From contig NZ_JAAGLV010000023.1 of NCBI RefSeq assembly GCF_010548305.1, forward strand, positions 1 through 64,000: a stretch of DNA of 64,000 nucleotides. Direction: 5' to 3'. This document shows positions 1 through 64,000 of the stretch, one piece after another. Position 1 is the stretch's first letter. The number at the start of each line of letters is the position of its first letter. The stretch is from Streptomyces sp. SID13031. GTDB taxonomy: Bacteria; Actinomycetota; Actinomycetes; Propionibacteriales; Kribbellaceae. The position numbers and the translations under genes are program-made. The notes beneath the pieces are model-generated. The model was not told where the DNA came from, searched no databases, and saw only the letters and a program-made list of their open reading frames with translations.

Positions 1-164
1 ACGACCTGCACATCGCGTTCACCGCCAGGGTCGCCACCGTCATCCTCAGCCTCATCTTCCGAACTCCAGAGGGATCCGACGAGGTACTCGATCCCGCCGA
101 GACCGCACGCCAGATCATGATGCAGCTCCACAGCTCACCGCCCACACTTCCCTACCTCCCCTGA
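1..164 (+). CDS. 3' end of a truncated gene, unidentified
   Basis: An open frame enters from the left edge (codons in phase with base 3) and stops with TGA at 162-164, giving the last 53 residues of a protein. The visible part is mostly helical (LHIAFTARVATVILSLIFR, then TARQIMMQLHS) and ends in a Pro-rich tail. This could be the ligand-binding end of a TetR-type regulator, which often ends in such helices, but no diagnostic motif is visible and the family is not established. Confidence 0.55.
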   Translation, partial: DLHIAFTARVATVILSLIFRTPEGSDEVLDPAETARQIMMQLHSSPPTLPYLP

Positions 165-216
165 CGGGGTGGCGGGCGATTTCTGGGGAGTGTCAGGGGT
201 CTGAGAGGCTTTGGCC

Positions 217-1098
217 GTGAATCGGTCGCGTGTTGCTGTGTTGGCGTTGCTTGCGGTGGCGGCGGCTTGGGGGTCCACGTTTTTTCTGACCAAGGACCTG
301 CTCACCAGGATGGATGTCGCCGACTACCTGGCGTTGCGGTTCGCGATCGCCGCGCTGGCGCTGATCGCGATTCATCCGCCGGCGATCTCCAAGCTCAGCA
401 GGCTGGATCGGGGGCGGGGTGTTGCCCTCGGCATCATGTACGGCGTTGCGCAGCTCGTGCAGACCGAGGGGCTCAGGCACACGTCGGCCAGCGTCTCCGG
501 CTTCGTCACCGGGATGTACGTCGTTTTCACCCCGTTGCTCGCAGCCGTCATCCTGCGGCACAAGATCGGCCGGTGGGCCTGGGTCGCCGTGGTGCTCGCC
601 ACCATCGGACTCGGCGTGCTCTCGCTGCGCGGGTTCACGATGGGTACAGGTGAGCTCCTCACGCTCGCCTCCGCCGGCCTCTACGCACTCCACATCATCG
701 GCCTCGGCGCCTGGTCGACACCCTCGAACGCCTTCGGGCTGTCCGCGTTGCAGATGGTCGCGATCACCGCCGTCTGTGGCATCGGCGCCATCCCCGGCGG
801 CTTCTCCCTGCCCAGCGGTACGGGAGACTGGATCGCAGTGGTCTACATGGCGCTGATCGCGGGGGCGGTCGCGCTGATCGTGCAGACCTGGGCCCAGGCG
901 CACCTCACCCCGACCCGGGCGGCGATCGCGATGACGATGGAGCCGGTGTTCGCGTCCGCGTTCGCCGTAACCTTCGGAACGGAGAGCGTCACCGGCCGGA
1001 TGCTGATCGGCGGCGCACTGGTGATGTCGGCGATGTACCTGGTCGAGCTGGCACCACGACGCAAGTTCGAGGCCGAGGTCCAGCACCTCGGGCAATAG
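217..1098 (+). CDS. EamA/DMT-family inner-membrane transporter
   Basis: About 293 residues with roughly ten hydrophobic segments arranged as two EamA repeats of five, the usual size of drug/metabolite exporters. The first repeat contains AAWGSTFFLTKDLL and the YGVAQLVQTEGLRHTSASVSGF region, and the second contains the characteristic LTPTRAAIAMTMEPVFASAFA. The substrate cannot be told from sequence. A start at TTG 211 is possible, but GAGAGG at 203-208 is spaced 8 nt from GTG 217 and only 2 nt from TTG 211, so GTG 217 is preferred. It stands 26 nt before the next gene on the same strand and may be co-transcribed with it. A second DMT gene lies at 44938. Confidence 0.88.
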   Translation: MNRSRVAVLALLAVAAAWGSTFFLTKDLLTRMDVADYLALRFAIAALALIAIHPPAISKLSRLDRGRGVALGIMYGVAQLVQTEGLRHTSASVSGFVTGMYVVFTPLLAAVILRHKIGRWAWVAVVLATIGLGVLSLRGFTMGTGELLTLASAGLYALHIIGLGAWSTPSNAFGLSALQMVAITAVCGIGAIPGGFSLPSGTGDWIAVVYMALIAGAVALIVQTWAQAHLTPTRAAIAMTMEPVFASAFAVTFGTESVTGRMLIGGALVMSAMYLVELAPRRKFEAEVQHLGQ

Positions 1099-1124
1099 GC
1101 ACCTCGGGCAAGAGGAAGGGTGAG

Positions 1125-2375
1125 ATGCGGGACGACAACGCAAAGCGCGTCCGGTGGTTCCCGTACGCCGTCATCGTGCTCCTGCTCGCCGTCCTGGCCG
1201 CCGGTACCGCGGCCAATCTCGACCGCAACCCGCAACCGCAACTAGTTGCCGAGGGCATCACCGGCCGGGCAGGCCCGGTCGCGCTGGAGGCACCCGACAG
1301 CTCGGCAGACCTCGCCCGCCCCGAGCTGATCCGCGATGCACTCCTCGACCTCGACGCACTCACCCTCCCCGACGGCGCGACCCTGGCCGGCTGGAACGGC
1401 CCCTGGCGTTTCGTCTGGCCACGCGACGCGTCATTCGTGGCCGCCGCACGCTGCTCCGTCGGCCAGTACGCCGAAGCCGACAAAGTACTCGGATTCCTCA
1501 ACACGATAAGGCCGTCCGCCGGCCGATGGGCGGCCCGGTACTCCGCTCCGGATGGCGGCGAGCCCCAGGACGGCCGCGAGCCCCAACTCGACGGCTCCGG
1601 CTGGGTGCTCTGGGCAACGTGGTTCTGCGCCGAGACGCAATCGAAACCGCAGAGCAGCACCACCCTCACGAAGTACTGGCCGATGGTGAAGGAATCCGGC
1701 GACCAGATCGTCGCCGAGCTCGGCGAGGACGACCTGCCGGCCGCCTCTCCCGACTACTGGGAACGCCCCGAAGCCAAAGTCACCCTGGGCACCATCGCTC
1801 CACTCCTCACCGGCCTCCGAGCCGGCCTGGCGATCGCGACCGAACTCGATCGCAGCACCCAGGTCGCGCACTGGCGGGACGCCCTCGAAAGGTTGTCAGC
1901 GGCAACCGATCGCAAATTCGGGCCCAGCTACCCACGCACCCCCGCCGAGGCCGTCAGCTTCGTCGAACCCGGAGTCGAACCAGTCGCCCTCGAAGGCGGC
2001 GCGGACGCGATCGTCACGATCCTCGGCCCGCCCTTCGCACCCGCCCGCGAGATCGTGACGAAGGCGATCGAGCGCACCCGCAACGTGCTGACCCAGCCCA
2101 ACGGCGGCGTCACCCCTGGCGAGCAATGGCGCGCCGACGGAGTCTCCTGGACTCCACAGACCGCCCTGTTCGCGCTGAGCGCCGCCGCCCGCGGCGACCG
2201 CAGTACGGCGGAGGAGCTGCTCGCCTGGCTCGACGCACATCGCACCGCCACCGGCTCGCTGCCGGAGAAGGTCAACCGCGACCTCAAGCCCGCCGGCGAA
2301 GCGCCACTCGCCTGGACCACAGCACTGGTCGTCCTCACCGCCTCGGCACTCGACCACCCGCTCCCAGTCCCGTAG
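1125..2375 (+). CDS. Membrane-anchored GH15-like (glucoamylase-fold) protein
   Basis: 416 residues. A hydrophobic segment at residues 11-30 (WFPYAVIVLLLAVLAAG) is a signal anchor, so the rest should lie outside the cytoplasm. WRFVWPRDASF at about residues 94-104 is the hallmark of the (alpha/alpha)6 barrel of glycoside hydrolase family 15, and the Trp-rich helices with a late PNGGVTPGEQW segment agree with that fold. GH15 enzymes are inverting exo-glucosidases, but I could not assign both catalytic acids, so activity is uncertain. AGGAAGGGTGAG directly precedes ATG 1125, and the upstream exporter gene ends 26 nt before. Substrate unknown. Confidence 0.75.
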   Translation: MRDDNAKRVRWFPYAVIVLLLAVLAAGTAANLDRNPQPQLVAEGITGRAGPVALEAPDSSADLARPELIRDALLDLDALTLPDGATLAGWNGPWRFVWPRDASFVAAARCSVGQYAEADKVLGFLNTIRPSAGRWAARYSAPDGGEPQDGREPQLDGSGWVLWATWFCAETQSKPQSSTTLTKYWPMVKESGDQIVAELGEDDLPAASPDYWERPEAKVTLGTIAPLLTGLRAGLAIATELDRSTQVAHWRDALERLSAATDRKFGPSYPRTPAEAVSFVEPGVEPVALEGGADAIVTILGPPFAPAREIVTKAIERTRNVLTQPNGGVTPGEQWRADGVSWTPQTALFALSAAARGDRSTAEELLAWLDAHRTATGSLPEKVNRDLKPAGEAPLAWTTALVVLTASALDHPLPVP

Positions 2376-2400
2376 CACCAAGGCACTCAGCAAATCTCCA

Positions 2401-3263
2401 TCACGTCATGCGTCGACCATCAGGCCGAATCACCTGCGGCATCCCGAGATACGGCGTGCTGAACTCCGTGTACCCACCACGATCCTCACCGAGATCGAAG
2501 TTCCACGCTCCACCGAAGTAGTCCTCGGTCCCCGTCCCACAAATGGTCGGGAACTCATCGTCATCGTCCACGGAGAACTTGACCTCCCCCTCACCCCACC
2601 AACCCGTGCTGTTCACACCCCACGCCAAGTAGGTGCCCACGTAGTGGCCCGGCCCCTCCACCCCGTCGAGCAGCGTGTGGACAGTCTGAGACGGCAGCGG
2701 ATTGCTCCGGCGCCACTGCGTGTGCAGGTACGCCGAGCCCTCCGCGACCGCGCCGAGCCAGTAGTCCACCTGGAAGTAGACGACCACCGCCGAGTCGTGC
2801 GTGTTCTCCAGCGTCAACTGCGCCTGCGAACGGAACGGCATCTCCCAATAGCAGTTGAAGCCGCCATTGGGGTTCACCGCGACCGGCAGCGAGTTGACCT
2901 GGGCGAACCGCCCCCAGCCCGAGCAGAAGAAGTCCCCCACCGGCGCCTCGATCGCCGGGGACTCGTCGCCGTCCCAGTGGCCGCGCAGGACCAGCGACGC
3001 CAGTTGTCGCCGTGGGTGGTGAGCCAGATGTGCGTGATGCAGCCCGGCCCGGCGATGTCCGCGAGCGTCACGGTCTCCCCCTCGGCGATCTCGATCGACG
3101 GCGAGACCTTCCACCCGACCCCGAGATCACGAGCGGCGTTGGCCCCGGTCCCCTCGGTCCGCCGCCCGCCCTGCCCAGGCTCGCCGGTCGGGTTCTCGGC
3201 GCTGATGGAGCGGCTCTGAACGTCGGCAACCGCACTGATCCCGGACAGATTCGGAAGTGTCAT
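2401..3263 (-). pseudogene. DUF2961 (GH172-like) gene, frameshifted and 3'-truncated
   Basis: Reading from GTG-type/ATG start near 3263 the frame gives MTLPNLSGISAVADVQSRS and GPGCITHIWLTTHGDNW, typical of DUF2961 proteins, a sugar-active family that includes GH172 glycosidases. Near 2996-3003 the homologous reading jumps to another frame (LVLRGHWDGDESPAIEAPVGDFF, then WGVNSTGWWGEGEVKF and GTGTEDYFGGAWNF), consistent with loss of one base. The family normally continues well past GGYTEFSTPYLGMPQVI, but here the frame turns into unrelated residues and stops at 2401, only 25 nt from the end of the neighbouring convergent gene. Both lesions point to a decaying gene. A sequencing error could explain the frameshift but not the missing C-terminus. 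Confidence 0.8.
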
Positions 3264-3305
3264 ACGCCCGAGCCTAGGTTCCGGAACCGCTCTCCACGAG
3301 GATTG

Positions 3306-3317
3306 GAAATCGATTTC
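3306..3317. promoter_or_regulatory. Palindrome GAAATCGATTTC, LacI-type operator candidate
   Basis: A perfect 12-bp palindrome lies 43 bp upstream of the start of the broken DUF2961 gene and 83 bp before the sigma factor gene. A-T-rich symmetric sites with a central CG are the usual form of LacI-family operators in actinobacterial sugar operons. If so, it is a relic of sugar control of the now broken gene. A second palindrome, GGTTCCGGAACC, lies just beside it at about 3279-3290. Confidence 0.4.
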
Positions 3318-3399
3318 TCAGACGTTGGGACAGCAGATCGACCCCGAGCACAGTCTTTAGTAGTGCAGGCCGGTCCACCGGCCACGATGAGGAGATGGC

Positions 3400-3906
3400 G
3401 TGACGTTCGACGAATGGGCCCGGGTGGGGCTGCCCAAGCTGCTCCGGTTCGCGACCGTCCTGTGCGGAACCAGCGATCTCGCGGGCGACGTAGTACAGGA
3501 CGTCGCGATCAAGGCGCATCGGCACTGGGACCGGATCGGCTCGGCCACCAATCCCGATGCCTATCTCCACAAGATGGTGGTCAACGAGTACCTGTCCTGG
3601 CGCCGCAAGTGGTCGCGGATGGTGCCGCGGCCGGAGATCTTCCCGGCCGAGCCGGTCGCCGATCACGCCGACCAGCAGGCCGACCGTGACGAGCTGATCA
3701 CCGAGCTCGCCAAACTCCCCCGCCGGCAACGCGCAGTACTGGTACTGCGGTACTTCGGCGGCATGTCCGACGCAGAGATCGCCGAGACGCTCGGCTGCTC
3801 GGCCAGCTCGGTCCGCGCCTACGCGTCGCGCGCCCTGGCCGCCCTGCGGATCGAACTCGAGGCCACCCGATCGTTTCAGAACACCGGAGTAACCCATGCG
3901 CACTGA
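3400..3906 (+). CDS. SigE-family ECF RNA polymerase sigma factor
   Basis: 168 residues, the size of SigE-family (SigE50-type) ECF factors. Region 2 is seen in FDEWARVGLPKLLRFATVLCG and DLAGDVVQDVAIKAHRHW; region 4 in LPRRQRAVLVLRYFGGMSDAEIAETLGCSASSVRAYASRALAAL, a helix-turn-helix that reads the -35 element. GTG 3400 is chosen because GAGGAG lies at 3389-3394. A hairpin GGCCGG-TCCA-CCGGCC (3368-3383) sits just upstream of that ribosome site. The gene overlaps the next one by 11 nt, so the two are translationally coupled, as is common for SigE factors and a membrane-bound partner. Confidence 0.92.
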   Translation: MTFDEWARVGLPKLLRFATVLCGTSDLAGDVVQDVAIKAHRHWDRIGSATNPDAYLHKMVVNEYLSWRRKWSRMVPRPEIFPAEPVADHADQQADRDELITELAKLPRRQRAVLVLRYFGGMSDAEIAETLGCSASSVRAYASRALAALRIELEATRSFQNTGVTHAH

Positions 3907-5125
3907 GGAAGACCTCCACGCCGCCTTCGACCACCTGGCCGACTCGGCGCCGGCCGCCGACGACATCCTGGCGTCGCTGACAGCCGAGCCCCGGACCAGG
4001 CCGGTACGCCGGAATCGCACGCCGCTCGTCCTGGCCACGGTCCTGGCCACCGCCGCGGCAGCCATCGGCGGGCCGCTCCTCGTCTCGCACCTGAAGAGCC
4101 CAGAGCAAGCGGGCGAGCTGTTCACCGGCTCGGCCTGGGCACCGTGGATCACGGTAACTGCGCCGAAGTCGATGACGATCAACCCTCGCATCAACACCGC
4201 GAACCGCCAGGTCTGGGAGCTCTTCAGGACCGTCCAGCCATGGCCGGCGAGCTGTCTGGTCACCGCGCATCGCAACGGCGACTTCGATCCGGCGACGATT
4301 CCGGCCGACAGCCCGACGGTGGACATCAACGGCGCGAAAGGCCGGGTGATCACGTCGGCCAAGGACAAGGTGCTCGTTCCTTTGCCGAACAGCAGCATGC
4401 AGCCGGCGTACCCGGCCTATCCGCTGAAGACCGTGGCCTGGCAACCCGCTCGTGGTCTCTGGGCGCTTGTCACCTGCGAGACCCAGCTCGAAGGCGGTAC
4501 TCGACAAACCCCCAAGTTCGGCACCCCCTGGAAGGTCGACCTCCCCCAAGCGATGGAGATCGCCCGGACCATATCGACCGGCGGGCGGCTCGCGTCGCCG
4601 TACAAGATCGGCTATCTGCCGGCCGGGATGAAGCCGAATCAGATCACCGCTACGAGGCCGGCGGACGGGATCGCGGAATCGAAGGAGATCTTCTACACCC
4701 TGCTGTCCGACGGCGACCCCGCGACGGGGCACCGGCCGACGGCCCAGGCTCTGTCCAGGTGGAACCCCAAGCCGGGCGACGACGTGTCGATTCGCTACGA
4801 CGCGAGCAAGTTCTGGAACCTGCTGGGGCGCCACGGCACCAGCAAGCCCAATCTGTCGATCAACGGGGTCAACGCCTGGTACCTCGACAGCAGCGCGGGC
4901 TTCAACCCCGACAACTACCTCCTGGGGCCAGTCCCCAGCGCCGCCAACCCGAAGAGCGCCACGATCAGGATGGAGGGCCGCGGCATGGCCGTCACCATCC
5001 AGAGCTTCAGCGGAACTGTCGGCCGAGCCGAGCTGGTCAAGATCGCCCAGCACCTCCAGCTCGCCCCCAGCACCACCGACCTCACCACCTGGTACGACGC
5101 CGCAACAGCTATCCCGTCCGCCTAG
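3896..5125 (+). CDS. Membrane protein coupled to the SigE-type sigma factor
   Basis: 409 residues: a short acidic cytoplasmic N-terminus with an anti-sigma-like spacing (MRTEEDLHAAFDHLADSAPAADDILASL), one membrane segment at about residues 42-60 (TPLVLATVLATAAAAIGGPLLV), and a long extracytoplasmic domain. No zinc-finger HxxxCxxC anti-sigma motif is visible. Overlap with the sigma factor gene and topology suggest a role in controlling it or sensing for it, but that is inferred from context only. The extracytoplasmic part is not recognised. Confidence 0.7.
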   Translation: MRTEEDLHAAFDHLADSAPAADDILASLTAEPRTRPVRRNRTPLVLATVLATAAAAIGGPLLVSHLKSPEQAGELFTGSAWAPWITVTAPKSMTINPRINTANRQVWELFRTVQPWPASCLVTAHRNGDFDPATIPADSPTVDINGAKGRVITSAKDKVLVPLPNSSMQPAYPAYPLKTVAWQPARGLWALVTCETQLEGGTRQTPKFGTPWKVDLPQAMEIARTISTGGRLASPYKIGYLPAGMKPNQITATRPADGIAESKEIFYTLLSDGDPATGHRPTAQALSRWNPKPGDDVSIRYDASKFWNLLGRHGTSKPNLSINGVNAWYLDSSAGFNPDNYLLGPVPSAANPKSATIRMEGRGMAVTIQSFSGTVGRAELVKIAQHLQLAPSTTDLTTWYDAATAIPSA

Positions 5126-5134
5126 CTGAGCTGA

Positions 5135-5659
5135 TCAGCAAGAACGCACCTTGGCGTTCAGGCCGTACTCGAAGCTGAGGCAGGCCCAGGGGCGACCCTG
5201 GGCCGCCTTGGCGCGGACGATCAACGGGTAGGCATCGGCACCGCGAACGGTGGGGCTGCGGTCGGTTTTGAGGGAGCCGATCGCACCGCCTCGCGCTTCC
5301 GCTGCCGCCTTCACGTCGGCCACGGTGACGGCGCTGCTCGCCTGTTTCTGCGCGGCAGCCTTCGCATCGTCCGCGACCGCGAGCGCGAACTCGATCTCCG
5401 GCGGCTGGGACCAACTGGTCGAGCTGAGCGGAAACACCAGCCCGAACATCGCCATCCCCACCACCGCGATGATCGGCCGCGCCTTCCGCCCGTCGCCGTT
5501 CCACAACACCGCCGCACACCCCAGCGCGAGCACCAGCGTGAGCCCCCGCAGAATCCAGTGCCGATCAAGCCGGCCGTCCACAGCGAGCGCCGCCACCAGA
5601 GCAATGACCACACAGACCACAGCTGCAACACCCGCCCGGACTCCCGCCACAGATTTCAT
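5135..5659 (-). CDS. Small membrane protein of unknown function
   Basis: 174 residues from ATG 5659. Three hydrophobic segments are visible: residues ~7-26 (VRAGVAAVVCVVIALVAAL), ~35-49 and ~57-75 (IIAVVGMAMFGLVFPLS). An Ala/Lys-rich outer domain (VADDAKAAAQKQASSAV) follows and ends in a Cys (KVRSC). No family recognised. A longer frame to 5761 is open but would run through the inverted-repeat element upstream, so the inner ATG is preferred. The gene is convergent with the preceding one, ending 9 nt from it. Confidence 0.6.
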   Translation of the reverse strand: MKSVAGVRAGVAAVVCVVIALVAALAVDGRLDRHWILRGLTLVLALGCAAVLWNGDGRKARPIIAVVGMAMFGLVFPLSSTSWSQPPEIEFALAVADDAKAAAQKQASSAVTVADVKAAAEARGGAIGSLKTDRSPTVRGADAYPLIVRAKAAQGRPWACLSFEYGLNAKVRSC

Positions 5660-5680
5660 GCCGCTGACGATAGGGGCTCC

Positions 5681-5782
5681 TGTACACAGCGACAGGAAGT
5701 AGCCGGTCATTCGGAGCGCAGCCACGCTCGGGTAGGCAGCCGCCGGCCAGCTGGCCGGCACTACTTCCTGTCGCTATGCACG
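5681..5782. repeat. 102-bp element with 22-bp inverted ends around a palindrome
   Basis: AGCGACAGGAAGTAG at 5688-5702 is repeated exactly in inverse at 5761-5775; similarity extends outward to about 22 bp (consensus TGTRCAY before the 15-mer). Between them lies a perfect 18-bp palindrome, GCCGGCCAGCTGGCCGGC, at 5742-5759. The element sits between two divergent genes. It could be a small non-autonomous insertion (MITE-like) or a paired operator serving both promoters. No target duplication could be made out. Confidence 0.6.
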
Positions 5783-5875
5783 GAGAGCCTGACGACACGC
5801 CGGTGCGGGCGACAGGTGACGAAGGGGCTGGCAGATTCGAAGGCGTCCCACCGCCCCGAGGGATTGGAATTCGCT

Positions 5876-8800
5876 GTGAACTCTGAGGATCCTGGCATCT
5901 GGAGTGTGTCGCGGCGCCGGGCGCTGCAACTGACCGGCGGAGTGGCGGTGGCCGGCGCCCTGCCAGTCACTGCGGCCGCCGAGCCGAGCAGCGCCGATGC
6001 GCCGATCAGTACCAGCGGACAGGCGGTGCTCACCGAGGGCACCAACTTCATGGTGGCCGTGTCACCCGACGGGCAGTGGATCGCGTTCGATCTGGTGACC
6101 GCCATCTGGGTGACGCCGGCGGCCGGTGGACGGTCGCGGCGGCTCACCGACGATCTGCAGGATGCAACCCGGCCACGATGGTCGCCGGACGGGTCGGCCA
6201 TCGTCTTCCAGTCCTATCGGGACGGCAACTTCCATCTGTGGTCTGTCCGTCCCGATGGGTCTGGACTTCGGCAACTGACCACCGGGTGGCTCGACCACCG
6301 CGAGCCGGCCGTGTCACCGGACGGGAAGTCAGTGGTGTTCTCGTCGGATCGCGGCGGCAGCGGCAGCTACGGCATCCATCGCCTCAACCTCGCCACTGGC
6401 GCCATCGTCGCGCTCACCGACGACCCGAGCGAAGAGGCCGAGCCGGTCTACTCCCCCGACGGCAAGAAGATCGCCTTCACCGTCGATGCGCTGTCGATCA
6501 TCGAGCTCGACCTGACCACCGGACAACGCCGCACCGCAGTGCCGGCGCAGACTGGCACCAGCCTCTACGGGCCGGCCTATTCGCCCAGCGGGCAGCTTGC
6601 GTATGTGCGGTTGACCGGGCCCGCCAGCGACCTGGTGATCGGTGAGCAGGCCGTGACGAGCGGGAAAGATGTCTTCGCCTTACCGCCGTCGTGGGATTCC
6701 GCCGGAGAGATCTTCTACACAGCCGACGGACTCGTGCGGAAGCTCAAAGGCAACGCGGACACCGTCGTCGCCTTCACGGCAGTCGTGCCGGTGACCGCCC
6801 GACGGCCGCGACCGAAGTCGCCGGACCTCGAGTCGACCAAGCGCAAGCCCGTGCTCGGTATCGCCTGCCCGACCGTCTCACCCGACGGCCGCTGGCTCGC
6901 CTTCCGGGCCCTCAACGCCTTGTGGCTCGCGGAGTCCAGTGGCCGTGGGCAACCACGGAAGCTCGTTGCCGACGGCTACTTCAACTCGGATCCCGACTTC
7001 TCTCCCGACGGCAAGACGTTGCTCTACGCAAGCGATCGCGACGGCACCGCCGATCTCTGGCTGCACGACCTCGCGACCGGTGCCGACAGCAAGCTCTCAT
7101 CGTTGCCCGGGGCCCAGACCGCGCCCCGGTTCTCCCCCGACGGCCGGCAGATCGCCTACCAGGATCAGGACGGCATCGCCTGGGTTCTCGACCTCAGCTC
7201 GGGCGAGGTCCGCCAGCTCACCCCGACGCTCTTCCAGCCGGGCCGGGTGAGCTGGGCCGCCGACGGCAGCACGATCGTGCTCGGCGCGGTCAAGCCGTTC
7301 TCGAAGCGCTTCCGCGAAGGCACCAGCCAGCTCCTGTACGTCGATGTCGCGACCACCGCACTCGAGTACGTCGAGCCGATGCCGTTCCGCTCGCTCGCCA
7401 CCCGCGGCGACGACGGGCCGGCCTTCTCCCCCAACGGCAAGTGGCTGGCTTTCGTCGTCGAGAGTCTCCTGTACGTCGTACCGGTGGATCGCCGTGGTCG
7501 CTTCACGGCCGAGCCCCGGGCGATCACCTCGGAGGCGACCGACTCCCCTGTCTGGCAAGGCGACCAGACGTTGCTCTACCTCCACAACGGCCAGGTAAGA
7601 CGTACAGACTTGCGTGGATCGCGACCGCAGACAGTCAAGCTCGACCTGCAGTGGCAACGGGCCACCATCAGCCAACACCTCACCATCCACGCCGGCGCGC
7701 TCTGGGACGGGCGAGCGAAAGAACTCCGGCACGACGTCGATGTGGTCGTCGACGGGTCGAAGATCGCCGCGGTCCGGCCGCATCAGGGCAAGGCGGATCT
7801 CGACGCGAGCGGGCTGACCGTGATGCCCGGACTGATCGACGCACACATCCACTGGCATCTGCGGGGACGCGCCTGGGGCGCGCGGCAGGGCAACCTCTGG
7901 CTGTCCTACGGGATCACGAGTACGCGCTCTCCCGGCGACCCCGCCTACCAGATGCAGGAGACTCGGGAAGCGCTCTCGCACGGTTCGCTGACCGGGCCGC
8001 GCTATTTCGCCACGGGTGAGGCGATCGACGGATCGCGGATCTTCTACAACTTCATGCGCCCGACGCTCTCGGTGCGGCAGCTCGGTCTGGAGCTCGACCG
8101 GGTCGAAGGGCTCGCCTACGACCTGGTGAAGACCTACGTGCGATTGCCGATCGAGTACCAGCGTCGGGTGATCGCCGCCGTTCATCAGCTCGGACTGCAG
8201 CTGTCGTCGCACTACCTGTACCCCGCCGAGCACCTCGGCATGGACGGCATGGAGCACACCGGTGCGACCAACCGGCTGGGCTACTCGCACACCGTCAGCC
8301 GGCTCGGCCGTGCCTACGCCGACGTCGTCACCCTCTTCGCCAAGGCCGGGCTCTCCGTCACGCCCACGCTGTTCAACTCGACGATGGCGCACGTGGACGA
8401 TCCGTCGCTGGTCACCGACCGCCGGACGACGACGCTGTACCCGACCTGGGAGTACGCCGCGTTGCAGGCGAAGGTCAACACGGCCGCGGGACCGGCCGGC
8501 GTGACAACCCGAGCCCTGCTCAAAGGCAACGTCGACATGGTGTTGCGGATCCATCGAGGCGGCGGCCTGGTGATCTCGGGCACGGACTCACCGCTGGACA
8601 ACATCGGCATCTCGCTGCACGCCAACCTGCGCTCGATGGTCGCGGGCGGCTTCACGCCGTACGAGGCCCTGACGACCGCGACCCGGAACCCGGCGAAGTG
8701 GCTCGCGGTGGAGAACAAGCTGGGCGTCATCCAATCCGGCGCCCAAGCGGACCTGTCGTTCGTACGAGGCAATCCACTCGCGAACATCGCCCATGCGGCT

Positions 8801-9004
8801 GCGGTCCAGCAGGTGATGGTGGCCGGCAAGCTCCATACGGTCGACCAACTCCTCGCGCCCTTCACCACGAAGCAGACCGCACCCGCGATGGTTGCCACGA
8901 GCAACTCGCCGCAACCGCTCACCCGGGAGCAGGCGCACGCCCACGATCCGGAGTACTGGTGGCATGAGCCGGAGTGGCTGCACAGGGTGTGTTGCGAAGG
9001 GTGA
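5876..9004 (+). CDS. Tat-exported TolB-propeller/amidohydrolase fusion protein
   Basis: 1042 residues. The N-terminus has a twin-arginine-type signal (SRRRALQLTGGVAVAGALP). Residues ~50-600 hold repeated TolB/PD40 propeller blades (VSPDGQWIAF, RWSPDGSAIVFQS, YSPDGKKIAF, FSPDGKTLLYASDRDG). From about residue 600 follows a metal-dependent amidohydrolase: LTVMPGLIDAHIHWH (metal-binding HxH), LSSHYLYPAEH, and GTDSPLDN near the end. Such proteins are predicted exported hydrolases of cyclic amides or peptides; substrate unknown. GTG 5876 is preferred; an in-frame TTG at 5864 and a longer open frame to 5558 lack good ribosome sites and would cross the inverted-repeat element. Confidence 0.88.
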   Translation: MNSEDPGIWSVSRRRALQLTGGVAVAGALPVTAAAEPSSADAPISTSGQAVLTEGTNFMVAVSPDGQWIAFDLVTAIWVTPAAGGRSRRLTDDLQDATRPRWSPDGSAIVFQSYRDGNFHLWSVRPDGSGLRQLTTGWLDHREPAVSPDGKSVVFSSDRGGSGSYGIHRLNLATGAIVALTDDPSEEAEPVYSPDGKKIAFTVDALSIIELDLTTGQRRTAVPAQTGTSLYGPAYSPSGQLAYVRLTGPASDLVIGEQAVTSGKDVFALPPSWDSAGEIFYTADGLVRKLKGNADTVVAFTAVVPVTARRPRPKSPDLESTKRKPVLGIACPTVSPDGRWLAFRALNALWLAESSGRGQPRKLVADGYFNSDPDFSPDGKTLLYASDRDGTADLWLHDLATGADSKLSSLPGAQTAPRFSPDGRQIAYQDQDGIAWVLDLSSGEVRQLTPTLFQPGRVSWAADGSTIVLGAVKPFSKRFREGTSQLLYVDVATTALEYVEPMPFRSLATRGDDGPAFSPNGKWLAFVVESLLYVVPVDRRGRFTAEPRAITSEATDSPVWQGDQTLLYLHNGQVRRTDLRGSRPQTVKLDLQWQRATISQHLTIHAGALWDGRAKELRHDVDVVVDGSKIAAVRPHQGKADLDASGLTVMPGLIDAHIHWHLRGRAWGARQGNLWLSYGITSTRSPGDPAYQMQETREALSHGSLTGPRYFATGEAIDGSRIFYNFMRPTLSVRQLGLELDRVEGLAYDLVKTYVRLPIEYQRRVIAAVHQLGLQLSSHYLYPAEHLGMDGMEHTGATNRLGYSHTVSRLGRAYADVVTLFAKAGLSVTPTLFNSTMAHVDDPSLVTDRRTTTLYPTWEYAALQAKVNTAAGPAGVTTRALLKGNVDMVLRIHRGGGLVISGTDSPLDNIGISLHANLRSMVAGGFTPYEALTTATRNPAKWLAVENKLGVIQSGAQADLSFVRGNPLANIAHAAAVQQVMVAGKLHTVDQLLAPFTTKQTAPAMVATSNSPQPLTREQAHAHDPEYWWHEPEWLHRVCCEG

Positions 9005-9006
9005 AA

Positions 9007-9018
9007 TAGGCTCGCTGC
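9007..9018 (+). promoter_or_regulatory. -10 box of a leaderless promoter
   Basis: TAGGCT at 9007-9012 lies 6 nt before ATG 9019, so transcription would start at the A of the start codon. No ribosome binding site is present, which agrees with a leaderless mRNA. The -35 element is not clear. Confidence 0.45.
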
Positions 9019-9858
9019 ATGAGCGACCTGGGGATCTCGGCGGCGAGTACGGCAGACCTGCAGACCATGCGGCATTGGGCTAGCGACGAAGGATGGGACC
9101 CAGGGCGGTCTGACATGCTCGCCTTCGGCGCGACCGACCCCTCGGGTTTCCTGATCGGCCGGCTGGACGGTGAGCCGATCGCCTGCTGTTCGGGCGTGCG
9201 CTACGGCAGCGGCTACGGCTTCCTCGGGTTCTACATCGCTCGCCCGGAGGTCCGCGGCCAGGGCTACGGCATCCAGCTCTGGCACGCGGTGATGGAACAC
9301 CTCGCCGGGCGGACGGTCGGGCTCGACGGGGTCGTCGATCAGCAGGACAACTACCGCAAATCGGGCTTCCAGCGAGTGCTGAACCACATCCGGTACGCCG
9401 GCGTCCCCGCGACCCAGGCGTCGACGGGGATCGAGTTGGTCGATGCGCGGTCGGTCCCGTTCCGGCAACTGGCCGACTACGACCGTCGTTTCTTCCCGGC
9501 AGAACGCGACGCCTTCCTCTCGCTCTGGGTGAATCTGCCCGACCACCGCTCACTGGCGGCTATCAAGGACGGCAAGCTCGCGGGCTTCGGCGTACTGCGG
9601 CCGACCGACTCCGGCGCGCGCATCGGCCCGCTCTACGCCTCATCGGACGAGATCGCCTCCGCCGTACTGGCCGGGCTGACGAAGCCCGGTGAGGAGGTCG
9701 CGATCGACGTACCGGACATCAATGCGCCAGCGGTGAAACTGGCCGAGCGGTTCGGGCTCTCGCCGACCTTCGAGTGCGCCCGGATGTACGCCGGCGGGCC
9801 GCCGCCGGAGGTCGACCAGGCCGGAATCTTCGCGACCACGACACTCGAACTCGGTTAG
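9019..9858 (+). CDS. GNAT acetyltransferase with C-terminal second domain
   Basis: 279 residues. The first half is a GNAT fold with the acetyl-CoA loop RPEVRGQGYGIQLWHAVMEHL (Q/RxxGxG/A type) at about residues 76-95 followed by VDQQDNYRKSGFQRVL. The second half (from about residue 130) resembles the C-terminal domain found in YitI/Acetyltransf_18-type proteins (LADYDRRFFPAERDAFLSLWV). The substrate is unknown. Likely translated from a leaderless mRNA (see the -10 box just upstream). Confidence 0.85.
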   Translation: MSDLGISAASTADLQTMRHWASDEGWDPGRSDMLAFGATDPSGFLIGRLDGEPIACCSGVRYGSGYGFLGFYIARPEVRGQGYGIQLWHAVMEHLAGRTVGLDGVVDQQDNYRKSGFQRVLNHIRYAGVPATQASTGIELVDARSVPFRQLADYDRRFFPAERDAFLSLWVNLPDHRSLAAIKDGKLAGFGVLRPTDSGARIGPLYASSDEIASAVLAGLTKPGEEVAIDVPDINAPAVKLAERFGLSPTFECARMYAGGPPPEVDQAGIFATTTLELG

Positions 9859-9974
9859 TGTCCTGAGTCGGCATTCCGACATTTCTGCACGGCATCTTGC
9901 AGCAACCAACATTTGCTTTTACGGTGAGCGCGACTCGGTGTACCCGCCCGTTCACCGATCGTGAGGACCTGCCG

Positions 9975-10037
9975 ATGCTGAAACTGCTCGCCGCGCTCCT
10001 TCACTGGCCTGCGCAGGCTAGCCCTCGGCGGCCTTGA
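9975..10037 (+). CDS. Possible 20-codon small ORF
   Basis: ATG 9975 is preceded by GAGGA at the right distance (7 nt) and opens a hydrophobic 20-residue peptide beginning MLKLLAALLHWPAQ, ending in TGA at 10035-10037 inside the 3' end of the convergent WYL gene. The only support is the ribosome site and composition, so it may be chance. The rest of 9859-10017 holds no other gene; GTCGG-N4-CCGAC near 9867 could form a short hairpin. Confidence 0.2.
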   Translation: MLKLLAALLHWPAQASPRRP

Positions 10038-10971
10038 GGATGCGCAGGCCGAGGACACTGAGTGCCTGGCGTAGCTCCGGTGGCTCGATCACCGAGTAGG
10101 TCACGTTGAGCGAGGCGAGGCGGTAGGCATACCAGTCCGGATCATCGGTACTACCGATGATCCGGGTATGCGTCTCGTCGATCGGCTCGAGCCGGCCGAG
10201 GTTGCGGGCGAGCGCGATCTCGGCGAGTGGGGCGTCGATCACCACCTCGACGGCGTACCGCCAGCCCTGGCCGAAATGGTCCTGGATGGCGGTGACCGGG
10301 TCGAGGTCCTCGGGTGGGGCGAAGGTGTCGGCCAGCAACTCGGTCGTGGTGACGCGGTCGACGCGAAGGACCCGCTGGGCGTCCTTGGTGTGTGACCAGC
10401 AGAGCAGATACCAGAGGCCGTGGCGCACGGAGACCGCCCACGGGTCGACGTCCATCGTCACCGGGTCGCGGTCTCCCCTGCGATACCCGATGCGCAGCCG
10501 GCGGCCCGCAGTACAGGCTTGGACGAGTGCTGCGGTCGTCTCGGGGTCGGGGTAGGTGCCTTCGGCTGCCTGGCGTGGGGTGATGATTCGGCGCATCGAC
10601 TCGGCCGGCTCGGCGACCGGCTTCGGTAGTACCCGGATGATCTTGTCGAGAGCGCTCCCTGCCGGGTCCTCGGGGTCGGAGGCGCGGTGATGCCCTTCCA
10701 GCGCGGCCATCATCAGGCCGAGCGCCTCGGCGGTCGAGAACATCAGCGGCGGCAGGCGGAAACCACGGCCGACGCGATAGCCGCCGTACCGGCCCGGGGT
10801 GGACTCGATCGGGATGCCGGCCTCGCGCAGGATGCCGACGTACCGCCGGGCGGCTCGGTCCGTGACGCCGAGCTTCAGCCCGAGCCGGTCGCCGGTGATA
10901 CCGGGGCTGTCCTGGATCAGTTCGAGCGCCAGCAACGCCTTCGCCGTCGGGCTCAGTTCTTCCACGATCAC
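10018..10971 (-). CDS. WYL-domain transcriptional regulator (YafY type)
   Basis: About 317 residues. An N-terminal winged HTH (SPTAKALLALELIQDSPGITGDRLGLKLGVTDRAARRYVGILREAGIPIES) is followed by GRYGGYRVGRGFRLPPLMFSTAEALGLMMA, the usual linker, and a WYL ligand domain (RLRIGYRRGD...DPWAVSVRHGLWYLLCW). GTG 10971 is preferred to an upstream ATG at 11007, which would place the start inside the GTCC-N5-GGAC palindrome between this and the divergent gene. It probably controls that DinB-like gene and itself. Confidence 0.88.
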   Translation of the reverse strand: MIVEELSPTAKALLALELIQDSPGITGDRLGLKLGVTDRAARRYVGILREAGIPIESTPGRYGGYRVGRGFRLPPLMFSTAEALGLMMAALEGHHRASDPEDPAGSALDKIIRVLPKPVAEPAESMRRIITPRQAAEGTYPDPETTAALVQACTAGRRLRIGYRRGDRDPVTMDVDPWAVSVRHGLWYLLCWSHTKDAQRVLRVDRVTTTELLADTFAPPEDLDPVTAIQDHFGQGWRYAVEVVIDAPLAEIALARNLGRLEPIDETHTRIIGSTDDPDWYAYRLASLNVTYSVIEPPELRQALSVLGLRILKAAEG

Positions 10972-10999
10972 AGTAAACCCACATTCCCGGAAGCAGAAC

Positions 11000-11020
11000 G
11001 TCCGCATTGGACATTACCGT
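11000..11020. promoter_or_regulatory. GTCC-N5-GGAC operator and leaderless -10 box
   Basis: GTCCGCATTGGAC at 11000-11012 is an inverted repeat between divergent WYL and DinB-like genes, a natural place for the WYL regulator to bind. TACCGT at 11015-11020 ends 7 nt before ATG 11028, giving a leaderless transcript for the DinB-like gene. Binding by the WYL protein is inferred. Confidence 0.45.
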
Positions 11021-11027
11021 CTAGAGC

Positions 11028-11573
11028 ATGGACGAGTACAACCTTCCCCGCGAGGCCCCGATCGCGGGCACCGAGCTCGAGACGATGCTCGGCTCTTTGG
11101 AGCGGCAACGCGCGATCTTCGTCTGGAAGTGCGGCGGCCTGGACTCCGCCGGGCTCCGGGCCGCCCACGCGCCGTCGACCATGACGCTGGGCGGGCTGGT
11201 GAAACATCTGGCGCTGTGCGAGGACGAGTACTTCACCCGTCGACTGCTCGGTGTGGAACTGGGAGCGCCCTGGGACGCCGTGGACTGGGACGCCGACCCG
11301 GAATGGGAGTGGCACTCGGCTGCGAATGACACACCTGAGCAGCTCTACGGGCTCTGGCAGGACGCCACCGAGCGCTCACGGACGGCTGTGGCCGGGGTGC
11401 TCGACCACGGCGGGCTGGATCAGTTGGCGCAGTACAAGACCTCTCGTGGAGAGTCGCCCAGCCTGCGGCGGATCCTGATCGACATGATCGAGGAGTACGG
11501 CCGCCATGCCGGGCACGCGGACCTGATCCGGGAGTCGATCGACGGGCTGACCGGAGAGGATCCGCCGCGGTGA
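11028..11573 (+). CDS. DinB/DUF664-family protein
   Basis: 181 residues with the four-helix pattern of the DinB/YfiT superfamily: LETMLGSLERQRAIFVWKCGGLD, then TLGGLVKHLALCEDEYFTRRL and the late RRILIDMIEEYGRHAGHADLIRESIDG. The conserved His residues (KHLALCEDEYF, EYGRHAGHADL) are the expected metal ligands; members include thiol-dependent transferases using mycothiol or bacillithiol. Activity here is unknown. ATGA-type overlap (4 nt) with the next gene implies coupled translation. Confidence 0.85.
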   Translation: MDEYNLPREAPIAGTELETMLGSLERQRAIFVWKCGGLDSAGLRAAHAPSTMTLGGLVKHLALCEDEYFTRRLLGVELGAPWDAVDWDADPEWEWHSAANDTPEQLYGLWQDATERSRTAVAGVLDHGGLDQLAQYKTSRGESPSLRRILIDMIEEYGRHAGHADLIRESIDGLTGEDPPR

Positions 11574-12181
11574 GCGAGTCGGTCGAGGACAAGCTGACCT
11601 TCCGCCCGGCCAACGAGGCGTCCTGGGAGGACCTCCAGGCGGTCTTGGGTGAGAGCGACGCCGGGCAGTGCCACTGCCAGCGGTTCAAGACGCGCGGGTG
11701 GATGTGGTCGGTGACGACCGAGCCGGAGCGCGCCGGGTTGATGCGCGAGCAGACCAACTGCGACAACCCGAAAGCCCGGCAGACGAGCGGGCTGGTGGCC
11801 TATCTCGATGGCGAGCCGGTCGGGTGGTGCGCGGTCGAGCCGCGGACCTCGTACCCGCGATTCCTGGGTCGTACGCCGGTGCCGTGGAAGGGGCGGACCG
11901 AGGACAAGGACGACGACTCGGTCTGGGTCGTCACCTGCTTCGTGACCCGGCTCGGGTACCGACGGCGCGGCGTCAGCTACGGGATGGCCAGGGCGACCAT
12001 CAGCTTCGCTCGCGAGCGTGGCGCGCGGGCGCTGGAGGGGTATCCGATGCTGCCTGCGGCCGGCAAGGACGTGCCCTGGGGCGAGCTGCATGTCGGGCAT
12101 TTCAGCGTCTTCGAGGAGGCCGGCTTCAAGGAAGTCAGCCACCCGACGTTGCGCCGCTACGTCATGCGGATCGATCTCTAG
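11570..12181 (+). CDS. GNAT-family N-acetyltransferase
   Basis: 203 residues. SGLVAYLDGEPVGWCAVEPRTSYPRFL is the central beta region and VTCFVTRLGYRRRGVSYGMARATISFARERGARALEGYP carries the acetyl-CoA loop (RRRGV). The N-terminus has a Cys-His motif, GQCHCQRFKTRGW, common in this GNAT subgroup. Substrate unknown. GTG 11570 overlaps the DinB-like stop by 4 nt, so the two are an operon. The 3' end overlaps the convergent PRPP synthetase gene by 4 nt. Confidence 0.85.
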   Translation: MSESVEDKLTFRPANEASWEDLQAVLGESDAGQCHCQRFKTRGWMWSVTTEPERAGLMREQTNCDNPKARQTSGLVAYLDGEPVGWCAVEPRTSYPRFLGRTPVPWKGRTEDKDDDSVWVVTCFVTRLGYRRRGVSYGMARATISFARERGARALEGYPMLPAAGKDVPWGELHVGHFSVFEEAGFKEVSHPTLRRYVMRIDL

Positions 12182-13155
12182 AAGGGCAACTTGGGTTGCG
12201 GCGGGGCGTGGGTCGGGTCGACGCCGTCGAAGAGGCTGCTGACCGACTCGCCCTCATGGATGCGCTTGATGGCCTCGGCGAACAGGCCCGAGACCGAGCT
12301 GACCTGCAGCTCGGGGAATCCGTCGGGCCGCGGCACGGTGTCAGTGCTGATCACCTCGGTGATCGACGGGTGGGACCGCAGCCGCTCGACCGCCTTGCCG
12401 GCGAACAGGCCGTGCGTCGTCGCCACGGCCGCCTGCGTGCAGCCGAGATCCTTCAGCCGGTCGAGCAGCTCGATGATCGACCCACCGGTGGCGATCTCGT
12501 CGTCCAGCACGATCGCCTTCTTGCCGGCCACGTCACCGACGATCGCGTCGATCACCACCCGGTCGTCGGACAGCCGCTGCTTGCTGCCCGCGGCCACCGG
12601 CAACCCGAGCAGCCGCGCGAACTGGCTCGCGGTCTTCGCGTTGCCCAGGTCGGGGCTGACCACGATGGTGTTGCTGAGGTCCGTACCGCGGAAGTGCTCG
12701 GCCAGGACACCGATCGCGGTCAGGTGGTCGACCGGCACCGAGAAGAACCCGTGCACCTGCGGAGCGTGCAGAGTCATCGTCAGCACCCGGTCGACGCCGG
12801 CCGCGACGAGCAGGTCGGCCACCAATCGGCCGCCGATCGAGATCCGGGAGGCGTCCTTCTTGTCCGAGCGCGCATAGGCGTAGTGCGGCATCACCGCGGT
12901 GATCTGCGCGGCCGACGCACCTCGAGCCGCGTCGATCATCAGGAGCAGCTCCATCAGGTGCTCCTGGGTCGGCGGAACCAGCGGCTGGACGATGTACACA
13001 TCCCGCTGGCGGCAGTTCACCTGCAACTGAACCTGTAGGCAGTCATTGCTGAACCGGTGGATCTCCACCGGCGACAGATCTACGCCGAGGTCGGCACAGA
13101 TCTGCTTGGCAAGGCTGGAATGGGCACTTCCGCTGAACACGACGATCTCTCGCAC
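12178..13155 (-). CDS. Ribose-phosphate diphosphokinase paralogue (PRPP synthetase-like)
   Basis: 325 residues, full length for the family, which makes PRPP from ribose 5-phosphate and ATP. VFSGSAHSSLAKQICADLGV, ITAVMPHYAYARSDKK and VDRVLTMTLHAPQVHGFF match the family. Two signatures deviate: the ATP loop is RSDKKDASR rather than the usual RQDRKxxxR, and the PRPP-binding loop is VLDDEIATGGSI rather than VDDMIDTGGT. SPDLGNAKTASQFA also replaces SPDVGGVxRA. It is thus likely a second, divergent copy; the housekeeping prs would be elsewhere. Start GTG 13155 has GGGGAG just upstream. Confidence 0.85.
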   Translation of the reverse strand: MREIVVFSGSAHSSLAKQICADLGVDLSPVEIHRFSNDCLQVQLQVNCRQRDVYIVQPLVPPTQEHLMELLLMIDAARGASAAQITAVMPHYAYARSDKKDASRISIGGRLVADLLVAAGVDRVLTMTLHAPQVHGFFSVPVDHLTAIGVLAEHFRGTDLSNTIVVSPDLGNAKTASQFARLLGLPVAAGSKQRLSDDRVVIDAIVGDVAGKKAIVLDDEIATGGSIIELLDRLKDLGCTQAAVATTHGLFAGKAVERLRSHPSITEVISTDTVPRPDGFPELQVSSVSGLFAEAIKRIHEGESVSSLFDGVDPTHAPPQPKLPF

Positions 13156-13214
13156 GGCTCTCCCCGAACACTGTGACCCGACAACGTGAGCCTACCTGCC
13201 GCCAGGCAACCATC

Positions 13215-13238
13215 TGCGGGCGGCAGGTGCCGCCCGCA
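13215..13238 (-). terminator. Strong hairpin after threonine aldolase gene
   Basis: TGCGGGCGGC-AGGT-GCCGCCCGCA is a perfect 10-bp stem with a 4-nt loop in the 99-bp gap between two minus-strand genes, 17 nt past the aldolase stop. There is no U-run, so it may act as a weak terminator or as mRNA end protection. Confidence 0.45.
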
Positions 13239-13254
13239 ATCTTGCGAACAGCCA

Positions 13255-14277
13255 TCAGTGCAACAGCGCGGCGACCACTTCGGCCGCCCGGCGGCAGTCC
13301 GTCGCCGACGCGTCCAGATGAGTGACCAGGCGAAGCTGCGTCGCGCCTACTCCACCAACCAGGACGCCTTCGGCCTTTGCGCCGGCGACGACCTCCGCGA
13401 CCGTCTTGCCGGTGGCGGCCAGGTCGGCGACGACGATGTTCGTGTCCACCTGGTCCGGCTTGACCGACCCGGGCGCCGCGTCGGCGAGGATCTCGGCGAT
13501 CTGGCGGGCGTGCGCATGGTCCTCGGCGAGACGCTCGACGTTGTTGTGGATCGCGTAGAGGCCGGCCCCAGCCAGTACGCCGGCCTGACGCCAGCCCGCA
13601 CCCAATCGCTTGCGCCAGACTCGAGCCTCCTTCACGAGCTCGGTCGAGCCGACCAGGACCGATCCGATGGGCGCACCCAGACCCTTCGACAGGCACACGC
13701 TCGCGGCCGCTGCGCGAGACGCGTAGGCCGCCATCGGTACGCCGGATGCCACCGACGCGTTCCACAGTCGCGCTCCGTCGAGGTGGAGCGGCAGCCCGAT
13801 CGAGTCCAGCTCGTCGGCGAGTGCGTCGTACCCGGTCTGGATGGCGCCGCCACCGAAGTTGTGGGTGTTCTCGACCGAGACGGCGGCCGTCTGGACGAAG
13901 TACGGGCCGAGGTCGGGGGCGATCAGGGCGCGGATCTGCTCCAGGTCGATCTGGCCGCCCGGCGCGCTCCACGTCCGTGTGGTGATCCCGCTGACCGCTG
14001 CGTGCGCGCCCAGCTCCGCCCGCGCGATGTGCGCGCTGGCCTCGCAGAGCACCTCGGTGCCGGGTGCGGCGAGCGCCCGCACGCCGAGGATGTTGGCGAG
14101 CGAGCCCGACACCGTGAAGAGGGCGGCCTCGTGGCCGAGCAGGCCGGCGACCGTCTCCTCGAGCTCGGTGACCGTCGGGTCCTCGCCGTAGACATCGTCT
14201 CCGAGGGGAGCTGACGTCATCGCCGCCAGCATCCCGGCCGAGGGCCGGGTGACGGTGTCAGAACGGAGGTCGATCAC
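13255..14277 (-). CDS. Low-specificity L-threonine aldolase
   Basis: 340 residues from GTG 14277, chosen because AGGAG lies 7 nt upstream. It begins IDLRSDTVTRPSAGMLAAM, the standard opening of beta-eliminating-lyase type threonine aldolases, followed by GDDVYGEDPTVTELE. The PLP lysine lies in SVCLSKGLGAPIGS, and HLDGARLWNASVA is the cofactor-binding region. It cleaves L-threonine/allo-threonine to glycine and acetaldehyde. The DAHP synthase gene ends 35 nt upstream on the same strand. Confidence 0.92.
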   Translation of the reverse strand: MIDLRSDTVTRPSAGMLAAMTSAPLGDDVYGEDPTVTELEETVAGLLGHEAALFTVSGSLANILGVRALAAPGTEVLCEASAHIARAELGAHAAVSGITTRTWSAPGGQIDLEQIRALIAPDLGPYFVQTAAVSVENTHNFGGGAIQTGYDALADELDSIGLPLHLDGARLWNASVASGVPMAAYASRAAAASVCLSKGLGAPIGSVLVGSTELVKEARVWRKRLGAGWRQAGVLAGAGLYAIHNNVERLAEDHAHARQIAEILADAAPGSVKPDQVDTNIVVADLAATGKTVAEVVAGAKAEGVLVGGVGATQLRLVTHLDASATDCRRAAEVVAALLH

Positions 14278-14311
14278 GCGGCCGCTCCTGAGCCGACGGC
14301 TGGGCGGCAGC

Positions 14312-15685
14312 TCATGCCCGGGCGCTCCGCAGTCGCTCGGCGACCAGGAAGGCGAGCTCGAGCGACTGGTGCCGGTTGAGGCGCGGGTCGCAGGCCGTCT
14401 CGTACCGGTTGACCAGGTCCTCGGCGACCAGCTCCTCGCCACCGCCGAGGCATTCGGTCACGTCGTCGCCGGTGAGCTCGATGTGCATCCCGCCCGGCCA
14501 GGTGCCGACCTGCTCGTGCGCGTCGAAGAAGCCCTGGACCTCGTCGATCACGTCGTCGAAGTTGCGCGTCTTGTAGCCGTTCGGCGTCTCGTAGGTGTTG
14601 CCGTGCATCGGGTCGCAGACCCAGGCGATCGGCGAGCCGTGGTCGCGGACGGCCTCCAGCAGCGGCGGCAGCCCGGCGCGGATCTTGCCCGCGCCCATCC
14701 GGGTGATGAAGGTCAGCCGGCCCTCGATGCCCTTCGGGTTCAGCTTGTCGATCAAGGCCCGGATGTACTCCGGGGTCGTGGTCGGGCCGATCTTCACGCC
14801 GAGCGGGTTGCTCAGGGTCGACAGGAACTCCACGTGCGCGCCGTCCAGCTGCCTGGTCCGCTCCCCCACCCAGAGCAGGTGGCCGGACACGTCGTACGGC
14901 TGATCGGTGCGCGAGTCGATCCGGGTCAGGGCGTGCTCGTACTCGAGGATGAGCGCCTCGTGCGAGGCGTAGAAGTCGACGGTCTTGAACTCGTCGGCGG
15001 TCGCCCCGCAGGCGCGCATGAAGGCGAGCGCCCGCTCGATCTCACCGGCCAGCTGCTCGTAGCGCTGCCCGACCGGCGAGGACTTCACGAAGTCGGTGTT
15101 CCAGGCGTGCACCTGGTGCAGGTCGGCGTACCCACCGGTGGTGAAGGCGCGGGTCAGGTTCAGCGTCGCGGCGGCCGCGTTGTAGACACCGCGCAACCGC
15201 TGCGGGTCCGGGATCCGCGACTCGGACGTGAACTCCAGCCCGTTCACCGCGTCACCCCGGTACGACGGCAGCGTCACGCCGTCGCGGGTCTCGTCGCCGG
15301 AGCTGCGCGGCTTGGCGTACTGCCCGGCGATCCGGCCGACCTTGACGACCGGCACGCTCGCGGCGTACTGGAGGACGACGGACATCTGCAGCAGCACCCG
15401 GAGCTTGGCCCGGATGTTCTCGGCGGTCACCCCGTCGAACGTCTCGGCGCAGTCGCCGCCCTGCAGCAGGAACGACTCACCGCGCGCGACGGCGCCGATC
15501 TTGGTGGTCAGGTCGTCGCACTCACCGGCGAAGACCAGCGGCGGCAACTTCCTCAGCTGCCCGATCACCTGCTCCACCGCAACCTGGTCCGGCCACTCGG
15601 GCTGCTGCAACGGCTTCAGCGCCCGCAGCTCCTCCAGCGTCGGAACCCCGGGCACTTCCCCCGCACTCAAAGTCGCAAATTGCAT
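14312..15685 (-). CDS. aroG: Class II 3-deoxy-7-phosphoheptulonate (DAHP) synthase
   Basis: 457 residues, full length for plant/actinobacterial type II DAHP synthases, which condense phosphoenolpyruvate and erythrose 4-phosphate at the entry of the shikimate pathway. LLQGGDCAETFDG holds the metal-binding Cys (residue 79). GQYAKPRSS, FTSESRIPDP, LLWVGERTRQLDGAHVEFL, NPLGVKIGP and WVCDPMHGNT are all family signatures. No leader peptide or attenuator space is available: the upstream gene stops only 43 nt away. Confidence 0.96.
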   Translation of the reverse strand: MQFATLSAGEVPGVPTLEELRALKPLQQPEWPDQVAVEQVIGQLRKLPPLVFAGECDDLTTKIGAVARGESFLLQGGDCAETFDGVTAENIRAKLRVLLQMSVVLQYAASVPVVKVGRIAGQYAKPRSSGDETRDGVTLPSYRGDAVNGLEFTSESRIPDPQRLRGVYNAAAATLNLTRAFTTGGYADLHQVHAWNTDFVKSSPVGQRYEQLAGEIERALAFMRACGATADEFKTVDFYASHEALILEYEHALTRIDSRTDQPYDVSGHLLWVGERTRQLDGAHVEFLSTLSNPLGVKIGPTTTPEYIRALIDKLNPKGIEGRLTFITRMGAGKIRAGLPPLLEAVRDHGSPIAWVCDPMHGNTYETPNGYKTRNFDDVIDEVQGFFDAHEQVGTWPGGMHIELTGDDVTECLGGGEELVAEDLVNRYETACDPRLNRHQSLELAFLVAERLRSARA

Positions 15686-15728
15686 AGCGCCAGCCTATTC
15701 CAGGCCCCCTGGCCGCCGCCTCCCCGTC

Positions 15729-16127
15729 TCAACTGAGCGAGCTGAGGTCCGGTGGAACGTCGACTGCGTGGGCGCGAAGGACGGTCAGAGGGATGGTTTC
15801 GAGAGAGCGGGCGTGGGTTGAGGCCAGTACTACGGGCGCTGCCGCGCCGGCGTGGTACGCCTGAAGCCAGCGGGCCGCCACGACGCACCAGCGGTCGCCT
15901 GGGCGGAGGCCGGTGAAGTTGAACTCGGGTCGCGGGGTCGACAGGTCGTTGCCGACGCTGGCCTGGTGGGCCAGGAAATCGGGCGTCATCACGGCGCAGA
16001 CGGTGTGGCTGCCGAGGTCTTCCGGGCCGGTGCTGCAGCAGCCATCCCGGAAGAACCCGGTGATGGGGTCGGTACCGCACTCCTGCAGGTCCTCGCCGAG
16101 GACGTTCAGCTCGCTCTCCATCGACAA
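15729..16127 (-). CDS. DUF2237-family protein
   Basis: 132 residues. NVLGEDLQECGTDPITGFFRDGCCSTGPEDLGSHTVCAVMT with its conserved cysteines, and GDRWCVVAARWLQAYHAGAAAPVVLASTH, are the full signature of DUF2237, a small family of unknown function. It lies between DAHP synthase and a PlsC-like acyltransferase on the same strand, spaced 5 nt from the latter's end, probably co-transcribed. Confidence 0.88.
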   Translation of the reverse strand: MSMESELNVLGEDLQECGTDPITGFFRDGCCSTGPEDLGSHTVCAVMTPDFLAHQASVGNDLSTPRPEFNFTGLRPGDRWCVVAARWLQAYHAGAAAPVVLASTHARSLETIPLTVLRAHAVDVPPDLSSLS

Positions 16128-16132
16128 CCTGG

Positions 16133-16903
16133 TCAGGAGGCCTTGGTGTCGCCGAGGCGGGGCTTGATGTGGTCGTCGATGGATTCGCCGGCCTTGAGGA
16201 GCTCCTTGGCCTTCTCGGCGTACATGTCGACGTACTCCTGGCCGGACAGCTCCATCATCGCGTACATGATCTCGTCGGTGACCGAGCGGAGGACGAAACG
16301 GTCGCGTTCCATCCCCTCGTACCGGGAGAAGTCGAGCGGCTTGCCAATCGCCACGCCGGGGCGGATCAGCCGGGGCAGCCGGCGGCCGGGCTCGCGGATC
16401 AGGAACTTCGGCCAGACCGTACCGGGCGGGTTCAGCTTCTCGGTGTCGATCATCGCCACCGGGATGACCGGCACGCCGGCCACGATCGCCATCCGCGCCA
16501 CGCCGGTCTTGCCCTTGTAGAGCCGGCCGTCGGGCGAGCGGGTGCCCTCGGGGTAGATGCCGAACAGCTCACCCTTGGCGAGGATCTCCAGCCCGGCGTT
16601 CAGCGCGGCCAGCGAGGCGCGCCCACCGGAGCGGTCGATCGGGATCTGCCCGATCGAGCGGAAGAAGGTCGCCATCACCCGGCCCTTCAGCCCGGGCTGG
16701 GTGAAGTACTCCTGCTTGGCCGGGAAGATGATCTGCCGGGGCACCGCGACCGGCAGGAACACCGAATCGGTGAACGCCAGGTGGTTGCTCACCAGCAGCG
16801 CCGGCCCGGTCGAGGGAATGTTCTCCAGCCCCTCGACCCTGGGACGGAAGAGGAGCTTCGCAATCGGTCCGACGAAAAACCGCCTGAGGAACAAGTACAG
16901 CAA
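16133..16903 (-). CDS. 1-acyl-sn-glycerol-3-phosphate acyltransferase (PlsC family)
   Basis: About 256 residues. NHLAFTDS (HX4D catalytic motif) and YPEGTRSPDG (acceptor motif) identify the PlsC family, which acylates lysophosphatidic acid at the membrane to phosphatidic acid. A start at GTG 16921 is possible. However, GGAGGTGAAG lies immediately before TTG 16903, and starting there gives MLYLFLRRFFVGPIAKLLFRP, the usual N-terminus of actinobacterial homologues, so TTG 16903 is preferred. The DUF2237 gene follows within 6 nt. Confidence 0.92.
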   Translation of the reverse strand: MLYLFLRRFFVGPIAKLLFRPRVEGLENIPSTGPALLVSNHLAFTDSVFLPVAVPRQIIFPAKQEYFTQPGLKGRVMATFFRSIGQIPIDRSGGRASLAALNAGLEILAKGELFGIYPEGTRSPDGRLYKGKTGVARMAIVAGVPVIPVAMIDTEKLNPPGTVWPKFLIREPGRRLPRLIRPGVAIGKPLDFSRYEGMERDRFVLRSVTDEIMYAMMELSGQEYVDMYAEKAKELLKAGESIDDHIKPRLGDTKAS

Positions 16904-17045
16904 CGCCTTCACCTCCGTCACTCGGCAGATACCCGGTGCAGGACACTACGGTCCACCATCCTCCTCAAGCAACGTGACCGCCAGGAATAGGCGGGTTGCA
17001 CTCTGTGTTGTGTCGTGATTGCAGACTGGGTGCGATGTCGGTCAC

Positions 17046-17209
17046 GGCACCTCGCGGTGTCTGTCGTTCGAGCGATTGCGGTGGTCAGGTGCGTGCATCG
17101 CGGTGCTTGAGCAGCGTCCTCGATGCGGAGCATCGTGGACGCTGGTCAAGTGCCGCGAGGTGCGTGCCTGGGCGCCGGAAGCGCCGAACGACAGACACCG
17201 CGAGGTGCC
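17046..17209 (+). repeat. 164-nt nested hairpin element, candidate structured RNA
   Basis: The outer arms (17046-17070 and 17185-17209) are a perfect 25-bp inverted repeat starting GGCACCTCGCGGTGTC. Inside lie arms 17086-17110 and 17146-17170: 18 of 25 positions are Watson-Crick, six more are G-U on the plus strand, one is a mismatch. The tip (17114-17142) is GCGTCC-T-CGATGC / GCATCG-T-GGACGC. On the minus strand the six wobbles become A-C clashes, so a plus-strand RNA is favoured. It lies about 85 nt upstream of the esterase ribosome site, in the 400-bp gap 16904-17304, which has no gene. Confidence 0.6.
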
Positions 17210-17304
17210 TGGTCGTGGTCGACACCCGCGCCGGGGTGGGCGGGTGGCCCTGCGGCTGCGACCATTGGCGTCTCAGGATGTATGCGACCCGTCGAGGAGT
17301 ACCC

Positions 17305-18069
17305 GTGCCAGTGCAAGCTCACGCGGAAGAGTTCCGCAGCCCAGGATCCGGTGCGAACGCCGCGACCGGGGTGCTGCTGAGTCACGGATTCACCGGCTCA
17401 CCGCGCTCGATGCGGCCGTTCGGCGAGCACCTGGCCACCGAGGGGTACGGGGTCGCCGTACCGCGGCTGCCCGGGCACGGTACGCGTTGGCAGGAGATGA
17501 ACAACACCCGCTGGCAGGACTGGTACGCCGTCCTGGACGACGAGCTCGAGCGCCTCCGCAAGGAGCACGACCGGGTCTTCGTGGCCGGCCTGTCGATGGG
17601 CGGCTGCCTGGTACTGCGCCTCGCGGAACAGCACGGCGCCGACATCTCCGGCGTGATCCTGGTCAACCCGTCCGTGCGCACCGACGACAAGCGGCTGGCG
17701 CTGCTGCCGGTGCTGCAGCGGCTGGTGCCGTCGTTCCCGGGGATCTCGAACGACATCAAGAAGACGGGCGTCGACGAGGGCGCCTACTCGCGGATGCCAC
17801 TGCGCGCCCTCTACTCGCTGTCCCAGCTGTGGACGGTCACCCGCGCGGATCTGGCCAAGGTGACGCAGCCGGTGCTTCTTTTCCGCAGTACTGTCGATCA
17901 TGTCGTGGAAGCGAGCTCGGGCCGGGCGATCCTGTCGTCGATCTCGTCCCGCGACGTGACCGAGACCCTGCTCGAGGACAGCTATCACGTGGCCACTCTG
18001 GACAACGACGCACCGCGCATCTTCGACGACTCCACCGCCTTCATCGAGCGGATCGCCGCCGATGCGTGA
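17305..18069 (+). CDS. Alpha/beta-hydrolase, carboxylesterase (Est30/monoglyceride lipase type)
   Basis: 254 residues from GTG 17305, chosen because GAGGAG at 17294-17299 sits 5 nt upstream; the open frame extends further but without support. VLLSHGFTGSPRSMRPFGEHLA supplies the oxyanion hole (HGFTGSP), GLSMGG the nucleophile Ser, STVDHVV the Asp, and EDSYHVATLD the His. This pattern is that of bacterial carboxylesterases acting on short-chain or monoacylglycerol esters. It overlaps the next gene by 8 nt. A large folded element precedes it in the 5' region. Confidence 0.9.
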   Translation: MPVQAHAEEFRSPGSGANAATGVLLSHGFTGSPRSMRPFGEHLATEGYGVAVPRLPGHGTRWQEMNNTRWQDWYAVLDDELERLRKEHDRVFVAGLSMGGCLVLRLAEQHGADISGVILVNPSVRTDDKRLALLPVLQRLVPSFPGISNDIKKTGVDEGAYSRMPLRALYSLSQLWTVTRADLAKVTQPVLLFRSTVDHVVEASSGRAILSSISSRDVTETLLEDSYHVATLDNDAPRIFDDSTAFIERIAADA

Positions 18070-18862
18070 CAACGGCCTGACCGCGTCCTCCTACACGTCG
18101 ATGGGCGGCATAGACCCGCTGATCGCCGAGCCGGTCCTCACCGCCCTCGCCGAAGCCGGCATCGCCGCCTACTGCGGCAAGCCCGACGAGACGACACCGG
18201 CGACCGAGGTACCGGCGAAGTCGTCCGAATCGGACACCGAGTCCGCGGAGGCGAGCTCCGACTCGGAGAGCGCCGCGGTTGCCGAGGCGCCGGCGCCCGC
18301 GAAGGCCGATGAAGCCGTTCCCGCGCGGATCCCCGTCGGCTTCGACGAGATCTTCGTCGCCGCGGACTCCGAGGAGCGGGCCCGGGCGGTGATCGGGCGC
18401 AGTAGCGAGGAGGCCGAGTGGAAGTCGTTGGTGGAGCAGTTCAACGCGCCTGCGGCCGAGGGGCATGACGCGACTCCGGTGCCGCGGTGGCCGGCCAGCG
18501 AGGATGTGGATGAGGGTTCCTACGAGCCGCTGATCGACGTACCGGCCGGCTTGATCGTCGGGGACACCGACGAGGAGCCGCCGGAGGAGCCACCGGCCCG
18601 GCGGGCCGAGGATCACCACGAGCATTTCGTCCCACCGGAGCCCCCGAAGGGCCCGAAGCTGGACTGGATCAGCCGGGCCGCCTGGCTCGGGCTGATCGGC
18701 GGGCCGCTGCTGCTGATCGCCGCCGCGCTGCTCGACTTCGGCACCGGCCGGATCACCACGATCGCCGTCGTCGGTTTCATCGGCGGCTTCCTCACCCTGG
18801 TGATCCGGATGAAGGACCGGCTCCCCCCGGAAGACACCCCGGACGATGGAGCCGTCGTCTAA
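18062..18862 (+). CDS. DUF2007-like protein with acidic linker and two TM helices
   Basis: 266 residues. The N-terminus IDPLIAEPVLTALAEAGIAAYC and, after an insert, RIPVGFDEIFVAADSEERARAVIG resemble the two halves of DUF2007 domains, small predicted signalling domains; the acidic Ser/Glu/Ala-rich insert (~42-85) separates them. A second acidic region precedes KLDWISRAAWLGLIGGPLLLIAAALL and ITTIAVVGFIGGFLTLVIRM, two membrane helices near the C-terminus. The assignment to DUF2007 is tentative. Overlap of 8 nt with the esterase gene implies one operon. Confidence 0.65.
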   Translation: MRDNGLTASSYTSMGGIDPLIAEPVLTALAEAGIAAYCGKPDETTPATEVPAKSSESDTESAEASSDSESAAVAEAPAPAKADEAVPARIPVGFDEIFVAADSEERARAVIGRSSEEAEWKSLVEQFNAPAAEGHDATPVPRWPASEDVDEGSYEPLIDVPAGLIVGDTDEEPPEEPPARRAEDHHEHFVPPEPPKGPKLDWISRAAWLGLIGGPLLLIAAALLDFGTGRITTIAVVGFIGGFLTLVIRMKDRLPPEDTPDDGAVV

Positions 18863-18875
18863 CCGTTAAGCTGCC

Positions 18876-18890
18876 GATTGTCGGACAATC
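18876..18890. promoter_or_regulatory. Operator GATTGTC-G-GACAATC, GntR/FadR-type
   Basis: Seven-bp arms around a single centre base, 37 bp upstream of the TIGR00300 gene start. TTGTCNGACAA is the common core of operators of the FCD-type GntR family. No GntR gene is present in the window, so the regulator would be encoded elsewhere. Confidence 0.45.
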
Positions 18891-18927
18891 CGACGAGACG
18901 AGCTGGGACCAAAAAGGGGAGGCACCC

Positions 18928-20157
18928 GTGCAGGTCACCGAGACGGTCGAGATCACCGGCCACTTGATGGATACCGGGTTGCTGTCCCGGGTCCTCGACG
19001 ACATCCGCGGGTACGGCGGTGAGTACACGCTGGACAAGTTCGACCTCGGCTACGACAAGGACGACCCGTCCACCGTGCGGATGACCGTCGGCGCCGACGA
19101 CGAGGAAGCGCTCCAGCGGCTGCTGATGCGGATCCAGACCAAGGGCGCGAACCTGGTCAACCCCGGGACGCCGGAGATCTCCGAGGTACTCCAGGACGGC
19201 GTCTTCCCCGACGGCTTCTACTCGACCACCAACCTGCCCACCAGCGTTCGGCTGGACGGCCGCTGGGTCTCGGTGCGCAACCCCGAGATGGACTGCGGGC
19301 TGCTCGTCGACGGCACCGACGTCCGGACCATCCCGATGTCCGAGGTGAAGGCCGGGATGCGGATCATCTCCAGCGCCCAGGGCGTCAAGGTCACTCCCCC
19401 GCTCGTCGCGCACACCGAGGAGTCCTTCGGCTTCATGGAGTCGGAGGTCTCCAGCGAGAAACCCCAGCGGGTGCTCGTCAAGCAGGTCGCCGACGGCATG
19501 CGCGAGGCGAAGGCGGCCGGGCTGAAGGTGCTCTGGGTCGGCGGCCCGGGCATCGTGCACACCGGCGCCGCGCCGGCCATGGTTGCGATCGTCGAGGCGG
19601 GTTTCGTCGACGTCATGTTCGCCGGCAACGCGCTCGCGACGCACGACATCGAGTCCTCGCTGTACGGGACGTCGCTCGGCGTCGACCTGGCTCGCGGCCG
19701 CGGTGTGGAGCACGGCCACGAGCACCACATCCGCGCGATCAACACGATCCGCAAGTCCGGCTCCATCGCGGCGGCGGTCGAGTCCGGCGTACTGACCTCG
19801 GGCGTGATGCACGCGCTGGTGAAGAAGGGCAACAAGTTCGTCCTGGTCGGCTCGGTCCGCGACGACGGCCCGCTGCCGGACGTCTACACCGATGTACTCG
19901 CGGGCCAGCGCGCGATGCGCGCCGAGCTGGAGGGCGTCGGCTACTGCCTGATGGCCGCGACCATGCTCCACTCGGTTGCCACCGGCAACATCTTGCCGGC
20001 GTCCGTCCCGCTGACCTGCGTGGACATCAACCCGGCCACCGTCACCAAGCTCGCCGACCGCGGCTCCGCCCAGGCTCGCGGCATCGTCACCGATGTGGGC
20101 CTCTTCATCGAGCAGCTCGCCCGCGAGCTCTCCCCGTCGTACGCCGAAACGAAATAA
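18928..20157 (+). CDS. TIGR00300 family LOR/SDH bifunctional-domain protein
   Basis: 409 residues. It begins VTETVEITGHLMDTGLLSRVLDDI and contains NPGTPEISEVLQDGVFPDGFYSTTNLPT, both typical of TIGR00300, and later VLWVGGPGIVHTGAAPAMVAIVEAGFVDVMFAGNALATHDIE, the conserved LOR/SDH nucleotide-binding region. Relatives act on ornithine or arginine-derived substrates (the C-terminal half of cyanobacterial ArgZ/AgrE has ornithine cyclodeaminase-like activity). The enzyme activity of this stand-alone version is not known to me. GGGGAGG precedes GTG 18928; a GntR-type palindrome sits upstream. Confidence 0.9.
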   Translation: MQVTETVEITGHLMDTGLLSRVLDDIRGYGGEYTLDKFDLGYDKDDPSTVRMTVGADDEEALQRLLMRIQTKGANLVNPGTPEISEVLQDGVFPDGFYSTTNLPTSVRLDGRWVSVRNPEMDCGLLVDGTDVRTIPMSEVKAGMRIISSAQGVKVTPPLVAHTEESFGFMESEVSSEKPQRVLVKQVADGMREAKAAGLKVLWVGGPGIVHTGAAPAMVAIVEAGFVDVMFAGNALATHDIESSLYGTSLGVDLARGRGVEHGHEHHIRAINTIRKSGSIAAAVESGVLTSGVMHALVKKGNKFVLVGSVRDDGPLPDVYTDVLAGQRAMRAELEGVGYCLMAATMLHSVATGNILPASVPLTCVDINPATVTKLADRGSAQARGIVTDVGLFIEQLARELSPSYAETK

Positions 20158-20180
20158 CCGCGGTTTCTGTCGGTTCTCGG

Positions 20181-20201
20181 TGCCATGGTGTTGCCATGGC
20201 A
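20181..20201 (+). terminator. Hairpin after the TIGR00300 gene
   Basis: TGCCATGG-TGTTG-CCATGGCA forms an 8-bp stem with a 5-nt loop, 24 nt past the stop codon. Only a short A-run follows, so termination strength is uncertain. Confidence 0.4.
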
Positions 20202-20365
20202 AACCGCAGATGCAGCTCCACCTCGACCTCGAGGTGGACGATCTCGACCAGGCGGTCGCGCACGCGATCGACTGCGGCGCCGAGCTACCGGCGTTCCAGC
20301 CGCAGGAGCGCGTTCGGGTGATGCTGGACCCAGACGGCCATCCGTTCTGTCTCTACCTCGAATAG
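20201..20365 (+). pseudogene. C-terminal remnant of a VOC/glyoxalase-like gene
   Basis: The frame reads KPQMQLHLDLEVDDLDQAVAH, then AELPAFQPQERVRVMLDPDGHPFCLYLE, the exact ending of glyoxalase_6-type VOC proteins (DPDGHPFCL). Family resemblance begins before the only ATG (20210), directly after a hairpin, and the N-terminal half is missing. It is best read as a deletion remnant; a 51-residue peptide from ATG 20210 is the alternative. Confidence 0.65.
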
Positions 20366-20378
20366 CGCGACTGGCTAT

Positions 20379-20408
20379 CACGAAACTCTCGACTTCTTGC
20401 ACGATCCT
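20379..20408 (-). promoter_or_regulatory. AraC-type site: two 9-mers at 21-bp spacing, upstream copy
   Basis: On the minus strand this reads AGGATCGTG, 12 nt, AGTTTCGTG, i.e. direct half-sites two helical turns apart, typical for AraC/XylS proteins. It matches the site at 21363-21392 at 22 of 30 positions. It lies 45-74 bp before the AraC gene. An extra inverted half-site AGTTTCGTG occurs at 20431-20439. Confidence 0.6.
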
Positions 20409-20452
20409 CTCGTGACGGGCGGTCGCCGCGAGTTTCGTGCTGCACTGATGAC

Positions 20453-21349
20453 ATGTCACTGGGCGAGCTTCGCGAACTGCTGGAACGGCACGCGTGCCCC
20501 GATTTGAGCACGAGAATCGACGGCGTCCGGATCTGCAAGGTCGACCGCACCGGTTCGCCGGTGTCCTCGACGTCCGGCACGGTGCTGGCGGTGGTCGCTC
20601 AGGGGAGCAAACGTCTGGCACTTGGGGACCGGGTGTACGAGTACGGCGCTGGTCAGTACCTCGTCGCCTCGGTCGACCTCCCGATGACGGGGCACGTCGT
20701 CGATGCCACCCCGGGCCATCCGTCGCTCGCTTTCGGGATGACCCTGGAATCCGCCGCCATCGCTGACCTGCTGCTGCAGGCCGGGCCGGGGGATCTACCA
20801 CGGTCCGCCGGCACCGTGCAGCCGGGAATCGTGGTCAGTGACGCCCCGGACGAATTACTCGACGCTGTCGTGCGACTGCTGCGCCTACTCGACCGGGCCC
20901 GGGACCGGACAGCACTGGTACCGCTGATCAAGCGCGAGATCCTCTGGCGGTTGATGACCGGGGAACAAGGCGACGTCGTACGCCAACTCGGCCTGGCCGA
21001 CAGCAGCCTGACGCACATCAGGCGTGCGGTGCGGTGGATCCGGGAGAACTACGCCCGGCCGTTCCGGGTCGAGGAAGTCGCCGAACTGTCGGGAATGAGC
21101 GTCTCCGCCTTCCACCGCAACTTCCATACGGTCACGGCGATGACCCCGATCCAGTTCCAGAAGCACATCCGGCTGCAGGCGGCGAGGTTGCTGCTGGCGA
21201 ACCGTCCGAACGACGTCACCGGCGTCGGCCATCTCGTCGGCTACGACAATGCGTCCCAGTTCAGCCGGGAGTACCGGCGCCAGTTCGGCGCCCCACCCAG
21301 CATCGACGCAGTACGCCTGCGCGACGGAGCTACCCCGGCGCTGCCCTGA
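20453..21349 (+). CDS. AraC-family regulator (AraC_N plus HTH_18)
   Basis: 298 residues. N-terminal type I AraC ligand domain (GSPVSSTSGTVLAVVAQGSKRL, YGAGQYLVASVDLPMTGHV) and C-terminal double HTH (HIRRAVRWIRENYARPFRVEEVAELSGMSVSAFHRNFHTV; then LQAARLLLANRPNDVTGVGHLVGYDNASQFSREYRRQFGAPP). This architecture is that of YqhC-like regulators, which often control aldehyde-handling oxidoreductases. The paired sites in front of its own gene and in front of the downstream dehydrogenase cluster suggest autoregulation and control of that cluster. Confidence 0.92.
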   Translation: MSLGELRELLERHACPDLSTRIDGVRICKVDRTGSPVSSTSGTVLAVVAQGSKRLALGDRVYEYGAGQYLVASVDLPMTGHVVDATPGHPSLAFGMTLESAAIADLLLQAGPGDLPRSAGTVQPGIVVSDAPDELLDAVVRLLRLLDRARDRTALVPLIKREILWRLMTGEQGDVVRQLGLADSSLTHIRRAVRWIRENYARPFRVEEVAELSGMSVSAFHRNFHTVTAMTPIQFQKHIRLQAARLLLANRPNDVTGVGHLVGYDNASQFSREYRRQFGAPPSIDAVRLRDGATPALP

Positions 21350-21362
21350 AGCCACCTGCAAA

Positions 21363-21392
21363 AGGATCGTGTCAGCACGCGAGAGGATCTTG
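21363..21392 (+). promoter_or_regulatory. AraC-type site: two 9-mers at 21-bp spacing, operon copy
   Basis: AGGATCGTG at 21363-21371, 12 nt, AGGATCTTG at 21384-21392. Spacing and sequence match the site upstream of the AraC gene. It sits 90-120 bp before the leader ORF of the DUF385-aldehyde dehydrogenase cluster. Confidence 0.6.
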
Positions 21393-21481
21393 CTGGCCCG
21401 GCACCCGCCGCGTTGCTTTGCTGGAGATACCGGAAAGTACCACTGATTCCGGGACCATCACCACGAAGCAGGAGGCGGGTC

Positions 21482-21526
21482 ATGAAGGACGAATTGGCCC
21501 TCAACGAGCGGCAGACCCGACTATGA
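21482..21526 (+). CDS. 14-codon leader ORF coupled to the DUF385 gene
   Basis: ATG 21482 follows a very strong AGGAGG (21470-21475, 6 nt spacing) and encodes MKDELALNERQTRL. Its TGA stop at 21524-21526 overlaps the ATG of the next gene (ATGA), which has no ribosome site of its own. This arrangement implies translation of the DUF385 gene by coupling. The peptide itself has no recognised function. Confidence 0.5.
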   Translation: MKDELALNERQTRL

Positions 21527-21960
21527 CCGTGGACGACGCCGTCGTCCGCGCCCTCGACATCGGGCCGGACTCCGCTATGGCCGCATACACGATCGACATC
21601 ACCACGCTGGGCGCGCGCAGCGGCAGCCCGCGGCGCATCGAGATCTGGTTCCACCGCGTCGGGGGTCGCTGGTATCTGACCGGCACGCCCGGACCCCGCA
21701 ACTGGTACGCGAACCTGCGCGCCCATCCACGGTTCATCGTGCATCTCAAGCACGGGGTCACGGCCGACCTGCCCGCGACCGCGGTACCGGTCGACGAGCC
21801 GACCCGACGGCGAGTGATCACTGCGGTCCTCGATCTGCAGAGCCGGCCCGACATCGCGGCGCGGGTCAGCCGGCGCCAGAACCTCGTCGACTGGCTCGCG
21901 CGCAGCCCGCTGGTCGAGATCGTCTTCGACGACGAGGAACTGCGGACAGCCATTCAGTGA
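21523..21960 (+). CDS. DUF385/F420-dependent nitroreductase-family protein
   Basis: 145 residues. ITTLGARSGSPRRIEIWFHRVGGRWYLTGTPGPRNWYANLRAHPRFIVHLKHGV is the signature of the deazaflavin (F420)-dependent nitroreductase family DUF385, which binds F420 in a split beta-barrel. Substrate unknown. Starting at ATG 21523 gives a full-length family member. It leads a cluster with aldehyde dehydrogenase (25 nt downstream) and an enoyl-CoA hydratase-type gene, behind an AraC-type site. Confidence 0.85.
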   Translation: MTVDDAVVRALDIGPDSAMAAYTIDITTLGARSGSPRRIEIWFHRVGGRWYLTGTPGPRNWYANLRAHPRFIVHLKHGVTADLPATAVPVDEPTRRRVITAVLDLQSRPDIAARVSRRQNLVDWLARSPLVEIVFDDEELRTAIQ

Positions 21961-21985
21961 TCAGACACCAGTCCAGGAGACCATC

Positions 21986-23401
21986 ATGCAAGAGAACGTG
22001 ATCGACAAGATCTACATCGACGGTGAGTTCGTCACCCCGCACGGCACCGAACTCGCCGATCTGTTCAATCCCGCCACTGGGAAAGTGATCGGGCAGGTCC
22101 GGCTCGCCGACGAGGTGGACACAGAGGCGGCAATCGCAGCGGCGAAGCGGGCGCTGCCGGCGTGGTCCGCGACCTCGAAGGAAGAGCGGATCGACGCGCT
22201 GCGCCGGCTTCAGGCCGCGGTCGCCGCGCGGAGGAACGAAATTCTGGAATCGCTCCTGCTGGAGTACGGCGCGCCGGTGCGCAACTCGTACATGGTCGAT
22301 TCGACCGTCAGTGCGTTCGCCGACATGATCACCACCTTGGAAGCTTTCGACTTCACCCGGCAGATCGGCAGAGCATCCGTGGAGATGGTGCCGGTCGGCG
22401 TCGCCGGCCTGATCACACCGTGGAATTCCGATCCGTTCTTCATCAGTGACAAGCTCGCGACCGCTTTGGCAGCAGGCTGCACCGTCGTCATCAAGCCCAG
22501 CGAGCTGAGCGCGACGCAAACCCAGGCCATCACCCAGGCACTCCACGAGGCCGGACTGCCCCGGGGTGTCTTCAATATCGTGACGGGCCGCGGCGATGTC
22601 GTCGGGAGCGCGATCACCCGTCACGAGGACGTCGCCAAGATTTCCTTCACCGGCTCGACCGCGGTCGGCAGGATCATCTTTCGGGAGGCAGCCGAGACCT
22701 TGAAGAGCCTGACCCTCGAACTCGGCGGCAAGTCTCCGTCGATCATTCTCGACGACGCCGATCTCGAGGAAGCCGTCACCGGCGCGCTGATGGCCGGGTT
22801 CGCCAACAGCAGCCAGGCGTGCGTCGCCGGAACCCGCATCCTCGTCCCGGAGAGCCGGCTGGACGAGATACTCGCCATCGCCACGGCGAAGATGGCTGAC
22901 TTCCCAGCCGGCGATCCGCGCGACCCGGCAACCGCCATCGGTCCGATGGTGAGCGAACAGCAGTGGGAGCGGGTCCAGAGCTACATCCGCCGCGGTGTCG
23001 AGGAAGGTGCGCGGATCGTCGCCGGCGGACCCGGCCGCCCCGAGGGACTTGCGGACGGCTATTTCGTCCGACCGACACTGTTCGCCGACGTCACCAACGA
23101 CATGACGATCGCCCGCGAGGAAATCTTCGGACCGGTACTTTCGATCCTCACCTATCGCGACGAGGATGATGCCGTTGAGATCGCCAACGACACGGACTAC
23201 GGCCTCCATGCCTATGTGTTCTCGTCGGATGCCGCACGAGCCCATCGCATCGCGTCACGGCTCGAGGCGGGCAGAGTGGCGATCAACGGTGGATATGAAC
23301 CGCTGTCCCCGTTCGGAGGGTTCAAGCAGTCGGGCATCGGGCGGGAATACGGCACCTTTGGCCTCGAAAGCTTCCTCGAACCGCGGTCTGTGATGGCCTG
23401 A
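21986..23401 (+). CDS. NAD(P)-dependent aldehyde dehydrogenase
   Basis: 471 residues, full length. VPVGVAGLITPWNSDPF is the cofactor loop, FTGSTAVGR the Rossmann turn, LELGGKSP carries the general base Glu, and ANSSQACVAGTRI holds the catalytic Cys (family FxxxGQxC variant, here SSQAC). EEIFGPVLSILTYRDEDDAVEIANDTDYGL is the conserved C-terminal block. It oxidises an unknown aldehyde to the acid. AGGAG precedes ATG 21986. It is probably controlled by the AraC regulator upstream. Confidence 0.94.
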   Translation: MQENVIDKIYIDGEFVTPHGTELADLFNPATGKVIGQVRLADEVDTEAAIAAAKRALPAWSATSKEERIDALRRLQAAVAARRNEILESLLLEYGAPVRNSYMVDSTVSAFADMITTLEAFDFTRQIGRASVEMVPVGVAGLITPWNSDPFFISDKLATALAAGCTVVIKPSELSATQTQAITQALHEAGLPRGVFNIVTGRGDVVGSAITRHEDVAKISFTGSTAVGRIIFREAAETLKSLTLELGGKSPSIILDDADLEEAVTGALMAGFANSSQACVAGTRILVPESRLDEILAIATAKMADFPAGDPRDPATAIGPMVSEQQWERVQSYIRRGVEEGARIVAGGPGRPEGLADGYFVRPTLFADVTNDMTIAREEIFGPVLSILTYRDEDDAVEIANDTDYGLHAYVFSSDAARAHRIASRLEAGRVAINGGYEPLSPFGGFKQSGIGREYGTFGLESFLEPRSVMA

Positions 23402-23427
23402 CCGGCCTGGCAAGGCAGGATGTGGGC

Positions 23428-24177
23428 ATGACGGAACTCGTGCACCTGGGTGTTGGTGATGGCGTCGCGACGATCACGCTGGATTCGCCGCACAACAAGA
23501 ACGCGCTCTCTCAGCAGCTCACCAGCGAACTGCTGGCTCACCTGGAGACGTCCGACCGAGACGACGCTGTCCGGGTGATCGTGATCCGGTCGGCGCTGGA
23601 AGTGTTCTGTTCGGGCGCCGATCTGTCCGAGGCGACTTCCGTCGGGATGGGTGTCGGGGCGCAGCGGATGGTCGACGTCCAGCGCGCAATCGTGGCGAAC
23701 TCCAAACCCGTCGTCGCGCGGGTGGCCGGGCCGGTGCGGGCCGGTGGGATCGGCATGGTGGCCGCCGCGGACATCAGCATCGCGGGTCACAGTTCGACCT
23801 TCGCGCTGACCGAAGTACGGCTCGGGCTGGCGGCCGCGACGATCTCGTTGACGGTGATCCCCCGCCTGACGGACCGCGCCGCCTCACTCACCTTCCTCAC
23901 CGGCGACAGCTTCGGCGGCGTCGAGGCAGCAAAGCTCGGCCTGGTCACCCAGTCGGTCCCCGACGCAGAGGTCGACTACGCCCTCGACCTGACCCTCAAG
24001 TCGCTACTCAAGGGCGCACCACAAGGCCTGCGCGAGTCGAAGAAGTTGCTCAACCGCGAACTGCTCGCGGATATCGATGCCCGAGGCACCGAGCTGGCCG
24101 AGCTCTCCGCGTCCCTCTTCGGCTCCCCCGCAGCCCAAGAAGCGATGCTGGCCTTCTTGAACCGCAAAAAGAAGTAG
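23428..24177 (+). CDS. Enoyl-CoA hydratase/isomerase-family protein
   Basis: 249 residues of crotonase fold: VATITLDSPHNKNALSQQL, then VIVIRSALEVFCSGADLSEA (CoA/oxyanion-hole strand with SGADL) and KPVVARVAGPVRAGGIGMVAAADISIAGHSSTFALTEVRLGL. The usual second catalytic acid in the AALTEV-type loop is Glu (TEVRLGL here). Physiological substrate is not clear. Start ATG 23428 is preferred to GTG 23422. It lies 26 nt after the aldehyde dehydrogenase gene and is likely in that transcript. Confidence 0.9.
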   Translation: MTELVHLGVGDGVATITLDSPHNKNALSQQLTSELLAHLETSDRDDAVRVIVIRSALEVFCSGADLSEATSVGMGVGAQRMVDVQRAIVANSKPVVARVAGPVRAGGIGMVAAADISIAGHSSTFALTEVRLGLAAATISLTVIPRLTDRAASLTFLTGDSFGGVEAAKLGLVTQSVPDAEVDYALDLTLKSLLKGAPQGLRESKKLLNRELLADIDARGTELAELSASLFGSPAAQEAMLAFLNRKKK

Positions 24178-24190
24178 GACTAGTTGCGCC

Positions 24191-24206
24191 AGCCGCCGTT
24201 GCGGCT
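24191..24206. terminator. Short hairpin between convergent genes
   Basis: AGCCGC-CGTT-GCGGCT, a 6-bp stem with a 4-nt loop, in the 28-bp gap between two converging genes. The sequence CCGCCGTTGC occurs twice here (24193 and 24219), so the tail of the SDR gene looks locally duplicated. Confidence 0.35.
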
Positions 24207-24970
24207 CACTCCCCCCAACCGCCGTTGCTTTTCAGTAGTTGGCCGTTGATCCAGCCGCCTTCTGGTGAGCAGAGGAAGGCGACCAGGTTGGCGGTGTCTC
24301 GGGGCTGGCCCGGGCGCTTGAGGGGGTTTTGGGTGGCGAAGAGGTCGACTACGTCCTGGGCCATCCAGCCGGTGTCGATCGGGCCGGGGTTGATCGCGTT
24401 CGCGGTGATGCCGAGGTCGCTCAGCTCGCTCGCCGCGGCCAGGGTGATCCGGTCGAGGGCGCCCTTGCTCGCGCCGTACGGCAGGTTGCCCACGGTGTGG
24501 TCGCTGGTCAGCGCGATGATCCGGCCGTCGCCGAACGGCGCGGAGTACTGCTCGGCGAACGCTTTGATCAACAGCCACGAACCCCGGGTGTTGACGGCGA
24601 AGTGCCGGTCGAAGCTCTCGATCGAGGTGTTGCGGATGCCGCTGTCGTCCTGCTCGCAGTGCGACATCACCAGCGCCTGAACGGATCCCAGCGCCTCGCC
24701 GGTCGCACGGAAGACCGCGGCCGGCGCCTCGACGTCCTCGAAGTCGGCCTCGACCGAGAAGACCCGGGCACCCTCCTTCTGCAGCAGCGTGGTGATCTCG
24801 TCGCGCGCCTCGAGGTCGGGGCCCCACGGCTTGTCGTCGTCATACCGGCTGAGGTAGGTGAAGGCGATGTCCCACCCCGTCGCCGCCAGCCGCTCGGCGA
24901 GCCCGGCGCCGATACCGGCCCGTCGGCCTACTCCGGTCACCAAGGCCACCGGCCGCTTCGCATCGCTCAT
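24206..24970 (-). CDS. SDR-family oxidoreductase
   Basis: 254 residues from ATG 24970. VALVTGVGRRAGIGAGLAERLAATGWDIAFTY is the NAD(P) Rossmann motif (a GxxxGIG variant), LVMSHCEQDD replaces the usual NNAG, and LPYGASKGALDRITLAAASEL carries the YxxxK catalytic pair. Ends NPLKRPGQPRDTANLVAFLCSPEGGWINGQLLKSNGG, the classical SDR tail. The active-site Ser is in LTSDHTVG. Similar to 3-oxoacyl-ACP-reductase-like enzymes; substrate unknown. Confidence 0.9.
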   Translation of the reverse strand: MSDAKRPVALVTGVGRRAGIGAGLAERLAATGWDIAFTYLSRYDDDKPWGPDLEARDEITTLLQKEGARVFSVEADFEDVEAPAAVFRATGEALGSVQALVMSHCEQDDSGIRNTSIESFDRHFAVNTRGSWLLIKAFAEQYSAPFGDGRIIALTSDHTVGNLPYGASKGALDRITLAAASELSDLGITANAINPGPIDTGWMAQDVVDLFATQNPLKRPGQPRDTANLVAFLCSPEGGWINGQLLKSNGGWGE

Positions 24971-25056
24971 GCTGCCATCCTGCCCGACGCTTTCCCCTGC
25001 ACACAAAGGGTTTAATCAGTTGCTCACCGCAGTCGGCGGCTGGTCCACTGCGGGGC

Positions 25057-25800
25057 ATGACGATTACCGCGACGATGCGTACGACGTTCCGCGAGCAGGG
25101 CTTTGTGGTGGTTCCCGGGGTACTCACCGAGGAGCAGCTCGCGACCGGCCGGGCGCTGGTCGCGGTGGAGCTGGAGAAGAGCCCACCAGAGCCCGGGCAC
25201 GTCGGCTTCCATTTCGTCTGGCCGAGATTCGAGGACGGACCGCATCCGTTGCTCGACTTCTACCGGGAGACGGTCGCGCCGCTCGCGGCCGAGCTGGTAC
25301 GACCGGAGCTCGGCGTGGACGACCCGGACTTTGCTCAGGTCGCGACGACGATCCCGTCCTGGTCGCACCGGCCCGGAGCACCTCACGTCGACGGAGTGGC
25401 TTCGCTGCAGGAGGATGGTTCGCCGTACACGTTCTCGGTGCTGGCCGGCGTCTGGCTGAGCGATCAACTGGGGGAATACCAGGGCAACCTGCACGTCTGG
25501 CCGGGCACGCACCTGCGGTTCGGCGAGTACCTGGCCGAGCACGGCGCCGACGCCCTGGCCGAGTTGAACAAGGACACGACTGGCGCGCCGTACCCGAAGA
25601 TCGAGCTCGGTGAGCAGATCCAGACCTTCGGGACCGCAGGGAGCGTGCTGTTCGCGCACTATCTGCTCGGCCACAACATCGGTGGCAACACCGGGCCGGA
25701 TCGTCGCGAGACGATCTACTACCGGCTGCAGGCCCACGGGCACGGCGATCGCTGGCGTGACGTGATGGCCGACCCGCTGAGCGAGTTCAGGGCAGGTTGA
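25057..25800 (+). CDS. Phytanoyl-CoA dioxygenase (PhyH) family protein
   Basis: 247 residues. FREQGFVVVPGVLTEEQLATGRALV is the typical PhyH opening, PHVDG the Fe(II) HxD motif, HYLLGHNIGGNTGPDRRETIYYRL the distal His and the Arg that binds 2-oxoglutarate. Family members hydroxylate varied small molecules; substrate unknown. Its 3' end overlaps the convergent nuclease-like gene by 14 nt. Confidence 0.88.
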   Translation: MTITATMRTTFREQGFVVVPGVLTEEQLATGRALVAVELEKSPPEPGHVGFHFVWPRFEDGPHPLLDFYRETVAPLAAELVRPELGVDDPDFAQVATTIPSWSHRPGAPHVDGVASLQEDGSPYTFSVLAGVWLSDQLGEYQGNLHVWPGTHLRFGEYLAEHGADALAELNKDTTGAPYPKIELGEQIQTFGTAGSVLFAHYLLGHNIGGNTGPDRRETIYYRLQAHGHGDRWRDVMADPLSEFRAG

Positions 25801-26500
25801 GCTCGACCAGCATCGGCAAGTGATCTGACCCCGCCACCAGGTCCGCCCGGGTGACTCCCTCGATCGAATCCAGGGGGATCACCCGGCCGGCCAGGCCGGG
25901 TGACAAGTGGGCGCCATCGATGCGCTTGACTGGATTGTCCGAGTGGAACGTCGGGCCGGCGTCGACGCCGAGGTCCGTCAAACCCTCTGCCGCAAGGCGA
26001 TCCCAGACCGGGCCGCCCGGCTCCTCGTTGAGGTCGCCGACCAGCAGGTAGGGCAGGTTGAACGACTTGCAGCCGCGCAGCACCTGCTCCAGCTCGTGCT
26101 GCCGGCCGCGGATGTGCAGCCCGAGATGGCAGACCACCAACGCCAACTCGACCCCGCCAAGGGACGTCCGGCCGCCGACCGATCCACCGGCTAGCTGGGT
26201 CGCGATGAACCGGAAGCGACGGCGGACGAACGGCCGCCAGACCCTCCAGTGCAAGGGATCCACGACCTCGGTGCCCTTGGCAACCAAGATCGCGTTGCGC
26301 GCCGATGCGGCGACGTACCGGAGTCCGAACGTCGCCGCCATCGCCTCGCGTTTGCGTCGCGTCCCCCACCAGGTCGGTGCTTCCTGGACGAGCATTACGT
26401 CTGGCGCGCACGCCCGGACGACGCGAGCCAGCGCTTCGCGGTCATCCCCCCAGCGGTGCACGTTGTACGACAGCACCCGCATCGACGGGCCGTCGTTCAT
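25787..26500 (-). CDS. Endonuclease/exonuclease/phosphatase-family protein
   Basis: 237 residues. MRVLSYNVHRWGDDREALARVV, VMLVQEAP (catalytic Glu), VVCHLGLHIRGRQHELEQV, LLVGDLNEEPGG (D-x-N) and GSDHLPMLVEL (SDH) form the complete EEP catalytic set. The family covers Mg-dependent nucleases and phospholipid/inositol phosphatases; which one cannot be told. ATGA overlap (4 nt) with the ROK kinase gene upstream on the minus strand suggests a shared transcript. Confidence 0.9.
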   Translation of the reverse strand: MNDGPSMRVLSYNVHRWGDDREALARVVRACAPDVMLVQEAPTWWGTRRKREAMAATFGLRYVAASARNAILVAKGTEVVDPLHWRVWRPFVRRRFRFIATQLAGGSVGGRTSLGGVELALVVCHLGLHIRGRQHELEQVLRGCKSFNLPYLLVGDLNEEPGGPVWDRLAAEGLTDLGVDAGPTFHSDNPVKRIDGAHLSPGLAGRVIPLDSIEGVTRADLVAGSDHLPMLVELNLP

Positions 26501-27645
26501 GCCTCGGTGTCGCCGTTCAGCTCGGCGGACGCCGGTTCCTTCAGCGGAGTCTCGGCCGTCCGCATCCCTGTACGCCGGCCGACCGACTTGCGCGCGGCCC
26601 GCTCCAACCGGGTGGACCGCCCACTGCGCGCAGCGGCCGTCTTCGCCGTCACGGCAGTCGTCTTGACCCGCACTCGACGCAACCAGGTCGCCTCTTCGCG
26701 AGCCAAGTCAGCCGCACCGACCATGCCGGCTTCAGGGCCCAGTACTGCGCGCACGATCCGCGCCTCGGGCCGGAACCCGCGACCGGTCAACGTGCGCTTG
26801 AACGCCTCACGTGCCGGAGCGAGCAGCAACTCCCCCGCGTCCGACACACCCCCACCGATCACGAAGGTGCCCGGGTCGAGCGCGGCGGCCAGGTTGGCCA
26901 GGCCGATCCCGAGCCAGCGGCCGACATCCTCCAGGAGCTCGATCGCAACTGGATCGCCGTCCTTGGCCAGCCTGGTGACCATCGGCCCGTTGATCTTGCG
27001 CGGATCGCCATCGGCCGCGCGCAACAGGTTGTGCGCCACCGGCGAACCGGACAGCGCCAGCTCACGGGCCTCGCGGGTCAGCGAGTTGCCCGACGCGTAT
27101 TGCTCCCAGCAGCCACGGTTGCCGCACTCGCAACGATGCCCACCCGGTACGACCTGCATGTGCCCGAACTCGCCGGCGATACCGAACTTGCCGCGCTGCA
27201 GGGCGCCGTCGTTGAGGATCGCGCCGCCGATACCGGTACCGAGCGTGACGCAGACCAGATGGCTCTCGCCCTGCCCGCCGCCGAACCGCCACTCCGACCA
27301 GGCGGCCGCGTTCGCGTCGTTCTCGACCACCACGGGCAGCCCGAGGCGGCGCTCGACGGCGTCGCGCAGCGGCTCGTGCCGCCAGGCCAGGTGCGGTGCG
27401 AACAGGACGGACGAGCGGGTGCCGTCCACGAAGCCGGCCGCGCCGATCCCAACCGCGATCACGTCGTGCCGCGACTCGAGGTCGTGCACGATCTCGGCGA
27501 TCGCGTCCTCGGTCTCGCGTGGGTCCTTGGTGGGTGTGTCCCGGCGTACCCGGTCCAGGATGTTGCCCTCCGGGTCAACCACCCCGGCAGCCACCTTGGT
27601 GCCACCGATGTCGATCCCGATCGTCAACGCCTGCGTCAGAGCCAT
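26497..27645 (-). CDS. ROK-family glucokinase-like protein with basic C-terminal tail
   Basis: 382 residues. IGIDIGGTKVAAGVVD is the phosphate-binding ROK motif, ENDANAAAW the catalytic Asp region, LGTGIGGAIL the second, and GHRCECGNRGCWEQYASG the Zn-binding CxCGxxGC. About 320 residues form the usual kinase. An extra tail of ~60 residues rich in Arg/Lys/Thr/Ala (VRVKTTAVTAKTAAARSG) is unusual. Close relative of the gene at 27716; tandem copies are seen in several actinobacteria. Substrate probably glucose or an analogue, not proven. Confidence 0.9.
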   Translation of the reverse strand: MALTQALTIGIDIGGTKVAAGVVDPEGNILDRVRRDTPTKDPRETEDAIAEIVHDLESRHDVIAVGIGAAGFVDGTRSSVLFAPHLAWRHEPLRDAVERRLGLPVVVENDANAAAWSEWRFGGGQGESHLVCVTLGTGIGGAILNDGALQRGKFGIAGEFGHMQVVPGGHRCECGNRGCWEQYASGNSLTREARELALSGSPVAHNLLRAADGDPRKINGPMVTRLAKDGDPVAIELLEDVGRWLGIGLANLAAALDPGTFVIGGGVSDAGELLLAPAREAFKRTLTGRGFRPEARIVRAVLGPEAGMVGAADLAREEATWLRRVRVKTTAVTAKTAAARSGRSTRLERAARKSVGRRTGMRTAETPLKEPASAELNGDTEA

Positions 27646-27715
27646 GTCACGACCCTCCTGGTGAATCCCCCGGATTCCTTTGAAAGCCTACTCACTGCAG
27701 TTGAACCGACCCTGC

Positions 27716-28687
27716 TCAACGCTGCTTCTCCGGTGCCGGGGCAGGCTTGCGGGCGAGGTCGGCGGCGCCGATCAGGCCGGCGTCGTTGCCCAGCTCGGCC
27801 AGGCCGAAGGCCGGGTGCGGCCGGTTCGCCTTGGCCGGCAGGTTCTTCTCGAAGGCGACCTGAGCCGACTTCAGCAGCAGCTCCTTGGCCGCGCTCACGC
27901 CGCCACCGATCACGATCGTGCTCGGATCGAACAGCGTCGCGATACTGGCCAGCCCCTCGCCCAGCCAGCGGCCGAGGTCGTCCAGCAGCTCAACGGCGCA
28001 CGGGTCTCCCGACGCCGCGGCGTGAGTGATCATCGGCCCATCCAGCTCGGCCGGATCCGTGATCCCGCAAACGCTCAGCATCTGCGCCGCCGCCAGCGAA
28101 CCAGACTCGGCCTGCGCACGCCCCTCACGGACCAGCGCGCGCCCCGACGCGTACTGCTCCCAGCACCCACGAGCACCACAACCACACCGATGCCCACCCG
28201 GCACTACCCGCATGTGCCCGAGCTCGGCCGCAACCCCGTGCGCGCCGCGCAGCAGCTCGCCCTCGATCACCACGCCGCCACCGATCCCGGTGCCGACGGT
28301 CAGGCAGACCATGTGCTCGACGTTCTTCGCGGCGCCGAAGGCGAACTCGCCCCAAGCGGCCGCGTTGGCGTCGTTCTCCACCACCACAGGGATCTTGAGC
28401 GCGTCGGCCACCCGCGCGCCGAGCGGCTCGTCCCGCCAGGCCAGGTTCGGCGCGAACAGCACGGTCGAACGGTCCGACGAGACGAATCCGGCAGCGCCGA
28501 TCCCGACCGCCTCGATCTCGTGGTCCTTGATCAGCTCGGCGGCGGCGTCGATGATCGCCTGCGCCGTCGCGTCCACCGACTCGGCCGGGGTGTCGCGGTG
28601 CGTGCGCGCGATGATCGTGCCGTCCGCGTCGACGACGCCTGCGGCGATCTTGGTCCCGCCGACGTCGATGCCGATGCTCAATCCCAT
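27716..28687 (-). CDS. glk: ROK-family glucokinase
   Basis: 323 residues, the usual size of actinobacterial ATP-glucokinases (GlkA), which make glucose 6-phosphate in the cytoplasm. LSIGIDVGGTKIAAGVVDADG, ENDANAAAWGEF, TVGTGIGGGVVIEGE and GHRCGCGARGCWEQYASG (Zn motif) are all present, and the ExGH (AELGHM) motif marks glucokinase. It overlaps the 28678 gene by 10 nt. Tandem with the second ROK gene downstream. Confidence 0.92.
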   Translation of the reverse strand: MGLSIGIDVGGTKIAAGVVDADGTIIARTHRDTPAESVDATAQAIIDAAAELIKDHEIEAVGIGAAGFVSSDRSTVLFAPNLAWRDEPLGARVADALKIPVVVENDANAAAWGEFAFGAAKNVEHMVCLTVGTGIGGGVVIEGELLRGAHGVAAELGHMRVVPGGHRCGCGARGCWEQYASGRALVREGRAQAESGSLAAAQMLSVCGITDPAELDGPMITHAAASGDPCAVELLDDLGRWLGEGLASIATLFDPSTIVIGGGVSAAKELLLKSAQVAFEKNLPAKANRPHPAFGLAELGNDAGLIGAADLARKPAPAPEKQR

Positions 28688-29181
28688 GGTTCGGGGTCCT
28701 CACTCACGTCGATCCGGTCCACCCGGGACCGGGCCGGCTGTTCGGGTTCCTGTGCCTTGGCGGTCCGCGACTCTGCGTCCTCCCGGGCCTGCCGCGCGGC
28801 TTCCGCGGCAGCTTCCAGCAGCGACCGTACCGATCCCAGTACGCCGGCCGCCGCCGTCGACAGTTGCTCGATCGTCTCCGGGCTGGTGGTCCGCACCTTC
28901 GCGATCAGCTGGCAGACCGGGCACCACTGGCACTCGGGCCCGCCGCTGCGCGCAGTACCGTGCTCGTGCGGTCCAGCGTCTTCCGCTGCAGCGTCTACTG
29001 GCTCGCTGTCCTCCGGTACCGCGTCCTGCTCCGGTACTGCGTCCTGCTCCCGTACTGCGTGGTCCGGCGCCTCGTCGGCCGCCGGAGCCGGGCGGGGCTC
29101 GTCGTGCCGGGCTGCCTGCTGGAGCACTGCGAAGAGCTTCGCCGCCTCCTCCGCGACCGACCCCACGGGCTCCCTGCTCAT
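28678..29181 (-). CDS. DUF5304-like Cys-motif protein
   Basis: 167 residues. A Pro/Ala/Glu-rich middle with the imperfect repeat EQDAVPEQDAVPEDSEP leads to CQWCPVCQLIAKVRTTSPETIEQLSTAAAGVL, a CxxCPxC motif followed by a helix. The conserved core is typical of an actinobacterial protein family of unknown function found next to ArsA-type ATPase and glucokinase genes. The CxxCxxC may bind a metal or form disulfides. It overlaps neighbours on both sides by 4-10 nt, so it belongs to one operon with them. Confidence 0.75.
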   Translation of the reverse strand: MSREPVGSVAEEAAKLFAVLQQAARHDEPRPAPAADEAPDHAVREQDAVPEQDAVPEDSEPVDAAAEDAGPHEHGTARSGGPECQWCPVCQLIAKVRTTSPETIEQLSTAAAGVLGSVRSLLEAAAEAARQAREDAESRTAKAQEPEQPARSRVDRIDVSEDPEPWD

Positions 29182-30491
29182 CTGGTGCCCTCCGAGATCG
29201 CCGTCGGCTCACTGTCGAACTGGCTCATCTGCTCGCGGATCTCCTGTGCCAGGCCCTCGACCGAGTCCGCCGAACCGTTCACCGGCGGCAGCTCAGCAGC
29301 CCGCGGCAACGGCTCGCGCGGCGCGAAGCGCACCTGCAGGCGGCCGTCGTCCAGCCTGGCGCCGGCGACGACGCCACGCGCCAGCGCGGCCGGCAACGGG
29401 ATCACTCGCCGGTACGAGCCGACCGTGATGATCAGCTCGTCACCGTGCCGGGCCAGCTCCAGGTCGTTCGCCGATGCGAGCGGCAGCGGCATGGTCAGCG
29501 TGTAGGTGCGGCCGTCGGTGTCGATATGCCGATCCACCCACAGCGAGGTCTCGTCGGTGGCCCGGCTGAACGGGTCGTCCTTGCCGTACATCTCGACCGC
29601 GAACGCCGCGAGCTCCTCGACGCCGACCGGCTCGCAGGCGCGGTACGGCGACTCCCAGATCGGCAGCGGGCGGAACGAGTCGGCGACATCGTCGAGGATC
29701 CCCCGCTGGGCGGCGACCCATTGGCGTCGCCAGTTGTCGGCGCCGGCGGCCGGGAAGACCCGGTTCGCGATGACGCCGTCCACGCGGTAGCCGTACAGAG
29801 ACAGAGTCGTGAGCGAGCGGCGAGCCTCGGCGACCACGACGGCTTCGGGGGTCAGTACAAGTCGTACTGAAGCGTCCGGGCCGGTCAGCAGTGTGCGGAT
29901 GTCGGCCAGGTCGCGCTGCAGGCGGCGCAACGCGTCGAAGACGGTGTCATCGGGCATCGGCAGCCCGGACGCCTTGCTGAGCAACGGCCGGAAGGTGCGG
30001 ATGACCTTGCGCTCGGCGTTGAAGATGCGATCCATGTACCAGCTGAGTGCCTCCGGCAGCGCGAGCAGCCGCAGCGTCTCGGCGGTCGGCGCACAGTCGA
30101 CGACGATCACGTCCCAGCGGCCGGACCGGACGTGGTCGCGCACCTCGAGCAGCGCGAGCACCTCCACCGCGCCCGGCAGCACGGTCAGCTCCTCGGCCTC
30201 GATCGGGTCGACGCCGATCACACTCAGCACCGAGCGCAGGTACGCCTGGATGTCACCCCAGGACCGCTCGAACCGGCGCTGCGCGTCGATCTGCTGCACG
30301 AACAGCAGGTCGTCGACCTCGGTCGGCTCACCGCCGGCCTCGCTGTCGAACGCGTCCGACAGGGAGTGCGCGGCATCGGTGGACAGCACCAAGGTGCGCA
30401 GCCCGCGCAAGGCAGCGAGCGTGGCGGTACCAGCGGCTGAGGTGGTCTTCCCCACGCCGCCTTTACCTGTGTACAGCAGAACCCGAGTCAC
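29178..30491 (-). CDS. ArsA/GET3-type P-loop ATPase
   Basis: 437 residues. GKGGVGKTT (residues 9-17) is the deviant Walker A of ArsA/GET3; LVLSTDAAHSLSDAF carries the switch I Asp; VIVVDCAPTAETLRLLALPEAL is the switch II region. The C-terminal part has a small beta domain (YTLTMPLPLASANDLELARHGDELIITVGSYRR), resembling the HSP20-like domain of actinobacterial ArsA homologues. Function in the cell is unknown; membrane-protein targeting or a metabolic role are guesses. ATGA overlap with the DUF5304-like gene; the SRPBCC gene ends 4 nt upstream. Confidence 0.9.
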   Translation of the reverse strand: MTRVLLYTGKGGVGKTTSAAGTATLAALRGLRTLVLSTDAAHSLSDAFDSEAGGEPTEVDDLLFVQQIDAQRRFERSWGDIQAYLRSVLSVIGVDPIEAEELTVLPGAVEVLALLEVRDHVRSGRWDVIVVDCAPTAETLRLLALPEALSWYMDRIFNAERKVIRTFRPLLSKASGLPMPDDTVFDALRRLQRDLADIRTLLTGPDASVRLVLTPEAVVVAEARRSLTTLSLYGYRVDGVIANRVFPAAGADNWRRQWVAAQRGILDDVADSFRPLPIWESPYRACEPVGVEELAAFAVEMYGKDDPFSRATDETSLWVDRHIDTDGRTYTLTMPLPLASANDLELARHGDELIITVGSYRRVIPLPAALARGVVAGARLDDGRLQVRFAPREPLPRAAELPPVNGSADSVEGLAQEIREQMSQFDSEPTAISEGTR

Positions 30492-30495
30492 TTGA

Positions 30496-31362
30496 TCAGG
30501 ACTCGACGCGCTTCTTGAGCCCCTTCAGGGCTGTGTCGATGATGACCTTCTCGGCCTTGCGCTTGAGCAGGCCGATCATCGGGATCGCCACGTCGACGGC
30601 CAGCCGGTACGTCACCTCGGTGCCCTGGTCGCCCAGGTCACGCAGTACGTAGGAGCCGTCCATCCCCTTGACCATCTTGGCCTGGACGAGGGTCCAGTTG
30701 ACCTCGTTGCGGGACCAGACGTAGTCCAGCGTGTACTCGTCGGAGATCGCGCCGGCGTCCACCTTGAACCGGACCTGTTTCGGCCGGCCCGCCTCGTCGG
30801 TGGACAGCACCTGGGTCTCCCGCATCGAGTCGGCCCATTCCGGATACGCCTCGAAGTCCGCGATCACCGCCATGATCGCCTTCGGGGTCGCGTTCACGAC
30901 GATGGTCGAGGTGGTCTGCTCTGCCATCGATTCACCTCTTCGCTGCCGGGACGGGTTCTCCACGCGAGAGACTATCGCGGGTTCGGCGCCCGGCCCGCCC
31001 TCGCCCGCGGCGCGGCCGTTTTCGAGTTCGTCCTTCAGCCGCCAGATGTGCTCCCGGTACTGCGCGACGTACCGCTCCCGGAGCCGGCGCAACCGGCGTG
31101 GACCGGCCGCCCGGCGGGGATCCACCCGCAGGTACCAGTGCACGACGACTCCGTCGCGGACCTGCTCGAGCCACCACTCCGCAGTACCGATCGCTGCTCC
31201 GGTGACCGCCCACCTGACGCCCTCGATGCCGCGCCGCTCCGACGGGGTCAGGGTCAGATCGGGCCACCACTCGCGCCAGAGGGTGTCCTCACAGAGCCGC
31301 TGGGCGACGTAGGCTGGATCTGCAACGACCAAGTCGTCGCAACTGATGTCGAGCGCCGGCAT
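30496..31362 (-). CDS. Double SRPBCC (START-like) protein, possibly two products
   Basis: A single frame of 288 residues carries two SRPBCC/polyketide-cyclase domains. The first (~1-115) is MPALDISCDDLVVADPAYVAQRLCEDT... with WWPDLTLTPSER; the second begins MAEQTTSTIVVNATPKAIMAVIADFEAYPEWADSM. They are joined by a disordered linker. ATG 30927, opening domain 2, follows AGAGGTGA at a proper spacing, so domain 2 may also be made alone. In many relatives the two are separate genes; here no stop lies between. SRPBCC proteins bind hydrophobic ligands; ligand unknown. Confidence 0.8.
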   Translation of the reverse strand: MPALDISCDDLVVADPAYVAQRLCEDTLWREWWPDLTLTPSERRGIEGVRWAVTGAAIGTAEWWLEQVRDGVVVHWYLRVDPRRAAGPRRLRRLRERYVAQYREHIWRLKDELENGRAAGEGGPGAEPAIVSRVENPSRQRRGESMAEQTTSTIVVNATPKAIMAVIADFEAYPEWADSMRETQVLSTDEAGRPKQVRFKVDAGAISDEYTLDYVWSRNEVNWTLVQAKMVKGMDGSYVLRDLGDQGTEVTYRLAVDVAIPMIGLLKRKAEKVIIDTALKGLKKRVES

Positions 31363-31489
31363 GCGTTAGTCCTGGGGTCTGTGTCCTGTGGGTCACATTA
31401 ATCTGGCTACTTGCGGGTAGGTGACTGTAGCGTGCGCCGGAGTCGACCCTGTCTTGACTGACACAGCGTGACTGACTGAGGAGACGCGG

Positions 31490-33283
31490 ATGCGCGAGTA
31501 CACCACCCCTACTGTGATCGAGCCGCCGACGATCGGCGGCCTGAGCGATCCCGTCTGGGCGAACGCGTCCTCCCATCCTGACACCGCGGTGTTCAGCCGC
31601 CGGGTCGAGGGCGGCGGCTGGCTCGATATCACCGCGGCCGAGTTCGCCCACCAGGTGGGCGGGGTGGCGAAGGGCCTGATCGCGGCCGGCGTCAAGCACG
31701 GCGACCGGGTCGCCCTGCTGAGCGCCACGCGGTACGAGTGGACGCTGATCGACTACGCGATCTGGAGCATCGGCGCGGCCACCGTGCCGATCTACGAGAC
31801 CTCGTCGGCGTCACAGATCCAGTGGATCCTGACCGACTCCGAGGCCGTCGTGGCGATCGTCGAGAACGCCGCGCACGGCGCCGTCGTCGAATCCGCCCGG
31901 GCCGAGGCGCCCGCGCTGCAGGAGGTCTGGCAGATCGAGGCGGCCGCCGTCGACCAGCTCACGGTCCTCGGGCAGGAGATCTCCGACGCCGAGCTGGACA
32001 AGCGGCGGACGGCGATCGTCCCCGGTGATCTCTCGACGCTGATCTACACCTCCGGTACGACCGGCCGGCCCAAGGGCTGCAAGCTCAGCCACGCCAACTT
32101 CATGGACGAGCTCGGCACCGCGACGAAGATCCTCCCCGATCTGTTCCGGCTGACCGGCGCATCCACGCTGCTGTTCCTGCCGCTGGCGCACGTGTTCGCC
32201 CGGATCATCCAGGTCGGCTGCGTGATGATGCGGGTCAAGGTCGCGCACACCGCCGACGTGAAGAACCTGGTCGCGGACCTCGGGTCGTTCAAACCGACCT
32301 TCATCCTCAGCGTTCCACGGGTGTTCGAGAAGGTGTTCAACACCGCCTCGCAGACCGCGCACGCGGGCGGCAAGGGCAAGATCTTCGACGCCGCCGCCGA
32401 CACGGCGATCGCCTACTCGCAGGCGCTGGACAAGGGCGGTGCGGGCTTCGGGCTGAAGGCCAAACACGCCCTGTACGACAAGCTCGTCTACGGCAAGCTG
32501 CGCAACGTGCTCGGCGGCAACGTCGACTACGCCGTCTCGGGTGGAGCGCCGCTGGGCGACCGCCTCGGACACTTCTTCCGCGGTATCGGCGTACCGGTAC
32601 TGGAGGGCTACGGCCTGACCGAGACCACGGCCGCCCTGGCCGTGAACCTGCCCGGCGACATCCGCATCGGCACGGTCGGCAAGCCGCTGCCTGGTGTGAC
32701 AGTGGGGGTCGCCGATGACGGCGAGCTCTGCTTCAAGGGCGGCCAGGTCATGCTCGGCTACTGGAAGAACGACGAGGCGACGGCCGCGGCGATCGACGCC
32801 GACGGCTGGTTCCACACCGGTGACATCGGCGAGTTCGACGCCGACGGGTTCGTCAAGATCACCGGCCGGAAGAAGGAGATCCTGGTCACGGCGGGCGGCA
32901 AGAACGTGGCCCCCGCAGTACTGGAGGACCGGATCCGCCTGCACCCGCTGGTCAGCCAATGCATGGTCGTCGGCGACGGCAAACCCTTCATCGCCGCCCT
33001 CGTCACGATCGACCCGGAGACGATCCCGGCTTGGGCCGCGAAACACGGCAAACCGAACGACATGTCGATCCTGGTGGACGACAAAGACCTGATCGCCGAG
33101 ATCCAGAAGGCCATTGACGAAGCCAACGCGACCGTCTCCAAGGCCGAGGCCATCAAGAAGTTCGCCCTCCTGCCAACCGACTGGACCCAGGAAAACGGCG
33201 AACTCTCCCTCAAACTCTCCCTCCGCCGCCACATCGTCATGAAGAAGCACGAAGCAGACGTCGAGGCGCTCTACACCAAGTAA
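31490..33283 (+). CDS. Long-chain-fatty-acid-CoA ligase (FadD15-like)
   Basis: 597 residues, full length. TLIYTSGTTGRPKGCKLSHANF (AMP-binding loop), LPLAHVFARI, EGYGLTETTAALAVN, LCFKGGQVMLGYWKN, GWFHTGDIGEFDADGFVKITGRKKEILVTAGGKNVAP and the C-terminal GELSLKLSLRR form the complete acyl-adenylating fold. It activates fatty acids to acyl-CoA via an acyl-AMP. GAGGAG precedes ATG 31490. It is divergent from the SRPBCC-ArsA group by 127 bp, a common pairing in actinobacteria. The 3' end overlaps the convergent hydrolase by 13 nt. Confidence 0.94.
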   Translation: MREYTTPTVIEPPTIGGLSDPVWANASSHPDTAVFSRRVEGGGWLDITAAEFAHQVGGVAKGLIAAGVKHGDRVALLSATRYEWTLIDYAIWSIGAATVPIYETSSASQIQWILTDSEAVVAIVENAAHGAVVESARAEAPALQEVWQIEAAAVDQLTVLGQEISDAELDKRRTAIVPGDLSTLIYTSGTTGRPKGCKLSHANFMDELGTATKILPDLFRLTGASTLLFLPLAHVFARIIQVGCVMMRVKVAHTADVKNLVADLGSFKPTFILSVPRVFEKVFNTASQTAHAGGKGKIFDAAADTAIAYSQALDKGGAGFGLKAKHALYDKLVYGKLRNVLGGNVDYAVSGGAPLGDRLGHFFRGIGVPVLEGYGLTETTAALAVNLPGDIRIGTVGKPLPGVTVGVADDGELCFKGGQVMLGYWKNDEATAAAIDADGWFHTGDIGEFDADGFVKITGRKKEILVTAGGKNVAPAVLEDRIRLHPLVSQCMVVGDGKPFIAALVTIDPETIPAWAAKHGKPNDMSILVDDKDLIAEIQKAIDEANATVSKAEAIKKFALLPTDWTQENGELSLKLSLRRHIVMKKHEADVEALYTK

Positions 33284-33825
33284 TTGCTGAAGCGGACCTC
33301 GGCGGCGTGCTCGACTCTTTCCAGCTCGTTGCCGAGGGCCCATTCGGCCACTCGGGAGACGGTCTCGGCGGGGATGGCTGCGGTGGTTGCCGTGGCGGGG
33401 ATGCCGGTGGTGGTGTGGGCGTCGTGAGGGAGTACTACGCGCAGGCCGCGACCCAGCGCGGTACGGGCTGTTGCGCTGACGCACATCTCGGACATCAGGC
33501 CGCAGAGCGCCAGGGACTGGATGTGGTGGGTGGCGATCAGGTCGGTGAGTGGGGTGCCGGCGAAAGAATCGTCCTGTTGTTTGCGGATGACTTGTTCGTG
33601 GTTGCCCGGCTCGAAGGTGAAGTGAAGGTCCCAGCCTGGTCCGCCTGGCTCATCGGCGGTTCCGGAGGCGCCGTCGTTCTGGACGTGGACGATCAGTGCG
33701 CCGGCTGCTCGTGCCTTTGCCAGTAGGTCGCCGGCTCGGTCGAGCAGTCGCGCTGACTCGGGTACGGCGGCGATGCTGCCCTTCTGGAGGTCGATGAGAA
33801 GCAGGGCGTCGACGGGTTCGGGCAT
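33271..33825 (-). CDS. Isochorismatase-like cysteine hydrolase
   Basis: 184 residues from ATG 33825. DALLLIDLQKG holds the catalytic Asp, IRKQQDDSFAGTPLTDLI the Lys region, and LALCGLMSEMCVSATARTAL the nucleophile Cys with its cis-peptide neighbour. The isochorismatase superfamily hydrolyses amides and enol-ethers (nicotinamidase, N-carbamoylsarcosine amidase and others); substrate unknown. The ECF sigma gene ends 7 nt upstream on the same strand. Confidence 0.9.
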   Translation of the reverse strand: MPEPVDALLLIDLQKGSIAAVPESARLLDRAGDLLAKARAAGALIVHVQNDGASGTADEPGGPGWDLHFTFEPGNHEQVIRKQQDDSFAGTPLTDLIATHHIQSLALCGLMSEMCVSATARTALGRGLRVVLPHDAHTTTGIPATATTAAIPAETVSRVAEWALGNELERVEHAAEVRFSNYLV

Positions 33826-33832
33826 GTCGTGA

Positions 33833-34747
33833 TCATCGGGAGTGGCGCGGGCTGGGGTCAAACGGAATAGCGGAAACGGGATCCAGGAAGCGGGTGATGG
33901 TGCTGATGCGGTCGCCGCTGACCGTGAGCGCCAGACAGCCCGTGTACCGGCGACCTGACTCACCGACGAAGTAGCAGGTGAAGGCGGGGTGGAGGTTCTC
34001 GCCGATGGGCTCAAGGAGAAGGGTCTCGGCGCGGGCGGCGGCGCTGGCTTGGAGGAAGGCGGCTATTGCCTCAGGGCCGTAGTACTCGTGTGGGGCTGGG
34101 GGCATGGACAGCCAGGCGTCGTTGGAGAGCAGCGCTTTGACGGCGGCGATGTCGTCGGCTGCCAGGGCTTCGGCGAAGCGTTTGGCGACTGCTCGTTCGG
34201 TTTCGGCGTCTCGGGGTGGAGGCGGGCTGTGCAGGGAGGCGCGGGCTCGCTGGAGGGCGCCTTTGATGGCGGTCGGGGTGGTGTCGAGGAGGTCTGCAAC
34301 CTCGCTCAGCGGGAAGTCCAGTACGTCGACCAGGATCAGGGCGGCTGTCTGGCGTGGGGGCATGCGTTGGAGTGCGGTGATGAAGGCCAGCGCGATGTGC
34401 TCGCGCTTGACGATCAGATCGTCCAGGAACTCGTCGGGGTACGGCTGGAGCCAGGTGACGTCGCCGCGGCGCGTCGGCGCGGGCGGGTCGAAGGGTGGCA
34501 GCGGCTCGGGTCGCGGGCGGCGTTTGCCGTCGCGGATCGCGTTCAGGCAGCGGTTGGTGGCGATCCTGTAGAGCCAGGTGCGCAGCGACGAGCGGCCGGC
34601 GAAGGAGTCCAGGCCGCGCCAGGCGGCGAGCAGCACCTCCTGCAGTACGTCGTCCGCGTCGGTGGTCGAACCGAGCATCCGGTAGCAATGCAGGTGCAGT
34701 TCGCGCAGGTACGGCGCGGTGATCTCCTCGAAGGTCTGCTCCCCCAT
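33833..34747 (-). CDS. ECF sigma factor, SigX5/TIGR02960 type with SnoaL C-terminus
   Basis: 304 residues. Region 2 (FEEITAPYLRELHLHCYRMLGSTTDADDVLQEVLLAAWRGLDSF), region 4 (LQRMPPRQTAALILVDVLDFPLSEVADLLDTTPTAIKGALQRARASL), then a ~110-residue SnoaL/NTF2-like domain (AVAKRFAEALAADDIAAVKALL). The C-terminal domain is an intrinsic regulator in these ECF groups, which therefore lack an anti-sigma gene. ATG 34747 is chosen; a GTG two codons upstream is possible. A separate small SnoaL protein is divergently encoded 58 bp away. Confidence 0.9.
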   Translation of the reverse strand: MGEQTFEEITAPYLRELHLHCYRMLGSTTDADDVLQEVLLAAWRGLDSFAGRSSLRTWLYRIATNRCLNAIRDGKRRPRPEPLPPFDPPAPTRRGDVTWLQPYPDEFLDDLIVKREHIALAFITALQRMPPRQTAALILVDVLDFPLSEVADLLDTTPTAIKGALQRARASLHSPPPPRDAETERAVAKRFAEALAADDIAAVKALLSNDAWLSMPPAPHEYYGPEAIAAFLQASAAARAETLLLEPIGENLHPAFTCYFVGESGRRYTGCLALTVSGDRISTITRFLDPVSAIPFDPSPRHSR

Positions 34748-34805
34748 CAGCACATCGTGCCAGCCGGACCGTTCCGATCGCGGGACCAGTGGTGTCTACC
34801 TGGTC

Positions 34806-35162
34806 ATGACAACACCACTGGACGTCGCGCTCGCCTACTACCGGGCCTGGACCACTCATGACTTCGACCTGGCGATGACCTACATCGCCGACGACATCGT
34901 CTGCCACGCCCCGGCCGGCCGGATCGAGGGCGCCGAGGCGTTCCGCGGTTTCATGGAGCCGTTCTCACGGATCCTGACCAGCTCCGAACTGATCGGCTCG
35001 TACGGCGACGAGAAGGCCGCGCTGCTCATGTACGCCACCGGCACCCGCCCGGTCGCCAGCGCCCCCGGCGCCGAGTTCCACACCATCCACGACGGCAAGA
35101 TCACCCAGCTCCGCATCATCTTCGATCGACTCCCCTTCGACCAGGCCCGCGCGGCGCAGTAA
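34806..35162 (+). CDS. SnoaL/NTF2-like protein
   Basis: 118 residues. DVALAYYRAWTTHDFDLAMTYIADDIVCHAPAGRIEGAEAFRGFMEPFSRIL and EFHTIHDGKITQLRIIFDRLPF are the cone-shaped NTF2-like fold. The fold binds small hydrophobic ligands or acts as an isomerase/cyclase; function here unknown. It is divergent from an ECF factor that itself ends in a SnoaL domain, so co-regulation by that factor is plausible. Confidence 0.85.
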   Translation: MTTPLDVALAYYRAWTTHDFDLAMTYIADDIVCHAPAGRIEGAEAFRGFMEPFSRILTSSELIGSYGDEKAALLMYATGTRPVASAPGAEFHTIHDGKITQLRIIFDRLPFDQARAAQ

Positions 35163-35189
35163 GACGGCCGTCCCCGAAACTCCTCATAA

Positions 35190-35212
35190 AAGTGCTCAAT
35201 TGGTGAGCACTT
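35190..35212. promoter_or_regulatory. Perfect 9-bp-arm palindrome, repressor operator candidate
   Basis: AAGTGCTCA-N5-TGAGCACTT, a perfect inverted repeat with centre spacing of 5, 64 bp upstream of the VOC gene start. Such A/T-flanked symmetric sites are typical of TetR or MarR repressors. No such regulator lies near it in the window. Confidence 0.55.
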
Positions 35213-35276
35213 CTGGGGTGCATGCTGGTGTCAACGAGGTGGACAACCACCTAGATCAAGCCCCAGGGAGTGCCCG

Positions 35277-35711
35277 ATGTTCCGAGGATTCGCCACCATC
35301 AGCTTCTACGCCGACGACCTCGCCGCCGCGCGCGACTGGTACGCCGAACTGCTCGGCCAGGAGGCGTACTTCCAGTTCCCGCCCGCCCCCGCGCCGCCGG
35401 CGTACTTCGAGTTCCGGATCGGCGACGACGCCGACGAACTCGGCTTCATCGACCGCAAGTACGCCCCGCCCGGCGCCTCCAACGCCCCCGGCGGCGCCGT
35501 CATGCACTGGCACGTGGACGACCTCCCCGCCACCTTCGAGAAACTCCTCGCGATGGGCGCCAAGGAGTACACCCCCATCACCTCCCACAGCGACAGCGAC
35601 TTCACCACCGCTTCCGTCGTCGACCCCTTCGGCAACATCCTCGGCATCATGCACAACCCCCACTATTTGGAGATCCAGGCCGCACGAGCTGCAGCCAGCG
35701 GCCGCCCCTGA
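35277..35711 (+). CDS. VOC (glyoxalase/bleomycin-resistance) family protein
   Basis: 144 residues. FATISFYADDLAAARDWYAELLG opens the first beta-alpha module and MHWHVDDLPATFEKLLAMGAKEYTPI with FTTASVVDPFGNILGIMHNPHY the second; metal ligands His and Glu would be in these positions. VOC proteins are metal-dependent isomerases, dioxygenases or drug-binding proteins; role unknown. AGGGAG lies 8 nt before ATG 35277. A palindromic operator candidate is in the promoter region. Confidence 0.87.
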   Translation: MFRGFATISFYADDLAAARDWYAELLGQEAYFQFPPAPAPPAYFEFRIGDDADELGFIDRKYAPPGASNAPGGAVMHWHVDDLPATFEKLLAMGAKEYTPITSHSDSDFTTASVVDPFGNILGIMHNPHYLEIQAARAAASGRP

Positions 35712-35817
35712 CTCTGGAGAGCCCGGGCGCGCAAGCTACCTCGCTAACTTGCAAAACGCCGGCCAGCTATCCAGCCCCGTCCGCGTACTCCCCACCCCTC
35801 ACGCGCCGCGCTCACCG

Positions 35818-35902
35818 TTGAGGGTTAACCCCCCAGTTGGCGGGTTGCCTCTCCAGATTCTCAGGGGGCAACCCACCGTCTGAGGGGTCAACCCCTCTGA
35901 CG
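35818..35902. repeat. Intergenic hairpin repeat, copy A
   Basis: Two arms (GAGGGTTAACCCCCCAG... and ...CTGAGGGGTCAACCCCTC) flank a short loop containing AGATTCT. Each arm itself contains GGCGGGTTGCC/GGCAACCCACC pairing. It is closely related to the element at 48830-48951. It lies in the 233-bp gap between a VOC gene and a small secreted-protein gene. Confidence 0.7.
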
Positions 35903-35944
35903 CGGGTTCAGCGGACGCCCCCGGTCGACTCATCCGCCGCCGCG

Positions 35945-36172
35945 CTAGCTGCCCGACATCATGAAGTACCAGCCGTCGGTGCGGTGGTTGCACTGGGTGA
36001 GGTACCACGGGTCCAACGTGTCGCGGGTGATCGTCCGGGCATCGTTGCAGTCCGCCTGCGTGGCGTACGGTCCGATGCTGTAGATCGGGGTGGCGGTGGC
36101 GGAGCTGATCGGAACCAGTACGCCGATCGACGCGGCGGCAGCTGCGATCAGCAAAGCGATACGACGTTTCAC
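35945..36172 (-). CDS. Small secreted protein with two cysteines
   Basis: 75 residues. MKRRIALLIAAAAASIGVLV is a Sec signal peptide with a likely cut after SSATAT or similar; the mature part of ~45 residues has two cysteines (TQADCNDARTI and YLTQCNHRTD), probably a disulfide. Function unknown. GTG 36172 is preceded by GAGGAG 7 nt away, which supports the start. Confidence 0.7.
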   Translation of the reverse strand: MKRRIALLIAAAAASIGVLVPISSATATPIYSIGPYATQADCNDARTITRDTLDPWYLTQCNHRTDGWYFMMSGS

Positions 36173-36510
36173 CAGGGACTCCTCAGGTGGGCGGGCGGTA
36201 GATCGAAGCTAGAGACGAAACCCCCTTCAGCGCAAGGGTTTGCGGAGCGGATCCAGGAGTGCGATCCAGGCCGGAACCCATCAATCGTTTGTCCCCGACG
36301 AGCTATGACTCCGCCTCGCACACCAGTCAGGCCACGAGTTCGGCGCTACGCCCGGCGCCCGGCTTCGTGCGGTACTTCGCCCACGTGAGCAACCATCCCT
36401 CCAAGCGCCACGCCGTACTCCGCCCATGCAGCCAGCCACTCCCATGGTCACCTCAAGGGCGACGAAGGAGCAAGCGTGCGGCTGGCGTGGGGAGTACCTG
36501 GGGGTGAGGG
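36173..36510. other. 338-bp gap with no supported gene
   Basis: No frame here has both a ribosome site and family-like sequence. AAACCC near 36221 and GGGTTT near 36236 could form a weak hairpin. The stretch follows the stop of the sugar permease on the minus strand. Confidence 0.5.
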
Positions 36511-37407
36511 CTACTTGCCGCCGGAGAAGGTGATTCCGTTGGTGATTTGTTTTTGGGCGAAGAAGAAGATCGCCAGGCACGGGAGGGTGATGAGGACTGA
36601 GGTTGCCATTAGCAACGGGGTGTCGGTGCCGTTGACTGACTGGAAGCCGGCCAGGGCTAGTGGGAGCGTCTTCCACTGGTCGGAGTTGATGTAGATGGCG
36701 GGGCCGAGGAAGTTGTTCCAGTAGCCCATGAACAGGAGGATCGAGACGGCTACCACCGCCGGGCGCGCGAGTGGGAGGTAGACGAGGAGGAACATCTTGA
36801 ACCAGCCGCAACCGTCGACGACCGCCGCGTCTGCGAGTTCCGAGGGCATCCGGGAGAAGAACTGGCGGAACAGGAAGATGTAGAAGGGCGATCCGAAGAA
36901 AGCCGGCAGGATCAGTGGGTAGAGGGTGTCGATCATGCCCAGGTTGTTGAAGAGCATGAACTGGGGAACCATCGTCACCTCCCCCGGCAGCAGCATCGTC
37001 GCCAGTACGACGCCGAAGATCGCGCCGGAGAAGCGAACTCGCAGGCGGGCGAAGGCAAAGCCGGCCAGGGAGCAGGACAAGACCGTGCCGACGATCGGGA
37101 TCAGGGTCGTCAGCACCGAGTTCAACGCATAGCGCCAGAACGGGAACGACGTGATCGCCCGGGTGTAGTTGTCCCAGAGGAATTCGCGGGGCCAGATACT
37201 CGCGCCCGACGAGCCCACCCCGGCCAGTGAACGCAACGAGGTGGCGAGCATCCACAGGAACGGGTAGACGAAGGCGAGCGACCCCAGCGCCAGCACGACG
37301 TACAACAAGATGGTCAGCGGTAGGTTGCGACGCCAGTATGGTCGGTCGGCGCGGCGGACCGGGCGGGCGACCTCGAGCGGTGGACGGGTGTCGACGAGTG
37401 TGGCCAT
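36511..37407 (-). CDS. Sugar ABC transporter permease, MalG type
   Basis: 298 residues, about six membrane helices. The cytoplasmic EAA loop is ELADAAVVDGCGWFKMFLLVYLPLARPAV (EAAxxDGxxxxxxFxxixlP type), which docks the ATPase. LLGPAIYINSDQWKTLPLALAGF is typical of MalG-like carbohydrate permeases. It is the last gene of the minus-strand sugar operon, starting 4 nt after the other permease stop. No ATPase gene lies in the locus; a shared MsiK-type ATPase encoded elsewhere is common in actinobacteria. Confidence 0.92.
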   Translation of the reverse strand: MATLVDTRPPLEVARPVRRADRPYWRRNLPLTILLYVVLALGSLAFVYPFLWMLATSLRSLAGVGSSGASIWPREFLWDNYTRAITSFPFWRYALNSVLTTLIPIVGTVLSCSLAGFAFARLRVRFSGAIFGVVLATMLLPGEVTMVPQFMLFNNLGMIDTLYPLILPAFFGSPFYIFLFRQFFSRMPSELADAAVVDGCGWFKMFLLVYLPLARPAVVAVSILLFMGYWNNFLGPAIYINSDQWKTLPLALAGFQSVNGTDTPLLMATSVLITLPCLAIFFFAQKQITNGITFSGGK

Positions 37408-37410
37408 GAC

Positions 37411-38472
37411 TCACTTCCTCCCCGAACGACGGGCCCGTACCCGGCGGCGGCCGCCCAGTTCGGTTTCGTAGTACACGGCGAAGGCGCTTCCGCGCAGTGT
37501 GACGGCGGTCAGCGCCAAGATGATGACGAACAGGATCCAGGCGAGCGCGGACGCATACCCCATCCGGAAGTTCTGGAACGCGTTGTCGTAGAGGTAGTAG
37601 ACGAAGAACAGCAGCGAGTCCTTCGGGCCGCCGTTCGCGACGAAACCCTGAGTGAAGATCTGCAGCGCGCCGATGATCCCGGTCAGCGCGTTGAACAAGA
37701 TGATCGGCGACAACTGCGGCAGCGTCACGTGCCAGAACAACCGCAGCGGCCCGGCACCATCCAGTGCGGCCGCCTCAAAGAGATTCAGCGGTACGTCCTT
37801 GAGACCGGCCAGATAGATCACCATCGCGCCGCCGACGGTCCACAGGCTCATCAGGATCACCGTCGGCAACGCCCAGGCCGCATCGTTGAACCATCCCGGA
37901 CCCTGTACTCCGAGCTTCGCGAGCAGGTCGTTGGCCAGTCCGTACTGCGGGTTGAAGACCCAGAGGAACAAGACGATCTGAGCAACCCCGGACACCAGCG
38001 ACGGCAGGTACCAGATCGTCCGGAAGAACCGGATCCCGGGCAGATCGACATTCATCAGCAACGCCACCATGAACGCCAGGAAGGTCTGCAACGGCACCGA
38101 GATCACCGCGTAGAGCAGCGTCACCTTGATCGCCTGCGCGACCCGCGGATCCTGGAAAGCCTCGGTGTAGTTCGCGAGACCCACGTACCGCGGCGGCGTG
38201 ATCAGGTCCCATGAGGTCAGGCTGACGAAGATCGACGAGATCATCGGCCCGACCGTGAAGAGCAGGAAGCCGATCAGCCAGGGCGAGATGAACAGCCAGA
38301 ACGCGATCGTCTTGTCCGCCCGCGGCCACTTCCGCCGCGCCCCGTACGCCGCCAGCCCGATGACGGCGTACAGGACGATCAGCAGGAGCAAGAACGGGAC
38401 CAGCGGAACGAGCGCCGCGGGAACACCCCAGGACTCCGCGAGGGTGCGGATCCAGCCGATGGTCGGGTTCAT
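37411..38472 (-). CDS. Sugar ABC transporter permease, MalF type
   Basis: 353 residues, longer than average because of an N-terminal hydrophobic segment. The transmembrane core starts at AFWLFISPWLIGFLLFTVGPMISSIFVSLTSWDLITPPRYVGLANY. The EAA loop is LNLFEAAALDGAGPLRLFWHVTLPQLSPIILF. It pairs with the MalG-type permease 4 nt downstream and follows the binding-protein gene by 9 nt. Confidence 0.93.
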   Translation of the reverse strand: MNPTIGWIRTLAESWGVPAALVPLVPFLLLLIVLYAVIGLAAYGARRKWPRADKTIAFWLFISPWLIGFLLFTVGPMISSIFVSLTSWDLITPPRYVGLANYTEAFQDPRVAQAIKVTLLYAVISVPLQTFLAFMVALLMNVDLPGIRFFRTIWYLPSLVSGVAQIVLFLWVFNPQYGLANDLLAKLGVQGPGWFNDAAWALPTVILMSLWTVGGAMVIYLAGLKDVPLNLFEAAALDGAGPLRLFWHVTLPQLSPIILFNALTGIIGALQIFTQGFVANGGPKDSLLFFVYYLYDNAFQNFRMGYASALAWILFVIILALTAVTLRGSAFAVYYETELGGRRRVRARRSGRK

Positions 38473-38480
38473 GGTCTACC

Positions 38481-39749
38481 TCACCGCTTCAACGCGGTGG
38501 TGCACTTGTCGTTGAGGCCGGGCAGGATCTTCGCGACGTCGTCCTTGCCGCTGCCCAGCGGCGTGTAGCTGGTGATGCCCTTGTCGGCGTCACCGGAGAT
38601 CTGTCCCTCGCGCGGCACTGACGGGCTCACCAGACCCGTCTTGAGCGCGGTGGTGAAGGCGGCCAGGTTGCGATCGGCCGGCAGTACCTTCTCCAGCGTC
38701 GCGGTCGACTCGGCGACGATCGGTACGCCGAGCGCCGTGTTGCCCTGGATCAACTGGTTCTGCGCGTCCGGGTCGGTGCTCGCGAACTCGACGAACTTCT
38801 TCGCCGTCTCGGCCTTCTTGCCGGTCGCCTTCTTGGAGATCGCCAGCCCGCCGACCTCCATCGGGAACCCCTTGCCCGGTACCGGCACGAGGGTCCAGTT
38901 CGGCTTGCTGATCTTGGCGAAGTCGGCGACCGTCCACGGCCCGAAGTCGCTGAAGGTGCCGAGCCGGCCGGCCGCGAACCACTGCGCCTGGTCCTGACCC
39001 TCGATGTCGAGCGAGTTCGGCGCGTACTTGTCCTTCTGCAGGTCCACGATGTACTGCGCGGTCTGCAGCCCCTGCGTGTCACCGAAGGTGCACTTGGTGG
39101 CATCCGCGTTGTAGAACCCGCCACCCGCGGCGGTCAGCCAGCCCTTGAACCACAGGTTGCTGGTACCGAACACCCGCGTCTTGCCCTCTCCGTGGGACAG
39201 CTTGGCCACGATCGTCTTGAACTCCTCCAGCGACAGTGGAGTCGTTGCACTCGGCAACGGCAGGCCGGCCGCCTTGAAGGCGTCGACGTTGATCGCCATC
39301 ACCTTCGGCTTCGCGGTGAACGGTGTCGCGTAGTACTTGCCGTCGAACTTCAGCGCCTCGCTGATGTTCGGCTGGACGAACTTGCCGGCATCGACCTGCT
39401 GTTCGGCGAAGCTGGGCGCGAACCCGGCCAGGCTGGTGTTGCTGATCTCCATCACGGTCGACTGGGTGCCGGCCGCGATCGAGGTCTGGATCTTCTGCTC
39501 GTAGTCGGCCTGGATCCAGTTCGTGGTCACCTTGGTGCCCGGGTTGACCTTCTCGAACGCGGCCGCGATGGCCTTCAGCGAGGCGGCCTCGGAGTTCGTG
39601 CCCCAGAAGGAGAAAGTGATGTCGCCGTTCTCGTTGGCGCCGCCGGCGTTGTTGGTGGCGGGCGAACTGCTGGACGTACAGCCGGCAGCGAGCAGGAGGG
39701 CAGCCAACGCGGCCCCGACCGGGAGCAGGCGGCGGGTGAAGAGCTTCAT
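38481..39749 (-). CDS. Sugar-binding lipoprotein of ABC transporter
   Basis: 422 residues. MKLFTRRLLPVGAALAALLLAAGC is a lipoprotein signal with lipobox LAAGC, so the protein is tethered outside the membrane. ITFSFWGTNSEAASLKAIAAAFEKVNPGTKVTTNW and WFAAGRLGTFSDFGPWTVAD are the hallmark of family 1 (MalE-like) extracellular solute-binding proteins. Its ATG 39749 overlaps the stop of the glycosidase gene (ATGA). Cognate sugar not known; the linked GH36 gene suggests an alpha-galactoside. Confidence 0.93.
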   Translation of the reverse strand: MKLFTRRLLPVGAALAALLLAAGCTSSSSPATNNAGGANENGDITFSFWGTNSEAASLKAIAAAFEKVNPGTKVTTNWIQADYEQKIQTSIAAGTQSTVMEISNTSLAGFAPSFAEQQVDAGKFVQPNISEALKFDGKYYATPFTAKPKVMAINVDAFKAAGLPLPSATTPLSLEEFKTIVAKLSHGEGKTRVFGTSNLWFKGWLTAAGGGFYNADATKCTFGDTQGLQTAQYIVDLQKDKYAPNSLDIEGQDQAQWFAAGRLGTFSDFGPWTVADFAKISKPNWTLVPVPGKGFPMEVGGLAISKKATGKKAETAKKFVEFASTDPDAQNQLIQGNTALGVPIVAESTATLEKVLPADRNLAAFTTALKTGLVSPSVPREGQISGDADKGITSYTPLGSGKDDVAKILPGLNDKCTTALKR

Positions 39750-41017
39750 GAGGGGTCCTTCGTCTGAGAGGTGACCCGGGCGGTCTGGCCGGGCTCGAGG
39801 GTCCAGGTGCCGGCTGAGCCGACCGTCACCGTCAGCGGCCCCGGTCCGCTGTGTACGGTGAGCTCGGTCGCGTGCCGTCCTTCTTGGGCGATGCGTAGGT
39901 CCCACTCGCCGACCCGCACGTGGTCGGCGGTCAGCCAACCGATCTCGGCCGGCAGATGGGAGTCGATGGTGAGGCTTGCCTCAGGGGCGTTCGGCACCAG
40001 GCCGAGCAGGCCTGCCACCAGGTGCTCGACGACGGTGAAGGAGATCTCCGGATAGTCGTCGCGGCTGTCGATCAGATGCCGCAACCACCGCCAGGCCGAC
40101 TCGTCGCGACCATGCCGGAAGAACACCTCGGGCAGATAGCTGAACGACTCGATGTTGGGTGGCGCATCGGTCTCCAGCCACTTCTCGATGAAGTCCAGGA
40201 ACCGCTCGGTCCGTACGCCGGAACCGGCCAGCCCTGTCATCGTCGAGAGCCAACTGGTCTCGATCCCCCAGCCGATGTCGAGGCTGCCGTCTTTGACCCG
40301 GCCGCGGGCGTAACTCCCGCTGGACTCGTCCCACCAGGTCAGGAATTCGCGCTGGATCCCGACGGCTTTGGCGCGATAGTCGTCGCCGTAGTGCCTGGCC
40401 AGCTCGACCAGGGCGCCGTACTGGAAGGCCAGCCCGTCGGCCGCCACGTTCAGCGGTCGCTCGGGGTGCTCGTTGTACGAGGCCGCGCCGTCGAAGATGT
40501 CACCGGTGCCCGGTGCTTCCGGGATCCCGTCGCCATCGTGGTCGTGCGCCCGGACGAAGTCGCCGACCGAGCGCCGGTAGTACGCCGCCAGATCGGGATC
40601 GTCGAGCCAGTTGCCGTCGCCGGTCCAGTCGTACTGGCGCAGCGCCCGGTAGGTCAGGTCGAACACCGCGGGGATCTCCCGGACGAAGTGCTCGTCACCG
40701 TGATAGTCGAGGGCCGCGATGCTGCCGTCGAAATGGAACGCCCAGAGCGGATACCACTTGCGCTCAGCGGTCGCCGACCGGGCGAAATGCCGGAACATCG
40801 CGAAGTTCTCCGCGTCCAGACCGAGCAGGTGCGCACCCGCGGCCTGGTGACAGACATCCCGCGAGTAGAACATCGGCCGGGACGGGTATCCGGCCCAGTA
40901 CGACGGCAGGTTGCCCGCCGCGGCATCCGTCTGGACCCAGTCCAGGGCGCGTTTCCGGGCCCAGGCGAAGGCATCCTCGACATAGCCGAGATCCGACGTC
41001 ACGGTCAGATCGGACAT
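39746..41017 (-). CDS. Six-hairpin glycosidase-like protein
   Basis: 423 residues. Alternating Trp/Tyr-rich helices (DLGYVEDAFAWARKRALDWVQ, PMFYSRDVCHQAAGAHLLGLDAEN, WLDDPDLAAYYRRSVGDFV, IGWGIETSWLSTMTGL) and acidic DHDGDGIPEAPGTGDIFDG point to an (alpha/alpha)6 glycosidase. The last ~90 residues form a beta-rich end. GH family not assigned; no signal peptide, so it works in the cytoplasm on imported sugar. It is the first gene of the operon with lipoprotein and permeases. Start ATG 41017 is preferred over GTG 41035. Confidence 0.75.
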   Translation of the reverse strand: MSDLTVTSDLGYVEDAFAWARKRALDWVQTDAAAGNLPSYWAGYPSRPMFYSRDVCHQAAGAHLLGLDAENFAMFRHFARSATAERKWYPLWAFHFDGSIAALDYHGDEHFVREIPAVFDLTYRALRQYDWTGDGNWLDDPDLAAYYRRSVGDFVRAHDHDGDGIPEAPGTGDIFDGAASYNEHPERPLNVAADGLAFQYGALVELARHYGDDYRAKAVGIQREFLTWWDESSGSYARGRVKDGSLDIGWGIETSWLSTMTGLAGSGVRTERFLDFIEKWLETDAPPNIESFSYLPEVFFRHGRDESAWRWLRHLIDSRDDYPEISFTVVEHLVAGLLGLVPNAPEASLTIDSHLPAEIGWLTADHVRVGEWDLRIAQEGRHATELTVHSGPGPLTVTVGSAGTWTLEPGQTARVTSQTKDPS

Positions 41018-41044
41018 CCGGGGACCTACTTCCACTGGGAAAGG

Positions 41045-41061
41045 ATATTAGCGCTAAAACT
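41045..41061 (-). promoter_or_regulatory. LacI-type operator over the -10 box of the sugar operon
   Basis: The minus strand reads GTTTTAGCGCTAATATC; TTAGCGCTAA (41048-41057) is a perfect palindrome and TAATAT at 41045-41050 is a good -10 box for the glycosidase-transport operon. Binding of the LacI protein encoded at 42888 would block the promoter. Confidence 0.6.
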
Positions 41062-41100
41062 AGGCACGTAGAACGCATTCGTCAATATCTACCGGCCACC

Positions 41101-41117
41101 GGTTTTACCGCTATAGT
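41101..41117 (+). promoter_or_regulatory. LacI-type operator and leaderless -10 box of the GH36 gene
   Basis: GGTTTTACCGCTATAG (41101-41116) matches the other operator (GTTTTA-C/G-CGCTA core). TATAGT at 41112-41117 is the -10 box, placed 7 nt before ATG 41125, which indicates a leaderless mRNA. Operator and -10 overlap. Confidence 0.6.
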
Positions 41118-41124
41118 CGTGATC

Positions 41125-42888
41125 ATGTCTGCAGCCCACTTCGAGGTCCGCTCCCCCGACACGGGCATCTGCCGGACCGGCACGGTGTCCGCGGCCACGA
41201 CCGTCACCGAGCTCCCCACCAACGAGCCCGGCGTGCTCCGGTACGAGATCATCGCCGCCGACCTGGCCACCGAGCCGGTCCGGATCCGGTGGACCTGGCC
41301 GGTCGATTCCGCGGCCACGCTGTGGCAGGCGATCCAGGGCACCCACCGCACACTGCCGACCGACTGGGGTTCGCATCGCGACATCCGGTCGGTGCGCTCC
41401 GCGCCCGTCGCATCCTTTGTCGACCTCGACGACACGAGCCCCTGTACCGTCTCGCTGTCGTCGTCCGTGCGCGGCGGGGACTTCGCGATCGGGGTGAACG
41501 AGGAGAGCGCGGAGCAGCTGTTCCAGCTCGCGATCGACGATGTCGAGCCGGTCGACGGCGTCCATCGCTTCACCTTGCGGATCGACCTGCGCGGCCTGCA
41601 TTTCGCCCGGGCGCTGGAGGAGGTCACCGACACCTGGGCGGCCGAGCTCGGCGATCGGGTCACGCCGGTGCCGGAGCTCGCCTACGAAGCGATGTACTCG
41701 ACCTGGTACAGCGACCACCAGCACGTCTCCGCGGAATCCGTGGAGAGCCATGCTCGCGACAGCGCGGAGTACGGGTGCCGCGCGGTGATCGTGGATGACG
41801 GCTGGCAGACCGACGACACCGCGCGCGGCTATGCGCACTGCGGCGACTGGGAGCCGACCAGCAGCACCTTTCCCGACATGGCCGAGCACGTTCGCCGCGT
41901 GCACGAGACCGGGCTGGACTACGTGCTGTGGATCGCGCCGCCGCTGATCGGCGAGCACTCGAAGGCGTGGGACCGGTTCAAGGACCACACCCTCGGGTAC
42001 GTCGACGGCCTGACCGCGTCGATCCTCGATCCGCGCTACCCGCAGGTGCGCGAGCACATCGTCGAGGCCTGCATCCGGCCGGTCCGGGATTGGGGGGTGG
42101 ACGGGCTGAAGCTCGACTTCATCGACTCCTGGGCGTGGGACGGCGCTCCTCCGGCGCTTTCTCCGGAAGGTGATTGCGCGACGGTCGACGAGGGCGTCGA
42201 GCTGGTCTTCGCGGCGATCAGCGCCGAGCTGCGGCGGCTCCGGCCGAGTCTGCTGATCGAGTTCCGGCAGAGCTATGTGAGCCCGCGGCTGTGGCAGTTC
42301 GGGACGTTCCTGCGAGCCGGCGACTGCGCGCTGGACGCGGTCGAGAACAGGGTCCGCACGGTCGACTGTCGCTTACTCGCCGGTGGTCGCGCGGTGCACT
42401 CGGACATGCTGATGTGGAACCCGGGCGCCTCGGCCGAGGCCGTCGCCCAGCAGTTCATCGGGGTGCTGTTCAGTACGCCGCAGGTCTCGGTCGAGCTGGC
42501 GCAGTTGTCGCCGGAGCACGAGCGGGTGGTGCGGTTCTGGCTCGGGTTCATGAAGGAGCACGCGGACGCGCTGCTGCACGGCGTGCTGACTCCCTCGCGG
42601 CCGGATGCGCGCTACACCCAGGTCGCCGCGGCAAGCGCTTCGACGAAGGTGGTGGCCGTTTTCGCCAACCCTGTGGTGCGTTTGAGCACGCCGTCGCCGG
42701 TGACACTGCTCGTCAACGGCAGCAGCGAACCACGCCTGTACGTCGAAGGTGCGGGCGCCAGGCCCGTTCAGCTCGTAGTGTCTGACTGCTCAGGCGTGGA
42801 GCTGACCCGGACGACGACCACGCCACCCGCCGGGCTGTGGCCGATCGAAGTACCGGTCGGTGGTTTGGCCAGGGTCGAGCAGATCTGA
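41125..42888 (+). CDS. GH36-family glycosidase, probable alpha-galactosidase
   Basis: 587 residues. The N-terminal beta-supersandwich is followed by a TIM barrel: LAYEAMYSTWYSDHQHVSAESV, AVIVDDGWQTDD, GLDYVLWIAPPLIG, GVDGLKLDFIDSW (nucleophile Asp of KxD), and RTVDCRLLAGGRAVHSDMLMWNPG (acid/base region). This order is that of GH36/clan GH-D. The substrate is likely an alpha-galactoside. No signal peptide is seen, so it acts on imported sugar. An in-frame GTG at 41119 is possible. The LacI gene follows at once, TGATG overlap. Confidence 0.88.
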   Translation: MSAAHFEVRSPDTGICRTGTVSAATTVTELPTNEPGVLRYEIIAADLATEPVRIRWTWPVDSAATLWQAIQGTHRTLPTDWGSHRDIRSVRSAPVASFVDLDDTSPCTVSLSSSVRGGDFAIGVNEESAEQLFQLAIDDVEPVDGVHRFTLRIDLRGLHFARALEEVTDTWAAELGDRVTPVPELAYEAMYSTWYSDHQHVSAESVESHARDSAEYGCRAVIVDDGWQTDDTARGYAHCGDWEPTSSTFPDMAEHVRRVHETGLDYVLWIAPPLIGEHSKAWDRFKDHTLGYVDGLTASILDPRYPQVREHIVEACIRPVRDWGVDGLKLDFIDSWAWDGAPPALSPEGDCATVDEGVELVFAAISAELRRLRPSLLIEFRQSYVSPRLWQFGTFLRAGDCALDAVENRVRTVDCRLLAGGRAVHSDMLMWNPGASAEAVAQQFIGVLFSTPQVSVELAQLSPEHERVVRFWLGFMKEHADALLHGVLTPSRPDARYTQVAAASASTKVVAVFANPVVRLSTPSPVTLLVNGSSEPRLYVEGAGARPVQLVVSDCSGVELTRTTTTPPAGLWPIEVPVGGLARVEQI

Positions 42889-43934
42889 TGGTTGACGTGG
42901 GGGGCTCGATGGCAGGCGAGAAGAAGCGGCCGGTACGCCGGACGACCGTGGCCGACGTGGCCAAGCTGGCCGGCGTCTCGGCGATGACAGTGTCCAACGT
43001 GCTCAATGCGCCGCACCGGGTCAGCGACCCGACCGTACGGACCGTGCAGGCCGCGATCGACGAGCTCGGCTACACCCCGAACCACGCGGCTCGCGCGTTG
43101 TCGTCGGGGCGCAGCCAGGTGATCGGGTTGCCGCTCTATCTCGAGGACGAAACCTTCAGCGACCAGAACCCGGGGCTGGGCGGATTCCTGCACGGCCTGC
43201 TCGGCGGGCTGGTGAAGTCGGCGGCCGTCGCCGGCTATGGCGTCCATGTGACGACGCCGACCGAGGGCGCCACCGAGATCGCGCTCTACGAGCGGCTGAT
43301 CGCGGCCCGGCAGGTCGACGCGATCGTCGTACTGGAGACGATGCCACGCGATCCGCGGCTGGAGTTCCTCAGCTCGCGAGGCTTCCCGTTCGTCGCCTTC
43401 GGGCGGACTGGGCATGACCAGCGGCAGTGCTGGGTGGACGTCGACAACGAGAAGTCGATGGCGGGAATCGCTCGCCATGTGCGCGGTACCGGACGGACCC
43501 GAGCTGCCTATCTGGCGACCGACAGCAGCCTGCCGTGGGTGCATCAGCGGCAGGACGGGTTCCTGCAGGAGTTCACCTCGCCGCATTCGATCCAGTCGTT
43601 CAGCTCACTGGACGCGGTGGCGAGCTTCGTGGAGAGCGCTCTCGACGGTGCTGATCGGCCGGATGTTTTCGTCGCCGACAACGACGCGTTCGCCGTCGTC
43701 GCGATGCGCTCGCTGCAGCGCGCCGGGGTGAAGGTCGGGCAGGACGTCGCGGTGACCGGGTTCAACGACTTCCCGTTCGCGAGCATGCTGGACACACCGC
43801 TGACGACCGCGCGAATCCCGTTGCGCGACATCGCCGCGTGCCTGTTCACCCGGGCGCTGCAGGAGATCAACGGCGACCCGGACCAGCCCGGCCACCTCGT
43901 CACCGCTCCCCTGATCATCCGCTCCAGCGCTTAA
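42888..43934 (+). CDS. LacI-family transcriptional regulator
   Basis: 348 residues. RRTTVADVAKLAGVSAMTVSNVLNAPHRVSDPTVRTVQAAIDELGYTPNHAARALSSG is the LacI HTH plus hinge. The sugar domain ends with VAVTGFNDFPFASMLDTPLTTARIPLRDIA. ATG 42888 overlaps the GH36 stop; ATG 42909 behind a G-run is an alternative start. It should bind the two matching operators in the divergent promoter region and respond to the imported sugar. Confidence 0.93.
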   Translation: MVDVGGSMAGEKKRPVRRTTVADVAKLAGVSAMTVSNVLNAPHRVSDPTVRTVQAAIDELGYTPNHAARALSSGRSQVIGLPLYLEDETFSDQNPGLGGFLHGLLGGLVKSAAVAGYGVHVTTPTEGATEIALYERLIAARQVDAIVVLETMPRDPRLEFLSSRGFPFVAFGRTGHDQRQCWVDVDNEKSMAGIARHVRGTGRTRAAYLATDSSLPWVHQRQDGFLQEFTSPHSIQSFSSLDAVASFVESALDGADRPDVFVADNDAFAVVAMRSLQRAGVKVGQDVAVTGFNDFPFASMLDTPLTTARIPLRDIAACLFTRALQEINGDPDQPGHLVTAPLIIRSSA

Positions 43935-44060
43935 CCCTTGACCCTCCCAGCTCGCCGGTCTACGCGACCGCGGGCTTGATAGGTCAGGGCCCGTCTGGCC
44001 AGCAGGTCGGCCAAGCCGTCGTCGACGCGTCGATCGGCTAGGCCGTCGAGTTCTGGGCAG

Positions 44061-44753
44061 GTGGTGAGTGAGAATGCTCGGGTGAGCAAGATCCCCAAGG
44101 CGGCGGCGTCCAACAATCGTCATACCCGGCGGTGGCCGGCCTCGCTGGCGGTGATCGTCGCGCTCGGGCTGCAGCTCGCAGTACCGGCGCAGGTGCTGGA
44201 GGCGCCGCGCTGGATCATGCCCGCGATCGGGGCGGCGCTGCTGGTCCCGCTGATCTGGACGAACCCGTTCCACCTGCGCCGGGACGAGGCCTGGCTGCGG
44301 TGGGTCGAGCTCGCGCTGCTGGCCGTACTGGTCGCGGTCAACGCGATCTACCTGACCAGCCTGATCGTCCTGCTCGCCTCCGGGGACACCGTGGACGGCG
44401 AGGTGCTGGTGAAGGCCGCGCTGCTGATCTGGGTGACGAACGTGGTCGCCTTCGCGCTCTGGTACTGGGAGATCGACCGGGGCGGGCCGTTCGCGCGGAT
44501 GCCCGAGCACGAGCACGAGGAAGAACGGGCCGATCTGCTCTTCCCGCAGATGACGGTGGATCTCCCCGGCTGGGAGCGCTGGCTGCCCGGTTTCACCGAC
44601 TACCTCTTCGTCGCGTTCACGGCCTCCACCGCGTTCAGCCCGACCGACACGATGCCGCTCACCGCGCGGGTGAAGACCCTGATGGGGATCCAGTCCGCGA
44701 TGGCGCTGCTCACGATCGCGGTCGTCGCCGCGCGCGCCGTCAACGTGCTCTGA
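44061..44753 (+). CDS. DUF1345-like integral membrane protein
   Basis: 230 residues with about five hydrophobic segments (SLAVIVALGLQLAV, IMPAIGAALLVPLIW, ELALLAVLVAVNAIYLTSLIVLLASG, LIWVTNVVAFALWYWEID, and the last two). DYLFVAFTASTAFSPTDTMPLTARVKTLMGIQSAMALLTIAVVAARAVNVL resembles the final part of DUF1345 proteins. Function unknown. Several nearby GTG codons (44061, 44064, 44082) are possible starts. Confidence 0.7.
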   Translation: MVSENARVSKIPKAAASNNRHTRRWPASLAVIVALGLQLAVPAQVLEAPRWIMPAIGAALLVPLIWTNPFHLRRDEAWLRWVELALLAVLVAVNAIYLTSLIVLLASGDTVDGEVLVKAALLIWVTNVVAFALWYWEIDRGGPFARMPEHEHEEERADLLFPQMTVDLPGWERWLPGFTDYLFVAFTASTAFSPTDTMPLTARVKTLMGIQSAMALLTIAVVAARAVNVL

Positions 44754-44937
44754 CCTGTCAGGTGTGCCCCCCAGCTCTCTACAAGTCGTCACCCGTTGTC
44801 CTCGTCTTGTCCCCCGCTGTCCCCGGCCTGTCCAGCTGACGACTACCCCCTCGACTCTCATGTAATGAGTGTGAAAGGGTTATGCCCATGTACAGGCTCC
44901 CGACCGGGGAGGCTGGGAAGCAAGGGTCGGAGGTGGG

Positions 44938-45969
44938 ATGGGGATGGCGCAGGACGCTGCCCAGAACGCAGCACGGACCAAGTCCGTCGGGCTGGGGTTC
45001 GCTGTGTTCTCGGCGCTCACTTTCGGCGGGTCGGGGCCTTTCGCGAAGGCGCTGATCGAGGCCGGGATGTCGCCCCAACAGGCAGCCTGGCTGCGGATTC
45101 TCGGCTCCGCCGTGCTCCTCGTCCCGCTGGTACTGATCTTCCGCGGCCGCGTCGGACTGCGCGCCGTGCGGGCCTCCTGGCCGCAACTGGTGCTCTACGG
45201 CCTGACCGGGATCGCCGGTTGCCAGACGCTGTTCTTCATCGCCGCCAGCCGGCTGCCGGTCGGGATCGCGATCCTGCTCGAGTTCTCCGGCCCGGTGCTC
45301 GTCGTCGGCTGGCTGAAGTTCGGCCGCAAGGTGGCCGTGCCGAGGTCGGCCGCGCTCGGCGTCGTGATCGCGCTGGCCGGCCTCGCCATCGTGGTCGAGA
45401 TCTGGGCCGGCCTGCAGCTCGACCTGATCGGCCTGCTCTGCGGTCTGGGCGCCGCGGCCTGCCAGGCGACGTACTTCATCCTGATCGACAAGCTCACCGG
45501 CGTCGCGGATCCACTGGTGATGACGGCGGCCGGCAGCGTCGTCGGCGCGATCCTGCTGACCGCGATCTCCGCGCCCTGGGCGGTCCCGTGGCACACGCTG
45601 ACCGACACGATCGCGATCGGCCACCGATCCGCGCCGGGCTGGGTGTTCGCGACCTGGTTGATCGTGATCAGCACGGTGGTCGCCTATCTGGCCGGCGCGG
45701 CCGCGGTACAGCGACTGTCCGCGGCGATCGGTGGGGCTGTTGCCTATATCGAGGTGGTGGCGGCGAGCCTGTTCGCGTTGCTGCTGCTGAACGAGAAGCT
45801 CGAGACCAACCAGATCATCGGTGGGGTCATCGTGTTGCTGGGCGCGTTCGTCGCGCAGTCGTCGGTCGGCAAAGTCACACCGCCGGAGGTCCCCATCCCG
45901 GTGGATGATGACCTCTATGGACTCCATCGCGGTGACATCGTCGGGGCAGCTTCGGGGAACGACCGCTGA
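44938..45969 (+). CDS. EamA/DMT-family inner-membrane transporter
   Basis: 343 residues, ten helices in two EamA repeats: VFSALTFGGSGPFAKALIEAGMSPQQAAWLRI, and LSAAIGGAVAYIEVVAASLFALLLLNEKLETNQIIGGVIVLLGAF. Substrate unknown. GGAGG sits 9 nt before the second ATG (44944), which may be the true start. The gene overlaps the next one by 65 nt, an unusually long overlap that couples the exporter with an esterase. The 184-bp gap before it holds no gene. Confidence 0.85.
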   Translation: MGMAQDAAQNAARTKSVGLGFAVFSALTFGGSGPFAKALIEAGMSPQQAAWLRILGSAVLLVPLVLIFRGRVGLRAVRASWPQLVLYGLTGIAGCQTLFFIAASRLPVGIAILLEFSGPVLVVGWLKFGRKVAVPRSAALGVVIALAGLAIVVEIWAGLQLDLIGLLCGLGAAACQATYFILIDKLTGVADPLVMTAAGSVVGAILLTAISAPWAVPWHTLTDTIAIGHRSAPGWVFATWLIVISTVVAYLAGAAAVQRLSAAIGGAVAYIEVVAASLFALLLLNEKLETNQIIGGVIVLLGAFVAQSSVGKVTPPEVPIPVDDDLYGLHRGDIVGAASGNDR

Positions 45970-47395
45970 CGGGATCACTGCCTACCTAGGCATCCCGTAC
46001 GCCGCTGATCCGGTCGGACCCAAAGCCTTCCAGGCTCCCGAGCCCGTACCGGCGTGGGACGGCGTACGAGACGCGACGGCTCTCGGGTCGACGGCTCCGC
46101 AGCCACCGTACGAGCCGCCGTACGACGTCCTGCTGACGAACCCGCTGACCTCGGGGCCGGACTTCCTCAACCTCAACGTGTGGACGCCGGGCGGATCCGG
46201 GCTGCCGGTGCTCGTCTGGCTGCCCGGTGGCGCGTTCCGCAACGGGTCCAACGCGACCCCCGGGTACGACGGAACCGCGTTCGCGCGTGACGGCGTTGTC
46301 CTGGTGAGCGTCAACTACCGGCTCGGCGTCCAGGGCTTCGGCGTCATCGCGGACGCACCCAGCAACCGTGGGCTGCTCGACCAGATCGCCGCGCTGCGCT
46401 GGGTACAGGAGAACATCGTGGCGTTCGGCGGAGATCCGGAGCAGGTCACTATCGCCGGCCAGTCGGCGGGCGGGATGAGCGTCGCCACGTTGATGTCCAT
46501 CCCTTCCACGCAAGGCTTATTTCACCGCGCGATCGTGCAGAGCGGTTCGGCAACGGCCACGGCGCTAGCCGCCGACGGCGCCGTGATCACTGCCGAGGTG
46601 GCGAAGCGGCTGGGCGTGGAGTCGTCGGTGGCCGGGTTCGCCTCGGTGGCGATCGAGGAGCTGCTCGCGGTGCAACGGGTGGTCGCGTTGGAGCTGCGGC
46701 AGAACCCGGATCCGGCGCGGTGGGGTGCGACCGTGGTCAGTGCGGGCGGCGGGATCATGCCGTTCTTCCCGGTCATCGACGGTGAGCTGATCCACGAGCG
46801 GCCGATCGACGCGATCGTGGGCGGTGCCGCCGCGGGGATCGATCTGCTGACCGGCGTCACGACAGAGGAGATGCGGCTCTTCTCGATCCCTTCGGGAATG
46901 GCCGCGGCCATCACAGCCGAGGCCTTGCCAGTGCTGCTCGGGCGCCAGGGTGTCGATCCGGCGATCGTCGCGGCGTACGTCGCAAGCCGGCCCGGTCTGT
47001 CGCCGGGTGAGGTCTTCGGCGACATCGTGGGCGATGCCTTCTTCACGTTGCCGACACTTCAGCTCGCCGCTGCGCAGCGGGTGCACGCGACGGCGTACCT
47101 GTACGAGTTCGACTGGAAGTCCCCGCTGGAAGGGCTCGGGGCCTGTCATGCACTGGAGCTGCCGTTCGTGTTCGACACGCTCGCGACGGCGACGTCACCC
47201 CTGTACGGCGACGAGCCGCCGCAGGAGCTGGCTGACCGGATGCACGCGGCCTGGGTGGCTTTCGTCACGACGGGCCGGCCGAGCTGGTCGGCGTACAACG
47301 CAACCGCCCGGCCGGTGATGACGTTCGGCCTCCCCTCGCGGCTGGTGGAGAGCCCGCGAGCCTCGGAGCTCGCACTTTGGACGTCACCCCACTAA
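45905..47395 (+). CDS. Type B carboxylesterase/lipase
   Basis: 496 residues. ITAYLGIPYAADPVG opens the family; LPVLVWLPGGAFRNGS is the oxyanion hole, VTIAGQSAGGMSVA the nucleophile elbow (GQSAG), TGVTTEEMRLF contains the Glu, and GACHALELPFVFDTL the His. This is the para-nitrobenzyl esterase type; natural ester unknown. The first ATG 45905 lies inside the exporter gene; ATG 45917 is an alternative. Its 3' end overlaps the convergent AlaRS-like gene by 12 nt. Confidence 0.9.
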   Translation: MMTSMDSIAVTSSGQLRGTTADGITAYLGIPYAADPVGPKAFQAPEPVPAWDGVRDATALGSTAPQPPYEPPYDVLLTNPLTSGPDFLNLNVWTPGGSGLPVLVWLPGGAFRNGSNATPGYDGTAFARDGVVLVSVNYRLGVQGFGVIADAPSNRGLLDQIAALRWVQENIVAFGGDPEQVTIAGQSAGGMSVATLMSIPSTQGLFHRAIVQSGSATATALAADGAVITAEVAKRLGVESSVAGFASVAIEELLAVQRVVALELRQNPDPARWGATVVSAGGGIMPFFPVIDGELIHERPIDAIVGGAAAGIDLLTGVTTEEMRLFSIPSGMAAAITAEALPVLLGRQGVDPAIVAAYVASRPGLSPGEVFGDIVGDAFFTLPTLQLAAAQRVHATAYLYEFDWKSPLEGLGACHALELPFVFDTLATATSPLYGDEPPQELADRMHAAWVAFVTTGRPSWSAYNATARPVMTFGLPSRLVESPRASELALWTSPH

Positions 47396-48538
47396 TTGGA
47401 GAACCAGGTCGCGTGGGAGGCCGTGGGTCTCGTGCAGGTACTCGAAGTCGCTGTCGTCGAGCGTCTTGTGGAACCGCTCGTGGCTGAGGATCACCCGGCC
47501 GCGGTCGAGCAGGTTGCTGAACCGGATCTCCTCGTCGATCAGGATCCGGCGGACCAGGGTGAGGACCTCGCCCTGGTGGAAGTGCTCGCTGGTGTGCTCG
47601 AACAGCTCCATCGGCAGGTCGGACAGCGTCCGGGTGTCGTCGGAGCGCCAGAGCAGCGTGAGCACGCGGCGGATCAGCCGGCGCAGCACGTAGCCGCGGC
47701 CGGTGTTGGACGGGTGCACGCCATCGCCGATGATCACCATGCTCGAGCGGAGGTGGTCGATGACGATCCGCTCGTCCTCCTCGTCGAGCTTCCACAGCTC
47801 GGGGACGATCCGCCGCCAGGGCTCGAAGAGTTCGGTCTCGAAGACCGACTTCTTGCCCTCCAGCAGCATGGTCAGCCGCTCGAGGCCGAGGCCGGTATCG
47901 ATATTCTCCTGCTGCAGCGGCTCGAGTGAGCTGTCGTCGAGGCGGCGGTAGCGCATCATCACGTGGTTCCAGACCTCGACCCAGCGGTCGTCGGTGGTCG
48001 GGGTGCCCTCGGGGTCACCGTCGCCGGTCCAGACGAAGATCTCCGAGTCGGGGCCGCACGGTCCGGTCGGGCCGTTCGACCACCAGTTGTCGTCGGTGGT
48101 CAGCTCGATCGGCAGGCCGAGGTCCTGCCAGGTTCGCTGGGATTCCTGATCCAGGGGGACCTGGTCGTCGCCGCCGAAGACGGTCACGTGCAGCCGGCCG
48201 GGGTCGATACCGAAGCCCTCGGTGAGCAGTTCGTAGCCCCAGCGCAGGGTCTGCTCGGTGCCGTAGTCGCCGAACGACCAAGAGCCGAGCATCTCGAACA
48301 CCGTCAGATGGGTCGGGTCGCCCACCTCGTCGAGGTCGGTCGTGCGCAGACATCGCTGCACGCCGACGAGCCGGCGACCCAGTGGATGGGGATCGCCTTC
48401 CAGATATGGCGTCAGCGGATGCATCCCCGAGGTCGTGAACAACACCGGGTCGCCGGGTCGCGGGATGAGCGAGGATCCCGTGGTGGGGATGTGCCCGCGC
48501 CGGGTGAAGAAGTCGATGAAGGTCTGGTCGATGGTCAT
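47384..48538 (-). CDS. Stand-alone alanyl-tRNA synthetase-like catalytic protein
   Basis: 384 residues, matching only the catalytic and tRNA-recognition part of AlaRS. FIDFFTRRGHIPTTGSSLIPRPGDPVLFTTSGMHPLTPYL, FEMLGSWSFGDYGTEQ (class II motif 2), NGPTGPCGPDSEIF, NIDTGLGLERLTMLLEGKK (motif 3), and DHLRSSMVIIGDGVHPSNTGRGYVLRRLIRRVL are clear. The usual RAGGKHNDLENVG is replaced by RTTDLDEVG. Editing and C-Ala domains (~450 residues more in housekeeping AlaRS) are absent. It may charge tRNA or another acceptor, or be regulatory. Leader ORF and terminator precede it. Confidence 0.85.
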   Translation of the reverse strand: MTIDQTFIDFFTRRGHIPTTGSSLIPRPGDPVLFTTSGMHPLTPYLEGDPHPLGRRLVGVQRCLRTTDLDEVGDPTHLTVFEMLGSWSFGDYGTEQTLRWGYELLTEGFGIDPGRLHVTVFGGDDQVPLDQESQRTWQDLGLPIELTTDDNWWSNGPTGPCGPDSEIFVWTGDGDPEGTPTTDDRWVEVWNHVMMRYRRLDDSSLEPLQQENIDTGLGLERLTMLLEGKKSVFETELFEPWRRIVPELWKLDEEDERIVIDHLRSSMVIIGDGVHPSNTGRGYVLRRLIRRVLTLLWRSDDTRTLSDLPMELFEHTSEHFHQGEVLTLVRRILIDEEIRFSNLLDRGRVILSHERFHKTLDDSDFEYLHETHGLPRDLVLQLVG

Positions 48539-48587
48539 CGCGGTAGGTCCTTTGCAGTGAACTGACCAGAAAGGGAGGCCGGACAAC

Positions 48588-48619
48588 AAAAAACCGGCGA
48601 ACCGTTTCCGGTCGCCGGT
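48588..48619 (-). terminator. Intrinsic terminator in the AlaRS-like gene leader
   Basis: Arms ACCGGCGA (48593-48600) and TCGCCGGT (48612-48619) with further CC/GG pairs, loop of a few nt, followed on the minus strand by a run of six T (48588-48593). It ends 50 nt before the AlaRS-like start codon and follows the leader ORF by 16 nt, the position of an attenuator. Confidence 0.7.
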
Positions 48620-48635
48620 GGGTGTGAAGAAGATG

Positions 48636-48701
48636 TCAGGCAGCGGCAGCCGGAGAGCACGAAGCTCGTACGGCTGCTACGACACTGAACATCGGATGCA
48701 T
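48636..48701 (-). CDS. Ala-rich leader peptide (21 or 18 codons)
   Basis: ATG 48701 (or in-frame ATG 48692) opens a short ORF ending in PAAAA and stop at 48636; 7 of 18-21 residues are Ala, coded by GCA, GCC and GCT. A TAGGGT -10 box lies 7 nt before ATG 48701, suggesting a leaderless transcript. Within the ORF, GCAGCCG and CGGCTGC can form a hairpin around GAGC-GCTC, which a ribosome would disrupt. Slow Ala codons would plausibly let transcription pass the terminator. Confidence 0.6.
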   Translation of the reverse strand: MHPMFSVVAAVRASCSPAAAA

Positions 48702-48708
48702 GCCACCA

Positions 48709-48714
48709 ACCCTA
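48709..48714 (-). promoter_or_regulatory. -10 box TAGGGT of the leader transcript
   Basis: TAGGGT on the minus strand, 7 nt before ATG 48701, so the transcript would start at the start codon A. A consensus -35 is not obvious in the C/G-rich sequence upstream. Confidence 0.45.
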
Positions 48715-48719
48715 CATGA

Positions 48720-49036
48720 TCGTCACCACCCGCCCAGCCCCATCCACCCCCGCCCCATCCACCCCCGCCCCAGCCGCCCCGCCCCAGCTCGCCCCGCCCC
48801 GGCCCGCCCCGACTCGTCCCAGCCCGGCCCGCCCCAGCCCGCCGACGTCTGAGGGGTTACCCCCCCCAGTTGGTGGGTTGCCCCGCGAGATTCTGGCTAG
48901 GCAACCCGCCGTCTGGGGGGTTAACCCCTCAGACGTCGGCGGGCTGGGGCGAGGCGAGATGGGGCGGAAGCGAGGGCGAGGCGGGGCGGGAGCGAGACGG
49001 GGTGGGAGCGAGACGGGGCGAGGCGGGGCGGGAGGG
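48720..49036. other. Mirrored C-rich and G-rich low-complexity arms
   Basis: The 317-bp space between the leader promoter and the glycosyltransferase gene has no gene. Its left third is C-rich with near-repeats of CCCCGCCC and CATCCACCCC; the right third is G-rich with GGCGAGGC/GAGCGAGACGGGG repeats, and a hairpin repeat sits between. The whole stretch can pair with itself. Confidence 0.6.
48830..48951. repeat. Intergenic hairpin repeat, copy B
   Basis: The ends (48830-48859 and 48922-48951) are a perfect 30-bp inverted repeat including CAGCCCGCCGACGTCTGAGG; pairing continues inward (CCCAGTTGGTGGGTTGCC against GGCAACCCGCCGTCTGGGG) with small gaps to a loop with AGATTCT. It shares its core with copy A at 35818-35902. 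The pair argues for a dispersed family, not chance. Confidence 0.75.
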
Positions 49037-50194
49037 TCAGCGGAGGTCTAGGAGGTCGCGGAGGAGTTGGCCTGAGCGGGACCAGGTCCACTCGGCTTGT
49101 ACCCACTCTCGGCCGGCCTCGCCCATTGCTTGCGCCTTCGCTGGGTTGGTGAGTAGTTCGGTGAGGTGGACGGCGGTGGCGACCGGGTTGTACGGGTCGA
49201 CCAAGTAGCCGGTCTCGCCGTGTTTCACCGTGTCGGCGGCTCCGCCCGAGTCGCCGACGATGACTGGCTTGCCGGTGGCGGAGGCTTCCAGGGTGACGAT
49301 GCCGAGGGCTTCTGGTTCGAGGCCGAAACGCCTTGTTCTGCAGGGCATGGCGAAGACGTCGGCGGCGTCGACGTACGGCGGGATGTCTTCCCACGGGACT
49401 GCGCCGGTGAAGCGTACGGCGTGGGCGACGCCGGTTTGCCTGGCCAGGCTCTCCAGGCGATCACGGTCAGGACCGCCGCCGACGAGCAGCAAGATGGCCT
49501 CCGGTACGGCGGCGAGCACCCGCGGCCAGGCCTGGATCAGGGTGTCCTGCCCCTTGCGCGCCACCAATCGCGAAACGCACGCGACCACCGGCACGTCTTC
49601 GAGCCCGAGCCCCTTGCGTATCTGCTCTCCCCCGCAATCCGGGAAGAACCTCGAGGTGTCGACGCCGGGCGTCAGCCGCCGCATCCGGTCGGCCGCCTCC
49701 GTCGAGAGCGCCGGCGCGATCTGCTCCTGGCACCACGCCGAGACCGAGGTCATCGTGTCGGCGGCGTCACCGATGCGCCTCAGCGCTTGGCGCGCTCCCG
49801 GCGTACCGGCCCACCACGTCTCATGCCCGTGAGTCAGCGCAACGATCCGCCGCGCGCCCGCCCTGCGCAGGGTCGCGCCCATCAAACCGAGCGGAGCCGC
49901 CGCCCCGAACACGACCCGATCGGCGCCATACTCCCGCATCACCTGTACTGCGCTCCGCGTGACGCGTGGCGTCGGCAACAACATCGCCGTCCGATCCCGG
50001 ACCACCGAGAATCCAAGCGCCGCGTCGTACTCCGCGGCGCCCGGCATCCGCGACGTGAACACCACCACGTCGGGCAGCTCGTCGCACAACGAGCGGACGA
50101 ACGTCTCGATCCCACCCTGCCGCGGCGGGAAGTCGTTGGTGACGACCAGCACCTGACCGGGGCGGTGGGGTGGGGTCAGAATTGGTACCGTCAC
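49037..50194 (-). CDS. pimB: GT4 glycosyltransferase, PimB-like mannosyltransferase
   Basis: 385 residues. VLVVTNDFPPRQGGIETFVRSL is the opening of PimB' phosphatidylinositol-mannosyltransferases; GHETWWAGTPGARQALRRIG, VSRLVARKGQDTLIQAWP, LLVGGGPDRDRLE, VFAMPCRTRRFGLEPEALGIVTLEASATGKPVIVGDSGGAAD (EX7E-type donor site) and NPVA complete a GT4 fold. PimB adds mannose to phosphatidyl-inositol mannosides at the membrane. The donor and acceptor here are inferred. It overlaps the M48 peptidase gene by 4 nt. Confidence 0.85.
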   Translation of the reverse strand: MTVPILTPPHRPGQVLVVTNDFPPRQGGIETFVRSLCDELPDVVVFTSRMPGAAEYDAALGFSVVRDRTAMLLPTPRVTRSAVQVMREYGADRVVFGAAAPLGLMGATLRRAGARRIVALTHGHETWWAGTPGARQALRRIGDAADTMTSVSAWCQEQIAPALSTEAADRMRRLTPGVDTSRFFPDCGGEQIRKGLGLEDVPVVACVSRLVARKGQDTLIQAWPRVLAAVPEAILLLVGGGPDRDRLESLARQTGVAHAVRFTGAVPWEDIPPYVDAADVFAMPCRTRRFGLEPEALGIVTLEASATGKPVIVGDSGGAADTVKHGETGYLVDPYNPVATAVHLTELLTNPAKAQAMGEAGREWVQAEWTWSRSGQLLRDLLDLR

Positions 50195-51435
50195 TTCTGG
50201 GCCAGCGGTGGAACTGTCTGGCCGTGCTCCGCAGCCCAGGCCCGCCCCATCGCGATCCGCTCCGGCGGCGTCGGGTGGTTGGCGAACAGCCAGTACCGCC
50301 AGCGGCTCGGCTCCAGGCCGGAGATGTTGCGCACCGACAGCTCGTGCTGCATCTCGACGAAGTCCGCCGGATCGTTGGTCAACCGCAGCGAGTGGTAGTC
50401 CGCGCGGGCCTCGATCTTGCGGCTGACCAGGTTCTGCACCGGTGACGCGAGCGTCGTACCGGCGACGATCAGGGCCAGCAGCAACGCGGTACGCCGTGGA
50501 TCGGACATCCGGGCCCCGAGCAACAACCGCAGCAGGACCACAGCGAAGGCCGAGCCGAGCGCGCCGATCAAAGTGCCGTGCAGGACGTCGTCCTCGGCGG
50601 CGTGGCCGAGCTCGTGCGCGACCACCAGCCGGACCTGGGCCGGCGTCGCATCCTTCAGCAGCGTGTCGTAGACGACCAGCCGTCGCGTCGACCCGAAGCC
50701 CGACACATAGGCATTGAGCGTCGTCGTCCGCTTGGACGCATCAGCGACGAGCACATCCTTGACCGGTACGCCGTCCTGACGCGCGAGCTCCATGAACTCG
50801 TCCCGCTGCGGACCCGCCGGCATCGAGGTGAAGTCGTTGAACCGTGGCTCGACCAGCACCGGGTAGGCGAACGAGACCCCCAGCACCAGGACCGCACCGG
50901 CGATCGCCGCCGGCGCCCACCACCAGCTCTTCCAGCGCTTGGCCAAGGCAACCAAACCGAGGCTGATGGCAACCAAAGCGAGGGACATCAGCAACCAGTT
51001 GACCAGCCGGTCACGCAGCCACAAATCCCAGGCCTCGGTGGACAGCCCGTACTTCCGGGTCACCCGCTCGGCCAGCACGTCCGTCGGCAGCGTGATCACG
51101 CTGGCCAGCAGGCCGAGCGCGAGGACGACCACCGGAACGGCCAGGTACCAGCGGCGGATCCGCGTCACGGAGTACAGGCGGCGGCCGAGCGGGCTGAAGC
51201 CGATCGCCAGCGGGACCAGCAGCGAGAGCACCCAGGACGTCGTTGACCAGGGCAACAACTCGTGCCGGAACTGTTGCTGGCGGTCGATCTCGGCCGTCGT
51301 GAAGTCGAGCGCGGCGTCCGGCTTCGGCAGGTCGATCAGGTGCCACGGCGTCGTGGTGACGATCACGACGACGAGGGCGGCGGCGAGCACCAGGGCGGCG
51401 CCGACCGGGGCAAGCCTGGCGGCTCGCTCAGACAC
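50191..51435 (-). CDS. M48 zinc metallopeptidase (CAAX protease-like)
   Basis: 414 residues with about six membrane helices. VRLVVAHELGHAAED (HELGH at residues 274-278) gives two zinc ligands and the catalytic Glu; EARADYHSLRLT provides the third. The N-terminal helices and KYGLSTEAWDLWLRDRLVNW match Ste24-like M48 proteins. It is an integral-membrane endopeptidase; substrate unknown. It overlaps the gluzincin-like gene upstream by 8 nt and PimB by 4 nt: a three-gene operon. Confidence 0.9.
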   Translation of the reverse strand: MSERAARLAPVGAALVLAAALVVVIVTTTPWHLIDLPKPDAALDFTTAEIDRQQQFRHELLPWSTTSWVLSLLVPLAIGFSPLGRRLYSVTRIRRWYLAVPVVVLALGLLASVITLPTDVLAERVTRKYGLSTEAWDLWLRDRLVNWLLMSLALVAISLGLVALAKRWKSWWWAPAAIAGAVLVLGVSFAYPVLVEPRFNDFTSMPAGPQRDEFMELARQDGVPVKDVLVADASKRTTTLNAYVSGFGSTRRLVVYDTLLKDATPAQVRLVVAHELGHAAEDDVLHGTLIGALGSAFAVVLLRLLLGARMSDPRRTALLLALIVAGTTLASPVQNLVSRKIEARADYHSLRLTNDPADFVEMQHELSVRNISGLEPSRWRYWLFANHPTPPERIAMGRAWAAEHGQTVPPLAQK

Positions 51436-52948
51436 CGGCGAGCCTCTTCAGGTACTTCTGCCAGTCGGCCGTGAACTCCTGCTCGGTCGTCCCGAGCACG
51501 GTCCGGAAGGCATCCGCCAGTCCGGTCGGGCTCTTCGACGCGTGCACGGCCCGGTAGAACTTGACCAACTTGGCTTGCCCCTCCCGCTCGCTGATCAGCC
51601 GGCAGGCCAGCCAGCCCGACTCGTAGGCCTGGGGCAGATCGGCCGACGAGGCGGCGAACGCCTCCGGGGTGGGCAGCGACTTCGGCACCTTGCCGGCCCG
51701 GACCGCCTTGAACAGCTCCTTCGCCGCCGATTCGTCCTGGACGGACACGGCGGTGAAGGCGACGTAGTCGGCGAAACCCTCGGCCAGCCACAACGGTACC
51801 GGCGAGGCGGTAGCGGTCGAGGCGACGTGGGTCGTCTCGTGGGTCAGTACGATCCGGCGGCCCTGTTTGCCGAGCTCGTCGAACAGCTTCGGGTTGGCGA
51901 CGATCCGGGTCGGTGCGCCGGTCAGCGGAGAGTCCAGCTCAGCCATCGTGACCGCGGCGATCTGGGTGTAGGTGCCCGGCTGGGCGCCGAGGACGAACTC
52001 CATGTCGGCCTGCTTGGCCGGCAGGTAGATGACCGCCTTCTGCTTCCAGTTCTTGCCCCAGACCTTGGTCACCGACTCGACCGCGCGATCCGTCACGGTC
52101 GCGTAGTCGTCCGCGTTGGCCTGCGAGTCGAGGCTGATCACCAGACTGTGCTCCCCCTTGGCGACCTCGATCCCGCCGAGCGCCCAGATCGGCCGCCGCT
52201 GACCGGCCACGAAGCGCTCGCTGAACGATGCCGCGTACGTCGTACCGTCGCGGGTGACGAACGTGACGGGCAGGGTCTCCCGGGCCGGCTTGGCGTCGTA
52301 CCCGGTCAGTTGCCAGGACACCTCGACCTGGGCCAGCCACGACTCCGTGCCACCGAGCTCGCTCTGCCGGTCCGGTGGCAGCGCGCCGGTGTCGTCGCTG
52401 ACGTAGCGCAGCTGGAAAGTGGCCAGCGGCAACTTGCCGAGGTTGCTGTAGATCGTCCGGGCCTGCTCGTCGAAGGTCTTCGCCTTCGGGTCGAGCGTGT
52501 CGAGGAAGCTGCTCTTGCGCTCCTCCTCGATCGCGTCGGCCATCTTCTGCAGGACGGCCTGGCCCGCGGCGGCCCGGCGTACTCCCTCGGCCGCTTCGTC
52601 CGGGGTGGAGTCCGGGGTCTGCACGTTGTTGCTCTGCGCACCAGGATCGGCGGGCGCGTCGGCGATCTTGCGGAGCCCGGCGAACCCGGCTACGCCGACC
52701 AGGCAGACGGCGACGCCGAGCGCGACCTTCTTGACGATCGGCCCGTGCGCGGACGTCCAGGTGCCAGCGGCCCGGAGCAGCGGAGGCCGCTGCCCTCCGT
52801 CGCCCACGGCATGCTGCGCCGGGATGGAGATCGTCGTCTGCTCGGACGGCGGAACTCGCTGCCCATCGTCGGCAGGGGGCAGCGCGCCGTCGTGCCTGTC
52901 GACCACCTCGGCCCCTCGCTGCTCGTCTGCCCCAGTCAGAGGAGTCAC
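51428..52948 (-). CDS. Membrane-anchored gluzincin-type (peptidase MA-like) protein
   Basis: 506 residues. A ~70-residue disordered cytoplasmic head (ADEQRGAEVVDRHD) is followed by one membrane helix, IVKKVALGVAVCLVGVAGFAGL, and an outside domain. GRRIVLTHETTHVAS (HExxH) and PLWLAEGFADYVAF (third ligand Glu) are the signature of the peptidase MA-like family. N-terminal part of the ectodomain resembles an NTF2-type fold. Substrate unknown; the following M48 gene overlaps by 8 nt. The gap upstream holds the hairpin 53004-53034. Confidence 0.82.
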   Translation of the reverse strand: MTPLTGADEQRGAEVVDRHDGALPPADDGQRVPPSEQTTISIPAQHAVGDGGQRPPLLRAAGTWTSAHGPIVKKVALGVAVCLVGVAGFAGLRKIADAPADPGAQSNNVQTPDSTPDEAAEGVRRAAAGQAVLQKMADAIEEERKSSFLDTLDPKAKTFDEQARTIYSNLGKLPLATFQLRYVSDDTGALPPDRQSELGGTESWLAQVEVSWQLTGYDAKPARETLPVTFVTRDGTTYAASFSERFVAGQRRPIWALGGIEVAKGEHSLVISLDSQANADDYATVTDRAVESVTKVWGKNWKQKAVIYLPAKQADMEFVLGAQPGTYTQIAAVTMAELDSPLTGAPTRIVANPKLFDELGKQGRRIVLTHETTHVASTATASPVPLWLAEGFADYVAFTAVSVQDESAAKELFKAVRAGKVPKSLPTPEAFAASSADLPQAYESGWLACRLISEREGQAKLVKFYRAVHASKSPTGLADAFRTVLGTTEQEFTADWQKYLKRLAGV

Positions 52949-53003
52949 CTCGGTGTCCTCCAGAGACAGTCAAACATGGGCGGGGGCGGGGTGAACAACG
53001 AGG

Positions 53004-53034
53004 CGGCTCCGGGGGCGTTGATCCCCCGGAGCCG
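53004..53034. terminator. 12-bp GC-rich hairpin between two minus-strand genes
   Basis: CGGCTCCGGGGG-CGTTGAT-CCCCCGGAGCCG, a perfect 12-bp stem 22 nt past the stop of the NlpC/P60 gene. On the plus strand TTTGTG follows; on the minus strand there is no U-run. It probably terminates the hydrolase transcript. Confidence 0.6.
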
Positions 53035-53055
53035 TTTGTGCATGTCTTGGGGCTG

Positions 53056-54126
53056 TCAGCCCGGGCGCACCGCGCCGACGTAGCCGCTCATGTAGTCGAG
53101 GTCGTCGGTCTTGACCGGCTTGCCCGGGTTCGGTGCGTGCACCATCCGGCCGTTGCCGATGTACATCCCGACGTGGTGGATCGACGGGCTGCCGTAGAAG
53201 ACCAGATCGCCGGGACGCAGATCCGCGCGGCTGACCTTCCGGCCCTCGCCGTACTGCGCCTTGGACGAGTGCGACAGCGAGACGCCGGCCTTGCCCCACG
53301 CATACATGGTCAGACCGGAACAGTCGAACTGGCTCGGACCGCTGGCACCCCAGACGTAGCTGTCGCCCTGCTGGTTCATCGCGGCCGCGACCGCGACACC
53401 GGCGCGGCCGTTCGGCGGTACCGGCACGTTGTCGTCGGGGTCTTCGGAGGTCCGGTCGCCGTCGCGGGTCGGACGCGCGTCGCGGGCCTTCTCCTCTTCC
53501 TGCTCGTTCTCCGCCTTGATCCGGGCGCGCTCGGAGTCGCTGAGCTTGCCCAGCACCTTCTCGGCGGCGTCAAGGTTCGCCTGCAGCTGGTTCGTCAGGG
53601 TCTTCTGCTGGCCCTGGACGGCCTGGAGCGCGGCGAGCTCGCTCTGCTCGCTGGCCTGCAGATCGGTGAGCTTGCCCTGGGCGGTCTGGAACCGGCGGAG
53701 CGCCGAGTTCTGCTGGCCGGCGAACGCCTGCGCGGTGGAGGCCTGGCTGAGGAACTGGTCGGGGTTCGTCGACAGCAGCAACTGCGCCGTCGTCGTCATC
53801 CCGGACGTCTGGTAGCCGGCCACCGCGAGCGAACCGATCTGCCGCTTCACCGAATCGACCTGGAGCTGCTGCTTGGCGATCCCGGCCTGCAGCGCCTTCA
53901 CCCGGATCTGCGAGGCAGAGATCTGGCCCCGAAGGTCGTTCGCGGCCTCACCGGCGGTCGCGGCCTTGGTCTGAAGATCGGCGACCTGGGCCTTCGCCTG
54001 CGCCAGGGTCGGTTTCGGATCAGCGTCCGCCGCTCCCTGGATGAAGATCACTCCGGCTACGACGGCGGTGGAGGTGATGGCGGCGAGGGCAATTCCCTTG
54101 AAGCGATTCGTGCGGCCGATGGACAC
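53056..54126 (-). CDS. NlpC/P60 peptidoglycan hydrolase (RipC/RipA-like)
   Basis: 356 residues. An N-terminal signal (FKGIALAAITSTAVVAGVIF) is followed by a long coiled coil (~40-215, Gln/Ala/Lys rich: KAQVADLQTKAATAGEAAND), an acidic/Arg linker, and the NlpC/P60 domain: SQFDCSGLTMYAWGKAG (Cys269), SIHHVGMYIGNGRMVH (His318, His330). It cuts cell-wall peptides, typically D-iso-Glu-mDAP bonds; the coiled coil is autoinhibitory in relatives. GTG 54126 is the start. A long structured 5' leader precedes it. Confidence 0.93.
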   Translation of the reverse strand: MSIGRTNRFKGIALAAITSTAVVAGVIFIQGAADADPKPTLAQAKAQVADLQTKAATAGEAANDLRGQISASQIRVKALQAGIAKQQLQVDSVKRQIGSLAVAGYQTSGMTTTAQLLLSTNPDQFLSQASTAQAFAGQQNSALRRFQTAQGKLTDLQASEQSELAALQAVQGQQKTLTNQLQANLDAAEKVLGKLSDSERARIKAENEQEEEKARDARPTRDGDRTSEDPDDNVPVPPNGRAGVAVAAAMNQQGDSYVWGASGPSQFDCSGLTMYAWGKAGVSLSHSSKAQYGEGRKVSRADLRPGDLVFYGSPSIHHVGMYIGNGRMVHAPNPGKPVKTDDLDYMSGYVGAVRPG

Positions 54127-54133
54127 AGCCCGG

Positions 54134-54245
54134 TCGGTCCCTTCCTCTGCTCGACGCCGTCCCCGTCAACCCACCTGGTCGGCTACGACCGGTCGGTCAC
54201 CCCTCGGCTGGATCTTTGCTGCCCGTTCGGCCTGGTCGACCGACA
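54134..54245 (-). ncRNA. Structured leader, candidate ydaO/c-di-AMP riboswitch
   Basis: On the minus strand the leader of the NlpC/P60 gene has GGCCGAACGGGCAGC, GATCCAGCCGAGGGGTGACC, GTAGCCGACC and, at its 3' end, CGTCGAGCAGAGGAAGG. Order and words resemble the actinobacterial ydaO-yuaA class (GCCGAA, GGGGTGA, AGAGGAAGG), and this class commonly controls NlpC/P60 and Rpf-type genes. The match is by eye and several conserved positions could not be verified. Confidence 0.4.
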
Positions 54246-54262
54246 CTGTGAGGCAACGAGAG

Positions 54263-54295
54263 GTAACAGTAGTAACCGATTCGTGACCGGTGCAA
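54263..54295 (-). promoter_or_regulatory. Promoter with MtrA-like 9-bp direct repeat
   Basis: On the minus strand TTGCAC (54290-54295) and TACTGT (54266-54271) make a -35/-10 pair 18 bp apart. GTTACTACT-GTTACC overlaps the -10 region as two GTTAC half-sites 9 bp apart, the form reported for MtrA, which controls cell-wall hydrolases in actinobacteria. GTTTG-ATC-CAAAC at 54308-54320 is a further palindrome. MtrA binding is inferred. Confidence 0.35.
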
Positions 54296-54352
54296 TTCGC
54301 CCCTCTGGTTTGATCCAAACTTAACGTCGGGAAAGCCCTTGCAGCCACGCTT

Positions 54353-54604
54353 TCAGACCGCGTCGGCCGCCGTTTCGCCTTCCCCAGCAGTGTTTGGCTC
54401 GACACTACTGACGGCGTGCACCAGCCGGAGGGGTGGGACCAGGCCGGATCGGGCCAGCACGTCGAGGGCGGCCAGCTCCTCGTCGTCGATGCGTAGGGAG
54501 CTCTGCTCGGGTGGCATGCCGAGCACTACGCTGACAACGCAGTCCCGGCAGCCGGGACCTCTCATCACACATGCGTCGCAGTCGATCAGCACAACGTCCT
54601 CCAA
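54353..54604 (-). CDS. Small Cys-motif protein
   Basis: 83 residues. DCDACVMRGPGCRDCVVSVVLG contains four cysteines in a C-x2-C-x6-C-x2-C pattern, then SSLRIDDEELAALDVLARSGLVPPLRLV and an acidic tail. The four Cys near the N-terminus could bind a metal. Small proteins of this type are common in actinobacteria next to cell-wall hydrolase genes; role not known. It ends 60 bp upstream of the NlpC/P60 promoter region. Confidence 0.7.
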   Translation of the reverse strand: MEDVVLIDCDACVMRGPGCRDCVVSVVLGMPPEQSSLRIDDEELAALDVLARSGLVPPLRLVHAVSSVEPNTAGEGETAADAV

Positions 54605-54708
54605 AGTACCGTTTCAATGGGGGGAAGCACCCGGACTTGCATCCGGCTGAAAAGGACGCTAGAGACCCCCACCGACAGTTTTCTGCAGACCGCTGGTCAC
54701 CCAGGGTG

Positions 54709-56016
54709 TCAGCCGCGGGCTATCCGGTTGATCAGGGTGGTCGCGGACAGCGCGCGGGCGCCCATGGTGACGGTGCTCTCGGCAACTTCACGGTCGGTCG
54801 AGACGACGACGATCGGACGGCCCGGCGGCTCGGCGCGGACCAGTTGGCGGATCACCTCGTCGGCGATCACGCCGGCCGGGCTGAACCGGACGCGGACCCC
54901 GCGCGGCGGGTTGAGCTGGACCGGGCCGGACAGCTCAGCGCCGTCGAAGACCACCGTGACCTCGATCCGCCGCTGCGCCACCAACGCACCGAGCGCCGTG
55001 ACGAGGCGCTGGCGCTGGGAGTGCAGCGGAGTGTTCGGCCAGGCGGTCTTGGTGACGTTGTAGCCGTCGATGATCAGATGCACCTGCGGCAGGGCGAGCA
55101 GTTCGTCGAAGAGCGTCGGATCGTCGGCCGGCGCAGTACGGCCGACGGGCGCGGTCGAGGGCTCGACGCCGGCGACGGTGTCGGCGGGGCGGAGATCTCC
55201 CCCGGGCGGCAGCGTCAGCTCGCGACGGAGTCCTCCCGCTGCTTCGACCAAGGTGTCCAGCAGCAGGCGGGTTCTGGTCGAGGCCAGTTCGCGTTCCTGT
55301 CCCGCAGTACGGCGGGCCGCGTGTTCGACGGCCTCGAGCTCGGTGATGCGAGCGCGGAGCTTGCGCACCTCGCGCTCGACCTCGGCGCGGGCCGCGTCGA
55401 CCCGTTGGTCGGCGGTCGCCGCCTCGGTCGTGCGCAGCTCGAGATCGGTCTGCAGGCCGGTGATCCGCTGGCGTGCTTCGTTCAGCTTGCGGCGCAGGGT
55501 GACGTTCTCGGCCTTCAGCTCGGTGACCTGCTCACGCAGGCGCTCGCGCACCTGACGGGTCTCGGTGCGGGCCTGGTCGAGCTGGGCGTGCAGGCGGCCG
55601 ACAGCGTCCTCGTCGATGCCCGGCTTCTCCGGCGGCGCTTGGGCCGCATCGGCGACCCGCTGCTCCCAGTCGTCCGGCCTGAGGAGATACGCGAGCGCAG
55701 CGACCTCGGTCGGCTCCGCGGCCGGTACTACGAGCCCGTCGGCGACGGCGTCACCGAGCTCGGGATGCTCCCGGCGTACCTCGAAGGCGACCAGCTTGCG
55801 GAAGTGCTCGTCGGTCGCAAGGATCGGGCCGAGCACGGATGCCGACAGCTTCGCGCGCTTGCCGGGTGCGAAACTGGCGAACCGTCGCAGCGGGGGTGGG
55901 ATGTCTGTCGCGGGCAACTGCCCCAACGCCTGGGCGGCCAGGTTGAGAACCCGTTGCCGAACGGGTTCGGGCAAGGTGGAGGCAGCGGAGCTCGCGGCGG
56001 TGCCTGCCTCAGCCAC
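54709..56016 (-). CDS. NYN/PIN-like domain protein with coiled coil
   Basis: About 435 residues. N-terminal domain (LPEPVRQRVLNLAAQALGQLPATDIPPPLRRFASFAPGKRA), then a ~100-residue coiled coil (LDQARTETRQVRERLREQ..., TEAATADQRVDAARAEVEREVRKLRARI), and a C-terminal YacP/NYN domain: QVHLIIDGYNVTKTAWPNT, VTVVFDGAEL, IVVVSTDREV. NYN domains carry acidic residues of metal-dependent ribonucleases. The 5' part is uncertain: GTG 56016 is preferred, a start at 56154 would add 46 residues of noncoding-like composition. Confidence 0.85.
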   Translation of the reverse strand: MAEAGTAASSAASTLPEPVRQRVLNLAAQALGQLPATDIPPPLRRFASFAPGKRAKLSASVLGPILATDEHFRKLVAFEVRREHPELGDAVADGLVVPAAEPTEVAALAYLLRPDDWEQRVADAAQAPPEKPGIDEDAVGRLHAQLDQARTETRQVRERLREQVTELKAENVTLRRKLNEARQRITGLQTDLELRTTEAATADQRVDAARAEVEREVRKLRARITELEAVEHAARRTAGQERELASTRTRLLLDTLVEAAGGLRRELTLPPGGDLRPADTVAGVEPSTAPVGRTAPADDPTLFDELLALPQVHLIIDGYNVTKTAWPNTPLHSQRQRLVTALGALVAQRRIEVTVVFDGAELSGPVQLNPPRGVRVRFSPAGVIADEVIRQLVRAEPPGRPIVVVSTDREVAESTVTMGARALSATTLINRIARG

Positions 56017-56231
56017 CGGTCCGCAGTCCGGTCGGAACGGCCCCCTGGCACAGCCAGTGACGCAGACCACAACGACCGGGCGCGCGGCCCGGAATCGCGG
56101 TGATCGCTTGTTTACGCATACCTGCAGCGTAGTCGGTTCGGCCCCGTCAGCCACGCTGTTTGTGGTTGACGGTGCACCGAAGCGCGTGTCCCGGGACGGA
56201 ATTGTCGGTGGCGGCTTCTAGCGTCGTCGGC

Positions 56232-58034
56232 ATGAGCAGCCCACCGCCGGATCGCGCCGTTGCCCCGGCGTCCGGACCGCGGTCGCCGATCCGCGGCGTC
56301 CAACCGAGCTTCGACGACCTCGGTACGCCGTTGCGCGACGTCACGTTCTGCGTCGTCGACCTGGAGACGACCGGTGGGGCGCCGGGTGACTCGGGTATCA
56401 CCGAGATCGGCGCGGTCAAGGTTCGCGGTGGTGAGCTGGTCGGCGAGTTCCAGTCGCTGGTCAATCCGGCCGAGCCGATTCCGCCGTTCATCGCCGTACT
56501 GACCGGGATCACCGACGGGATGGTTGCCTCGTCGCCACGGATCGAGTCGGTGCTGCCGGCGTTTCTCGAGTTCGCCCGGGGGTCCGTGCTGGTCGCGCAC
56601 AACGCGCCCTTCGACGTCGGCTTCCTGAAGCACGACACGCAGGTGCACGGCTACGACTGGCCTGACTTCGCCGTCGTCGACACCGCGCAGCTCGCCCGCC
56701 GGGTGCTGAGCCCGGACGAGACGCCGAACTGCAAGCTGGGCACGCTCGCGAAGTTGTTCCGGGCAACGATCACGCCGAACCACCGCGCCCTGTTGGACGC
56801 GCGTGCCACGGTCGACGTACTGCACGGGCTTTTCGAGCGGGTCGGATCGCTCGGTGTCCAAACGCTGGAGGATCTGCAGACGTTCTCGTCGCGGGTGGCG
56901 CCGCAGGTGCGCGCCAAGCGGCATCTGGCCGAGTCGATGCCGCACGCGCCCGGGGTCTACCTGTTCACCGATGATCGCGGCGAGGTGCTGTACGTCGGCA
57001 AGTCGAAGGATCTGCGCAACCGGGTCCGGTCGTACTTCACCGCGTCGGAGCAACGGACCCGGATCGGCGAGATGATCGGGATCGCGAGCGGCGTGCGCGG
57101 GATCGAGTGCGGTACTGCGCTCGAGGCCGAGGTGCGCGAGTTGCGGCTGATCGCCGAGCACAAACCTCGGTACAACCGGCGCTCCAAGTTCCCCGAGCGG
57201 CAGCACTGGCTGAAGGTGACGGTCGAGCCGTTCCCCCGGTTGTCGCTGGTGAAGCAGGTGCGCGACGACGACGCGGGCTACCTCGGCCCGTTCAGCTCTC
57301 GCAAGACGGCCGAGCGAGCGATGGCGGCGCTGCACGAGGCGTTCCCGATCCGCCAGTGCACGGATCGGATGTCGCGCTCGCCGCAGGGTTCGCCGTGCGT
57401 GCTGGTCGAGATGGGCCGGTGCGTGGCGCCTTGCGACGGGCGGATCTCGCCGGAGTCGTACGGATTCCTCGTGGCGGGTTTGCGGGCGGCGCTGACGGAC
57501 GATCCGGCGCCGGTGGTGGCCGCGATGGATCAGCGCATCGATGTGCTGTCGGCGGATGAGCGGTTCGAGGACGCCGCGGTGCAGCGCGATCGGTTGAGCG
57601 CCTTCGTCCGGAGCAGCGCGAAGATGCAGCGGATGGCATCCGTCACGGGATGCGCCGAGATCTGCGCGGCGAAGCGGACCGAGGACGGCGGCTGGGAGCT
57701 GCACGTGATCCGCCGGGGCCGGCTGGCCGCGGCGGGGATCAGCCCGCGGGGCACGGATCCCCGGAAGTACCTGGACATGCTGCGCGCCTCGGCCGAGACG
57801 GTCCTGCCGGGCATCGGCCCGGTCGCGTCCGCCTCGCCGGAGGAGATCGAGCTCGTACTGCGCTGGCTCGACTCCCCCGGCATCCGCCTGGTCGAGATGG
57901 ACGGCACCTGGACCTGCCCGATCAGCGGCGCCGGCCGCCACATCGCCCGCCTCGACAACTCGCACTCCGAAGCCCACCACCACCCCAGCGAACGCCGCCG
58001 CCGAATGCGGCCTCTCGGCGCCGTCCCCCGCTGA
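56232..58034 (+). CDS. DEDD exonuclease fused to UvrC/Cho-type GIY-YIG nuclease
   Basis: 600 residues. The N-terminal half is a DnaQ-like exonuclease (FCVVDLETTGGAPGDSGITEIGAV with D43 and E45; HNAPFDVGFL; NHRALLDARAT). The second half is a GIY-YIG nuclease similar to the UvrC N-terminus: PGVYLFTDDRGEVLYVGKSKDLRNRVRSYF, AEHKPRYNRRSKFPERQHWLKV, and a UVR-like Cys block (CVLVEMGRCVAPCDGRI). It should act in repair of damaged DNA. The two-domain fusion is common in actinobacteria. ATG 56232 lacks a clear ribosome site. Confidence 0.9.
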   Translation: MSSPPPDRAVAPASGPRSPIRGVQPSFDDLGTPLRDVTFCVVDLETTGGAPGDSGITEIGAVKVRGGELVGEFQSLVNPAEPIPPFIAVLTGITDGMVASSPRIESVLPAFLEFARGSVLVAHNAPFDVGFLKHDTQVHGYDWPDFAVVDTAQLARRVLSPDETPNCKLGTLAKLFRATITPNHRALLDARATVDVLHGLFERVGSLGVQTLEDLQTFSSRVAPQVRAKRHLAESMPHAPGVYLFTDDRGEVLYVGKSKDLRNRVRSYFTASEQRTRIGEMIGIASGVRGIECGTALEAEVRELRLIAEHKPRYNRRSKFPERQHWLKVTVEPFPRLSLVKQVRDDDAGYLGPFSSRKTAERAMAALHEAFPIRQCTDRMSRSPQGSPCVLVEMGRCVAPCDGRISPESYGFLVAGLRAALTDDPAPVVAAMDQRIDVLSADERFEDAAVQRDRLSAFVRSSAKMQRMASVTGCAEICAAKRTEDGGWELHVIRRGRLAAAGISPRGTDPRKYLDMLRASAETVLPGIGPVASASPEEIELVLRWLDSPGIRLVEMDGTWTCPISGAGRHIARLDNSHSEAHHHPSERRRRMRPLGAVPR

Positions 58035-58129
58035 GGGGGTGACCTCATCCAGCGTTCTCAGCCCTCACCCGTGCCTCCTCTACGCGGCGACCGCCTGCAG
58101 TTCTCCTGTTGGCCTAGGAGGTGGTCGGG

Positions 58130-59110
58130 ATGGTGATCCGGTTCGAGTTGGGGGTCGAGGATCTGGCGGATATGCGGTTTGCGATCTCGCCGGTGCAGGA
58201 GGCGTTGTTCAGCCTTTGGGTACTGCGGGATCCCGGGCTGCTCGCTTTGCATCTGCCGTGGCGGCGGACGGTCGTCGGCGAGTTGGGGGCGCTCGACACC
58301 GAGCTGTTGCTGTCGTTGGTGGGCGACACGCTCGCCTTGCCGGACTTCCTCACTCCCCGGCCGACCACCTTCGCCGCCTCCTTCGAGGAGCAACTCGAGG
58401 TCGTGCGGGCGACCCCGACCGACCTGGTCCGGCGTGATCTGCTCGCCACGCACGAAGGCCGTCGCCTGCCGGTTGCCCTGGCCGCCGTCCGGTCGGCCAA
58501 CGACGCGCGAGTCGAACGCCTGGTCAACGAGATCTGCGAGCTGCTCCGGGCGTACTGGGAGATCGCGATCGCCCCGCTCTGGCCCAAGCTGCGACTCGTG
58601 CTCGAGGGCGATACGACGTACCGGGCTCGTCAGCTCGCGATCGGGGGCGCGCGGATGCTCTTCGCCGATCTCCATCCGAACGTGCAGTGGCAGGACGGCG
58701 TACTGCGCATCGACCAGATGCTCGGCAAGCACGATGTCTCCGCGTCCGGGCGCGGTCTGCTGCTGGTCCCGTCGATCTTCGCCTACAAACCGGTACCACC
58801 GTTGAGCCCGGACGAGTCCCCCTGGCTCGCCTATCCCAGTCGCGGCGTGGCGACCCTGAACACCGCCACCACGCGCACCGGACCCACCGCGTTGACCGCT
58901 CTGCTCGGCCAACCCCGCGCCGTGCTGTTGAGGATGCTCGACGAACCGTTGCCGACGATCGAGCTCGCCCGCCGGCTCGACGTCACGCCGAGCGCGGTCT
59001 CCCAGCACCTTCAGGTGCTCCACGCAACCAATCTCGTCACCCGCGCCCGCGACGGCCGCTACCTCCTCTACCGCCGCAGCGCCCTGGGCGACCAACTCAT
59101 CGGCGTCTAG
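58130..59110 (+). CDS. ArsR-type regulator with large N-terminal domain
   Basis: 326 residues. The C-terminal 75 residues are an ArsR winged helix (ALLGQPRAVLLRMLDEPLPTIELARRLDVTPSAVSQHLQVLHATNLVTRARDGRYLLYRRSALG). The N-terminal ~220 residues (RFELGVEDLADMRFAISPVQEALFSLWVL) are the actinobacterial DUF5937-type domain; no metal-binding Cys set is seen. AGGAGG lies 8 nt before ATG 58130. Target genes are unknown. Confidence 0.87.
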   Translation: MVIRFELGVEDLADMRFAISPVQEALFSLWVLRDPGLLALHLPWRRTVVGELGALDTELLLSLVGDTLALPDFLTPRPTTFAASFEEQLEVVRATPTDLVRRDLLATHEGRRLPVALAAVRSANDARVERLVNEICELLRAYWEIAIAPLWPKLRLVLEGDTTYRARQLAIGGARMLFADLHPNVQWQDGVLRIDQMLGKHDVSASGRGLLLVPSIFAYKPVPPLSPDESPWLAYPSRGVATLNTATTRTGPTALTALLGQPRAVLLRMLDEPLPTIELARRLDVTPSAVSQHLQVLHATNLVTRARDGRYLLYRRSALGDQLIGV

Positions 59111-59157
59111 ATTGAGACGAGTGCTGAATCGACCGGTTCTCAGGCAGAGTTGCCCCT

Positions 59158-59610
59158 GTGACTGACCCGTTCCAGTTCTTCACGGCCTCGCATCTCCACG
59201 ACGGACCCGTGTACCGGGCGCCGCAGGAGGCGATCGACAGTTGGCGGAAACTGGCCGAGGAGGTACGGCGCGAGCTGGACCGGATGGGGTTCCCGGCGGC
59301 CGTCGTACCGGGTGGGGATCCGCGCGGCCTGCCGCCCGGCGCGCACATCTGGGTCAACACGGTCGAGCCGTTCGGGGTCACCCTCGACTGGGATCCGCCG
59401 GTGACCAGCAGTCCGGAGTACGTCGAGAAGGTGCTGACCCAGGATGTGACGAGCGGCCTGTTCTCGTATGTGGTCAACGCCTCGGAGATCATCGTCCGGG
59501 CGCTGTGCGAGGTGCTCCGGGAGGCGGGGTTCCGGGTGCTGATCGACCACGCCGGCGGGCAGACGTACAACTATCGCGTGCTGGCGGCTCCACGCTTCCC
59601 CAAGATCTGA
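59158..59610 (+). CDS. Hypothetical protein
   Basis: 150 residues, soluble, no signal or membrane segment. Recognisable pieces are DPFQFFTASHLHDGPVYRAPQEAIDSWRKLAEEVRRELDRMG and ASEIIVRALCEVLREAGFRVLIDHAGGQTYNYRVL. No family assigned. GTG start at 59158 has no strong ribosome site. It follows the ArsR-type gene by 47 bp on the same strand. Confidence 0.6.
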   Translation: MTDPFQFFTASHLHDGPVYRAPQEAIDSWRKLAEEVRRELDRMGFPAAVVPGGDPRGLPPGAHIWVNTVEPFGVTLDWDPPVTSSPEYVEKVLTQDVTSGLFSYVVNASEIIVRALCEVLREAGFRVLIDHAGGQTYNYRVLAAPRFPKI

Positions 59611-59710
59611 CCGGTCGTCACGCCTGTCCGGCGCCTGGGTGAGGATCGGCCCGGAGCTGCGGCAACTATGCTTCAGCGCGGTAGGGGGCTGGTTTCGAGG
59701 AGAGGACGAC

Positions 59711-59998
59711 ATGGTCACCGCGATCGTGTTCATCAAGGCCGACGTCGCACGCATCCCAGAGGTCGCCGAGCAGGTGGCCGCGATCGCCGGCGTCAGCGAG
59801 GTGTACTCGGTGACCGGCGGGCTCGACCTGATCGCGATGATCCGGGTCGCCCACCACGACGACCTCGCCTCCGTCATCCCCGACCACGTCAACCGGGTGC
59901 CCGGCGTACTGAGCACGGAGACGCACATCGCCTTCCGCGCGTACTCGACGCACGACCTGGAAGCGGCCTTCAGCCTGGGTGAGGAACAGGGCTTCTGA
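59711..59998 (+). CDS. Lrp/AsnC ligand-binding-domain protein (no HTH)
   Basis: 95 residues, made up only of the RAM (Lrp/AsnC C-terminal) domain: TAIVFIKADVARIPEVAEQVAAIAGVSEVYSVTGGLDLIAMIRVAHHDDLASVIPDHVNRVPGVLSTETHIAF. Without the HTH it cannot bind DNA by itself; such stand-alone RAM proteins bind amino acids and are of unknown purpose. GAGGAGAGGA precedes ATG 59711. Confidence 0.9.
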   Translation: MVTAIVFIKADVARIPEVAEQVAAIAGVSEVYSVTGGLDLIAMIRVAHHDDLASVIPDHVNRVPGVLSTETHIAFRAYSTHDLEAAFSLGEEQGF

Positions 59999-60036
59999 GG
60001 CGGAATTCCCCCGGTCTGACTGACACGCGCTGAAGT

Positions 60037-60048
60037 TACGGTGAACGC
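60037..60048 (+). promoter_or_regulatory. -10 box of a leaderless promoter
   Basis: TACGGT at 60037-60042 lies 6 nt before ATG 60049. The upstream word TGACTGACAC also occurs in front of the acyl-CoA ligase gene (31457). Confidence 0.4.
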
Positions 60049-62766
60049 ATGAGCAACCCTCCCGCCGGCTGGTATCCGGACCCCACCGGACAGCCCGACA
60101 CCATCCGCTGGTGGAACGGGACGCAATGGACCAACAAAACCGAAAAGGAAGACCCCGACCAGGACCCGGCCGACGCCGCCGGTAGCGCACCGGAGACCGC
60201 TGCGTCCGGCACCTCGGATGCGACCGGCGGTGCGTCGCAAGCAGCCAGCGACCGCGCCAACCCTGGCGACCTGACTCCCGCATCCACTGCCCCAACCGCC
60301 GCCACCTCCTCACCGGTGGTGACACCTTCAACATCCTCCCCGCTGCCAACCTCCACGCCCGCGTCAAGCTCCACGCCCGCCTCCGCGGCGTCGGCGGCTT
60401 CGAGTCCCGCGTCTGCGCCGACTGAGTCGGCGGCCCCGAGTTCTACTTCGGCGTCAGCTGGGTCAAGCTCGGTGCCGGCCTCGACGGCGGAGCTGAGTCC
60501 GGCTGAGAAGGCCAAGTCGACCTGGATGGCGCCCACCGCGGTATCGGCCGCCGCGGGTCACTGGACCCAGCGCCCGGTACCGGAGAACGCGCAGCCAGTC
60601 GGCCCGGAGCCCGAACCGGAGCATGAGCCCGAACCCGAGCCCGCCCCGCAGACCGGTTGGACGCTGAAGCTCGCGCCCAACTCGACCAGTACTGTGCAGG
60701 CGCCGGACCCCGAGCCGGAGATCGAGTCCTGGTCGACGACGAACTGGACCGAGCCACCCACCGTGGCACCGACCCCGAAGAACCCATCACCGGCTCCCGA
60801 CGCCGACACCACCCAAGAGATCACCACCTCGGCACCCCAACCCACCAACGCCTGGGGCAACCAGCCCGACACCGCACCAGGCCCCTGGGGCCGGCAACCC
60901 GAGCCCACACCAGCCGACAACAGCCGGGCCCAGCAGCCCAACTCCACGCCCGCCGACACCAGCTGGGGGCAGGAGAGCGACTCGGAGGTCACCCAGGTCA
61001 ACACCTGGGGGCAGGAGAGCGGCTCGGATACTCCTCCTGCTGATGGCGGTTGGGGACAGTCGACGGGCACGCAGGCCGAGAGCGCGGCCGCGGGCGGTTG
61101 GGGTCAGGAGCCTCAGGCTGCAGCTACCGGTTGGTCGCAGACCGGGCAGACGGCTAGCAACAAGGCGCCCACCAACCCGTGGGCGACCGGCGACGACCTG
61201 GCTGCTTCGACCCACGGGCCGACAGCGGGCGCATCCCAGAGCGGCTCCGATCCTTCGGTGACGCCAGACGAAGAAGTCACCTCACCGCACACCACTGCCG
61301 ACCAACAGACCAGCACCAGCCCCTGGGGCACCTCCAGCCCAGACCAGACGGGCGCTGAGAACGCAGACGCCTCCGGTAGCTGGCAGACAGGCACCAGCGC
61401 TTGGGGCTCGCCCAGTACGCAGCAGGGCGGTGCTCAGGGCGCCGATGCGTCCGGCACGCAGCAGGCGGGTGCTGGAGGCTGGGGCGAGTCCGGGGCGCAG
61501 CAGAGCGGCGCCGCGGGTTGGGGTTCCGCCAGCGGGCAGCAGACTGGCAGCGAGGGCACTGACGCGGCCGGTACCCAGCAAGCGGGGGCCAACAACTGGG
61601 GCACGTCCAGCGCGCCGCAGGTAGAGGGCGCGGGTGCGGCTGGTACGCAGCAGGCGGGAGTCGGCGGGTGGGGCGGCTCCGGTGCGCAGCAGAGTGGTGC
61701 TGGGGGCTGGGAGGCGTCCGGCACGCACCAAGCAGGTGCTGAGGGTTGGGGTGCGTCCAGTACGCAGCAAGCCGGTGCTGAGGGGTGGGGCGCGTCTGGC
61801 CCGCAGCCGGCCAGCGGGGATGGTTGGGGCACGGGCGGAGCACAAGAGGCTGACGCGGGGCAGTGGGGTAGTTCTGCCGCGCAGCAGGCGAGTACTGACC
61901 AGTGGGGCAGCGCTCAGGTAGCCGGGCAACAGGCAGGTCCGTGGGCCTCCACCGGGCAACAGACGGGTGAGAACTCGCCGTGGCCGGGTGGCGGCGGCCC
62001 GGGCGGCGACCAGCCAGGCGGCGGGACGCGCAAGGACGGCAACGGCGGTGGCGGTGGCGGGGTGAACAGGATGCCGCTGATCATCGGCGGCAGCATTGCG
62101 CTCGTGATCCTGATCGTGGTGGCGATCCTGCTCATCACCAAACAGGGCGACAAGAACACCGCCGACCCGACCAACTCCTCCAGCCCGCAGCCGACCGGCA
62201 GCGCCTCGACCCCCGCCGGCACGCCCGGCACGACGCCGGGCCAGTCCAAGGACTCGAAGCTCCACGAGGGCAACCGGATCAGCTCGGACGCGATCTCCTT
62301 CCCGCGCCAGGCCAACGGCTGGTCCGACCGCAAACGACTGATACCGCAACTGGTGAACTCCAGTGGTCAGTACGTGACCCTGCAGAAGGACTTCGACGGC
62401 AGCAACGACTGGTACGCGGACATGTTCGTCGGCGCCCTCGGCAACAAAACCCCGTTCAACGGCGACCCGAAGGCGACGGCGGCAGTACTGCTCGGGCAGG
62501 TGCACACCTGGAACTACGGCAACATCCCGGTCAGCTACAAGGCGCTGCGCAACGGCGCGATCGAGCGTTCGGACAAGGCAGGCTGGTACTTCCAGGAGAC
62601 CGTCACGGCGAAGTCGCCCAAGGTCACCTCGGTGCTGGTGCTGACTGTCGCAGTGTTCGACCTGGGCGACGGCACCGCGGTCGCCTACGTCAGTGACATC
62701 CCGATCAACCGGCCGGATCTGAGGACGGCCGAGAGCCAGGTCTACAAGGGAATCAACGTTGGCTGA
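60049..62766 (+). CDS. DUF2510 membrane protein with long Gly/Gln/Trp repeat region
   Basis: 905 residues. NPPAGWYPDPTGQPDTIRWWNGTQWT at the N-terminus is a DUF2510 domain. Residues ~40-180 are Ser/Thr/Ala/Pro-rich. Residues ~290-640 consist of degenerate repeats of GWGxSGxQQAGA type, about 15 units. RMPLIIGGSIALVILIVVAILLITK is one membrane helix, after which ~160 residues lie outside (SDAISFPRQANGWSDRKRLIPQLVNSS and WYADMFVGALGN). Probably a surface or envelope-associated protein; the repeats are disordered. Leaderless promoter. Confidence 0.8.
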   Translation: MSNPPAGWYPDPTGQPDTIRWWNGTQWTNKTEKEDPDQDPADAAGSAPETAASGTSDATGGASQAASDRANPGDLTPASTAPTAATSSPVVTPSTSSPLPTSTPASSSTPASAASAASSPASAPTESAAPSSTSASAGSSSVPASTAELSPAEKAKSTWMAPTAVSAAAGHWTQRPVPENAQPVGPEPEPEHEPEPEPAPQTGWTLKLAPNSTSTVQAPDPEPEIESWSTTNWTEPPTVAPTPKNPSPAPDADTTQEITTSAPQPTNAWGNQPDTAPGPWGRQPEPTPADNSRAQQPNSTPADTSWGQESDSEVTQVNTWGQESGSDTPPADGGWGQSTGTQAESAAAGGWGQEPQAAATGWSQTGQTASNKAPTNPWATGDDLAASTHGPTAGASQSGSDPSVTPDEEVTSPHTTADQQTSTSPWGTSSPDQTGAENADASGSWQTGTSAWGSPSTQQGGAQGADASGTQQAGAGGWGESGAQQSGAAGWGSASGQQTGSEGTDAAGTQQAGANNWGTSSAPQVEGAGAAGTQQAGVGGWGGSGAQQSGAGGWEASGTHQAGAEGWGASSTQQAGAEGWGASGPQPASGDGWGTGGAQEADAGQWGSSAAQQASTDQWGSAQVAGQQAGPWASTGQQTGENSPWPGGGGPGGDQPGGGTRKDGNGGGGGGVNRMPLIIGGSIALVILIVVAILLITKQGDKNTADPTNSSSPQPTGSASTPAGTPGTTPGQSKDSKLHEGNRISSDAISFPRQANGWSDRKRLIPQLVNSSGQYVTLQKDFDGSNDWYADMFVGALGNKTPFNGDPKATAAVLLGQVHTWNYGNIPVSYKALRNGAIERSDKAGWYFQETVTAKSPKVTSVLVLTVAVFDLGDGTAVAYVSDIPINRPDLRTAESQVYKGINVG

Positions 62767-64000
62767 AAACGAAACCCCCCGCCCCCCAGCCCGCCACAGC
62801 GCCCCGCCCCCACCCCCAACCGACCGCACCGCACCTCCCGCAGACGACTGGTTCACCCCCAATCCCCCCGCAGGCGCCCCGGAAGAGCTACGCCCCACAC
62901 CTCCGGCACCGCCTGCACCAACCGGAGCGGCCCCCCACCCGCCGACGCCATCAGAACCACCCTCCCCTGCGGGCCTCCAGCCATCACCGTCCGCTGCCTC
63001 GGAATCATCGACTCCGGCCGGGCATCCGACGCAGGCCGGACCGGCGGTACACGCCGGATCGGCGGCGCTGCCGTCTGGTGGCGGTTTGGATGCCTCAGAC
63101 CCATTGCTCGGCCAGTCGCGCGCCCCCGCACCACCACCTCCGCAGCCACGCCGCACACCAGCACCAGCACCAGCACCAGCACGTACTACGCCCGGCCCGT
63201 CTGCTGGACCGCCCTCACGCACCGGCCAGCCCCAGACGGCCCCCGGGCAACCTCAACGCCCCCAGGCGGGCCTACAGCCAACGCCCGCCCAGGGTGCGCA
63301 GGACGAGGCGGCCCCTCACACCCGCCCACCAGAGAGCCCCACTCCCCAGGGCACTACCCCACAACGCAGCGGCCCCCCAAGCAGCGCCGCACAGCCCAGT
63401 GGGCCTCACACCGGCGCCCCACAACCCGGCGGACCCCACGCAGGCACCCCACAATTGGGCGGACCGCGAGACGGCGCACGGCAGCAGGGTGATCGTGGGC
63501 AGAGGTCGTTGCCTGAGCAGGGTGCAATGCGCCAGCAGCCGCCAGGACCTGCGCCAGGACCAGGAGTTCAGCAAGCTCCTCAGCGTGGCCAACAGCCGCA
63601 GTGGACCCAGCCCGCAGGTCCCGTGCCGCCACAGCCGACGCAGGCGGCAGGCGGCGCTCCGCCTTCACGACCACAGGACACGCAGCAGGGCCCGAGATCG
63701 CAGTACGGACCGGGACCGGGATCTCAGAGTTCGCCATACCGACCTGGGCAAGCTCCGGGCGGTGCCGTGCCGGGAACACAGAGGCCTGGGCCGGTTCCGG
63801 GCGGCGCTGTGCCGCCAGGGACGCAAGGTGTGCAGCACCAGCCTGGGCAACCGGCAGGCGGTGCGGGGCCGTCGGCATCGCAGGACGCGTGGGGTGGCTT
63901 CGGTCGGCAATACCCGCCGGGACCGCAGGCCGCACAGTCCGGTCCGGGCACGCATGGCCAGGCTGGTTCGCAGGACCAGGCCGGACCGCAGGGCCACGCT
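62759..64000 (+). CDS. Pro/Gln/Gly-rich protein, 3' end beyond the window
   Basis: A frame opens at TTG 62759, overlapping the upstream stop (GTT GGC TGA); AAGGGAA lies 7 nt upstream. It stays open through the end, 414 codons, beginning LAENETPRPPARHSAPPP (the initiating residue is Met) and turning into repeats rich in PG, GQ, QP and QQ (for example PGGAVPGTQRPGPVPGG). No domain is visible in this part; a C-terminal membrane or enzyme domain may follow outside. It is coupled to the DUF2510 protein. Confidence 0.7.
   Translation, partial: MAENETPRPPARHSAPPPPPTDRTAPPADDWFTPNPPAGAPEELRPTPPAPPAPTGAAPHPPTPSEPPSPAGLQPSPSAASESSTPAGHPTQAGPAVHAGSAALPSGGGLDASDPLLGQSRAPAPPPPQPRRTPAPAPAPARTTPGPSAGPPSRTGQPQTAPGQPQRPQAGLQPTPAQGAQDEAAPHTRPPESPTPQGTTPQRSGPPSSAAQPSGPHTGAPQPGGPHAGTPQLGGPRDGARQQGDRGQRSLPEQGAMRQQPPGPAPGPGVQQAPQRGQQPQWTQPAGPVPPQPTQAAGGAPPSRPQDTQQGPRSQYGPGPGSQSSPYRPGQAPGGAVPGTQRPGPVPGGAVPPGTQGVQHQPGQPAGGAGPSASQDAWGGFGRQYPPGPQAAQSGPGTHGQAGSQDQAGPQGHA

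Follow-up and report, generated by a model that had tools for sequence, protein, structure and literature searches.

A hairpin element lies between two divergent genes, an acyltransferase gene on the minus strand and an alpha/beta hydrolase gene on the plus strand, in the 64,000-nucleotide stretch of DNA analyzed here (the window). The features of the locus are as follows.

16133–16921, minus strand: flanking acyltransferase gene (PF01553, by domain match)
17046–17209, plus strand: whole hairpin element, with the plus strand as the sense (wobble-pairing) strand (from the fold and from its absence in relatives)
17046–17070, plus strand: left outer arm, in the family's variable but complementary zone (25/25 complementary; family covariation)
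17086–17110, plus strand: left inner arm, within the conserved core (24/25 pairs, 6 of them G-U)
17087–17096, plus strand: AGGTGCGTGC, first copy of a direct repeat (from the sequence)
17121–17135, plus strand: terminal stem-loop CGATGCGGAGCATCG (from the fold and the family alignment)
17146–17170, plus strand: right inner arm, within the conserved core (24/25 pairs, 6 of them G-U)
17158–17167, plus strand: AGGTGCGTGC, second copy of the direct repeat (from the sequence)
17185–17209, plus strand: right outer arm (25/25 complementary to the left outer arm)
17305–18069, plus strand: flanking alpha/beta hydrolase (esterase-like) gene (PF12146, by domain match)

A gene at 18928–20157, co-directional with the esterase gene, encodes a protein with ArgZ-like domains at its C terminus and a LOR/SDH region at its N terminus.

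The original prediction, made from the letters of this DNA, described perfect 25-bp outer arms and inner arms that pair at 24 of 25 positions with six mismatches on the minus strand, and both descriptions are exact. The plus-strand fold of 17046–17209 contains 74 pairs, eight of which are G-U. The six that fall in the inner arms (at 17090, 17091, 17094, 17095, 17104, and 17105) become, by complement, A-C on the minus strand; the sole inner-arm mismatch is A17097/G17159. Within the first AGGTGCGTGC, GTGCGTGC pairs with the second copy through four G-U and four G-C pairs. The claim that the hairpin pairs on one strand only was correct in that the plus strand folds more stably (−160.3 versus −125.7 kcal/mol as RNA, positions 17030–17225) and overstated in that the minus strand still folds strongly; z-scores were −16.0 and −13.1, respectively, and none of 200 shuffles was equally stable on either strand. 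Folded as DNA, 17046–17209 gave −91.2 for the plus strand versus −71.3 for the minus strand, a minus-strand hairpin weaker by ∼20 kcal/mol. No Rfam covariance model reached its gathering score in the window stretch or in six related loci; the only models to appear were of miRNAs, far below that score.

The hairpin had also been assigned to the 5′ region of an esterase operon. In five genomes whose flanks are 86 to 93% identical (G027, G004, G024, G020, and G028), this locus holds 1 to 9 bp where the window has 165 to 173, and three further genomes with flanks 80 to 84% identical (G008, G025, and G036) have likewise short gaps. These gaps imply that the window copy is most simply an insertion, and comparison of sequences points to a dispersed mobile family as its source. 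A role in the esterase operon is unsupported, because the element is missing there in close relatives and other copies lie in varied gene contexts; these observations also rule out a locus-specific riboswitch or esterase leader. The operon setting of the window hairpin is incidental.

Between the two arrangements that the prediction had entertained, many loci for a mobile element and one for a regulatory element, the genome sides with the first. Its 8.52 Mb (134 contigs) contain 49 sequence matches, many of them partial, which on refolding yield 12 hairpin loci (L001, L002, L004, L005, L007–L010, L014–L016, and L019), against single-locus regulation. With the window as query, 35 of the 36 other Kribbella genomes drawn gave a match, G008 being the exception. 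A covariance model of the core (R1) matched all 38 Kribbella genomes searched, the window's own included, with 2 to 68 matches each, numbers that exceed the copies present, since both strands of a single hairpin can be hit.

The family extends beyond Kribbella. In an even draw of the class that included the window's own genome, R1 at E ≤ 1e-4 matched 58 of 394 genomes and 17 of 138 genera (16 of the 137 other genera), in a search that scored eight candidates per genome under stricter filters. From these matches we folded 29 loci, each from a different genome; 27 made stems with 45 pairs or more on one strand in the stretch folded. Many of them share, by eye, GTGCATCGCAAGGCG ... CGCCGCGAGGTGC, together with ends like CTAGTG or CTAGGG. 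One of these loci, L313, was used as a DNA query and returned 43 plasmid records (40 Streptomyces, two Streptantibioticus, and one Embleya); three of the matches cover at least 80% of the query, and 23 of the 25 matches listed have no gene beneath them in a gene table that is itself incomplete. We also applied R1 to 55 loci of named genomes that match the core exactly; it recovers the element at seven Kribbella loci and, with a weak score of 22 bits, at a single Microbacteriaceae locus. Among the open-license papers listed in searches by terms and by core letters, we found no published description of the hairpin family.

We aligned 93 long copies of ∼164 nt, the covariation test that had been proposed, and found pairing kept despite variable outer arms. 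All four Watson–Crick types occur at 17 of the 24 outer-arm pairs, and the pairing cells of the outer arms comprise 2200 Watson–Crick, 49 G-U, 8 A-C, and 68 other combinations. The outer arms are thus hypervariable yet complementary and the core is conserved, the reverse of the usual MITE, in which the ends are conserved. Four core G-U pairs, contributed by two GTGCGTGC copies, are kept in 90 to 92 of the 93 copies. Three non-Watson–Crick core pairs are fixed as well (A-G in 92/93, A-G in 82/93, and U-U in 91/93); A-G and U-U pairs are tolerated in RNA helices, and these three may be a protein-binding feature of the RNA. The likeness between arms that had been pointed out, CACCTCGCGGTG versus GCATCGCGGTG, is present, and the dispersed copies back the history of copying that it hinted at. 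Double Watson–Crick changes in the outer arms (n = 310) divide into 175 transition-type and 135 transversion-type changes. Transitions can pass via G-U; the many transversions, together with few mismatched intermediates, suggest that arm-to-arm DNA correction also helps keep the outer arms matched. Two palindromes of 84 and 51 bp with the same arm type (L310, G029:5931433–5931516; L311, G033:3807187–3807237) have little or no core and look like internal-deletion forms.

The G-U pairs are strongly biased toward one strand. Copies elsewhere without wobble bias had been named as the sign of a repeat at the DNA level only; nearly all of the 100 hairpins compared are biased on the same strand, although L007, for one, is even (4:4). 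On a tree of the 93 copies, single changes from a Watson–Crick pair led to G-U 96 times, to A-C 16 times, and to other mismatches 82 times (95, 15, and 83 in a repeat run, parsimony on FastTree trees giving small differences from run to run); the counting covers all register pairs, including those outside the consensus fold. G-U exceeds A-C whether the changes arose from AT pairs (32:3) or GC pairs (63:12), and in arms (32:5) as in core (64:11), with p about 4e-15 for the overall inequality when events are taken as independent. If neither selection nor mutation distinguished the strands, G-U and A-C would be expected in equal numbers. For reference, we counted changes in 12 columns within the element that are unpaired or mismatched; these underwent 16 transitions and 24 transversions, from which ∼8 G-U and ∼8 A-C are expected per 24 other mismatches; relative to this expectation, G-U is ∼3.5-fold in excess and A-C is not. 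The core alignment has 97.5% of its cells paired, versus 91.1% in shuffles and 28.7 to 49.3% when slid, and 136 cells changed on both sides versus 35.6 in shuffles. The family-wide G-U excess, the tree changes, and these controls support the initial argument that strand-biased wobble reflects selection on one strand's pairing. Sense-strand pairing is probably under selection, and we infer that the selected form is RNA.

The family resembles an IS630-type MITE in being short, noncoding, and multicopy, with empty sites in relatives. TA occurs at both ends of 28 of the 93 copies, and its frequency falls with distance to the nearest relative: 18 of 29 copies have it where that relative shares 95% identity or more, and the figures drop to 7/30, 2/24, and 1/10 in successively more distant classes. 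All eight copies in two near-identical sets (five in G016 and three in G033) have CTAG at both ends, although the TA at the ends of young copies can be taken instead as belonging to the palindrome. By eye, the place of L010 is occupied in G027, G025, and G028 by a single CTAG or CTAA, with differing adjoining sequence. IS630 targets CTAG. Of the 38 Kribbella genomes, 15 encode DDE_3 transposases, and a scan of 30 IS630 loci for inverted repeats, in which flanking TA was required, found them in 14, all with C before and G after the TA. In these 14 elements, 27 of 28 ends begin TAGTG and the inverted repeats match at 17 to 22 of 24 positions. By eye, one IS630 end (L283) matches the ends of 540-bp elements at 25/25 and G016 hairpin arms at 19/22. 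The window copy has neither TA ends nor a clear target duplication, and its ends do not match those of IS630 elements. The putative link of the hairpin family to IS630 is drawn from the ends only.

For 34 of the 96 intergenic copies, a gene end falls between −6 and +3 nt from the element, and by side the near-junction gene ends number 39 of 90 for 3′ versus 7 of 102 for 5′. The TAG of CTAG is a possible stop codon, and an element that starts with G would leave it intact, which may make CTAG a safe insertion site.

Other elements with related ends were seen. In G028, L133–L138 are 540-bp TAGTG-ended elements at several places, 97 to 99% alike except for L137 (∼81%), with ∼160 internal nucleotides that match their reverse complement at ∼71%. 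The window's own genome contains TAGTGTCCTGCGTCTGAAATT-type ends at C41:52705–52964 (260 bp) and C69:187777–188233 (457 bp), neither of which reads as a hairpin, and at C113:362517, where, at the contig end, an IS30-like transposase seems by eye to interrupt the element.

As a palindromic mobile repeat, the family stands out by its strong and unusual orientation relative to replication. The sense strand opposes the replication fork in every one of the 67 copies that were placed in ten Kribbella genomes; 35 of these copies lie on the right replichore and 32 on the left. These copies are the best-scoring 62 of 300 matches in the ten genomes plus five found by another route, and the core-less short derivatives L310 and L311 are outside the count. 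We took dnaA, found in 13 Kribbella genomes, as the origin (G002, G014, and G019 contribute none of the matches listed) and treated the main contig of G031 as a circle. Of 15 other contigs with at least two copies among the matches listed, 14 carry all copies on one strand; the remaining contig reads +,+ and then −,− along its length, as expected if it spans an origin. When the window was placed by synteny in 11 genomes, its plus strand opposed the fork in all of them. As controls, 14 IS630 transposase genes or fragments from three Kribbella genomes lie eight along and six opposed, and five 540-bp TAGTG elements (the divergent L137 aside) lie three along and two opposed. Outside Kribbella, where we took the strand richer in G-U as the sense strand, 47 copies were typed, 40 of them with a usable origin, and 31 are opposed and nine along (p = 0.0007); oriented by motif, 26 are opposed, nine along, and five undecided.

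Two other candidate causes of this polarity were rejected. Gene contexts, taken from a simple gene finder, place 96 of 100 copies between genes and four over a called gene. Co-directional gene pairs around the 96 intergenic copies have the element antisense in 45 cases and sense in 17. In nine complete genomes (38 copies), however, this split is 10:9 while replication orientation is absolute, and the remaining copies split 35:8. Composition skew would act the opposite way: leading strands tend to be G- and T-rich, and the window sense strand is itself G- and T-rich.

Several known repeats share single traits with the family, as far as the passages compared describe them. RUP of pneumococcus, considered together with IS630-Spn1, is a short noncoding repeat with a TA target and IS630-like ends (PMC2229807). 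It resembles the present family in being short and noncoding and, more tentatively, in the TA at young ends and in ends like those of an IS630 element; in those passages it differs from a single continuous hairpin with conserved core and variable ends, one-strand wobble, and replication polarity. YPAL (RU-2) of Yersinia is described there as a 168-bp palindromic mobile repeat with empty and filled sites (PMC2229807), and is supported elsewhere by a conserved-structure score (PMC2267715); it lacks TA ends and makes target duplications of 3 to 26 bp, and strand or replication bias goes unmentioned in the passages compared. Correia (NEMIS) elements of Neisseria are MITEs whose transcript stem-loop is a proposed RNase III target (PMC2229807). 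In the descriptions compared, they differ in hosts and lengths, and RNase III action on the present hairpins is a guess. REPINs are small dispersed hairpins with compensatory changes (PMC3116915), and as portrayed there the REPIN/RAYT system differs in size and organization from a family whose young copies have TA at CTAG and IS630-type ends. Precedents for polarity are the IS200/IS605 family (IS608) and Tn7 with TnsE, whose orientation follows chromosome replication, IS608 excision being favored with the transposed strand on the lagging template (PMC5371812). In the part of that account compared, both are autonomous and use other chemistry; in the present family the sense strand is not on the lagging template.

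The reading that we tentatively prefer is a nonautonomous IS630-type MITE with a selected sense-strand RNA hairpin, in which wobble weakens the DNA hairpin on the lagging-strand template. A DNA palindrome of 80 bp without mismatches would be unstable. G-U pairs would permit full pairing of the RNA and at the same time leave A-C mismatches in the opposite DNA strand; the element would persist only where this mismatched antisense strand is the lagging-strand template, leaving the sense strand opposed to the fork. The RNA would probably be a double-stranded substrate of an RNase III-type enzyme or a stem bound by protein. Strand-biased pairing and fork orientation fit together if a sense RNA hairpin is needed while its single-stranded DNA form is costly; selection rather than mutation would then account for the wobble, and the cost as DNA for the polarity. 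As counterpoints, the antisense DNA hairpin is still very stable, such that the stability effect may not suffice for 67:0; the 135 transversions among the 310 outer-arm changes, with their few mismatched intermediates, fit DNA arm-to-arm correction equally well; and the polarity is weaker outside Kribbella.

The main rival is fork-coupled one-way insertion, in which a transposase or other machine works on one strand at the fork, in the manner of Tn7 or IS200/IS605, and thereby makes the polarity at insertion. We consider it possible, if on the doubtful side. A ratio as extreme as 67:0, even in the best-scoring part of 300 matches, would follow directly, the five near-identical and hence young G016 copies are all opposed, and orientation biases of Tn7, IS608, and multiple IS families are on record in the part of the literature compared (PMC5371812). 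Such a machine would have to recognize the hairpin, however, and the same machinery appears unbiased in IS630 genes (8:6, some of them fragments) and 540-bp elements (3:2), both small samples.

An ordinary palindromic MITE is unlikely to be the whole account. Its G-U pairs would be inherited from a founder, consistent with the four that are fixed in nearly all copies, and its arms would be matched by quasi-palindrome correction or by the fit of a transposase at both ends, consistent with the frequent transversion double changes. Yet the changes newly arising on the tree are biased too, in arms and core alike, whereas correction alone predicts equal G-U and A-C. IS630 repeats that match at only 17 to 22 of 24 positions indicate that transposase need fails to explain near-perfect arms, and a founder is silent on polarity.

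We regard as quite improbable a third arrangement, in which the folded sense RNA itself meets the fork, for example in RNA-templated insertion primed from the nascent leading strand, which moves or keeps the element. Were it true, absolute orientation and selection on RNA pairing would be explained together, and a small, replication-coupled, retroelement-like hairpin would have spread through actinomycetes. Least probable of all is a strand-biased mutation, favoring C>T and A>G on the sense strand without selection, for although the single fork orientation of the tested Kribbella copies would let asymmetric mutation act in one sense and the 12 unpaired or mismatched columns show eight A>G and no T>C (T being rare there), the same columns show more G>A (six) than C>T (two), and two favored mutation types would be needed because GC-derived (63:12) and AT-derived (32:3) changes are both skewed, all on small counts.

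Hairpins related to this one are found across several actinomycete families and also on Streptomyces plasmids, and no Rfam family accounts for those compared (the window stretch and six related loci). Palindromic repeats of this kind are usually filed as inert MITEs. If the present pattern holds, both RNA folding and the replication fork have shaped this one, and its polarity makes a testable case of the way a genome tolerates long palindromes. The comparison of G-U with A-C, combined with fork orientation, gives a quantitative handle on what keeps palindromic repeats, which may be the folding of one strand, perhaps as RNA, and the exposure of a DNA hairpin on the other.
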